Shown here: one piece after another, positions 1 through 38,440 of the stretch | Numbering within the stretch: the first letter of the stretch is position 1 | Layout: each line of letters opens with the position of its first letter | Assembly: GCA_947589185.1 (NCBI GenBank) | Contig: CANQCK010000011.1 | Span: 1 to 38,440 of the forward strand | Origin: an uncultured Clostridia bacterium | GTDB lineage: Bacteria; Bacillota; Clostridia; Oscillospirales; Ruminococcaceae | DNA: 38,440 nucleotides | Reading direction: 5' to 3' | Notes under the pieces: model-generated | What the model was told of the DNA's origin: nothing | The model's database searches: none | Seen by the model: only the letters and a program-made list of their open reading frames with translations | Position numbers and translations under genes: made by a program

Positions 1-102
1 AATTTGATAAATTTTACAGCTTCAATTAGTAGCTTAGCGTGCATAAATTTTTATACTGAGGAAATAATAGTTTCAAATATCTTTAAAAGGGAGAAAACTA
101 TT

Positions 103-1485
103 ATGACTTCACACATGAGTAAACGGGCAATTGCTCGTATAGTAACATTTGCAACGGCATTATTACTTTTGTTGTTTGCGATTATATTGGTATTCGGAAT
201 CAGAGCAAAAAAAGCAGAGTTGGCACTTGAATATAATTATTTGAAGGCAATTGAGGACTTGTCAACTTCTGCGGACAACATAAACACATCGCTGCAGAAG
301 GGATTGTATTCGGGAACGTCCAATATGATGTCGTCGATTTCAAACGACTTACTTTTGGAATCTGCGGCTGCTAAAGCGTCATTGTCACAGCTTGCGGCGT
401 CAGAGCAGAGCTTAGAGGGAGCAAACAAATTTTTGTCACAGGTAGGAAACTATGCATTAAGTCTTTGCGATAAGCTTGAAAAGGGCGAAAAAATCACCGA
501 CGAGGAATACAAGACATTAGAACAGCTTTGCAGGTATTCAGAGGAGCTTAAAAACAAGCTGTGGGAAATTGAACAGAGCGTCAGAGGAAACGGAGAGGAG
601 CTTTCATATAAAACTGTATCAAAGCTAAGTCAGATTTCAGAAGACGATATTAAAAGCGATAACGGAGACGCAGTGAGAACGGCATTAAATCTTGGAGAAG
701 TAGAAGAAAACTCAGGAGAGTATCCAACTTTGATTTACGACGGACCGTTTTCGGATCACATTCTTGAAAAGCAGCCTGAGATGCTAAAAAACAAGGATGA
801 AGTAACTAAGAATAAGGCAAAAAGGCGTGCAGGAGAGGTTTCAGTAGTACAGGAGAACTCACTGAAGCTTACGAACAATGAGGATGGAAAGATGCCGTCA
901 TATGTATTTGAATGTGATGTTGACGGAATTAAGACAACAGTTTCGATAACCAAAAACGGCGGATATTGCAGTTATATGATAAGGAACCGTGATGTAAAAG
1001 AAAAAAACATTGAAAATGAAGAGGCTGTCAACTATGCAAAGAGTTATCTTGACGAACTTGGAATTTACAATATGCAGTCGACTTATTATGAAACAGTAGG
1101 AAATGTCTGCACAGTAAACTTTGCATATAAGGAGAACAATGTTATTTACTATACTGATCTGATCAAGGTAAAGGTTGCGATGGACAACGGAGAAATTTTA
1201 GGTTTTGACGGCAGAGGATTTCTGACAAATCATAAAACCAGACAGCTTTCAAACGCCAAAGTGACCGAAGATCAGGCAAAAAAGACTGTTTCACCGAGAT
1301 TGACTGTGGAACAGGTACAAAAGGCTTTAATTCCGTCCGACGGAGAAGTTGAAAGGTTATGCTATGAAGTAAAGTGCAAGACAAATGATAATCAGGAAGT
1401 TCTGGTTTATGTCAACTGTGATACGGGAAAAGAGGAGCAGATTTTACTGCTTAAAAAATCCGAGACAGGAACCCTAACCGTATAA
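103..1485 (+). CDS. ypeB: Germination protein YpeB
   Basis: A 460-residue protein. YpeB is the spore inner-membrane partner that stabilises and localises the cortex-lytic enzyme SleB, so it acts during germination. The frame is open back to base 4, but the ATG at 103 is preferred because AAAAGGGAG lies just upstream (86-94) and the protein then begins with a short basic stretch and one transmembrane helix (about residues 13-33), as in YpeB. The middle is a helical, polar extracytoplasmic region. The C-terminal half carries PepSY/YPEB-like units (for example around VNYAKSYLDELG and VEQVQKAL). The length matches the family (about 450). sleB normally lies immediately upstream and would be outside the window. 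There is no terminator before eno, 39 bases downstream, so read-through is possible. Confidence 0.88.
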   Translation: MTSHMSKRAIARIVTFATALLLLLFAIILVFGIRAKKAELALEYNYLKAIEDLSTSADNINTSLQKGLYSGTSNMMSSISNDLLLESAAAKASLSQLAASEQSLEGANKFLSQVGNYALSLCDKLEKGEKITDEEYKTLEQLCRYSEELKNKLWEIEQSVRGNGEELSYKTVSKLSQISEDDIKSDNGDAVRTALNLGEVEENSGEYPTLIYDGPFSDHILEKQPEMLKNKDEVTKNKAKRRAGEVSVVQENSLKLTNNEDGKMPSYVFECDVDGIKTTVSITKNGGYCSYMIRNRDVKEKNIENEEAVNYAKSYLDELGIYNMQSTYYETVGNVCTVNFAYKENNVIYYTDLIKVKVAMDNGEILGFDGRGFLTNHKTRQLSNAKVTEDQAKKTVSPRLTVEQVQKALIPSDGEVERLCYEVKCKTNDNQEVLVYVNCDTGKEEQILLLKKSETGTLTV

Positions 1486-1524
1486 TGCTTGTGCAGACCG
1501 AATTTTTTGAAAGGAATTAAACGA

Positions 1525-2784
1525 ATGAAAATAAGAGATATAGATGGAATAGAAATACTTGATTCTCGGGGAAATCCAACGGTTCGGGCGATCGTCACAC
1601 TTGAGGACGGTACAAATGCGGCAGCCAGTGTTCCGTCTGGAGCGTCTACCGGAAGCTTTGAGGCATACGAACTTCGTGACGGAAACGATGAAAGGTATTT
1701 TGGAAAAGGTGTGGTAAAGGCAATTTCAAACATCACTGATATTATAAAGCCTGCACTTATTTCCAAAGGTGATTTAGACCAGCAGGAGCTTGACGATACT
1801 CTTAAAGCCATTGACGGAACTCCTAATTTAAAGGCTTTGGGAGCAAATGCGATACTGGCAGTTTCATTAGCCTTTGCACGTGCTTGTGCAAAGGCAAAGA
1901 AAGCTCCGCTATACAAATCGCTGAGCCTTGATGATGAGAAAATACTACCTATTCCAATGCTCAACATTCTAAACGGCGGAGCACATTCGAGCAACAACAT
2001 TGATATTCAGGAATTTATGATAATGCCGCTGGGGTTCTCGCATTATAGCGAGGGTTTGAGAGCGTCCTGCGAGGTTTATCACACTCTAGGAAAAATTCTT
2101 AGGGAGAAGGGCCTTTCAACCGGAGTCGGAGATGAGGGCGGATTTGCACCTAATATTGAAAGCGACGAGGAAGCACTGGACTTAATTCTGGAGGCAATAT
2201 TTAAAGCAGGCTTTGACGACAGCAAGTTTAAGCTTGCTCTTGACATAGCAGCATCAGAGTGGGTATGCGAAGGCGGATATAAACTTCCTAAGCGAGGGAA
2301 AATGCTTGACACAAACGGTATGATAGATTATGTCAAGGAGCTTTGCAAAAGTTATCCTATACGTTCAGTTGAAGACCCATTGGGAGAAAGTGATTTCAGC
2401 GGCTTTGAAAAACTGACAAAGGAGATAGGCGACAAGGTTCAGATTGTCGGGGACGATCTCTTTGTGACCAATCCTGACAGACTTCAAAAGGGAATTACGA
2501 GCAAGGCTGCAAATGCGATTTTGATTAAAGTCAACCAGATAGGAACATTAAGCGACGCAATAAAGGCAATAAGACTTGCGTATGACAACGGATATAATAC
2601 AATTATTTCACATCGAAGCGGAGAAACATCAGACAGCTTTATTGCAGACTTAGCAGTAGGTCTTTCGGCAGGGCAGATAAAAACAGGTGCTCCCTGCAGA
2701 AGCGAACGCTGTGAGAAATATAACAGACTTCTTGAAATTGAAAAAGAACTCGGTCCTGATGCAAGATATGGAAGAATGTTTTAA
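1525..2784 (+). CDS. eno: Enolase (phosphopyruvate hydratase)
   Basis: Converts 2-phosphoglycerate to phosphoenolpyruvate in glycolysis; cytoplasmic and Mg-dependent. The 419-residue protein has the family motifs in order: SVPSGASTG near the N-terminus, GGAHSSNN, GDEGGFAP, SVEDPLGESD and VGDDLFVTN (metal-binding Asp/Glu), NQIGTLSDAI, and SHRSGETSDSFIADLAVG with the C-terminal KTGAPCRSER. The open frame reaches back to 1489, but the ATG at 1525 is chosen because AAAGGA lies 9-14 bases before it and MKIRDIDG is the usual enolase N-terminus. It is slightly shorter than the usual 430 residues and carries GGAHSSNN where GGxHAxNN is common, so it may be a variant or second enolase. It follows ypeB in the same direction, an unusual neighbour for a glycolytic gene. 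Confidence 0.96.
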   Translation: MKIRDIDGIEILDSRGNPTVRAIVTLEDGTNAAASVPSGASTGSFEAYELRDGNDERYFGKGVVKAISNITDIIKPALISKGDLDQQELDDTLKAIDGTPNLKALGANAILAVSLAFARACAKAKKAPLYKSLSLDDEKILPIPMLNILNGGAHSSNNIDIQEFMIMPLGFSHYSEGLRASCEVYHTLGKILREKGLSTGVGDEGGFAPNIESDEEALDLILEAIFKAGFDDSKFKLALDIAASEWVCEGGYKLPKRGKMLDTNGMIDYVKELCKSYPIRSVEDPLGESDFSGFEKLTKEIGDKVQIVGDDLFVTNPDRLQKGITSKAANAILIKVNQIGTLSDAIKAIRLAYDNGYNTIISHRSGETSDSFIADLAVGLSAGQIKTGAPCRSERCEKYNRLLEIEKELGPDARYGRMF

Positions 2785-2815
2785 TAAAACTTTATATTTA
2801 TGAATATAAAAATAA

Positions 2816-2843
2816 AAAGTAGACACATTTTTGTGCCTACTTT
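2816..2843. terminator. Terminator hairpin, left copy (end of eno)
   Basis: An imperfect palindrome with 12-base arms, AAAGTAGACACA and TGTGCCTACTTT, around a TTTT loop; one A-C mismatch. It is identical over 28 bases to the hairpin at 3075-3102. On the minus strand this copy is followed by a T-rich run, so it can end the yfhO transcript. On the plus strand it lacks a T-run. Confidence 0.75.
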
Positions 2844-3074
2844 CAGAATATATAAAGTTTGTTTTTAGGGGCAGCCCTCTCTTGTAGGGCATGCCCCTCT
2901 TTAAAAATAGTCCACTGGACTATTTTTAAATTCACCCTGTGCGGAACGCACTCCGTAAAGCATTTCGCTGACGTCTCGTCAGCGACAGGGCTCCGCCCTT
3001 GACCCGCAAGCCTTTTGAAAAAGGCTTGACCGAAAACTTTTAGTTTATTATGAAAAACCTTTTTCGACAGTCTG
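2844..3074 (+). repeat. Hairpin-array repeat element, copy 1 (about 231 bp)
   Basis: This fills the eno-yfhO gap. It is a string of six hairpins: H1 2868-2897 (GGGGCA...TGCCCC with nested GCCCT/AGGGC), H2 2900-2930 (perfect 14-bp stem), H3 2941-2956, H4 2965-2985 (TCGCTGACG/CGTCAGCGA), H5 2987-2999 (AGGGC/GCCCT) and H6 3007-3028 (CAAGCC.../...GGCTTG). The same modules in the same order occur, inverted, at 10831-11132, and partly at 31587-31686. It has no convincing reading frame, ribosome site or transposase, so it resembles a non-autonomous interspersed repeat or a structured RNA. It sits exactly between two identical 28-base terminator hairpins. Confidence 0.8.
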
Positions 3075-3102
3075 AAAGTAGACACATTTTTGTGCCTACT
3101 TT
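3075..3102. terminator. Terminator hairpin, right copy (end of yfhO)
   Basis: Identical over 28 bases to 2816-2843. On the plus strand it runs into TTTTTTG, giving a complete intrinsic terminator for transcripts arriving from eno through the repeat. It lies 5 bases past the yfhO stop on the minus strand, where it lacks a T-run. Confidence 0.75.
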
Positions 3103-3107
3103 TTTGT

Positions 3108-6100
3108 TTATTGCTGATTTTCGTCAGGGTCATATTCAAGTTCCGGCGATTCAAGTTCTATTTCGTTTCCGTCTGAATCATAGATAGAAATGTCATCTGA
3201 TAAGTTAGTATCAAAATTATCATCTTGAGCAATGTTGTTATCATCTGATAGAATAACTGTTTCATCTTGAATATTATTATCAGGTTTTGAATCATCTAAA
3301 ACTTCGGTTTCTTGAGACTTAGGCTCAGTTTCAGAATTTGCTTCCTTGCTCAATTGTGTCTTTAGAACTTTTTTCTCTTCTTTTTTCTTTCTGCGTTCAT
3401 TTTCATAAATGAAAGATGGTTCAAAGCATTTCGGCTTGCGTTTTTTAACAAATATACTCATAAATATCAAAACAGCAAGACCTGATAGTGATATTACAAT
3501 TCCTGCAATAAATCCGGGCGGTGTGTATTTAAGTTCAACTGTATGTTTACCTTTTTCCAGCTTTACGCCTAGAACTGCTCCGCAAAGGTCAATTGTTTCA
3601 GACTTTTTGCCGTCTACGTATGCTGTCCAGCCGTTTGCAGGAATAGCCGTATACATATATCCGCCGGTTGACGCATTGATCTCACCCTTGAAGTAAGTGT
3701 CAGTATGCTTTGTTATATCGTAGGTTCCGTTTGATTTCAGTTTATTCAAACCTTCCTGCAGAACGTCGTCATTTATTTGATATACCAAACAGTTCAGCTG
3801 TCCGCTTGAATCAAGAGGATCTTTAGTAGTACCCATAACTGTTGCAGTTTCGCCTTTCTTTGCATAACCTACCGGAAAGATATATTCAAGATCTTTTTCA
3901 ACAGTATAAGTGTATGACTGATCGTCTGAACTGATCTTAGTTTCAATATCCTCTATAACATCACTGTCAAAGAAACAGTACAGCATAGCGTCTGACATTG
4001 CCGTATAGTTGAATTTTAAAACAGCGGTTTTGTTTTTGTCAGACGTCTGTTCAGCAGATGCATATTCCTGGTCTTCATCCATAATTGAAACCTCTGTAAG
4101 AATAGCACCGTAGCCTTCAATAGCAAGACCGCTTTCTTTAATAGCGTCAGTTATATCAATTGAAAATTCGTATGGTTCATCTGCAGCAAAGGTTTCATCT
4201 ACAACATTTATATCTTCCGGGTCTGACGGGGCATAGAAGTAAAAATCTGCATCATCAGCCCAAATGTCAGCGTCGCTTTGGTATCTAAATGTAACGTGTA
4301 GTTTCTTGCCGTCAAGCTCATTGGTTATCTCATCATCTTTACTTAAATTAAGAGCAGCCTTAAGATCTTCAATTTTTAATTGATAATATGAATTTGCATC
4401 TACTCCGCCGACCTTGTTCTCCGAGTTGTTTAATGCAAGTTCGCCGCTGTATAAAATCTTTCCGTTCAGATTGCCGGGTACATAGTTATATACGCCTGTT
4501 GCATTATCTTCATTTGTAACAGTAGCGTTTTCACCGGCACTGTTAGTCATCAAAACGTATGAATACAAATCTTTATCAATACCTGTCATACTCTTGAATA
4601 AAGCATTTAAATAGTAGAAAGGATTGTTCGGATTGCTGAGCTTAAAATCTTTCATACCGCTGTCTACCATAAATCCGAACGGCAGGTAAGCTGTGTTTTC
4701 ATAAAGCTCTGACGCACCTTCTCTGTCAATTTCTTTCAGGTAAGTGTCTGAATTAGCACCTGTTTTTGAAATAACATATTTCAGATTCAAAAGTGCGTTT
4801 GTAAAAGGATTTGTAGCACCGTAATAATATCTGTTTCCGCCCGGCTGAGAAACTATTCCGATGTTTTCCATATAATTCGATACCGATACATCAGACATTG
4901 AGCTGAACTGTGAAATACCGTAATAACGGTAGAGACATGGGTCGTTTATTGTATACCATTTGGACATTTCAGTACGGTAAAAGTCGTCGTCAGCAGGCTT
5001 TGTTTTTAAAAGCAGTTCCTGAACTTCATCGTTGCTTGCATAATATGTGCTGTATGAAGATGAACCTACTTTATCAACTCCTTTGCTGGCACAGGCATAT
5101 GTTTCGACTACCATAGGAATAATCATAAGAATGGATACGGTCTTTGTATTGATGAATTTGAATTTAATCAGCAAAACTGTGATGAGCGTAAGATAAATAA
5201 GTGCCCATGATATATTGTTTAACAGCACATTTTTGTCTACATCTTTTGAAAAATATCCTATTACTATAATTCCTGCAGCAGCAGCTATAGCTCCTGCGAT
5301 ATGAATCCAAGAAATATTTTCGAGCTGAGTAAAAGCACGGTACGCAACGATTATAAGAACAAATGCAAATATAAATGAAAATCTGAAAGGTATTTGATTT
5401 GTGAAATGGAAGCCGTGCCAAATAAAGTCCAGAATATTGTTGTTGCAGCTAACGACTAAAAACGTAAGAAAAACAAGAACAACAATTTTTTCACGTATTG
5501 GGATTTTCTTTGACAAAGCGTGTACGCCGATCATTATGACTGCCAACAAGGAGCAGTAGAGATTTGGCAGACCTTCAATGCTTGAGGGTGTTCGAAATGC
5601 GAGAAGATTTGCTAAAACGTCTCTGAAATCCTTATAGAAGTTAATTTGCGACGGGAAACTTAAATTGCCTCCTGAATAGGTAGCTCTTAAAGCCAGATAT
5701 GCAGGAAGAATCAAAATTGCAGTTAGTGCAATACCTGTAACTGAAAAAAGCAGAACCTGCCAAAGCCTTTTCAGAATAGTTTTTATACCGTATTTTAAAC
5801 ATATAACTTCCGCTATGAAAAAAAGTGCAATAAATATGCACAGGAAAAATCCGATGTAGAAGTTTGAGAAAAATGCAACTGCAAAGGAGATTGTATAAAG
5901 CTTGAATTTTCCGTCTTTGATTAGATAGTGAACACCAAGAGCAACCAAAGGCATAAGAGCAACGGTATCCAGCCACATTATGTTCCAGTAATAACCCATC
6001 AAATATGCACACAAAGCGTAGGGAATAGAAAAAAGAACAATAGAGAAGTCATTTCTTTTAAAAACGTTCTTGAGAAACATTCCCATAAAAAGACCTGCAC

Positions 6101-6554
6101 AGCCTATTTTGATACATACAAACAGAGCAAGAAAATCACGTATATATGCCTCAGGAATGAGCAATGCAAGAAAGTTTAAGGGGCTGGCTGTGTAGTATGA
6201 CATTATGCCGAGAAAGTTTTGTCCCCAGCCGGAGCGAAGCGAATATAACAGCGAACCTCCGTTTTGCAGCTTGTCCTGCATCTCAGAAATAAAAGGGAAG
6301 TATTGATGCCAGCAGTCTATAACAAGAATCTGATTATCTCCGGCAGGGTGCATTCCCGCTTTTATAAATACAATTAGCATAATTAAAAATGGTATTATAA
6401 ATGAAAGTACTACAAACAAATGTCTTATAGCAAACTGTATGCTTTTTGTATTGTATAATCTGTACAGTGCAGAATTTTTTTCTTTTGCAGCTTTATCGGG
6501 GCTGTAAACATTCTGTTTCAGTTTTATGGTGCTGTCGGTTTCTTTATTAAACAT
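3108..6554 (-). CDS. YfhO-family polytopic membrane protein
   Basis: A 1148-residue membrane protein of the YfhO family (PF09586), members of which are linked to glycosylation of lipoteichoic acid or other envelope polymers. After a basic cytoplasmic start the first helix lies near residues 45-67. An extracytoplasmic loop follows with GDNQ...DCWHQYFPF, the family's D-x3-QYxPF signature. About ten more hydrophobic helices reach to about residue 480. A large extracytoplasmic domain follows, then a last helix (GFIAGIVISLSGLAVLIFM) and a cytoplasmic tail. The tail is odd: a Lys/Glu-rich stretch and then about 60 residues rich in Asp, Glu and Asn. The ATG has AGGT 8-11 bases upstream. The gene is monocistronic, ending at the 3075-3102 hairpin. 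The substrate is not evident from the neighbours. Confidence 0.85.
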   Translation of the reverse strand: MFNKETDSTIKLKQNVYSPDKAAKEKNSALYRLYNTKSIQFAIRHLFVVLSFIIPFLIMLIVFIKAGMHPAGDNQILVIDCWHQYFPFISEMQDKLQNGGSLLYSLRSGWGQNFLGIMSYYTASPLNFLALLIPEAYIRDFLALFVCIKIGCAGLFMGMFLKNVFKRNDFSIVLFSIPYALCAYLMGYYWNIMWLDTVALMPLVALGVHYLIKDGKFKLYTISFAVAFFSNFYIGFFLCIFIALFFIAEVICLKYGIKTILKRLWQVLLFSVTGIALTAILILPAYLALRATYSGGNLSFPSQINFYKDFRDVLANLLAFRTPSSIEGLPNLYCSLLAVIMIGVHALSKKIPIREKIVVLVFLTFLVVSCNNNILDFIWHGFHFTNQIPFRFSFIFAFVLIIVAYRAFTQLENISWIHIAGAIAAAAGIIVIGYFSKDVDKNVLLNNISWALIYLTLITVLLIKFKFINTKTVSILMIIPMVVETYACASKGVDKVGSSSYSTYYASNDEVQELLLKTKPADDDFYRTEMSKWYTINDPCLYRYYGISQFSSMSDVSVSNYMENIGIVSQPGGNRYYYGATNPFTNALLNLKYVISKTGANSDTYLKEIDREGASELYENTAYLPFGFMVDSGMKDFKLSNPNNPFYYLNALFKSMTGIDKDLYSYVLMTNSAGENATVTNEDNATGVYNYVPGNLNGKILYSGELALNNSENKVGGVDANSYYQLKIEDLKAALNLSKDDEITNELDGKKLHVTFRYQSDADIWADDADFYFYAPSDPEDINVVDETFAADEPYEFSIDITDAIKESGLAIEGYGAILTEVSIMDEDQEYASAEQTSDKNKTAVLKFNYTAMSDAMLYCFFDSDVIEDIETKISSDDQSYTYTVEKDLEYIFPVGYAKKGETATVMGTTKDPLDSSGQLNCLVYQINDDVLQEGLNKLKSNGTYDITKHTDTYFKGEINASTGGYMYTAIPANGWTAYVDGKKSETIDLCGAVLGVKLEKGKHTVELKYTPPGFIAGIVISLSGLAVLIFMSIFVKKRKPKCFEPSFIYENERRKKKEEKKVLKTQLSKEANSETEPKSQETEVLDDSKPDNNIQDETVILSDDNNIAQDDNFDTNLSDDISIYDSDGNEIELESPELEYDPDENQQ

Positions 6555-6695
6555 TACTAAACCTCACTTTATTCAATAATATACCAATATAAGTATAGTA
6601 TAACATAATAATAAATAAAAGTAAATAAAAACTGTAAAATATAAATTTATATCAGAAACCTGTTAAAACAGCGTGAATGTATTTTGTAAAAAACA

Positions 6696-6724
6696 TTGAA
6701 AAACCGTTCTTTTTGTTGTAAAAT
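6696..6724 (+). promoter_or_regulatory. Sigma-A promoter of nth
   Basis: TTGAAA (6696-6701), 17-base spacer, TAAAAT (6719-6724). Transcription would begin about 25 bases before the nth start. Confidence 0.65.
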
Positions 6725-6756
6725 GTAATTGATAAATTCCAATGGAGGATACGAAA

Positions 6757-7389
6757 ATGACAAAGAAGGAAAAGGCAATATTGGTATGCGGCGAGCTGGA
6801 GAAAATTTATCCTGATGCTCTTTGTTCTCTTGTATATAGAAAACCTCACGAGCTTATGATCGCAGGAAGGCTTTCTGCACAATGTACAGACGCAAGGGTT
6901 AATATTGTCACAAAGGAGCTTTTTGACAAATACAGAACTATAGATGATTTTGCAGATGCTGATTTGAACGATATTGAACGTATAATAAAGCCGTGCGGTC
7001 TTTTTAAAACAAAGGCTAAGTCAATAGTTGAGATGTGCAGGCAGATAAGAGACGATTTTGGCGGGGAGATTCCGCAGACGATAGAGGAGCTTATCACTCT
7101 TTCTGGAATTGGCAGAAAGACCGCTAATCTTATTATGGGAGATGTTTTTCACAAGCCGGCGATAGTCACAGATACGCATTGCATAAGAATCTGCGGGCGT
7201 CTGGGACTTACTAAAAATAAAGAGCCGGTTAAGGTAGAAGAGGATTTAAAAAAGATCATTCCGCCGGAAAAGGGTTCTGACTTCTGCCACAGGCTTGTTT
7301 TGTTCGGCAGAGATACCTGTAAGGCAAGGGGAGAAAAGTGCGGAGAATGTTCGCTTTCTTATTTGTGTAATTATCATAGAAAAGCATAA
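6757..7389 (+). CDS. nth: Endonuclease III (DNA glycosylase/AP lyase)
   Basis: A base-excision repair enzyme that removes oxidised pyrimidines and cleaves the abasic site. The helix-hairpin-helix reads LSGIGRKTANL with the catalytic Lys at residue 121, and VTDTHC supplies the catalytic Asp at 139; both match the E. coli enzyme's Lys120/Asp138 within one position. The C-terminus has the 4Fe-4S ligand pattern C-x6-C-x2-C-x5-C (CKARGEKCGECSLSYLC). The length, 210 residues, is normal. The frame has an earlier ATG at 6742, but GGAGG at 6745-6749 is correctly placed only for the ATG at 6757. It stands alone, with its own promoter and a terminator shared with the convergent gene. Confidence 0.95.
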   Translation: MTKKEKAILVCGELEKIYPDALCSLVYRKPHELMIAGRLSAQCTDARVNIVTKELFDKYRTIDDFADADLNDIERIIKPCGLFKTKAKSIVEMCRQIRDDFGGEIPQTIEELITLSGIGRKTANLIMGDVFHKPAIVTDTHCIRICGRLGLTKNKEPVKVEEDLKKIIPPEKGSDFCHRLVLFGRDTCKARGEKCGECSLSYLCNYHRKA

Positions 7390-7418
7390 GTTCAAAAAAT
7401 GTTAATACACACAGTAAA

Positions 7419-7448
7419 ACCCGCCTGAAGTAAATTTTTCAAGCGGGT
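7419..7448. terminator. Bidirectional terminator between nth and 7487-7735
   Basis: Stem ACCCGC...GCGGGT extended by TGAA/TTCA, with an A/T-rich loop, lying between two convergent genes. Confidence 0.7.
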
Positions 7449-7486
7449 ATTTAACATTTTATGCATTTGTGATGTTTTGATTTACT

Positions 7487-7735
7487 TTAATCGTTTTCGC
7501 TTTGTGAGCCGGTTTCTGTGTTATCCTTTTGTTCAGTCGAATCGATAACATCTACAACTTCAGCTTGTGTTTTTGATGTGAATATTTCTTTCAGTTCATG
7601 CCCGAAATTCAAAAAAGCTCTTCCAACCAGCGGTGCTTTCTCTTTTGTATACTTTGCGCCTGCCTTTACACCTTTAGTTATCGTTTCTCCTGTTTTTTCT
7701 GCAAATTCGTTGATCTTATCTTTGTCAATGTTCAT
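7487..7735 (-). CDS. Small charged helical protein, function unknown
   Basis: An 82-residue protein starting MNIDKDKINEFAEK. The open frame extends to 7801, but GGAGGAA at 7741-7747 fixes the ATG at 7735. The N-terminal 55 residues look like an amphipathic helix with regularly spaced Lys/Glu and Ala/Gly (TGETITKGVKAGAKYTKEK), reminiscent of YtxH-like stress proteins, but there is no clear family motif or membrane segment. The C-terminal 25 residues are acidic and probably disordered (DSTEQKDNTETGSQSEND). It runs divergently from secA and convergently with nth. No function is assigned. Confidence 0.7.
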   Translation of the reverse strand: MNIDKDKINEFAEKTGETITKGVKAGAKYTKEKAPLVGRAFLNFGHELKEIFTSKTQAEVVDVIDSTEQKDNTETGSQSEND

Positions 7736-7849
7736 AAATCTTCCTCCGTTTCCATACTTATGTGTTAATATAATTATATAATATGTATAATTTATTGTCA
7801 ATGAAATATTTGCCTGAACAAATATAAAGTTTGTTTGCTTATATTAACC

Positions 7850-7878
7850 TTGACTTTATTTAAGATATATAGTATAAT
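7850..7878 (+). promoter_or_regulatory. Sigma-A promoter of secA
   Basis: TTGACT (7850-7855), 17-base spacer, TATAAT (7873-7878). The start point would be near 7885, giving secA an unusually long leader of about 170 bases. Confidence 0.8.
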
Positions 7879-7910
7879 ATTTTTCGATTACAATTTTTAA
7901 TGTAAATTTC

Positions 7911-8048
7911 AAAAAGGTGGAATTTAGCGTGAAAATTCTTTTCACGCACGTTTTTGAGCCTTTGCCGCAAATTAAAATGCGGCAATTCCGGTGAATCAAT
8001 AACCGGCTCGTAAATCCGTAGAAAGGAGTCCTTTGCAAAGCAAAGGTA
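7911..8048 (+). promoter_or_regulatory. Structured secA leader with four hairpins
   Basis: This occupies most of the gap between the secA promoter and the gene. Four stems are visible: 7927-7947 (GCGTGAAAA/TTTTCACGC, perfect 9 bp), 7962-7985 (TTGCCGC/GCGGCAA, 7 bp), 7988-8006 (CCGGT/ACCGG) and 8030-8046 (CCTTTGC/GCAAAGG, perfect 7 bp). The first three lie within or overlap the small ORF at 7929-7994. The last lies between an AAGGAG (8023-8028) and the secA start. I do not recognise a known riboswitch. The layout suggests a cis-regulatory leader. Confidence 0.6.
7929..7994 (+). CDS. Candidate leader peptide upstream of secA (uORF)
   Basis: Twenty-one codons from GTG (7929) to TGA (7992-7994), beginning MKILFTHVFEPLP and ending KMRQFR. 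AAAAAGGTGG at 7911-7920 lies 8 bases before the GTG, an ideal ribosome site that serves no other frame. The start codon lies inside the first leader hairpin, and the stop overlaps the third. The peptide is too short for a SecM-type signal sequence and has no recognised arrest motif. A regulatory role in secA translation is inferred from position only. It could also be a fortuitous frame. Confidence 0.5.
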   Translation: MKILFTHVFEPLPQIKMRQFR

Positions 8049-8057
8049 ATGATTAAT

Positions 8058-10787
8058 ATGAGTATATTAGATAAAATCTTTGGAAACTACAGCAAGAAGG
8101 AGCTTGCCCGTATCAAGCCGATAATGCAGAAGGTTTTAGATCTTGACGAGGAATATCAAAAGCTCTCCGATGCTGAATTAAAAGCAAAAACAGACGAATT
8201 TAAGAAAAGACTGGCTGACGGTCAGACTCTTGATGATATTATGTCTGAGGCATTGGCTACCGCTCGTGAAGCAGCAGACAGAGTTTTAGGCAAAAAGCCG
8301 TTCCCCGTACAGGTTCTTGGAGCAATAGTTCTGCATCAGGGAAGAATTGCCGAAATGAAAACAGGTGAAGGTAAAACTCTTGTTGCCTGCTTAGCGTCTT
8401 ATGTAAATGCACTTAACGGTAAAGGTGTTCATGTTGTAACCGTAAACGACTATCTGGCAAAATTCCAGTCGGAGGAAATGGGCAGAGTTTATAAATTCTT
8501 AGGACTTTCAATAGGAGTTATCCTGAACGGTCTTAACAACGATGAAAGACGTGCAGCTTATAATTGTGACATTACATATGGCACAAATAATGAGTTCGGT
8601 TTTGACTACCTTCGTGACAATATGGTTATCTACAAAAAGGATAAGGTTCAAAGAGGACATGCCTTTGCTATTGTCGATGAGGTCGACTCTATATTGATAG
8701 ATGAAGCGAGAACGCCTCTTATTATTTCGGGAAGAGGTGACAAGTCAACCGAGCTTTATACTTTGGCTGACAGATTTGCTAAGACCCTTAAACCTACAAT
8801 CGTTGCTGAGCTTGACGATAAGGCTGATAACGACCTTGTAGAGGGAGATTACATTGTAGATGAAAAGGCTAAGACTGCTACTATAACTAAAAAAGGTGTT
8901 AAAAAGGCAGAACAGGCGTTCAATGTTATAAACCTTATGGACGCCGAAAATATGACGCTTTTACATCACATCAATCAGGCAATAAAGGCAAACGGCGTTA
9001 TGAAAAAAGATATTGACTATGTTGTCCGTGACGGCGAGGTTATTATCGTTGACGAGTTTACCGGCCGTTTGATGATAGGACGTCGTTTCAACGACGGACT
9101 TCACCAGGCTATTGAGGCTAAAGAGGGAGTAAAGGTCGCACACGAGTCTAAGACTATTGCAACGATAACATTCCAGAACTATTTCCGTCTTTACGAAAAG
9201 CTTTCGGGTATGACGGGTACTGCTCTTACAGAAGAAAGCGAGTTTAGAGAAATTTATAAGCTTGATGTTATAGAAGTTCCTACTAATATGCCTGTTATCA
9301 GAATTGACTATTCAGATGTTGTTTACAAGACGGAGCAGGCAAAATATAATGCTGTTATAGACCAGATCATCAAATGTCACGAAAAGGGACAGCCTTGTCT
9401 GGTTGGTACGGTTTCCATTGAGAAATCTGAGCTGTTGTCAAGAATGCTAAAAAATAAGGGTATAAAGCACAATGTTCTGAACGCTAAACAGCACGAAAAG
9501 GAAGCTGAGATAGTTGCTCAGGCAGGACAGTACGGTGCTGTAACGATTGCCACTAATATGGCTGGACGTGGTACTGATATTATGCTCGGCGGTAATGCTG
9601 AGTTCTTGGCTAAGAAGGAGCTTAAAAAGCTGGGCTATGATGATGAAATAATAAACGAGGCAGTCGGCTACGGCGAGACTGATAATGAAGAGATAATCAA
9701 AGCAAGAAAAGAATACAGAGACTTTTATGATAAGTATTCCAAAGAAGTCAAAGAAAAAGCCATTGCTGTTAAAGAAGCAGGCGGACTTATGATTATCGGT
9801 ACAGAGCGTCACGAGTCGAGGCGTATAGACAATCAGTTAAGAGGACGTGCAGGACGTCAGGGAGACGAGGGAGCTTCTATATTCTACCTGTCGTTGGAGG
9901 ACGACCTTATGAGGTTGTTCGGCGGTGAGAGAATTACCCATATGATGAACACCTTAAAGGTTGAAGAGGATATGCCTATTCAAAGCAAGATGCTCTCTAA
10001 TGTAATAGAGTCATCTCAGAAAAAGGTTGAGGGAAGAAACTTCGGCATAAGAAAGAATGTCTTAAATTACGATGACGTTATGAATTCTCAGAGAGAGATC
10101 ATATACAAACAGAGGTCGCAGGTTCTTGAGGGCGACGATATTCACAACGACATCATAAAGATGATAAAGGATTTCGTTGTAAATACGGTAAATGTATATT
10201 TGGTCGAGGAAGATGTTCACGACAACTGGAACTTAGACGGACTTCGTGATTTCTTGATGGGATTGTTTACAACTGATGATGATTTCAGATACGACCCTGT
10301 TGAACTTGATAGAGTTACCAAACAGGAGATAATTGACGAGCTTACCGAAAGAGCATTGAAAAAATACGAACAGCGTGAGAAAGAGCTTACTCCCGATATT
10401 CTGCGTGAGGTTGAAAGAGTTGTTCTTCTCAAGGTCGTTGACACAAAGTGGATGGCTCATATCGACGATATGGAGGAACTCAAGAGAGGTATCGGTCTGA
10501 GGGCATACGGAAATAAAAACCCTGTTGTTGAGTATCGTATCGAAGGCTTTGATATGTTCGACGAAATGATAGCCTCAATCTGTGAGGAAACGGTTCGTAT
10601 GATGTATACTGTCAAAGTCAAGACAAATGACGAGCCTAAGAGAGAACAGGTTTTAAAGGCTAATCCGGTCAAGACTGACAATTCGCTTTCGGGTGCAAGA
10701 ACAGTCAAGAAAAAACCGGGAAGAAACGATCCGTGTCCGTGCGGAAGCGGTAAGAAGTATAAAAAGTGCTGCGGAAGAAATGAATAA
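8058..10787 (+). CDS. secA: Preprotein translocase ATPase SecA
   Basis: The motor that drives unfolded preproteins through SecYEG at the membrane. The 909-residue protein has Walker A MKTGEGKT (about residues 101-107), the [16 protein letters not shown] segment (DEAD motor 1), preprotein-binding and second motor domains ([34 protein letters not shown]), the helical scaffold/wing region, and a C-terminal zinc SEC-C motif ([15 protein letters not shown]) that binds SecB or ribosomes. [16 protein letters not shown] matches the usual SecA start; an in-frame ATG three codons earlier (8049) is less likely because it is only 2 bases past AAAGG (8042-8046). It is monocistronic. prfB or hpf, common neighbours elsewhere, are absent. 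Confidence 0.98.
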
Positions 10788-10797
10788 TAATAAATAA

Positions 10798-10830
10798 CTT
10801 AAGCCCCGAGGAATTACCTTGGGGCTTAAG
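10798..10830 (+). terminator. secA terminator hairpin (left flank of repeat copy 2)
   Basis: CTTAAGCCCC/GGGGCTTAAG stem, with an inner AAGG/CCTT-like extension, 10 bases after the secA stop. It has no T-run after it. A related hairpin with a following T-rich run lies beyond the repeat at 11138-11157. Confidence 0.65.
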
Positions 10831-11132
10831 TTAGCAGAAAAAGCTGTTGTGTAATAAACCAAAAGTTTTCGGTCAAGCCTTTTTCAAAAGGCTTGCAGGT
10901 CAAGGGCGGAGCCCTGTCGCCGACCGTAGTCGGCGAAATCCTTTTACGGAGTGCGCTCCGCATAGGGGTGTAACCTAAAACTGCAAAGCAGTTTTAGCTA
11001 AAAAACAGTCCAGTGGATTGTTTTTTAAATGGGCAAATAGACGTTAGTCTATTTTTTAGCTGAAAATGCTATGCATTTTCAGGTTAAGCCCTGCAAGAGA
11101 GGGCTGCCCCAAAAAATACTTTATTTACATCT
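10831..11132 (-). repeat. Hairpin-array repeat element, copy 2 (about 302 bp, inverted)
   Basis: This fills the secA to 11171 gap. Read on the minus strand it has the same module order as copy 1: the GGGGCAGCCCTCTCTTG hairpin, the GTCC/GGAC hairpin (plus-strand 11000-11026), GCGGAGCGCACTCCG, the TCGCCGAC/GTCGGCGA hairpin (plus-strand 10917-10936), AGGGC/GCCCT and the CAAGCC/GGCTTG hairpin. It also carries three extra palindromes that copy 1 lacks: CTGAAAATGC/GCATTTTCAG, AATAGAC/GTCTATT and TAAAACTGC/GCAGTTTTA. It has no credible coding capacity. Confidence 0.8.
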
Positions 11133-11137
11133 AGAGT

Positions 11138-11157
11138 CCCAAGGAAATCCTTGAGGC
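11138..11157. terminator. Terminator hairpin, right flank of repeat copy 2
   Basis: Short stem CCCAAGG/CCTTGAGG just past the stop of the minus-strand gene at 11171. On the plus strand it is followed by CTTTAATTTTA. It resembles the secA-side hairpin at 10798-10830 in direct orientation (shared AGGAA...CCTTG.GGCT). Confidence 0.55.
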
Positions 11158-11170
11158 TTTAATTTTATCC

Positions 11171-12589
11171 TTATTTATCTTTTTTCAAAAAGTCTTCAAG
11201 ACTGGCATTGAATTCTTTAAGCTCGCTGTCTATAGTTGATGTATATTTTTCACGAAGCTGTGTCCAGGTCATTTGTGTTCCAGATTCGTCAAATTTTCTT
11301 ACTGATGAGTACAGATAAGGTATAACAGCTTCTAATGTGTCATTTGTAGCTGCGTCGTCATCTGACAGAATTGTTGAAATTCCATATCCGGGGTCAATAA
11401 GTCTGGTATATTTATCTGAAATTACATCTTCGTATGCTGTTTGGTATGCTTCCTCTGTCCAATTAGGGTTATCTACAAAGAATTTCTTTTTGGATATTTC
11501 TTTGTATTCGTCAGCTGTTGCTGCCAGCTTTGAACATTCATACCAGCACTTTATAGCGTCTTTTTTAGTAGAGCCTTTAATCCACATATAAGCACCGATA
11601 TCTAAGGTCGTATACTGTACATCTGTGTTAGGGTCTTTCGGAATCGGTACTACGCCCCATCTATCGCCTTTTTCAGGTGAGTGAGAACCTGTAGACGCCC
11701 ACGGTCCCATAGCATAGAACAGTGTATTGCTCTCAAAACATCCTTTAGCCTCACCTATCCAGGACGAGTTATCTAAGCCTTCCTTTGTGAGTTTGTATAA
11801 GAAGTCTGCTGCTCGCTCAAGATCGGGGTTTTTAATGTTATTTACGTATTTTCCTGTTTTTTCATCCTTTGTAATGATCGTTTGACCGGTTGACTGGAAA
11901 ATAAACGCATGATACCAACCGTTTATACCGTATCTTTCCTCATCGCCCTCTGCGTTTTCTTTGTATTGTTTCATAAGATCATAAAATGTATTCCAGTCCC
12001 ATTTGCCCTCTTGATAAAGCTCATAAGGGTCATCTAAACCTTCTTCTTCAATAACATTAATGTCATAGGTCATAATAGAAAGAGCACCGAATGATATAGG
12101 AGCAACATAATGTTTTCCGTTTAATGAAAATTGATCGGCTGCGTCTTTAACATCAGACCATAAAGGAGTATTAAAGTCTACAACACTGTCTACCGGCTGA
12201 TACCTCTCTTTTATAACTCCTACAGGGAAGGTCATTTTTTGTTCATACGGAAAAATGTCAGGCGGAGTGTTTGCTAGAATAAGCTCTGAAAGTTTATTAT
12301 ATTTATTAGCTGAAGCTCCGCAGCTTATGTAATTTATTTTTCCGCCCTTGTCTTCAAACATAGAAACATTAGTGTATTTTTCTCCGCTGCCGGATGACGG
12401 GTTAAGGTCGTAATATGAGCACCAGTCAAGAGTTTTTTCAGCACCCTCTGGAATGGCTGCTATTTCATCTGCTGTAGGCACTGCGACCGATTCTTTATAA
12501 GACGAATCGGAATTTTTACCGCAACCGACAATTGTAACAGACACTCCTATTGCAAGTAATGCAGCAGAAATACGTTTAAAAGTTTTCAT
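11171..12589 (-). CDS. Extracellular solute-binding lipoprotein, paralogue 1
   Basis: A 472-residue type-1 extracellular solute-binding protein, the membrane-anchored receptor of an ABC importer; the family usually binds sugars or oligosaccharides. The signal peptide ends in the lipobox VTIVGC, with the lipidated Cys at residue 23. The mature part begins with a Ser/Lys-rich linker and has the paralogue signatures DKGGKI, ANTPPDIFPY, QPVDSVVDFN, WDWNTF and GDEERYGINGW. The open frame extends to 12670, but GGAGGAT at 12595-12600 fixes the ATG at 12589. It has its own consensus promoter. It is visibly more distant from paralogues 2 and 3 than they are from each other. No permease or ATPase gene adjoins it, so its transport partner and ligand are unknown. 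Confidence 0.87.
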   Translation of the reverse strand: MKTFKRISAALLAIGVSVTIVGCGKNSDSSYKESVAVPTADEIAAIPEGAEKTLDWCSYYDLNPSSGSGEKYTNVSMFEDKGGKINYISCGASANKYNKLSELILANTPPDIFPYEQKMTFPVGVIKERYQPVDSVVDFNTPLWSDVKDAADQFSLNGKHYVAPISFGALSIMTYDINVIEEEGLDDPYELYQEGKWDWNTFYDLMKQYKENAEGDEERYGINGWYHAFIFQSTGQTIITKDEKTGKYVNNIKNPDLERAADFLYKLTKEGLDNSSWIGEAKGCFESNTLFYAMGPWASTGSHSPEKGDRWGVVPIPKDPNTDVQYTTLDIGAYMWIKGSTKKDAIKCWYECSKLAATADEYKEISKKKFFVDNPNWTEEAYQTAYEDVISDKYTRLIDPGYGISTILSDDDAATNDTLEAVIPYLYSSVRKFDESGTQMTWTQLREKYTSTIDSELKEFNASLEDFLKKDK

Positions 12590-12685
12590 ATTTATCCTCC
12601 TTATCAAATAGGCTTTCTGCATTTTTGATTTCTCGTCAGTTAATGATAATAGTGAAAATTGATTATACATTAATTTATGTTTATT

Positions 12686-12714
12686 ATTATACTATATATT
12701 ATATATATTGTCAA
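12686..12714 (-). promoter_or_regulatory. Sigma-A promoter of solute-binding paralogue 1
   Basis: On the minus strand, TTGACA (12709-12714), 17-base spacer and TATAAT (12686-12691), both boxes perfect consensus. The leader is about 90 bases. It lacks the upstream 45-base block and the TGTGA/TCACA palindrome of the other two paralogues. Confidence 0.8.
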
Positions 12715-12738
12715 ATAATTTTATAAATTCTGCATAAA

Positions 12739-12764
12739 AAGCCGAGAGGAAATCCTCTCGGCTT
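12739..12764 (-). terminator. Terminator of solute-binding paralogue 2
   Basis: Perfect 12-bp stem AAGCCGAGAGGA/TCCTCTCGGCTT with a 2-base loop, followed on the minus strand by TTTTATG. Confidence 0.85.
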
Positions 12765-12785
12765 AAAACGCAATACTATTTTATA

Positions 12786-14219
12786 CTACTTGTCGTTTTT
12801 CAAAAACTCTTTGTAGCTTGCATTGAATTGCTTTAGCTCACTGTTAATAGTAGCATTATACTTTTCACGCATTTGCGACCATGTATATTGAGCACCTGTT
12901 GAATAGTCAGATAAAGTAGTTCCTTGATACATATAAGAGTTTATAGCCTGTTTTGTATCAGTGGTTGCATTTTCGTCGTCAGAAATCTGAGCCGAAATAC
13001 CTGTACCTGGATCAACTACTTGAACGAACTTATCAGAGAATACCTCTTCAAATGCCATCTGATACATTTCCTCAGACCAGTTTGGATCATTTGTAAAGAA
13101 CTTCTTTTTAGAAGCCTCTGTGTATTCGTCACTTGAGTAAGCTACTCTTAGACATTCAAGCCAGCACTTCATAGCTTCCTTCTTGGTAGAGCCGGCAACC
13201 CACATATATGTATAGCCAACAATATCAAGCTGTCTGTAATAAGCGTCTGCATTAGGATCCTTAGGAATAGGAACGCACATCCACTCATCACCTGCTTCAG
13301 GACCGTTGTTTGTTGTAGCAGCCCATCTTCCCATTGAATAGAAGAGGACGTTTGACTCAAATGCAGATTTAGCACTTCCGATCCAGCCAGGCATGATCAG
13401 ACCGTCTTTCTCTAAGTTGTAGAGATATTCGGCAGCTCTTTCAAGGTTAGGATCCTTTGAGTTATTTATGTATTCATTCTTTTTCTCATCATACTTGATG
13501 ATCGAAGTACCGGTAGTTGCAAAAATAGGCTCTGGGAACCAACCGTTTACACCGTATCTTTCCTCATCGCCGGTAGCCTTTGAAACATACTCGCTCATAA
13601 CATCTGCACAAGAATTCCAGTCCCATTCGCCTGCAAGGTACAGTTCATATGGATCTGTAAGTCCCTCGTTCTGAATAGTCTTTTTGTTATAGAACATCAG
13701 CGGCATTGTATTACCGAAAGATGCAGGTGCAATGTAGTGCTTACCGTTAACAACAAATTGTTCAGCAACTGTTTTCATACCTGACCACATTGGAGAATCA
13801 AAATCAACAATATCGTCAATTGGCTGATACATACCTTTAATAATGTTGCAAGGGTAGATCATTCTCTGACTGAATGCAACCATATCAGGCGGAGTGTCAG
13901 CAAGAATGAGTTCGGAAAGCGTAGTGTTTACTGCAAGTGGGTTAGCACGAATAAACTCAACCTTTCCTCCTTTGTCATTAAACAAAGTCATTTCTACACT
14001 TTTTTCCTTTGAGTTTTTTGTAGGATTTAAGTCAGTAAGTCCAAGATATTGAAGTGTGTTTTCCTTACCTTCAGGAATTGCTGCAATGTCCTCAGTTGAA
14101 GCAACCTTAACCTTGTCTTCATAAGAGTCATCTTTTTTAGAAGAACCTGTGCATCCTGTAACTGAAACAGTAGCTGCTAAAGCAAGCAATGCTGCAAGAA
14201 GTCTTTTTGATAACTTCAT
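12786..14219 (-). CDS. Extracellular solute-binding lipoprotein, paralogue 2
   Basis: A 477-residue solute-binding lipoprotein. The signal peptide MKLSKRLLAALLAL...VTGC puts the lipidated Cys at residue 23. It is closely similar to paralogue 3 along its whole length (for example LQYLGLTDLNPT, SVEMTLFNDKGGKVE, DPYELYLAGEWDWN, FSDKFVQVVDPGTGIS, YTWSQMREKY) and less so to paralogue 1. It resembles carbohydrate-type receptors. GGAGG lies 8-12 bases before the ATG. It has its own promoter and terminator, so it forms a separate transcription unit rather than part of a transport operon. Confidence 0.87.
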   Translation of the reverse strand: MKLSKRLLAALLALAATVSVTGCTGSSKKDDSYEDKVKVASTEDIAAIPEGKENTLQYLGLTDLNPTKNSKEKSVEMTLFNDKGGKVEFIRANPLAVNTTLSELILADTPPDMVAFSQRMIYPCNIIKGMYQPIDDIVDFDSPMWSGMKTVAEQFVVNGKHYIAPASFGNTMPLMFYNKKTIQNEGLTDPYELYLAGEWDWNSCADVMSEYVSKATGDEERYGVNGWFPEPIFATTGTSIIKYDEKKNEYINNSKDPNLERAAEYLYNLEKDGLIMPGWIGSAKSAFESNVLFYSMGRWAATTNNGPEAGDEWMCVPIPKDPNADAYYRQLDIVGYTYMWVAGSTKKEAMKCWLECLRVAYSSDEYTEASKKKFFTNDPNWSEEMYQMAFEEVFSDKFVQVVDPGTGISAQISDDENATTDTKQAINSYMYQGTTLSDYSTGAQYTWSQMREKYNATINSELKQFNASYKEFLKNDK

Positions 14220-14252
14220 AAATTAACCTCCTTATTATAAATTTTTATTTGC

Positions 14253-14266
14253 TGTGATTTCTCACA
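14253..14266 (-). promoter_or_regulatory. Palindrome TGTGA-N4-TCACA after the paralogue 2 promoter
   Basis: Minus strand TGTGAGAAATCACA, 10 bases past the -10 box, near +4 to +17. The same element stands at the same place in front of paralogue 3. It is a candidate operator or 5' RNA hairpin. Confidence 0.45.
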
Positions 14267-14276
14267 CCATATGTTA

Positions 14277-14305
14277 AATATATCATAAAAAGCCCTTATT
14301 GTCAA
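14277..14305 (-). promoter_or_regulatory. Sigma-A promoter of solute-binding paralogue 2
   Basis: Minus strand TTGACA (14300-14305), 17-base spacer, TATATT (14277-14282). It is aligned position for position with the promoter of paralogue 3. Confidence 0.75.
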
Positions 14306-14361
14306 CGAATTTTTGCTCAATTTTAACAAAAAAAGATTTATAATAGCCTCATAAAATGAAT

Positions 14362-14406
14362 TTTTGTAACATTAAACAATTTGTAACTAATTACTTAGTT
14401 GAAAAT
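14362..14406 (-). promoter_or_regulatory. Conserved 45-base block upstream of paralogue 2
   Basis: These 45 bases are identical to 16063-16107 and lie 56 bases upstream of the -35 box. They contain two direct TTTGTAAC copies 17 bases apart and the inverted repeat AACTAA-N4-TTAGTT. This may be an activator site or a remnant of recent duplication. Confidence 0.6.
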
Positions 14407-14447
14407 AACCAAAAATCTTTTAAAGGTATATTTTTATGTTATAAAAA

Positions 14448-14472
14448 AGTCGGGAAGTTAATCTTCCCGACT
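14448..14472 (-). terminator. Terminator of solute-binding paralogue 3
   Basis: Perfect stem AGTCGGGAAG/CTTCCCGACT with a 5-base loop, followed by TTTTTT on the minus strand. Confidence 0.85.
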
Positions 14473-14486
14473 AATGTTATTACGTT

Positions 14487-15926
14487 TTATTTGTTATTTT
14501 TTAAAAACTCTTTATAGCTTTTATTGAACTTTTTAAGCTCGCTGTCAATAGTAGAACTATATTTTTCACGTATCTGTGACCATGTATATTGAGCGTTTGT
14601 AGAATAGTCATATTTAGTTGTTGCCAAATACATATATTGATTTATAGCTTTTCTTTCATCATTCTGAGCAGCAGAATCATCTGAAAGCACGCTTGAGATA
14701 CCTGTACCTGGGTCAAAAATTAGACTGAATTTATCTGAGAATACCTCTTCAAATGCCATCTGATACATTTCCTCAGACCAGTTTGGTGCATTCTTGAAGA
14801 ACTTTTCTTTATTAGCTTTTTTATATTCCTCGTTTGTGTTAGCGATCTTACAGCACTCAAGCCAGCATTTCATAGCTTCTTTCTTTGTTGAGCCTGCGAT
14901 CCATAATGTGTTAGTCGGAACAGTGATGTCTAGTGCCCTGTAGTATGTGTCACTGTTAGGATCCTTTGGAATAGGAACGCACATCCAATCATCACCTGTT
15001 TCAGGAGCATTGTTTGTTACAGCAGCCCATCTTCCCAGTGAACAGAAAAGAGTATTATGTTCAAATGTTGATTTAGGATTGCCAAGCCAACCCTCCGGGT
15101 TGATCAGACCGTCTTTTTCTAAGTTGTAAAGGTAGTTAGCAGCTCTTTCAAGGTTAGGATCCTTTGAGTTGTTTACAAACTCATCATTTTTCTCATCATA
15201 CTTGATGATAGTTGTACCTGTTGATGAGAAAATGGGCTCAGGGAACCAACCCCATACACCGTATCTTTCCTCATCGCCGGTTGCATTTGAAACATACTCA
15301 GTCATGATATCTGTGCATGTGTTCCAGTCCCATTCGCCATCCAAATATAATTCATAAGGATCTGTAAGTCCTTCAGTTGCAATAACCTTTTTATCATAGA
15401 ACATAAGTGGAACTGTATCACCGAATGATGAAGGTGCAACATAATGCTTGCCAGCTATTGTAAACTGGTCAGCGATTGCCTTCATATCAGACCATATGTC
15501 TGAATTGAAATCAACAATATCATCAACTGGCTGGAAAAGGCCCTTTATAATGTTGCAAGGATAAACCATTATACCAATACCATATGAAATCATATCCGGT
15601 GGTGTATTGGCCAAAATAAGTGATGATAGTTTGCTGCTTAAATCACTATTGTTGGTTTCTATGTATTCGACCTTACCTCCTTTGTCGTTGAATAATGTCA
15701 TTTCAACACTTTTTTCTTTTGCATTAGATGTAGGATTTAAATCACTAATACCGAGATATTGAAGTGTGTTTTCTGCACCTTCTGGAATTTTAGCAATTGC
15801 ATCGGTTGAAGGAACCTTGACCTTATTTTCATAAGAATCATCTCCGCCGGAGCCGGAACAGCCTGTAACTGTAATAGCAGCCGATAAAGCCAGCAATGCT
15901 GCGAGAAATCTTTTTGTAAGCTTCAT
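14487..15926 (-). CDS. Extracellular solute-binding lipoprotein, paralogue 3
   Basis: A 479-residue solute-binding lipoprotein with lipobox VTGC (Cys23) and a short GSGGDD linker. It is very similar to paralogue 2: shared NTLQYLGISDLNPT, EMTLFNDKGGKVEYI, GLTDPYELYLDGEWDWN, TGDEERYGVWGWFPEPIF and SQIREKYSSTIDSELKKFN. This indicates a recent tandem duplication that included the promoter. Its ATG follows a GGAGG. Such receptors deliver sugars or similar ligands to an ABC permease, but none is encoded here. It may pair with a remote permease or act as a surface binding protein. Confidence 0.87.
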   Translation of the reverse strand: MKLTKRFLAALLALSAAITVTGCSGSGGDDSYENKVKVPSTDAIAKIPEGAENTLQYLGISDLNPTSNAKEKSVEMTLFNDKGGKVEYIETNNSDLSSKLSSLILANTPPDMISYGIGIMVYPCNIIKGLFQPVDDIVDFNSDIWSDMKAIADQFTIAGKHYVAPSSFGDTVPLMFYDKKVIATEGLTDPYELYLDGEWDWNTCTDIMTEYVSNATGDEERYGVWGWFPEPIFSSTGTTIIKYDEKNDEFVNNSKDPNLERAANYLYNLEKDGLINPEGWLGNPKSTFEHNTLFCSLGRWAAVTNNAPETGDDWMCVPIPKDPNSDTYYRALDITVPTNTLWIAGSTKKEAMKCWLECCKIANTNEEYKKANKEKFFKNAPNWSEEMYQMAFEEVFSDKFSLIFDPGTGISSVLSDDSAAQNDERKAINQYMYLATTKYDYSTNAQYTWSQIREKYSSTIDSELKKFNKSYKEFLKNNK

Positions 15927-15954
15927 AAATTAACCTCCATTTAGATTTTATTGC

Positions 15955-15968
15955 TGTGATTGCTCACA
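15955..15968 (-). promoter_or_regulatory. Palindrome TGTGA-N4-TCACA after the paralogue 3 promoter
   Basis: Minus strand TGTGAGCAATCACA, just downstream of the -10 box. It differs from the paralogue 2 copy only in the 4-base centre. It is a candidate operator or leader hairpin. Confidence 0.45.
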
Positions 15969-15978
15969 CCATATATTA

Positions 15979-16007
15979 TATATATCATAAAATGTTCAAA
16001 TTGTCAA
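15979..16007 (-). promoter_or_regulatory. Sigma-A promoter of solute-binding paralogue 3
   Basis: Minus strand TTGACA (16002-16007), 17-base spacer, TATATA (15979-15984). Confidence 0.75.
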
Positions 16008-16062
16008 TTAAGTCTTGCTTAAATTAAACAAATAATGTAAATAAATGGTCTAGCCAAAGAAA

Positions 16063-16107
16063 TTTTGTAACATTAAACAATTTGTAACTAATTACTTAGT
16101 TGAAAAT
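16063..16107 (-). promoter_or_regulatory. Conserved 45-base block upstream of paralogue 3
   Basis: Identical to 14362-14406, with two TTTGTAAC direct repeats and AACTAA-N4-TTAGTT, 55 bases upstream of the -35 box. The gap 15927-16298 therefore holds the paralogue 3 promoter module and, divergently, the copA promoter. Confidence 0.6.
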
Positions 16108-16217
16108 TAACAAAAAAGTATTGCAGTAAAATTACAAGAATATTATAAATATTTTGTTTTAAATTATATCTGTATGAATAATAGGTATATACATTGTAAT
16201 ATATTGTTTTTGAGTAT

Positions 16218-16246
16218 TTGACATCACTTTATCATAGTGATATAAT
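16218..16246 (+). promoter_or_regulatory. copA promoter with a palindrome in its spacer
   Basis: TTGACA (16218-16223), 17-base spacer, TATAAT (16241-16246). The spacer and the first -10 base contain ATCACT-N7-AGTGAT, a perfect inverted repeat that could bind a repressor. It does not match the CopY box TACANNTGTA or the C-rich CsoR site. Confidence 0.75.
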
Positions 16247-16298
16247 ATGAGTTAGCAAAAACTAATTGTTTTTAATAATTTCAGGGAGGAACCTGTTT

Positions 16299-18821
16299 AT
16301 GAAAAATAAATTTGCCGTTTCGGGAATGACTTGTTCGGCATGCTCTGCAAGAGTTGAGAGGGCAGTATCAAAGCTAAAAGGAATACGTGAAGTTTCAGTA
16401 AATCTTCTTACAAATTCTATGACGGCAGAATATGACGACAGTCTGAGTGCTGATGATATTATAGCGGCGGTAAAAGCAGCAGGCTACGGTGCAAATCTTT
16501 TTGACGCTAAGAGCGATTTGTCAAAAGGCATCAAAAGCGACGCTGAAAAGTCTATGCTTAAAAGACTTATTTCATCAGTATGTCTATTAATACCGCTTAT
16601 GTATATTTCAATGGGGCATATGATTGGACTTCCTATACCTGCAATATTTACAGGTCACGAAAACGCTCTTAATTTTGCATTGATCCAGCTTGTATTTTGT
16701 ATACCGATAATGATTATAAATCATAAATACTATACCGTAGGATTTAAGAACCTTTTTAAGGGTGCTCCTAATATGGACAGTCTGATTGCCATAGGTTCGG
16801 CATCGGCTTTTTTGTACGGTTTATACGCAATTATCAGAATAGCTATAGGATTAAACACAGGTGATATGGAAACTGTGGAAAGATTCCATATGGATTTGTA
16901 TTTTGAATCTGCAGCTACTATTCTTACTTTGATAACGGTAGGAAAATATCTGGAGACAAGGTCGAAATCTAAAACCAGCGAGGCTATAGACAGGCTTTTA
17001 AACCTTGCTCCCGAAACGGCAACGGTACTCAGGGACGGAAAAGAAACCGAGATTTTAGTTGAGGAGATTCGTGAGGGAGATATAGTAATAGTTAAGGCAG
17101 GAGAGAGAATTGCCGTCGATGGAGAGATAGTCGAGGGTGAGGGAAGTCTTGACCAGTCGGCAATTACAGGTGAGAGCGTACCAGTGTCAAAGACAGTAGG
17201 AGAAGGTGTTATATCAGCCACAATGCTCAGCAGCGGATATATAAAGTATAAAGCAACGAGAGTAGGGGAAAACACAACTCTTTCTCAAATCATCAAGCTG
17301 GTCGAGGAGGCGTCCTCGTCAAAAGCACCTATTGCAAAGATTGCAGATAAGGTGTCGGGAATTTTTGTACCGATTGTAATAATTATTGCGGTTATTGCTT
17401 TGATCGTATGGCTTATCTGCGGAGCGAGCTTTGAGTTTGCTATGAGCATAGCAATTTCGGTTCTTGTAGTATCATGTCCGTGTGCGTTAGGTCTTGCAAC
17501 GCCTGTTGCTATTATGGTCGGAACAGGAAAATCAGCACAGAACGGAATTCTGATAAAATCGGGCGAGGCACTTGAGACACTTCACAGTGTTACTGATGTT
17601 GTTCTTGACAAGACGGGAACGCTTACTGAGGGAAAACCCGGAGTAACTGATATAATTGCTGTTGACGGAGCTAAGAAAACGCTTATTCAGATTGCGGGAA
17701 GCATTGAGAATTTGAGCGAGCATCCGCTGGCTGACGCTGTGGTAAGAGAGTGTGAAAGGCAAGGGATCTCATTTCTGAACGTAAACGGCTTTAAAGCGGA
17801 ATTCGGCAAAGGCGTTTTCGGGGAAATAGACGGAAAAGAATATTATATAGGTAATTCCGATTACATCAAAGCTAATAACATTAATGACGAAGATGTAAAA
17901 AACGATGTAGAAAAATTATCTCTTGAAGGAAAAACCCCTTTGATAGTCGCTGATGGAAACAAGGCTATAGGAATTATCGCTGTTGCCGATAAGATAAAAT
18001 CAACCAGTTTTGAAGCAGTAGGTCTTTTGAAAAGAAGCGGAATAAAGGTCACTATGCTGACGGGTGATAATAAAAACACCGCCGAAGCGGTCAGAAAAAA
18101 TCTGGGTATTGACAATGTAATTGCAAATGTTCTTCCGCAGGAAAAAGAGAACGTTGTTGCGTCTGTTCAAAAGAGCGGAAACAAGGTTGCTATGGTGGGC
18201 GACGGAATCAACGACGCTCCTGCACTTGCGAGGGCAGACGTAGGAATTGCAATAGGTGCAGGCGTTGATATTGCTATTGAGAGTGCCGATGTTGTTTTGA
18301 TGAAAAATGATATTTTGGACGTATGTACGGCAATTGACTTAAGCAAGGCTGTTATTAAAAATATTAAGGAAAATCTGTTCTGGGCATTTTTCTATAACAC
18401 TGTAGGAATCCCTATTGCTGCAGGAGTATTTTACAGTGCGTTTAGTATAAAGCTGTCGCCTATGCTTGCGGCGGCGGCAATGAGTTTAAGCAGCGTTTGT
18501 GTTGTAACGAACGCATTAAGACTTAGATTTTTTAAGCCTAAAAATCTGAAAAATAAAAGCTCTGATAAAGGGCTGAATAATATAAAGGAGGATACAGATA
18601 TGTTCGGAAAGGTAAAGTGTGATGTTACGTTAAAGGTTGAGGGTATGAGCTGTTCTCACTGCTCAGGAGCAGTTGAGTCTGCTCTTAATGCCATTGACGG
18701 CGTAAAGGCAGAGGTTAATCTGAAAAAAGGACTGGCTTATATCAATCTTTCAAAAGATGTTGACGTTCAAACGCTTATTAAGGCGGTTGAGGACGCAGGC
18801 TATAAAGCAAGTGAAATGTAA
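16299..18821 (+). CDS. copA: Copper-translocating P1B-type ATPase with a C-terminal chaperone domain
   Basis: Exports Cu(I) across the cytoplasmic membrane at the cost of ATP. The 840 residues contain an N-terminal heavy-metal-associated domain (GMTCSAC, Cys12/Cys15), eight predicted helices, the intramembrane copper motif CPC at 393-395, the phosphorylation site DKTGT with Asp437, the HP motif (SEHPLADAV) and GDGINDAP at 634-641. A second HMA domain, with C785-S-H-C788, follows the last helices. CopA proteins usually carry HMA domains only at the N-terminus; a C-terminal one is unusual and looks like a fused CopZ. The ATG at 16299 follows GGGAGGA; the upstream in-frame TTG lacks a ribosome site. 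The gene has its own strong promoter and terminator. Confidence 0.95.
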   Translation: MKNKFAVSGMTCSACSARVERAVSKLKGIREVSVNLLTNSMTAEYDDSLSADDIIAAVKAAGYGANLFDAKSDLSKGIKSDAEKSMLKRLISSVCLLIPLMYISMGHMIGLPIPAIFTGHENALNFALIQLVFCIPIMIINHKYYTVGFKNLFKGAPNMDSLIAIGSASAFLYGLYAIIRIAIGLNTGDMETVERFHMDLYFESAATILTLITVGKYLETRSKSKTSEAIDRLLNLAPETATVLRDGKETEILVEEIREGDIVIVKAGERIAVDGEIVEGEGSLDQSAITGESVPVSKTVGEGVISATMLSSGYIKYKATRVGENTTLSQIIKLVEEASSSKAPIAKIADKVSGIFVPIVIIIAVIALIVWLICGASFEFAMSIAISVLVVSCPCALGLATPVAIMVGTGKSAQNGILIKSGEALETLHSVTDVVLDKTGTLTEGKPGVTDIIAVDGAKKTLIQIAGSIENLSEHPLADAVVRECERQGISFLNVNGFKAEFGKGVFGEIDGKEYYIGNSDYIKANNINDEDVKNDVEKLSLEGKTPLIVADGNKAIGIIAVADKIKSTSFEAVGLLKRSGIKVTMLTGDNKNTAEAVRKNLGIDNVIANVLPQEKENVVASVQKSGNKVAMVGDGINDAPALARADVGIAIGAGVDIAIESADVVLMKNDILDVCTAIDLSKAVIKNIKENLFWAFFYNTVGIPIAAGVFYSAFSIKLSPMLAAAAMSLSSVCVVTNALRLRFFKPKNLKNKSSDKGLNNIKEDTDMFGKVKCDVTLKVEGMSCSHCSGAVESALNAIDGVKAEVNLKKGLAYINLSKDVDVQTLIKAVEDAGYKASEM
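18600..18821 (+). CDS. Candidate internal start: free CopZ-like copper chaperone
   Basis: In frame within copA, the ATG at 18600 (Met768 of CopA) is preceded by AAGGAGG at the ideal distance. Initiation here would give a 73-residue protein made only of an HMA fold (MFGKVKCDVTLKVEGMSCSHC..., ending ASEM), the size and layout of CopZ, which carries Cu(I) to CopA. The linker ahead of it (KNKSSDKGLNNIKEDTD) reads like a translated intergenic region. This is inferred from the sequence; both products may be made. Confidence 0.6.
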   Translation: MFGKVKCDVTLKVEGMSCSHCSGAVESALNAIDGVKAEVNLKKGLAYINLSKDVDVQTLIKAVEDAGYKASEM

Positions 18822-18845
18822 GTGAAAATGATTGATCAATTCTGA

Positions 18846-18881
18846 GGACTTCTGCAAAGCAGTTTGCAGAGGTTCTTTTTT
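18846..18881 (+). terminator. copA terminator
   Basis: Stem ACTTCTGCAAA/TTTGCAGAGGT (with G-U pairs) around GCAG, followed by a T-run. Confidence 0.85.
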
Positions 18882-18883
18882 AC

Positions 18884-18912
18884 TTGAAAAGAGGAGGATG
18901 CCGTGCTATAAT
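18884..18912 (+). promoter_or_regulatory. Promoter of the beta-lactamase-family gene
   Basis: TTGAAA (18884-18889), 17-base spacer, TATAAT (18907-18912). It begins directly after the copA terminator. Confidence 0.7.
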
Positions 18913-18955
18913 TATATTAAATACATTCTAATTGAGAATACGGGCGGTGATTTTT

Positions 18956-20131
18956 TTGTACATAAATAAGCTGGATTATTTGTCGGATGTTATCAACAGA
19001 GAGATTGCAGACGGTCAGATTTCGGGAGCAAGCACAGCCGTTTTAAAAGACGGAGAGGTTGTATTCAGAAAAGAATACGGTTATGCTGATATAGAAAAAG
19101 AAAAAAAAATGAGCAGTGATACTATTTTCAGGCTGTTTTCACTGACTAAGCCGATAACCGCTGTTGCCGCAATGATTCTGTTTGAGAGAGGCTTAATTGA
19201 CCTTGAGAACCCTGTCAAGAATTACATAAGCGGATATGAGAATATGTATGTTATAAAAGACGGTAAGTATATTCCGGCGAACAGCGATATTACTCTTCAT
19301 AATCTTTTGAATATGACAGCAGGTATGGTCTACGGAGGAGACTGGTGTGAGTCGTGTGCTGAGATGCAGAAGCTGTACGATGAATTAAAAATTCGTATGG
19401 CAAAAGGTGAGGAATTCACTACCTTGCAAGTGGCTGAGCTTTTAGCACAAAAGCCGTTGATGTTTCACCCGGGCGAGAGCTGGACATACGGTACCTGCTC
19501 TGATGTTATGGGTGCTGTCATTGAAAAGGTAAGCGGTATGAAGTTCTCTGAATTTTTGAAAAAGGAAATTTTTGAACCGCTTGGTATGATTGATACTGAC
19601 TTTTACATTCCGAGTGAGAAGTATGACAGACTGGCTCAGATTTATTATTATGATGAAGTTAAAAAGAAGCTGGAGGTCTTTAATGATTTTCACTTGCTTC
19701 TGACCGACTATAAAAAGCCTCCGGCTTTTGAATCGGGCGGAGCAGGACTTGTTTCAACGCTTGACGATTATATTAAGTTTACAAGTATGCTGCTTAATAA
19801 GGGCGAGTATAAAGGCAATAGGATTCTGGGCAGAAAAACGGTCGAATATATGACGACAAATCAGATGACCGATTATCAGATGCCTGCACTTTATTACGGT
19901 GCAACAAAAGGTTACGGCTACGGCAATTATCTGAGAATTCTCACTGATAAAGCGGCAGCTGCTACTAATGCAAGTCTTGGCGAATTTGGCTGGGACGGCT
20001 GGACTGGCGATTATGTTACGATTTCGCCAAAGGATAATATGATATTCTTGTATTTTATTCAGAGATGCGGAGCAGGCTGTAATGAAACAACAAGAAAGCT
20101 TAGACAGATAGTTTACGGAGCTTTGAAATAA
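18956..20131 (+). CDS. Beta-lactamase-family serine hydrolase (class C/PBP4*-like)
   Basis: A 391-residue member of the serine beta-lactamase-like family (PF00144), which includes class C beta-lactamases, D-peptidases and esterases. The catalytic SxxK is SLTK, in FRLFSLTKPITAVAAMILFE. The second motif region reads SWTYGTCSDVMGAVIEKVSG. Near the C-terminus FGWDGWTGDY stands where the HxG-type third motif is expected. No signal peptide or membrane helix is visible, so it is probably cytoplasmic, which argues against antibiotic resistance. The start is set at TTG (18956), because GGCGGTGA at 18943-18950 is 5 bases upstream; earlier GTG/TTG codons lack such a site. The substrate cannot be told. 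It is transcribed from its own promoter. Confidence 0.85.
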   Translation: MYINKLDYLSDVINREIADGQISGASTAVLKDGEVVFRKEYGYADIEKEKKMSSDTIFRLFSLTKPITAVAAMILFERGLIDLENPVKNYISGYENMYVIKDGKYIPANSDITLHNLLNMTAGMVYGGDWCESCAEMQKLYDELKIRMAKGEEFTTLQVAELLAQKPLMFHPGESWTYGTCSDVMGAVIEKVSGMKFSEFLKKEIFEPLGMIDTDFYIPSEKYDRLAQIYYYDEVKKKLEVFNDFHLLLTDYKKPPAFESGGAGLVSTLDDYIKFTSMLLNKGEYKGNRILGRKTVEYMTTNQMTDYQMPALYYGATKGYGYGNYLRILTDKAAAATNASLGEFGWDGWTGDYVTISPKDNMIFLYFIQRCGAGCNETTRKLRQIVYGALK

Positions 20132-20224
20132 CAATAGCAAGTCAAATTTATTTTATTCAAAACGGTTTATATTTTGTAATTAGTTGTGTGTAGAAAAAAG
20201 AAAATTTTCGGGGAGGAATATGAG

Positions 20225-22312
20225 ATGAAAACCAACAACAGATTTGAAATCAATATTGTCAAAACAGCGGTAATGACTTTTATACTTGCTTTGGTGTGCA
20301 TACTTATCCCAACAGCAATAACATCATATGCGGCGACAAATAAGATTGAAGTTTCTCAAAGCGTTTATAATTTGGCTATCGGACAAACTGTTAAGATAGA
20401 TGCAGATATTACCGGAGGCACGCTGACTTTCAAAAGTGAGAATGAAAGCATATGTACTGTAGATGAAAACGGGTTGGTTACAGCATTAGATACAGGAAGT
20501 ACAAGGATTGCTATATCAACGGCGGATGGAACCGCAGAGACTGTTTATTGTGAGATCAAGGTAAATATGATAAACAGCGACAGTACAAAAATTATATTTG
20601 ATTCTGATGCATATACTTATACAGGCTACCAAATTGAACCAGATATAGAGGTTTATTACGGAGACACCTTGCTTAAACTGTATAATGATTATGATGTTAT
20701 TTACAACAATAATAATACTGACGTGGGAACAGTAAGCATTACCATTAAAGGAATGGCATATAAGGGTATAGGAAAGTATTCAGGAGAGTTGACAACGAGC
20801 TTTACGATCTCACCAAAAGACATAAACGACGTCAGAATATCCGATTTATTTGAATATTATAAGGGTACGCCTTTAACTCCTGATATTGATGCTTTTCTGA
20901 ACTGGGATTATGATTCAAAGCTGATAAACGGTAAAGATTACACTTTAACTTATGCTAATAATATCAATGTCGGCACAGCCACGATAACAGTCAGGGGAAT
21001 AGGTAATTTTACGGGAGTGGCAACTCTTGAATTCATAATTTATGCAGCTGATATAAATTATAATGTAGATGTTTCTGTTGAAAATGTAACATACACAGGC
21101 AGTGCTGTTACGCCTGACATATTGGCTAAAATAGAGAATTACAGACTTGTATTGGGAAAAGACTATACGCTAAGCTATTCAAACAATGTGAACATAGGAA
21201 CAGCGACTATTACCATAACGGGAATAGGAAATGTAAGGGGAATAAGAGTTATTGAATTTAAGATAATTCCTAAAGCAAACAGTCTTACCGCATACAGTAA
21301 ACCGAAAAAAACTTCGCTGAGGCTGAACTGGACAAAAGCAAGCGGAATTACAGGATATAAAATATATGTTTACGATTCTTCGGCTAAGAAGTATGTTTTG
21401 AAGAAAACTATCAAAAATCCAAATACCTTATACTGCACTGTAAAAGGACTCACAGCCGGAAATACATACAGCTTCAAAATAGCGACTTATCTTACAGTTG
21501 ACGGTGCTGATTATATTTCAAATTTATCTGTCAATGTTTTAGAGACGATGACAGTTCCAGCTGATTCAAAAATCGTTCAGCTTGTAGGCAAAAATCACTC
21601 GGTTCAGATAAGGTGGAAAAAAATCAAAGGGGCAAGCGGTTATATTATTTACAGATATAAAAAGAATAAGTTTGTAAAAATCGCAAAAATCAAGGGAAAT
21701 ACCAAATTTACATATACAAATAAAAACCTTAAAAAATCTAAAACTTATAAGTATAAAGTAATTGCTTATAAACAGCTTAACGGCAAAACGCTCAAGGGAA
21801 AAATCTCAGCCAAAAAATCTGTTTTGACCTTGTCGTTCAGATGGCCTGTTCCCGGCTTTTACTACATATCTCAGACTTTTAACAACAAATCAAGTATGTA
21901 TGCGTCGGGAAATCATTCGGGAACAGATATTGCGTCTAACGGAAAGAGCATCAAGGGTGCAAAAATTATTGCAACCAGAGGCGGAAAAGTAGATTCAATA
22001 AACAAGGGCTGTAAGCATAATTACGGTAAAACAAAATCATGCGGCTGCGGAGGAGGCTTCGGCAACTATGTTGTTGTAAGAAGTACGTTTAAAATAGACG
22101 GCAAAAAGGTTACTCTGCGTGTAATATACGGTCATATGACCAGCGTTAAGGTAAAGGTAGGGCAATATGTCTCATCAGGTCAGGTACTCGGAACTGTTGG
22201 TTCTACAGGATATTCAACAGGTCCGCATCTTCATTTTGAATTCAGAATTCAGAACAGCCCGTCTGCTAAAATTAAGAAGAGACTTAATCCGCTTTATTAT
22301 GTAAAGCATTAA
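20225..22312 (+). CDS. Secreted M23 metallopeptidase with Big2 and Fn3 modules
   Basis: A 695-residue secreted protein, probably a peptidoglycan endopeptidase. In order: a signal peptide ending near SYAA; one Big2 domain (TNKIEVSQSVYNLAIGQ...); three repeats of about 75-80 residues sharing YTG/YKG...P-DI...KDY-LTYxNNxNVGTATITI.GIG; two fibronectin type III domains; and a C-terminal M23 (LytM) domain. The zinc-site motifs are visible as HSGTD (HxxxD), YGHM and HLHFE. Between the first motif and the GNYVVV strand is an insertion, CKHNYGKTKSCGCGGG, with three Cys, unusual for the family. GGGGAGGAA precedes the ATG at 20225; the upstream in-frame GTG is unlikely. No clear promoter was found in 20132-20224. 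Confidence 0.9.
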   Translation: MKTNNRFEINIVKTAVMTFILALVCILIPTAITSYAATNKIEVSQSVYNLAIGQTVKIDADITGGTLTFKSENESICTVDENGLVTALDTGSTRIAISTADGTAETVYCEIKVNMINSDSTKIIFDSDAYTYTGYQIEPDIEVYYGDTLLKLYNDYDVIYNNNNTDVGTVSITIKGMAYKGIGKYSGELTTSFTISPKDINDVRISDLFEYYKGTPLTPDIDAFLNWDYDSKLINGKDYTLTYANNINVGTATITVRGIGNFTGVATLEFIIYAADINYNVDVSVENVTYTGSAVTPDILAKIENYRLVLGKDYTLSYSNNVNIGTATITITGIGNVRGIRVIEFKIIPKANSLTAYSKPKKTSLRLNWTKASGITGYKIYVYDSSAKKYVLKKTIKNPNTLYCTVKGLTAGNTYSFKIATYLTVDGADYISNLSVNVLETMTVPADSKIVQLVGKNHSVQIRWKKIKGASGYIIYRYKKNKFVKIAKIKGNTKFTYTNKNLKKSKTYKYKVIAYKQLNGKTLKGKISAKKSVLTLSFRWPVPGFYYISQTFNNKSSMYASGNHSGTDIASNGKSIKGAKIIATRGGKVDSINKGCKHNYGKTKSCGCGGGFGNYVVVRSTFKIDGKKVTLRVIYGHMTSVKVKVGQYVSSGQVLGTVGSTGYSTGPHLHFEFRIQNSPSAKIKKRLNPLYYVKH

Positions 22313-22318
22313 TAAAAT

Positions 22319-22369
22319 AATCGGAGATTATCTTTGTACGTTATTGGTACAGACAATAATCTCCGATTT
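22319..22369. terminator. Bidirectional terminator, M23 gene and 22371-22889
   Basis: Long stem AATCGGAGATTAT/ATAATCTCCGATT with an inner GTAC/GTAC pair, followed by a T-run on the plus strand. It lies between two convergent genes. Confidence 0.85.
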
Positions 22370-22370
22370 T

Positions 22371-22889
22371 TTAATTTTTAATACCGTAAAATCCTCTTGG
22401 GTCTAAAAACAAATTAATATGGGGAGTTGAAAAAGTAAATACTATAAATATTATCCAGACTAAAATGAGGATAATAATTCCTATAAGATTTTTGTTCTCG
22501 TTGGATTTGTAATTTTGCACAAAGTAAAGCGTAGATATAAAAATGCTTATATAGAAAATCAAAACGTCAGGTATCATATAATTTTGCCCGATAATGCCTG
22601 AATATGTGTAGTAGAGAACAATAACGCTAAGTATTCCCAGCAGTATCGCTTTTGCTTTTATACAGAAAAAACCGTTATACATTTTCCCTATAAAAAAATA
22701 TTCAAAAACAGCAAATGCCAAAAGAGGGAAAAAGGTAAGTTTAAGATGTTCAAAAATGCTTTCGTTTACAGGAGCTATAAGTGCTGTTATAGAGCTTTCG
22801 TTTGTCCATTCATAGACAAAGTGCATAAGTGTTCCCACAATTGAAGCAAAGAAAAAAGAAGCAATTTCAAATTTTTTTATTTTATTCAT
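22371..22889 (-). CDS. DUF6512-like small membrane protein
   Basis: A 172-residue integral membrane protein with about five hydrophobic helices. The N-terminal pattern GTLMHFVYEW...APVNESIFEHLKLTFFPLL is the recognisable part and matches, from memory, the DUF6512 family of Clostridia, whose function is unknown. It starts 35 bases after feoB ends, in the same direction, with no terminator between and only a weak ribosome site (GGTGATGG). It is therefore probably the last gene of the feo transcript. A role in metal handling is only suggested by this context. Confidence 0.75.
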   Translation of the reverse strand: MNKIKKFEIASFFFASIVGTLMHFVYEWTNESSITALIAPVNESIFEHLKLTFFPLLAFAVFEYFFIGKMYNGFFCIKAKAILLGILSVIVLYYTYSGIIGQNYMIPDVLIFYISIFISTLYFVQNYKSNENKNLIGIIILILVWIIFIVFTFSTPHINLFLDPRGFYGIKN

Positions 22890-22924
22890 ACCATCACCGA
22901 TTAATTATATGACAAATAATAAAT

Positions 22925-24835
22925 TTATAGTACAAGTGAAAGTATGTTTTTAGTTATGAAGCAGATCAGTATTCCGATACAAAGAGGAAGCAAGAACGAA
23001 ATTGCCGTATATTTTATACTTTTTGTTTCTTTGTAAATTGAGATCATTGTAGTAGAACAGGGGAAGTGACAGAGTGAAAAAAGCATTGTACATATTGCGG
23101 TTGTGACAGTCCAGCCATTTGCAGTCAATAGATTGTGAAGCTGTGAAAGGCTTTCGTACTCTGTAAGCGAGCCTTGTGAAAGATAAGCCATAAGTATTAT
23201 CGGGAAAACTATCTCATTGGCAGGAAATCCCAAAATAAACGCAAGCAGTATTATGCCGTCCAGTCCTATTAATGAAGCAAAGGGGTCGAGAAAGTTTGAA
23301 ACGGCGTTTATCAAAGCATGACCGCTGATATTAACGTTAGCGAAAATCCAAATTATTGCTCCTGCCGGAACGGCTACTGTTACAGCACGGCCTAGTACAA
23401 ACAGAGTTCTGTCTAATATAGAGCGGATTATGACTTTTCCTATCTGTGGTCTGCGGTAAGGGGGGAGTTCGAGTGCAAAGCAAGTTGATTCTCCCTTTAA
23501 AACTGTTCTTGATAAAAAACGTGACGCCAAAAGCGTGATAACAACTCCAAGAACTATAACAAGCAGCAGAACAAGTGCACATAGAATTGAATTCCCGAAA
23601 GATGAGCTTACTCCGCCTATAAGGAACATAGTTATAATAGCAATCAGTGTGGGAAAGCGTCCGTTGCAGGGGACAAAGGAGTTTGTAAGCATAGCGATAA
23701 TGCGTTCTCTGGGAGATGAAATTATTCTGCAGCCGATAACGCCGCAGGCATTGCATCCAAAGCCCATACACATTGTAAGTGCGGCTTTTCCGTCTGCACC
23801 TGATTTTCTGAAAAATTTATCAAGATTGAACGCCACTCTTGGCAGATAGCCGAAGTCTTCAAGCAGTGTGAAAAGAGGAAAGAAAATAGCCATAGGCGGA
23901 AGCATTACCGAAACAACCCAGGTTACGGTTTTATATACGCCGTCAATTAAAATTCCGCTCAGCCATAACGGAGAATTTATGTATTCAAAGAACGAGGATA
24001 TATAATTTTGCAGGAAGTTAAAAAATCTTGATAAAAGCTCTGACGGATAGTTTGCACCTACTATAGTGAGCCAGAATATCCCTCCAAGAAGCAAAAGCAT
24101 AATAGGTATCCCGGTAAGACGTGAAGTAAAGATTTTGTCAAGTATCCTGTCACGTTTGTCGTAATGTTCTTTGTTGAACGAAACGCACTTTTTGGCTATT
24201 TCTTCACTGGCAGAAACGTATTTTACCGTGCAATCTTCGTCTGTTGAACAGTTGCTGAAATCAAGTCTTTTCAAAAACTTTTGAGGAGGAAGCGAGCATA
24301 CTTCTTCAACCTTTTCTTTAAGTATGTCAAGACCTTTCTCACTTCTTGCCGTTACGCTTATGACTTCACAGCCAAGCTGAAGAGAAAGCTCGTCGCAGTC
24401 TATTGTTATTCCTTTTTTCTCTGCCTCGTCCATAAGGTTTACGCATAGAATCACTCGGCTTGAAATGTTTATAATTTGCAAAGCCAGATTCAAGTTCCTT
24501 TCAAGACAGGTTGCGTCGCATACGATAATAACTGCGTCGGGATTTCCGCTTTCTATATAGTCTCTTGCAACTTCTTCTTCTGCAGAGCCCGCAAAAAGCG
24601 AATATGTTCCCGGAAGGTCGACCAACTCATAGGTTTTGCTGTTGTATGTGTATTTTCCTACTGCGTTTGAAACGGTTTTTCCCGTCCAGTTACCTGTATG
24701 CTGATTCAGTCCGGTAAGTGCATTAAATATAGTTGATTTTCCAACATTCGGATTTCCTGCAAGAGCAATTGTCTTTTTGTCATCGTGTGAATGTTCGCTG
24801 TCTTTCAGAGAGCTTTGTATGTTATTCTGCGTCAA
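22925..24835 (-). CDS. feoB: Ferrous iron transporter FeoB
   Basis: A membrane Fe(II) importer with a cytoplasmic G-protein domain. In the 636 residues, G1 GNPNVGKST, G3 DLPGTYSL and G4 NLMD lie within the first 140 or so residues, followed by the helical guanine-dissociation-inhibitor region and two gate-type membrane halves, including GFGCNACGVIGCRI and the SFVPCNGRFPTL segment. The start codon is TTG at 24835: AAGGAGG lies 8 bases upstream and no ATG is suitably placed. The protein is slightly shorter than many FeoBs (about 650-770). It forms an operon with feoA upstream; a hairpin lies in the 85-base gap between them. Confidence 0.96.
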   Translation of the reverse strand: MTQNNIQSSLKDSEHSHDDKKTIALAGNPNVGKSTIFNALTGLNQHTGNWTGKTVSNAVGKYTYNSKTYELVDLPGTYSLFAGSAEEEVARDYIESGNPDAVIIVCDATCLERNLNLALQIINISSRVILCVNLMDEAEKKGITIDCDELSLQLGCEVISVTARSEKGLDILKEKVEEVCSLPPQKFLKRLDFSNCSTDEDCTVKYVSASEEIAKKCVSFNKEHYDKRDRILDKIFTSRLTGIPIMLLLLGGIFWLTIVGANYPSELLSRFFNFLQNYISSFFEYINSPLWLSGILIDGVYKTVTWVVSVMLPPMAIFFPLFTLLEDFGYLPRVAFNLDKFFRKSGADGKAALTMCMGFGCNACGVIGCRIISSPRERIIAMLTNSFVPCNGRFPTLIAIITMFLIGGVSSSFGNSILCALVLLLVIVLGVVITLLASRFLSRTVLKGESTCFALELPPYRRPQIGKVIIRSILDRTLFVLGRAVTVAVPAGAIIWIFANVNISGHALINAVSNFLDPFASLIGLDGIILLAFILGFPANEIVFPIILMAYLSQGSLTEYESLSQLHNLLTANGWTVTTAICTMLFSLCHFPCSTTMISIYKETKSIKYTAISFLLPLCIGILICFITKNILSLVL

Positions 24836-24865
24836 TGGAATTTCCTCCTTCAGGCGTTTATGTAC

Positions 24866-24896
24866 AAAATAAGTGCGTTAGAACTATAACGCACTT
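24866..24896. promoter_or_regulatory. Hairpin between feoA and feoB
   Basis: Nine-base arms AGTGCGTTA/TAACGCACT with a 6-base centre. The T-run that would make it a terminator is on the plus strand, opposite to transcription. On the feo transcript it is followed only by TTATTTTG. It may adjust the feoA:feoB ratio or stabilise an mRNA end. Confidence 0.5.
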
Positions 24897-24920
24897 TTTT
24901 AGTTTTATAAATATTATCGT

Positions 24921-25160
24921 CTATACTTTTTCAACCAGAATCTTTTTTGTGTCCTCATCACGAAGAGCTATAACCGCTCCTCTGATGAAATATGCAACGG
25001 GATCTCCGGCAGGACTTTTCTGAAGAACCTCAATATATGTACCCTTTATAAGACCCATATCAAGCATTCTTCTTTTTATAAAATCAGATGTTTCAATATT
25101 CTGTACCTTTGCTTTTTCTCCAACCGATAAATCCCATAAGTATACCGTTTCGTTATTCAT
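24921..25160 (-). CDS. feoA: Ferrous iron transport accessory protein FeoA
   Basis: A 79-residue SH3-like cytoplasmic protein that works with FeoB in Fe(II) uptake. The typical pattern is present: LWDLSVGEKAKVQNIE, RRMLDMGLIKGTYIEVLQKSPAGDPVAYFIRGAVIALR. The length is usual. It is the first gene of the feo operon. The ribosome site is poor (GAAAGAATGG). The 161 bases upstream contain the palindrome at 25230-25252. Confidence 0.93.
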   Translation of the reverse strand: MNNETVYLWDLSVGEKAKVQNIETSDFIKRRMLDMGLIKGTYIEVLQKSPAGDPVAYFIRGAVIALRDEDTKKILVEKV

Positions 25161-25229
25161 GAGTTTACCATTCTTTCTCGTTTATTGTATCGGACGGAAT
25201 TTTAGCAGTCAGCGGATATGCTTGTGCAT

Positions 25230-25252
25230 AGCTTAAAATTCAATATTAAGCT
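25230..25252. promoter_or_regulatory. Palindrome upstream of feoA
   Basis: AGCTTAA-N9-TTAAGCT, a perfect 7-base inverted repeat 70 bases before the feoA start. It is a candidate operator for iron-responsive control. It does not match the classical Fur or DtxR consensus, so the regulator is unknown. Confidence 0.4.
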
Positions 25253-25346
25253 TTCCGCCTCTAACAGTATAATATGATTTTTGTTTCATAGTGTGAATGG
25301 TAATAATTGAGTATAAAACTATTTTACTTTTTTCTGCTTATACATA

Positions 25347-25380
25347 AAACCCGCCGATAGATAATAATTTCGGCGGGTTT
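25347..25380. terminator. Terminator of the CAP-domain gene
   Basis: AAACCCGCCG/CGGCGGGTTT stem with an A/T-rich loop, just past the stop of the minus-strand gene at 25387, with T-runs on both strands. Confidence 0.85.
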
Positions 25381-25386
25381 TTAAAA

Positions 25387-26757
25387 TTAGCCTATCTTAA
25401 CTTTCTTTACCTTATTGCACCATTCACTGTATACTTTTTGAGGTGTACCGTTGGCGTCCTTGCATTTAAAATATGATCTTACTCTTACAAAACAGGTTTT
25501 ACAATTCTTTATCTTTTTTCGGTTGATAGAAAGCTTTGACTTTTTCGTTGATTTATCGCATACTATATTTTTCTTTTTAAAATTTTTATTTGTTGCGATC
25601 TGAACCTCGTAGCCGCAAGCGTTATTGACCTTTTTCCAGTCGACATTTAATTTCTTTTTCTTGCAGTTTGCGGTAAGTTTTGTTACTGTAGCCTGATTTG
25701 TACACGATTTTTTTGTATTAGCTTGGTTTAAGCATATTTTTATTATTTTAGCTTGCTTTGTACAAGTTTTAGATTTGCTTGTGCATTGATTTGTTGTTTT
25801 TGTTTGATTTGTAAACGATGTTGTTGTCTTAGTTTGAGCGGTAGTTGCCCTTGTTGTTTGAGTCTGAGTTGCAGGTGATTTTGTTGTTCTGGTTTGATTA
25901 GTGTATGTAGTAGTTTTACTGGTTTGAGCAGCAGAAGAGTTTTTACCTTTGACAGTTATTGTTTTACTGTATTTTTGGCTTGAATCAGCCTTTAAAGCAA
26001 TACTTAATGTTGCTGTTCCTTCGCTTTTAGCGGTAAAGTTGCCGTTAGAATCTATACCTATTACAGAATTATTGTTTGATGAGAATGTATAGTCATCGGC
26101 AACTCCCGGACAATATGATGAAGACCATCCCTGATTAACTATACCATATTTGAAATAACCGCTTTCGTTTATTTTCATAGTAGATTTGCTTGCAGAAGCG
26201 TACAATTTAACTAAAGACTTCTGGATAGAAACGGTATTTGTTTTTTCAACTGCTCCTGATTTATTTGGAATGTTTTCCGCTGCTTTATTACTAAAGGATT
26301 GAACCCAGTAATAACCTGAATCAACTTTGAAGCAGCCTATACCGATCGATTTATATTTAGAATTAAGAATATTGGCTCTGTGGCCTGATGAGTTCATCCA
26401 GCCGTTCATAACAGAATCTGATGTCGGATAATTCACAGCGATATTTTCGCCGTTTATTTTATTGCAAATAGTAAAGCAGGTGCTTCCGTCGGGACGGGTG
26501 TGAGAATAATAAATTCCTGTTTCCATAGCCCTGTCCATTGCTGCGTTAAGCAGCTCTGTATCCATAGTTAAAGAAGCGAGACCGTTTGCACTTCTTTCAT
26601 TATTGACAATTTTTAAAACTTCATTTGCCTTGTTATAATCACATATACCCTTAACTTGTATGTTATATATGTCATTTGCCGACGCTGTTAGGTTAAGTCC
26701 GGTAACTATTGAAAATATCATAGCTATTGATAATAATACACTGAAAATTCTTCTCAT
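25387..26757 (-). CDS. Secreted CAP-domain (SCP/PR1-like) protein
   Basis: A 456-residue exported protein of unknown role. A signal peptide (MRRIFSVLLSIAMIF...SAN) is followed by a CAP/SCP domain over about residues 40-165, with the expected SHTRPDG, GENIA and SSGHRANILN elements, including both conserved His. Then come a Big2-like region (about 190-270), a low-complexity Thr/Gln/Asn/Lys linker of about 85 residues (TNQT.TT-like units, later with Cys) and a C-terminal Fn3-like domain (KKLNVDWKKVNNACGYEVQIATN). GGAGGAA precedes the ATG. It has its own strong promoter and a leader of about 120 bases. Its layout resembles the M23 protein at 20225, suggesting both work at the cell surface. Confidence 0.87.
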   Translation of the reverse strand: MRRIFSVLLSIAMIFSIVTGLNLTASANDIYNIQVKGICDYNKANEVLKIVNNERSANGLASLTMDTELLNAAMDRAMETGIYYSHTRPDGSTCFTICNKINGENIAVNYPTSDSVMNGWMNSSGHRANILNSKYKSIGIGCFKVDSGYYWVQSFSNKAAENIPNKSGAVEKTNTVSIQKSLVKLYASASKSTMKINESGYFKYGIVNQGWSSSYCPGVADDYTFSSNNNSVIGIDSNGNFTAKSEGTATLSIALKADSSQKYSKTITVKGKNSSAAQTSKTTTYTNQTRTTKSPATQTQTTRATTAQTKTTTSFTNQTKTTNQCTSKSKTCTKQAKIIKICLNQANTKKSCTNQATVTKLTANCKKKKLNVDWKKVNNACGYEVQIATNKNFKKKNIVCDKSTKKSKLSINRKKIKNCKTCFVRVRSYFKCKDANGTPQKVYSEWCNKVKKVKIG

Positions 26758-26882
26758 AATCTTTCCTCCAAAATTATTACACGTGAAATTTCAATATCTA
26801 TATTTCATTTACCGCTGACTGTCTAATTTATGTCTTAACCTCCAAAATAAAATATGATACAACATATATGCTGCATTTATAA

Positions 26883-26910
26883 ATTATATCATAAGCCCCT
26901 GATTTGTCAA
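26883..26910 (-). promoter_or_regulatory. Promoter of the CAP-domain gene
   Basis: Minus strand TTGACA (26905-26910), 16-base spacer, TATAAT (26883-26888), both boxes perfect. Confidence 0.8.
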
Positions 26911-26922
26911 TGAAAAAGGGCA

Positions 26923-27213
26923 TTGAAATATATAGTATTTATTTTGGCTGCGTTAAGATTGAGGAAAAATTTTCATTTAACGTCGGTAATCAGAAATCCA
27001 AAGTATAAGGACAAAACGTCCGTTTTCAGCAGCTGGAATGTGTCAGCCGTTCAGAGACGGGCGTTTGATTTTGGCGGGTTTATGCGGGGGCAGTTGTCAC
27101 TTGTAATAGAACCGAAAACAAACTGCTATACTAGCTTCACGTTATCGCTGAATGATAAATCGCCGGAGCGTTTTCTATTCGACACGGATAAATTTTTAAT
27201 GGCGGAGGGTTGA
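26923..27213 (+). pseudogene. Possible decayed coding fragment A
   Basis: An open frame of up to 96 codons with no usable start or ribosome site. From about residue 35 it reads like genuine protein (SSWNVSAVQRRAFDFGGFMRG, then LSLVIEPKTNCYTSFTLSL) and stops at 27211. The first third looks non-coding or frame-shifted. I recognise no family. Together with fragment B it fills the otherwise empty 26.9-27.6 kb gap and probably represents genes inactivated by deletion. It may also be a fortuitous frame. Confidence 0.3.
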
Positions 27214-27248
27214 TAAATTACCTTAACCAAAGGTAGATTTCTTCACAT

Positions 27249-27635
27249 TTGGGTGGTATAATGTTAATTGTTGAGTGGGCGACTGTTCGACAAATGGGAT
27301 TTGTGATGGAGAGATTTACCGATGAATATCGTGCACTCTGCGAGGTTTACTCTCTGACAGCAGAAAGCCGTATTAATTTCCTTCAGGGAGTAAAATACTT
27401 TATCGGCAACAATCAGGACAAGAATTTGGAGTATTCAAAATATGCCGGATATGGGTATAAAGACTACAGGACTATTGATGGTATTGATGTTTTAAAGAGT
27501 AAGCATAGAACTTCTCTTGGTTATGTATCAACAAGGTCGTATCAAAGCGAGCAGCTAAAAAACTCGGTAAAGAGCTTGGAAAAACGGATTACGGTCAGTA
27601 TCTGATTTCACTGGCTGATGGAAATAATAATTAAG
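27249..27635 (+). pseudogene. Possible decayed coding fragment B with a frameshift
   Basis: A frame beginning around 27261 (MLIVEWATVRQMGFVMERF, then TDEYRALCEVYSLTAESRINF) runs to 27605. At about 27530-27545 protein-like sequence passes to the frame two bases on, reading KRAAKKLGKELGKTDYGQY and then LISLADGNNN to a stop at 27633-27635. That second piece looks like an authentic C-terminus, so one intact gene was probably broken here by an indel. No family was recognised. A TATAAT at 27257-27262 lacks a matching -35 box. Confidence 0.35.
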
Positions 27636-27672
27636 TTAATATAGAGGAAAGCCTCAAAAGGAGACATATATT

Positions 27673-28695
27673 ATGAAAAAGATAATCGTAACGGGCGGTG
27701 CAGGCTTTATCGGAGGAAACTTCGTTCATTATATGATGAAAAAGTATTCTGACTATAAGATTATTTGTCTGGACTGTCTCACATTTGCAGGAAATTTGGA
27801 AACACTTGAAAGTGTAGCTGACAACCCAAATTTCAGATTTGTTAAGGCTAATATAACTGATAGAGATGCTGTATTTAAGCTGTTTGAGGAGGAACACCCT
27901 GATATAGTTGTAAATTTTGCCGCAGAGAGCCATGTTGACAGAAGTATTGAAAACCCGGGAATTTTCTTAAACACAAATATTTTGGGAACTCAGACGCTTA
28001 TGGACGCTTGCAGAAAGTATGGTATTGAGCGTTATCATCAGGTTTCTACTGACGAGGTTTACGGTGATTTGCCTCTTGACAGACCTGATTTGTTTTTTAC
28101 TGAGGAAACACCTATACACACAAGTTCTCCTTATTCTGCATCAAAGGCTTCGGCAGATTTGCTTGTGGGGGCTTATTACAGAACCTACGGACTTCCTGTT
28201 ACAATAAGCAGATGCTCTAACAACTACGGTCCGTATCATTTTCCTGAAAAGCTGATACCGCTTATGATTATAAATACACTTCATAATAAACCGCTTCCTG
28301 TTTACGGAAAGGGCGAAAATGTTCGTGACTGGCTTTATGTTGAGGATCACTGCAAGGCGATCGATTTGATAATCCATAAGGGAACAGTAGGAGAGGTTTA
28401 CAATATAGGCGGACATAATGAAAAAGCCAATATTGATATTGTAAAGATAATTCTCAAGGAACTTGGAAAGGGCGAGGAGCTTATCACCTATGTTGCTGAC
28501 CGAAAGGGACACGACTTGAGATATGCTATTGACCCTACAAAAATACACAACGAACTCGGTTGGCTTCCTGAAACGAAGTTTGAGGACGGAATTAAAAAGA
28601 CCATTCGCTGGTATCTTGACAATAAAAGCTGGTGGGAGAAAATCATCAGCGGCGAGTATAAGGATTACTATGAGAAAATGTACGCTAATAAGTAG
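27673..28695 (+). CDS. rfbB: dTDP-glucose 4,6-dehydratase
   Basis: Makes dTDP-4-keto-6-deoxyglucose, the second step towards dTDP-rhamnose for surface polysaccharides. An extended short-chain dehydrogenase of 340 residues: NAD-binding GGAGFIGGNF at 7-16, NFAAESHVDRSI, the catalytic STDEVYG (Thr-Asp-Glu), YSASK (Tyr/Lys pair), SNNYGPYHFPEKLIPLM and YGKGENVRDWLYVEDHC. The length is typical. AAAAGGAGA precedes the ATG. The other rhamnose genes (rfbA, C, D) are not adjacent, so it stands alone here, between decayed sequence and a bidirectional terminator. Confidence 0.95.
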   Translation: MKKIIVTGGAGFIGGNFVHYMMKKYSDYKIICLDCLTFAGNLETLESVADNPNFRFVKANITDRDAVFKLFEEEHPDIVVNFAAESHVDRSIENPGIFLNTNILGTQTLMDACRKYGIERYHQVSTDEVYGDLPLDRPDLFFTEETPIHTSSPYSASKASADLLVGAYYRTYGLPVTISRCSNNYGPYHFPEKLIPLMIINTLHNKPLPVYGKGENVRDWLYVEDHCKAIDLIIHKGTVGEVYNIGGHNEKANIDIVKIILKELGKGEELITYVADRKGHDLRYAIDPTKIHNELGWLPETKFEDGIKKTIRWYLDNKSWWEKIISGEYKDYYEKMYANK

Positions 28696-28762
28696 ACAAG
28701 AAACTAGCAGTTTTATATCAGCTGTTTTTGCACCTTTCATCTAATTTCTTACTTTAATAAAG

Positions 28763-28804
28763 AACTCCCTTAGCCTATCTTTAATGATAAGCTAAGGGAG
28801 TTTT
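28763..28804. terminator. Bidirectional terminator, rfbB and thrB
   Basis: AACTCCCTTAGC/GCTAAGGGAGTT stem between convergent genes, with T-runs at either side. Confidence 0.85.
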
Positions 28805-28810
28805 GTTTTA

Positions 28811-29698
28811 TCATAACACCATAACACCTGAATTATGAATGTGAAATTCGTGTACTGTCCAGTTACTTAAACCTGCGGTATGAAGAGAAAATTCAACCTT
28901 TCCGCAGAAATAATCGTTATTATCATCTACTATAGCCATAACGGCAGGACCTGCTCCGCTGATGTATACTCCGTAAGCACCGTGGTTATAGGCAATGTCA
29001 AATACCTCACGGCAGCGGGGTATGAGCTCCATTCTATATGGCTGATGAAGCCTGTCATGAACTGCTGTGCGGAGATTTTCAAACTTTCCCGTCAGCAGAG
29101 AAGCTGAAAACAGCGCCGCACGAGAGAGATTATAAACTGCGTCTTTGTGGGAAATCTCTTTAGGAATACAGGCTCTTGCTTTATCTGTTTTAAGCTCAAA
29201 GTCGGGAATAATAGCGACAAATTTAAGCTTTGTATAAACTTCCTGCTTTACCCAGTGAACTTTCTTGCCGTCAAAAACTGCGGTAACTATGCCTCCTAAA
29301 AGAGCAGGAGCGGTATTATCGGGGTGACCCTCGATCTGGGCGGCAATGTCAACTAAATCATCGGTGGAAAGAGGATTATTTAGCAGCGTGTTTGCTCCAA
29401 CCAGACCTGCAACGATACAAGCTGATGAAGAGCCTAAACCTCTTGCCATAGGAATATTATTAGTCTGTTCCAGCTTTAAACCTTTGAGAGTCTTTCCGCA
29501 GACTTTAAATAAATCATCTGCCGATTTGTAAATCAGATTTGTTTTGTCTGTAGGAATGCTGACGCCGTCAAGAGATATAATATCAATTTTATCATATTCC
29601 TCCATATTGACCTGATTGTAAAAATCAAGTGCCAGACCCAGAGAATCATAGCCTGCACCAAGATTTGCACTTGTTGCGGGAATTTTTATTTTTATCAT
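28811..29698 (-). CDS. thrB: Homoserine kinase
   Basis: A GHMP-family kinase that phosphorylates homoserine on the way to threonine. The 295 residues include the N-terminal PATSANLGAGYDSLGLAL, the ATP-binding GLGSSSA within NIPMARGLGSSSACIVAGL, EGHPDNTAPALLGG, and the C-terminal GAYGVYISGAGPAVMA. It begins 9 bases after the hom stop, with its ribosome site (AAGGTAG) overlapping that stop, so translation is probably coupled to hom. thrC is not in the window. Confidence 0.96.
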   Translation of the reverse strand: MIKIKIPATSANLGAGYDSLGLALDFYNQVNMEEYDKIDIISLDGVSIPTDKTNLIYKSADDLFKVCGKTLKGLKLEQTNNIPMARGLGSSSACIVAGLVGANTLLNNPLSTDDLVDIAAQIEGHPDNTAPALLGGIVTAVFDGKKVHWVKQEVYTKLKFVAIIPDFELKTDKARACIPKEISHKDAVYNLSRAALFSASLLTGKFENLRTAVHDRLHQPYRMELIPRCREVFDIAYNHGAYGVYISGAGPAVMAIVDDNNDYFCGKVEFSLHTAGLSNWTVHEFHIHNSGVMVL

Positions 29699-29707
29699 AT
29701 TACTACC

Positions 29708-30949
29708 TTAATAAAGTCTTATTTTACTTATTATTTTAGCTGAGTGAGAAAGAATAGTAAGCTCAGTGTCTATGTCCTTCTCAACCATAGATTGAGTGAT
29801 AAATGCTAGTTCATTTTCAGGACGGTTTTCACGCTCGATAAATATTACCTTGCCGAACACATTTGAAAGCGAACGCTTGAAGTTATCGGCGTCATCGCAC
29901 TCAATACGAATATACATAGCTGTTTTAGAGTCTTTATAAGAAGTCATAAAGCTGTTGTCACCCTTTGACTCGTCCCACGAAAGAGCCAATACACGCTGCT
30001 GGTGTTTAAGAGCGTCTATAATATCTCCCACAACTGCCGAAGCAGTAGGCAGTTTTCCTGCACCCTGACCGTAAAATACAACGTCTCCGACGCCGTTTCC
30101 GGTAACGCAGATAGCGTTGTATACACCATTAACGTTTGAAAGAAGATTGCTCTTTGGAACAAGCATAGGACAAACTATAGCAATCAGTTTCCCTTCATCA
30201 TTGGGTTTTACCGAACCGATTAGCTTGATTGAATAACCTGCGTTAGACGCATATTCAACATCAACAAGAGAAACGTTTTTTATTCCCGAACAGTGTACCA
30301 TTTCAGGATATATGTGTTTTCCGTATGCAAGGGAACCCAGTATGCAAATCTTTCGGCAGGCGTCGTGACCTTCAATATCAGCGGTGGGATCAGCTTCGGC
30401 ATAGCCGTTTTTCTGAGCGAGTTTGAGTGCGTCTTCAAAGCTCATCTGATCCTTTATCATCTTTGTAAGAATAAAGTTCGTTGTTCCGTTCAGTATTCCC
30501 GAAATCTGCTCTATTTCATTTCCTGCAAGGCATTTGTGAAGCGGCCGTATGATTGGGATTCCTCCGCCGACCGAAGCCTCGAAAAGATAGTTGGCATTGT
30601 TTTCGTTTGCAATTTTAAGAAGTTCTGCACCCTTTGCGGCAACAAGCTCTTTATTTGATGTTACAACGCTTTTGCCCTTTTCTAAAAGCTGTTTAGTAAA
30701 TTCATATGCAGGGTGAAGCCCTCCTATTAGCTCGGCAACGACCTCGACCTCTCCATCATTAAGAATATCGGTGAAGTCCTTTGTCATTTTATTTGCAAAC
30801 GGTGAGTCGGGAAAGTCCTTTAAATCAAGAATATATCCAAGTTCAATATCCCTTCCTACCTTTTCGCATATTGACTTTTTATTAGTCTCAAACAGCTCGA
30901 CCGTTCCCGAACCAACAACACCATATCCAATTACTGCTATTTTACTCAT
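29708..30949 (-). CDS. hom: Homoserine dehydrogenase
   Basis: Reduces aspartate semialdehyde to homoserine, the branch point to threonine and methionine. The 413 residues have the NAD(P) fold at the N-terminus (IGYGVVGSGTVELF), TSNKELVAAKG, the catalytic region EASVGGGIPIIRPL...GILNGTTNFILTKM, and YAEADPTADIEGHDACRKI. A C-terminal ACT domain from about residue 335 (TAMYIRIECDDADNFKRSLSNVFG) usually senses threonine. GAAAGGA lies just before the ATG. It is followed closely by thrB and preceded by the ACT-domain gene, forming a three-gene unit. Confidence 0.96.
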   Translation of the reverse strand: MSKIAVIGYGVVGSGTVELFETNKKSICEKVGRDIELGYILDLKDFPDSPFANKMTKDFTDILNDGEVEVVAELIGGLHPAYEFTKQLLEKGKSVVTSNKELVAAKGAELLKIANENNANYLFEASVGGGIPIIRPLHKCLAGNEIEQISGILNGTTNFILTKMIKDQMSFEDALKLAQKNGYAEADPTADIEGHDACRKICILGSLAYGKHIYPEMVHCSGIKNVSLVDVEYASNAGYSIKLIGSVKPNDEGKLIAIVCPMLVPKSNLLSNVNGVYNAICVTGNGVGDVVFYGQGAGKLPTASAVVGDIIDALKHQQRVLALSWDESKGDNSFMTSYKDSKTAMYIRIECDDADNFKRSLSNVFGKVIFIERENRPENELAFITQSMVEKDIDTELTILSHSAKIISKIRLY

Positions 30950-31021
30950 TTTGATTTTCCTTTCAAATTTGCGATTTAGTTATTACGGTGATTTTTACCG
31001 ATTATTATATATCAAATTTCG

Positions 31022-31471
31022 TTACTCGCCGCTTATAATTTTAATATCAACAACACTGCTCAGTTTTGAGAGTTCGTTTTTTATATTTACTGCATTAAGC
31101 GTATCGCTTTCAAGTTTTACAGAAACCGTTACCGTCGCAACAGAATCAATGGGAATGTTTTGATTTACGGTAAGTATATTTGCACCCATTTCGTAAAGAT
31201 TTGTCAGAATTGACGACAATGCTCCCTTTTCGTCTTTTAGAACGAGATAAAGCGAAACGATCTTATTAGTCAGCTTTTCCTCATAAGCGAAAACAGAGTC
31301 CTTATATTTATAATATGCACTTCTTGAAATTCCGATTTTTCTGCAAGCGTCAGCGGAGGACTTAACCTCGCCTCTGGCTTTTATCCGCTTTGCTTCAAGC
31401 ACTTTTAATATTATCTCAGGCAAAACCGTTGAATTAACAACGACCAATTTCCCGTCATTATTATAATCCAA
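31022..31471 (-). CDS. ACT-domain protein, UPF0735/PheB-like
   Basis: A 149-residue protein of the UPF0735 (PheB) family: an N-terminal segment (LVVVNSTVLPEIILKVLEAK), a short helix-turn-helix-like part (SSADACRKIGISRSAYYKYKDSVF) and a C-terminal ACT domain (VSLYLVLKDEKGALSSILTNL) of the kind that binds amino acids. This arrangement suggests an amino-acid-sensing regulator, but the function is not established. The start is put at the TTG at 31471, 8 bases after AGGAGG (31480-31485). The GTG at 31480 would overlap that site, and the TTG at 31474 is a second possibility. It is the first gene of the hom-thrB unit. Confidence 0.88.
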   Translation of the reverse strand: MDYNNDGKLVVVNSTVLPEIILKVLEAKRIKARGEVKSSADACRKIGISRSAYYKYKDSVFAYEEKLTNKIVSLYLVLKDEKGALSSILTNLYEMGANILTVNQNIPIDSVATVTVSVKLESDTLNAVNIKNELSKLSSVVDIKIISGE

Positions 31472-31513
31472 CAAGTCCACCTCCTGAGCACATTTGTTTT
31501 TTGAGCAACTACA

Positions 31514-31542
31514 ACTATACCATAATTTGAGTAAAAAGTCAA
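31514..31542 (-). promoter_or_regulatory. Promoter of the ACT-hom-thrB unit
   Basis: Minus strand TTGACT (31537-31542), 17-base spacer, TATAGT (31514-31519). The leader is only about 35 bases, too short for a T-box. Confidence 0.7.
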
Positions 31543-31562
31543 GGAGAAGTTTGTAAAAATAA

Positions 31563-31586
31563 GAGCGTACCGTTTAGGGTGCGCTC
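31563..31586 (-). terminator. Terminator-like hairpin, distal flank of repeat copy 3
   Basis: GAGCGTACC/GGTGCGCTC stem (one G-U pair); on the minus strand it runs into TTATTTTTAC. Its right arm is shared with the end of the repeat (GTGCGCTCC), so it may be a fusion of the two. Confidence 0.5.
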
Positions 31587-31686
31587 CGCATAGGATGAAT
31601 TTAAAAACAGTCCGGTGGACTGTTTTTAAAGAGGGGCATGCCCTGTAAGAGAGGGCTGCCCCTAAAAATAGACTTTATCTACACCC
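31587..31686 (-). repeat. Hairpin-array repeat element, copy 3 (truncated, about 100 bp)
   Basis: Read on the minus strand it matches the left half of copy 1: ATAAAGT...TTTTTAGGGGCAGCCCTC, the H1 hairpin, a perfect 14-bp H2 hairpin (31600-31630, TTTAAAAACAGTCC/GGACTGTTTTTAAA) and CCTATGCGGAGCGCACC, where it ends. H4-H6 are absent. Confidence 0.78.
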
Positions 31687-31716
31687 AGAGAGCATACCGA
31701 AATGGCATACTCTCTT
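31687..31716 (-). terminator. Terminator-like hairpin of the ribbon-helix-helix gene
   Basis: Minus-strand stem AGAGAGTATGCC/GGTATGCTCTCT, 12 bp including two G-U pairs, 4 bases past the stop at 31720. It has no T-run on the minus strand because the repeat begins there. Confidence 0.6.
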
Positions 31717-31719
31717 TTA

Positions 31720-31905
31720 TTATTTGTCCTCAATTTTAACTTCAATCTTACCTTCGGAAGCCTCAAATTCTTTTACACATTGTTGTGCTAAATATATTAT
31801 TTGTTTGTTAATTGAACGTGCATTATAATCTGCTATATAACGAATTTTATAATGCAATTCGGGACTAATTTCAATACCTAAATGCTTATTTTTCTTATTT
31901 CTCAT
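31720..31905 (-). CDS. Small ribbon-helix-helix DNA-binding protein (Arc-like)
   Basis: A 61-residue protein, MRNKKNKHLGIEISPELHYKIR..., with the pattern of an Arc/CopG-type ribbon-helix-helix: a beta strand (HLGIEIS), helix A (PELHYKIRYIADYNA), a turn (RSIN) and helix B (KQIIYLAQQCVKEFEA). The frame extends to a TTG at 31917, but GAGGTG just upstream supports the ATG at 31905. Such proteins repress plasmid, phage or toxin-antitoxin genes. It is divergent from an XRE regulator, which suggests a small remnant of a mobile element. Codon use is more A/T-rich than in its neighbours. No toxin gene is seen. Confidence 0.7.
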   Translation of the reverse strand: MRNKKNKHLGIEISPELHYKIRYIADYNARSINKQIIYLAQQCVKEFEASEGKIEVKIEDK

Positions 31906-31958
31906 AAAACACCTCAAAAAAATTAATAATTTATATTTATTTTACAATGTTTTTATGA

Positions 31959-31989
31959 TATAATGTTATAAGTATACTTAATTTAAGTA
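31959..31989 (+). promoter_or_regulatory. Operator/promoter region of the XRE regulator
   Basis: TATAAT at 31959-31964, followed by the perfect palindrome TACTTAA-T-TTAAGTA (31975-31989) just past the expected transcription start. A half-site (ATACTTTAATTA) recurs at 32007-32018. No good -35 box is visible. This fits autorepression. Confidence 0.5.
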
Positions 31990-32037
31990 GATAAAACTTT
32001 TGAAATATACTTTAATTAAAAAATAAGAGGTAATATT

Positions 32038-32325
32038 ATGGTTCACTTTGGAATTAGATTAAAGGAATTACGTTTACAATCCGGAATGACACAAAAACAA
32101 TTAGCACAGAAATTACGAGTTACAACATCTGTAATATCTTATTATGAACATCAAGAGCGTTACCCTTCACCTGACGCATTAATAAGATTATCATACATTT
32201 TTCATACAAGTACCGATTATCTTCTTGGTATAGAAGATAAAAAGCTTAAGTGTGAAGTTAGTTTTAGAAAAAATGAAATAGAATTTCTTAATCAAATTCT
32301 TGATAAGTTAAAAAGTATGATATAG
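32038..32325 (+). CDS. XRE-family transcriptional regulator
   Basis: A 95-residue protein with an N-terminal Cro/C1-type helix-turn-helix (IRLKELRLQSGMTQKQLAQKL, then VTTSVISYYEHQERYPSPDALIRLSYIFHTSTDYLLG, about residues 6-63) and a short C-terminal helix likely used for dimerisation. GAGGT precedes the ATG. It is divergent from the ribbon-helix-helix gene, with palindromic sites between them. It may control itself and that neighbour. The base composition is A/T-rich, like its neighbour. Confidence 0.88.
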   Translation: MVHFGIRLKELRLQSGMTQKQLAQKLRVTTSVISYYEHQERYPSPDALIRLSYIFHTSTDYLLGIEDKKLKCEVSFRKNEIEFLNQILDKLKSMI

Positions 32326-32344
32326 ATGTATTTTAAAATAAAAA

Positions 32345-32374
32345 GACACAGAGGACTGTAAAATCCACTGTGTC
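32345..32374. terminator. Terminator between the XRE gene and gdhA
   Basis: GACACAG/CTGTGTC stem with an inner GGA/TCC pair, followed by CTTTTTATTTT on the minus strand; it serves mainly gdhA. Confidence 0.7.
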
Positions 32375-32406
32375 AAATATTTTCAAAAATTAATAAAGCT
32401 GACCGA

Positions 32407-33762
<1,356 letters not shown>

Positions 33763-33804
33763 TTAAGCCCTCCCATTTATTAATTTTATGCCGTTTGCTC
33801 AAAT

Positions 33805-33823
33805 GCCCGTGATTACACCGGGC
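33805..33823. promoter_or_regulatory. Hairpin in the gdhA leader
   Basis: GCCCGTG/CACCGGGC-type stem (one bulge) about 45 bases before the gdhA start. On the plus strand it is followed by TTTT. It may be a leader structure or a weak plus-strand terminator. Confidence 0.4.
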
Positions 33824-33849
33824 TTTTGACGCTTTAGCACGATATAGTT

Positions 33850-33878
33850 ATTCTATCATAAAATTTTCCTTTTTGCAA
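33850..33878 (-). promoter_or_regulatory. Promoter of gdhA
   Basis: Minus strand TTGCAA (33873-33878), 17-base spacer, TAGAAT (33850-33855). The 33760-34114 gap holds this promoter and the divergent gntR promoter; I see nothing else in it. Confidence 0.65.
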
Positions 33879-33980
33879 GTGAAAAATAAAAAATTGCAAA
33901 TATTTTGTTATAATTCATAGATTAAACAGTATTTTGCATAATTCACATTAAAAAATTTCAATAATTTTTCTACAAAGGGG

Positions 33981-34009
33981 TTGACAATGGTAAAATATTA
34001 GTGTATTAT
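33981..34009 (+). promoter_or_regulatory. Promoter of the gntR-ABC operon
   Basis: TTGACA (33981-33986), 17-base spacer, TATTAT (34004-34009). The -10 box is embedded in the palindrome at 34003-34028. Confidence 0.75.
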
Positions 34010-34028
34010 TGTATTATATCAATAATAC
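34003..34028. promoter_or_regulatory. Probable GntR operator
   Basis: GTATTATTG-N8-CAATAATAC, a perfect 9-base inverted repeat that covers the -10 box and start point. This position fits repression by the GntR protein encoded 87 bases downstream. Confidence 0.65.
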
Positions 34029-34114
34029 AGTTAAGAAACGCTTGATTATAGAACTGTATATAAATAGTATTTAGCAAAAGACAGACTTCATTATTAAGAG
34101 AGGAAGGTTTAATT

Positions 34115-34474
34115 ATGGCTTGGGAAATCAAAAACGACAGGCCGGTTTACATTCAGCTTGTGGAAGAGCTTGAGATGCGGATTCTCAACGGGACATATAC
34201 AGTGGGAACAAAGCTGTTGTCTGTAAGGGATCTGGCAGGCGAAGCACAGGTCAATCCAAACACAATGCAAAAAGCTTTAAGCGAGCTTGAGAAAAAAGGG
34301 CTTATATCTTCCAGGCGAACGTCGGGGAACTATATAACAGATGACGAAAAGCTAATTAGAGATTTAAGAACGGAGCTTGCGTCAAATGAAGTAGGAGAGT
34401 TCTGCGGAAAGGTAAAAAAGCTGGGGATAACCAAAAAAGAAACAATAGAATTAATCAATAAGGAGGACTTCTAA
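34115..34474 (+). CDS. GntR-family regulator, YtrA subfamily
   Basis: A 119-residue repressor with a winged helix-turn-helix (YIQLVEELEMRILNGTYTVGTKLLSVRDLAGEAQVNPNTMQKALSELEKKGLISS) and only a short C-terminal dimerisation segment. This is the hallmark of the YtrA subfamily, which controls adjacent ABC transporters, often in response to cell-wall antibiotics. The start follows AGAGAGGAAGG. It is followed by the ABC ATPase gene after one base, so all four genes form one operon. The palindrome at 34003-34028 is its probable target. Confidence 0.92.
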   Translation: MAWEIKNDRPVYIQLVEELEMRILNGTYTVGTKLLSVRDLAGEAQVNPNTMQKALSELEKKGLISSRRTSGNYITDDEKLIRDLRTELASNEVGEFCGKVKKLGITKKETIELINKEDF

Positions 34475-34475
34475 A

Positions 34476-35174
34476 ATGAGTGAAATTTTAAAATGCACAG
34501 GACTGACTAAAAAATACGGCAGTCTTGTTGCGCTTAACAATCTTGATTTGTCTGTAAATAAGGGGCAGATAATAGGTCTGCTCGGACCTAACGGAAGCGG
34601 TAAGACAACTCTTATAAAGCTGATAGCAGGTCTGCTCAAGCAAAATTCCGGAGAGCTTACGGTGAACGGAGAGAAGATAGGAATAAACACAAAAAAGATA
34701 GTATCCTATCTGCCGGAGCGTACATATATTCCTGATTGGATGAGAGTTGTCGACATAATAAAGATGTTTGAAAACTTTTATGAGGACTTCAATATTGAAA
34801 AGGTAAAAACTATGCTTGACAATCTGGGGATTAAGTTTAATCAGAGAATAAAGGCAATGTCAAAGGGTACTAAGGAAAAGCTTCAGCTTATTCTTGTTAT
34901 GAGCAGGGAGGCTCAGCTTTATCTGCTTGACGAGCCTATAGCGGGCGTCGATCCTGCGGCAAGGGACTATATTCTCCGCACTATTATTACAAACTACAAT
35001 CCTGAGGCGGCTGTAATAATTTCCACCCACCTGATCCAGGATATTGAAACAGTTCTGGACGATGTTATTATGATTCAGAACGGTAATTTGAAAATTCATA
35101 AGACAGTCGACGAAATTCGTGAGGAAAGCGGAAAATCAGTTGACGAGCTGTTCAGGGAGGTATTCAGATGTTAG
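34476..35174 (+). CDS. ABC transporter ATP-binding protein (YtrB/CcmA-like)
   Basis: The 232-residue ATPase of an ABC-2-type exporter. Walker A is GPNGSGKTT, Walker B is LYLLDEP, and the H-loop is in IISTHL. The signature motif is degenerate (MSKGTKEKLQL in place of LSGGQ), as is usual in the YtrB group. It likely powers export or resistance involving the membrane protein encoded next. Its stop overlaps the permease start by 7 bases, indicating coupled translation. AGGAGG precedes the ATG. Confidence 0.93.
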   Translation: MSEILKCTGLTKKYGSLVALNNLDLSVNKGQIIGLLGPNGSGKTTLIKLIAGLLKQNSGELTVNGEKIGINTKKIVSYLPERTYIPDWMRVVDIIKMFENFYEDFNIEKVKTMLDNLGIKFNQRIKAMSKGTKEKLQLILVMSREAQLYLLDEPIAGVDPAARDYILRTIITNYNPEAAVIISTHLIQDIETVLDDVIMIQNGNLKIHKTVDEIREESGKSVDELFREVFRC

Positions 35175-35986
35175 GAAAGTTATTTAAAACAGAATTCAAA
35201 GCGTCGGGAAGGCTTTATCTTCCTTTGTTTATTGGGGTTATATTCTTTGCGGTAGTTGAGCGTATTATGTTAGAGCTTGAGACAAGGGTATCAGATGAAT
35301 CTCTTGTGCTTAATATATTGTTCGGAGTTATCACCGTGATTTTTGTGCTTATTATAATAAGCGTATGCGTTTCGGGACAGTTTATTTCAATTTATCGGTT
35401 TTATAAGAGCGTGTTTACAGATGAAGGTTATCTTACAAACACTCTTCCTGTGAGCTCAAGTTCGATAATAATTTCAAAGCTGTTGGTCGGAGTATTGTAT
35501 ACGGTTTTCAGTTATATAGTTTTGTTTATTTCTGGATTTATAATGGTAGCCGGTAATTTGCTTACAAACGTATTGAACAGTTTAAGGATCACGTTTGGTA
35601 TTGAGAATACTCAGATAAGTTTGTTAGATTTTGTACTCAGCAGTATTATTAATTTAAGGCTTACTATTACACTTGTTGTATTATTAATTGTAGCTGCTTT
35701 ATTTTTCAATATTCTTATGTTTTATGTTGCGTTTGCAATCGGTAATATGGCAAACAGAAAAAAGGTTCTGCTTTCTATCATAATTTACATAGGTGTTGTC
35801 AATGTGCTGTCTTTTATAAGTGCAGGCGTTGCAGTATTTGTTGATTGGCTGACTTGGGATAATGTATTAATGGTGAACGTTATAAATATAACGCTGGCGA
35901 TTATTTTAGCGGTAATCGTTGTTATCGGTTTGGTTTGTTTCTTTGTAACAAACAAGATAATCAAGTCAAAGCTTAATCTTGAATAA
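35168..35986 (+). CDS. ABC transporter permease (ABC-2-like)
   Basis: A 272-residue membrane protein with about six hydrophobic helices, the first near residues 17-32 and the last near 240-263 (VINITLAIILAVIVVIGLVCFF). It shows no motif beyond the general ABC-2 layout. Its position between the ATPase and a lipoprotein, overlapping the former, identifies it as the membrane partner. The substrate is unknown; related YtrA-controlled systems respond to peptide or cell-wall antibiotics. Confidence 0.8.
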   Translation: MLGKLFKTEFKASGRLYLPLFIGVIFFAVVERIMLELETRVSDESLVLNILFGVITVIFVLIIISVCVSGQFISIYRFYKSVFTDEGYLTNTLPVSSSSIIISKLLVGVLYTVFSYIVLFISGFIMVAGNLLTNVLNSLRITFGIENTQISLLDFVLSSIINLRLTITLVVLLIVAALFFNILMFYVAFAIGNMANRKKVLLSIIIYIGVVNVLSFISAGVAVFVDWLTWDNVLMVNVINITLAIILAVIVVIGLVCFFVTNKIIKSKLNLE

Positions 35987-35998
35987 GGAGGCAGTATA

Positions 35999-37330
35999 AT
36001 GAAAAGGATTTTTAAAAGACTAATAGCTGTATTGTGCATTTGTACAATGCTTTTGAGCATATCGGGTTGTGTTTCAACGGCAAATACAAATAACGCAAAA
36101 TCTCTAAGTGCAAACAGCTCTTATAATATTGATGAATATGAAGAAGAAAGCGTTAAAATAGACTTTAATACAGGAATGTCGTTTTCTGAAAAGGGTTCGG
36201 TAAGGTTTGAGCCTAGAGGAGGTATTGAGTTAGTCGATTTTTGGGAGTATGGAGACGATAAAAACGATACTCTTTACTTCAACGGTTTAGACAAAGACGG
36301 TTTTGAGAATAATTTATTTTACGGTTCTGATATTGAGTGTGCATATGAATACAAAAATATGATTTATTTTTTAAGGCGAATATATGATAAGAAAAAAGCT
36401 ATATTTTACCGAACTCTATATAGAATGACATTAAAGGGTGAAGATTTAACAAAAATCACAACCATTATTCAAGAAAATGATATGAAATATAACGACTGGT
36501 ATGTTAATGATTACGAATTAAAGGAAGCTTATGTACAGAATAATACTTTGATATTAAGAATTTGCTATTACTATGATCCATATGGCGATGATAATGATTG
36601 GGAGTACAGCGACATATACAAAGTAGACTTAAAGACAGGAATTACTCAAAAGCTTTTAAAAACGCAGAAAAACATTGAGCTTGTGGCTGTAAAGTGCGAT
36701 AATGATTTTACATATCTTTATTTAAATCGTCTTGATTATGAATATAATAACGAGAATCCTGAGGTTTATAAAATAGACAACAAGACTAATAAAAGCAGTG
36801 TTGTGAAATACAACTTCGGCAATGTCAGCAGATACAAATTGTGTGCAGTTTACAATGGTATGCTTATATGTGAAAAGAATTCTGTTGTCAGCCTTATAAG
36901 TACAAATAAGAAACCTAAAACTGTTTATGATGGAAATTCAGTCAATGAAATAAGTTATATATTCTTATGTGATAGTGAAGTTATAATTAAATTCGATAAT
37001 TCTTCTTATTATTCATACAATCTTGAAACAGGAAAACTTATTGATAATGAACTTTCAAATGATATGAGCCGTGCCGTATATAAGCTGGGTGACAAATATC
37101 TGTGCTTTATAGAAGATGGACTTTCTGAAGATGAATATTTTGATAGGCTCGATGAGGTGTGGGGTATAGATGGCTATCAATGTTATTACTTGTCAAGTGT
37201 TGAAGACGTAAATGAGAATAAGCACAATTTTGAAAAGATAAAAAATCAACCTACTATGTCTTATCATTATGAATATTATCCTTATGTGAGTGATGAATAT
37301 GAATTTGATTATGATGAATATCAGCAATAA
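35999..37330 (+). CDS. Lipoprotein of unknown function, last gene of the ABC operon
   Basis: A 443-residue exported lipoprotein: basic start, hydrophobic core and lipobox LSISGC with Cys23. The mature protein is rich in Tyr, Asp and Asn and contains repeating short strands (for example LYRMTLKGEDLTKIT, DIYKVDLKTGITQKLL, EVYKIDNKTNKSSVV, YYSYNLETGKLI), suggesting a beta-propeller of the DUF5050 or similar kind. The C-terminus is Tyr/Glu/Asp-rich. AAGGAGG, 12 bases after the permease stop, makes it co-transcribed with the transporter. It may sense or bind the transported compound outside the cell, but that is a guess. Confidence 0.7.
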   Translation: MKRIFKRLIAVLCICTMLLSISGCVSTANTNNAKSLSANSSYNIDEYEEESVKIDFNTGMSFSEKGSVRFEPRGGIELVDFWEYGDDKNDTLYFNGLDKDGFENNLFYGSDIECAYEYKNMIYFLRRIYDKKKAIFYRTLYRMTLKGEDLTKITTIIQENDMKYNDWYVNDYELKEAYVQNNTLILRICYYYDPYGDDNDWEYSDIYKVDLKTGITQKLLKTQKNIELVAVKCDNDFTYLYLNRLDYEYNNENPEVYKIDNKTNKSSVVKYNFGNVSRYKLCAVYNGMLICEKNSVVSLISTNKKPKTVYDGNSVNEISYIFLCDSEVIIKFDNSSYYSYNLETGKLIDNELSNDMSRAVYKLGDKYLCFIEDGLSEDEYFDRLDEVWGIDGYQCYYLSSVEDVNENKHNFEKIKNQPTMSYHYEYYPYVSDEYEFDYDEYQQ

Positions 37331-37341
37331 GATATGAATGA

Positions 37342-37372
37342 AATGCCGGAGTAGTTTGACTGCTCCGGCATT
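37342..37372 (+). terminator. Terminator of the gntR-ABC operon
   Basis: AATGCCGGAG/CTCCGGCATT stem extended by AG/CT, followed by TTTT. Confidence 0.85.
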
Positions 37373-37426
37373 TTGGTATAAAGACATATTTTTGCATAGT
37401 ATCATAATCAAGAGACAAAAAACTTA

Positions 37427-37455
37427 TTGCAAAATAATGTGTATTATGGTAGAAT
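37427..37455 (+). promoter_or_regulatory. Promoter of galE
   Basis: TTGCAA (37427-37432), 17-base spacer, TAGAAT (37450-37455). Confidence 0.65.
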
Positions 37456-37510
37456 AACAAAAGACAAAATACCGCATTTTTGTCAATCAGGAAAAGGACG
37501 GGTATTTTTT

Positions 37511-38440
37511 ATGAAAGAAACAATATTGGTAACAGGCGGAGCAGGATTTATCGGAAGCCATACCGCTGTCGAACTTTTGGATAGCGGCTACAGCGTTATT
37601 ATAGTTGATAATTTCAGCAATTCAAAGCCTGAGGTTCTGGATAAGATAAGGCAGATAACAGGCAAGGATTTTAAATTCTATGAAGAGGATTTGCTCAACT
37701 TAGACGGCATATCAAAGATATTTGATGAAAACAAAATAGACGCTGTAATTCATTTTGCAGGGCTGAAAGCGGTAGGCGAATCGGTCGAGAAGCCTGTTGA
37801 GTATTATCACAATAATATAACGGGAAGTCTTATGCTTATCAAGGCTATGAAAAATCACGGCTGCAAAAAGATAGTATTCTCGTCGTCGGCTACAGTATAC
37901 GGAATTAATAATCGAGTGCCGTTTGTTGAGGATATGCCTACTTCTGCTACAAATCCATATGGATATACAAAGGTTATGATCGAGCAGATCCTGCGTGATG
38001 TTTATGTTTCAGACAATGAGTGGAGCGTTTCTCTGCTTAGATATTTTAATCCGATAGGTGCTCACAAGAGCGGTCTAATCGGTGAAGATCCGAACGGCAT
38101 ACCTAACAATCTGCTGCCTTATATCGGAAAGGTAGCGGTAGGTCAGTTACCTCAGCTTAATGTTTTCGGAGACGATTATGATACTCCTGACGGAACGGGC
38201 GTGCGTGATTATATTCACGTCTGCGATTTAGCTTCGGGTCATCTGTGTGCATTAAAGTATGTTCTTGAGAATAAGGGCGTTGAGGCTGTAAACTTAGGCA
38301 CAGGAAAAGGCTCAAGCGTACTTGATGTTCTTCACAGTTTTGAAAAAGCTTGCGGAAAAGAGCTGCCTTATGAGATAAAGCCGAGACGTGCAGGGGATAT
38401 TGCAACTTGTTATGCGAACACGGACAAGGCAAAAAGGCTG
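37511..38440 (+). CDS. galE: UDP-glucose 4-epimerase (3' end outside the window)
   Basis: Interconverts UDP-glucose and UDP-galactose for galactose use and surface polysaccharides. The 310 visible residues show NAD-binding GGAGFIGSHTAVELL at about 9-23, HFAGLKAVGES, the catalytic SSSATVYG and YGYTK (Tyr/Lys pair), LRYFNPIGAH and DGTGVRDYIHVCDLA. Some 25-30 residues are expected beyond the edge. AAAAGGACGG precedes the ATG. It is similar in fold, but not closely, to rfbB at 27673. Confidence 0.95.
   Translation, partial: MKETILVTGGAGFIGSHTAVELLDSGYSVIIVDNFSNSKPEVLDKIRQITGKDFKFYEEDLLNLDGISKIFDENKIDAVIHFAGLKAVGESVEKPVEYYHNNITGSLMLIKAMKNHGCKKIVFSSSATVYGINNRVPFVEDMPTSATNPYGYTKVMIEQILRDVYVSDNEWSVSLLRYFNPIGAHKSGLIGEDPNGIPNNLLPYIGKVAVGQLPQLNVFGDDYDTPDGTGVRDYIHVCDLASGHLCALKYVLENKGVEAVNLGTGKGSSVLDVLHSFEKACGKELPYEIKPRRAGDIATCYANTDKAKRL

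What the first reader, a model, noticed from the sequence alone, without database searches (positions are those of the whole stretch)
2816..3102. Hairpin-array repeat lying inside a perfectly duplicated terminator
Seen: a 231-base array of six hairpins stands between two identical 28-base terminator hairpins in direct orientation. The left copy keeps the A/T-rich run needed by the minus-strand gene and the right copy keeps the T-run needed by the plus-strand gene; each lacks the run on the side of the repeat. That is the pattern expected if one bidirectional terminator was duplicated when the element entered. Inference: the element targets terminator hairpins and generates an unusually long target duplication, or it propagates by recombination between hairpins. 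I do not know a described element with this behaviour.
Basis: partly seen in the sequence, partly recalled or inferred. Interest (0 to 1): 0.8.

Follow-up and report, generated by a model that had tools for sequence, protein, structure and literature searches.

The report
Mobile element that duplicates terminator hairpins
A short mobile DNA element inserts at the hairpins that end bacterial genes and copies the whole hairpin to both of its sides, and full-size relatives that carry their own enzyme do the same, so the target appears to be chosen by DNA shape.

Summary
A 231-base element at 2844-3074 lies between two identical 28-base terminator hairpins; related genomes carry the empty site with one hairpin. 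Of 87 copies scored, 34 (29 independent sites) are flanked by a direct duplication of a hairpin, different at each site; 0 of 812 cross-paired flanks between independent sites score as high. Most of the other 53 lack an end or share flanks with other copies. The end CAGNCTGTCGAAAAAG matches IS1182-family insertion sequences. In Thermocaproicibacter melissae an autonomous IS1182 element has eight identical copies: six lie between exact hairpin duplications, two have swapped partners. At 19 of 20 chosen autonomous sites the duplication is 20-39 bases, follows hairpin length (r = 0.93) and is centred on it. The window element is best read as an IS1182-type MITE whose target is cut at the hairpin base. 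Hairpin targeting is published for IS1272 of this family, but with loss of the hairpin; duplication was a predicted branch of that model. ISfinder and the main review could not be read, so priority is open.

The parts
2816..2843 (.). left copy of the duplicated terminator hairpin (28 nt); outer A/T run serves the minus-strand gene
   Evidence: single copy in the empty site of G012
2844..3074 (+). IS1182-type MITE, 231 nt, no transposase gene; six predicted hairpins
   Evidence: consensus structure of 14 copies, 10 of 58 pairs with changes on both sides
2844..2857 (+). left terminal repeat CAGAATATATAAAG (in other copies CTGGGTGTAGATAAAG)
3058..3074 (-). right terminal repeat; on the minus strand CAGACTGTCGAAAAAGG, like IS1182-family ends
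3075..3102 (.). right copy of the duplicated terminator hairpin; outer T run serves the plus-strand gene
1489..2784 (+). enolase gene (name recalled from its sequence, not from a call), convergent neighbour
   Evidence: ORF; its 3' part was found in 15 of 15 genus genomes
3108..6554 (-). 1148-aa ORF, looks like a membrane protein (by eye), the other convergent neighbour
10801..11160 (-). second copy in the window (longer variant), between diverged hairpins 10801-10827 and 11135-11160, between convergent ORFs
   Evidence: (L015)
31555..31714 (-). third, truncated copy; intact hairpin 31688-31714, half hairpin at 31555-31573
   Evidence: (L018)

Best explanation
The repeat is a non-autonomous miniature element (MITE) moved in trans by an IS1182-family DDE transposase. 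The transposase uses terminator palindromes as targets by shape. Its two strand transfers join the element ends to the 5' foot of the hairpin on each strand, most simply on an extruded cruciform, where the two feet lie side by side. Gap repair then copies the whole palindrome, so the target duplication is exactly one hairpin long. Shown here: single-hairpin empty sites, hairpin-length duplications, and the same behaviour in autonomous IS1182 elements. Inferred: movement of this MITE by that transposase, the cruciform as the recognised form, and the order of steps.
For: The window duplication is exact. Single-hairpin empty sites exist at three of three insertions examined. 34 of 87 scored copies have the duplication, 31 of 41 with both ends recognised, at 29 independent sites; 0 of 812 cross-paired flanks between independent sites reach the score. 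In these the duplication centre lies a median 0.5 nt from the palindrome centre. Autonomous IS1182 of T. melissae: of 8 identical copies 6 have exact hairpin duplications, and the other two have reciprocally swapped partners. Its protein matches NCBIfam NF033551 IS1182 transposase at E 1.5e-119. At 20 autonomous sites chosen because a duplication had been seen, 19 gave an exact one, 20-39 nt, r = 0.93 with hairpin span, median centre offset 0. 27 of 30 ends CAGNCTGTCGAAAAAGTCC (of 54 listed) abut a hairpin, against 3 of 30 inner controls.
Against: The window's own genome has no PF13751 match, so the present source of transposase is unknown; the other 14 genus genomes gave only a broken match in G006 and a partial one in G013. 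Of 47 IS1182-type loci scanned, only 9 showed the hairpin duplication; some of the others have different ends, or two different hairpins at the two ends (L149, L184, L192, L197). Of 9 plasmid IS1182 loci, 5 did; L260 (annotated ISEfa7) and L268 (same ends) did not. 53 of 87 MITE copies lack the duplication; L007 has recognisable ends but a hairpin on one side only. A cruder cross-pairing that included the same insertion in two species gave 13 of 1640 at the threshold. Nothing here observes a cruciform directly.
Confidence: 0.87

Rival explanations
1. Sequence, not shape, is read: the transposase recognises something shared by terminators or is guided by the transcription machinery at terminators, and the wide stagger is coincidental.
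For: An outer T or A run (at least 6 of 12 bases) is present at 34 of 34 duplicated sites.
Against: The hairpins differ between independent sites, and the duplication length follows the hairpin (20-39 nt, r = 0.93) and is centred on it. A fixed stagger cannot do this. Literature: TnSha1, moved by IS1272 of the same family, also has hairpin targets outside known terminators, one in a coding region (PMC4923244, passages read).
Confidence: 0.1
2. Two hairpins stood there first (tandem or convergent terminators) and the element landed between them.
For: Some elements have two different hairpins at their ends (L103; L149, L184, L192, L197; L262).
Against: Empty sites have one hairpin: 7 relatives at the window site, 7 at L003 and 2 at L011. 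20 of 34 pairs are identical. In T. melissae two copies with different hairpins are reciprocal swaps, pointing to recombination between copies.
Confidence: 0.02
3. The element spreads by homologous recombination between hairpins.
For: The two flanking hairpins are identical here.
Against: Independent sites have different hairpins, so the element carries no shared hairpin to recombine with.
Confidence: 0.01
4. Hairpin replacement as in IS1272, followed by secondary gain of hairpins.
For: Same transposase family and palindromic target (PMC5678879, PMC4923244).
Against: Both flanks carry the complete hairpin, identical to the one in the G012 empty site. Six T. melissae copies show exact duplication without decay.
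Confidence: 0.02

Closest known systems
IS1272 and TnSha1 (IS1182 family), staphylococci
   Same: IS1182-family transposase; targets stem-loops, often terminators, without sequence consensus (PMC5678879 sections 22-24 and 29 part 1; PMC4923244 passages)
   Different: They remove or replace the stem-loop, or part of it, and leave no target duplication; here the whole stem-loop is duplicated
Pathway b of the Wan et al. 2017 cruciform model (Fig 13 legend and discussion, PMC5678879)
   Different: There a theoretical branch without an example in the sections I read; here many examples
IS1182-derived MITEs of Methanosarcina acetivorans (ISMac2; table passage of PMC3852290)
   Same: Small non-autonomous relatives of an IS1182 element
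   Different: As I read that table, their target repeats are 4 or 0 bases
REP-targeting IS elements (PMC1525189, search listing and start of abstract only)
   Same: Palindromic extragenic targets
   Different: Not compared here; recalled as sequence-specific with short or no duplications

Membership tests
IS1182 family (through an autonomous partner) | IS1182 transposase | tested here: inconclusive
   Two autonomous elements with matching ends match NF033551 at E about 1e-119. The MITE has no gene, and its own genome has no PF13751 match
IS1182 family (through an autonomous partner) | Matching terminal repeats | tested here: met
   MITE right end CAGACTGTCGAAAAAGG against CAGCCTGTCGAAAAAGTCC of the T. 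melissae IS; the MITE's left end is more diverged
MITE | Short, no gene, terminal repeats, target duplication, many copies | tested here: met
   231 nt; imperfect terminal repeats; 29 independent duplicated sites
IS1272-type stem-loop-replacing transposition | Loss of the target stem-loop, no target duplication | tested here: not met
   Whole hairpin duplicated; empty site has one copy
IS1182 whole-stem-loop duplication (pathway b) | Duplication equals the stem-loop, length follows it | tested here: met
IS1182 whole-stem-loop duplication (pathway b) | Attack on an extruded cruciform | not testable with these tools
   Needs biochemistry
IS200/IS605 family | No target duplication (recalled) | tested here: not met
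   28-nt duplication in the window

The most novel reading that the evidence does not exclude
IS1182-type transposases read DNA shape, and subgroups differ in where on a cruciform they strike: at the foot (whole hairpin duplicated, ends CAGNCTGT), at the loop (5-base loop duplicated, stem split, ends GG[AC]GCTGTTGACAAA; 4 of 7 distinct sites), or with loss of the hairpin (IS1272, from the literature). Duplication length is set by the target. This would make IS1182 a family whose staggers are set by DNA structure, and would explain how its MITEs colonise terminators at little cost, each neighbour keeping a hairpin with its own U run.
Probability: 0.5. Interest if true: 0.8.

Novelty: new variant of a known kind. 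Interest (0 to 1): 0.64.

Why it matters
Target duplications of DDE transposons are normally short and near-constant in length (general knowledge). Here the length varies with, and equals, the target's secondary structure, which is natural evidence that a transposase can use a cruciform or hairpin as its target. It supplies examples for a branch that the published IS1272 model only predicted, gives a simple signature to find such elements, and offers hairpin pairs as tags that reveal recombination between copies, as for the T. melissae plasmid pTVN. It also explains a class of repeats at gene 3' ends in uncultured Clostridia.

Tried and rejected
Rfam gave no match in the window at gathering thresholds. 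Recombination between hairpins and pre-existing double hairpins were rejected. No complete IS1182 gene turned up in the 15 genus genomes (PF13751 search), so no parent element was found beside the MITE. L260 and L268 did not show the duplication, and the ends of L265 were not found. The loop-duplication group rests on few sites: 4 of 7, and in its cross-paired null 4 of 42 reached the stem score of 5, maximum 6, while two observed stems score 8 and 12; it is a lead only. A first alignment included a misplaced row (L035) and was replaced by A2, for which I chose 14 copies. In one search one duplication (L097, 15 nt) is probably spurious and L067 is diverged; both stay in the counts.

Rows dropped before counts: one search lists more copies than I fetched ('more matches are not listed'), and I left out several short or partial matches. 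The 87 rows leave out three copies at contig ends (L004, L017, L060) and seven loci (L024-L030) that are further hits inside copies already counted. The nine plasmid loci were picked from 60 listed rows (415 matching records). The 30 ends are those given as loci out of 54 listed; some are the same elements as. Empty sites and several decayed hairpins were judged by eye.

Papers: PMC5678879 outline with abstract, sections 22, 23, 24 and 29 part 1; PMC4923244, PMC3098183, PMC9208149, PMC3852290 and PMC10969869 passages only; all others search listings. Statements on what is in print rest on searches. Two IS reviews were not held, and ISfinder was not available; what they say of IS1182 targets I know only as cited in PMC5678879 and PMC4923244.

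Full report
What is there. The window has a 231-base element at 2844-3074 between two identical 28-base hairpins in direct orientation. It lies between convergent genes, one ending at 2784 (enolase, named by recall) and a minus-strand ORF ending at 3108. The hairpin has no other occurrence in the window at up to 3 mismatches. Six hairpins are predicted inside the element, and the stretch 2800-3120 is far more stable than shuffles (z = -10.9). In an alignment of 14 chosen copies the internal hairpins are conserved, and 10 of 58 predicted pairs have sequences changed on both sides with pairing kept.

A repeat with terminator addresses. The element recurs in its genome (49 matches counted, fragments included), and 15 of 61 genomes searched have some match at E <= 0.001, a few of them weak. 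I fetched copies with flanks and compared the flanks of each. Of 87 copies scored, 34 have a direct duplication: 31 of 41 with both ends recognised, 3 of 32 with one end, 0 of 14 with none. They represent 29 independent sites; 20 of 34 pairs are identical; none of 812 cross-paired flanks between independent sites reached the threshold. A cruder cross-pairing in which the same insertion in two species was not removed gave 13 of 1640. The duplicated sequence is a palindromic hairpin, different between independent sites. An outer T or A run is present in 34 of 34; on the inner sides a T run follows the left copy in 11 and an A run precedes the right copy in 3.

Copies without it. Of the 10 copies scored as having both ends but no duplication, five (L009, L063, L070, L079, L087) match only to element position 198-203 and look like false or partial end calls. 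L073 and L095 do show a duplication, L033 and L036 have what look like decayed hairpin copies, and L007 has a hairpin on one side only. Of all 53 copies without the duplication, 34 fall into eight groups with shared flanks: mostly old insertions inherited by several species, and in one group the core is carried inside a larger repeat. The other 19 stand alone.

Empty sites. At the enolase locus, 15 of 15 genus genomes were found. G000 and G006 carry the insertion. G012 has the same flanks with one hairpin, identical to both copies in the window. G002, G014, G011, G009, G008 and G004 also have one hairpin there. G003 is rearranged, and five more distant genomes have another neighbour gene and one hairpin. 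At the L003 insertion I looked at nine loci: two filled, seven with one hairpin. At L011 I looked at five: one filled, two with one (diverged) hairpin, two not alignable.

Which element family. The right end reads CAGACTGTCGAAAAAGG on the minus strand. This motif also abuts terminator-like hairpins in other genera. Seven of 24 tested ends, in four other genera, show clear hairpin duplications around short elements of about 230-305 bases (L105, L126, L130, L133, L141, L142, L143); the genomes concerned gave no match to the window's element. In G022 the same end leads into a gene with PF13751 and PF05598 domains, flanked by a 29-base hairpin duplication. NCBIfam names this protein IS1182 family transposase.

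The autonomous test. G234 has eight identical 1526-bp IS1182 copies. Its small contig has the length of plasmid pTVN of Thermocaproicibacter melissae (19,378), and the transposase is 100% identical. Six copies are flanked by exact duplications of six different hairpins. The other two, on the chromosome and on the plasmid, have the two hairpins exchanged, as expected from recombination between copies. Of 47 further IS1182-type loci (one of them again a G234 copy), 9 show whole-hairpin duplications. Of 24 of the rest examined closely, four have two different hairpins, and most of the others have different end sequences. Of 9 plasmid-borne IS1182 loci, 5 show it, in Sutcliffiella, Enterococcus, Staphylococcus, Macrococcoides and Rhizobium; one has two different hairpins, L260 (annotated ISEfa7) and L268 (same ends) show none, and the ends of one were not found. 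For 20 sites chosen because the duplication had been seen, an exact one was measured at 19 (L156 differs in its loop): 20-39 bases, correlation with hairpin span 0.93, median centre offset 0. For the 34 MITE pairs, decayed ones included, the figures are 15-39 bases, r = 0.69 and 0.5 nt. In a less selected test, 27 of 30 exact ends CAGNCTGTCGAAAAAGTCC have a hairpin directly outside, against 3 of 30 inner control stretches; these are the 30 of 54 listed ends that came with loci, and some overlap the sites above.

Mechanism. Duplication of a target arises when the two strand transfers are staggered and the gaps are filled. A stagger that equals the palindrome, whatever its length, and is centred on it, means that the two cut sites are defined by the palindrome's structure. 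In an extruded cruciform the two 5' feet are neighbours at the four-way junction, so an enzyme with a small reach could strike both. This is branch b of the model drawn by Wan et al. (PMC5678879, section 29 part 1). Their IS1272, of the same family, removes the stem-loop instead (sections 22-24), and TnSha1 deletes part of it (PMC4923244 passages). A second group of IS1182-type elements, with ends GG[AC]GCTGTTGACAAA, seems to duplicate the 5-base loop and split the stem: 4 of 7 distinct sites, which would be their branch c. That part is a lead. The cruciform itself is inferred.

Consequences. After insertion each convergent gene keeps a complete hairpin with its own U run, but only on the far side of the element, so transcripts probably carry the element as a 3' tail (inference). 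This mild outcome may explain the high copy numbers.

Novelty. Targeting of palindromes by IS1182 elements is published. Among the papers found by searches, of which I read parts of six, I saw no demonstrated case of whole-hairpin duplication; two IS reviews were not held and ISfinder was not available. I rate it a new variant of a known kind. Seven named stretches with the element's exact right end come from records titled 'uncultured Clostridia bacterium isolate Lapin-...'; a rabbit origin is inferred from that name.

Noticed in passing
L202, L204, L220, L224: IS1182-type elements with ends GG[AC]GCTGTTGACAAA sit in hairpin loops; 5-base loop duplicated, stem split.
   Followed up: partly
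L205 and L212/L259 (T. melissae chromosome and plasmid pTVN): Two IS copies carry reciprocally exchanged hairpin pairs, suggesting recombination between copies linked the plasmid and the chromosome.
   Followed up: partly
L156 415-449 and 1972-2006: The two hairpin copies have identical arms, but the loops (aagatt, aatctt) are reverse complements, as if one hairpin had been inverted.
   Followed up: no
L032: The two hairpin copies differ by a paired change on both arms, so pairing is kept.
   Followed up: no
L011, L019, L021, L022, L023: In these copies the AAGCCTTTTGAAAAAGGCTT hairpin is replaced by an unrelated stretch of roughly 150 bases beginning CCCAACGA.
   Followed up: no
L103 1469-1516: A 48-base unit made almost only of two facing terminal repeats lies between two different terminator-like hairpins.
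   Followed up: no
L008/L051/L070/L071/L072/L082/L096 and L010/L050/L053/L074/L075/L084/L085: Core copies without ends, with shared flanks in several species of the genus: old insertions, perhaps with a use.
   Followed up: partly
L140 2327-2733: An element of about 200 bases is repeated in tandem in G052.
   Followed up: no
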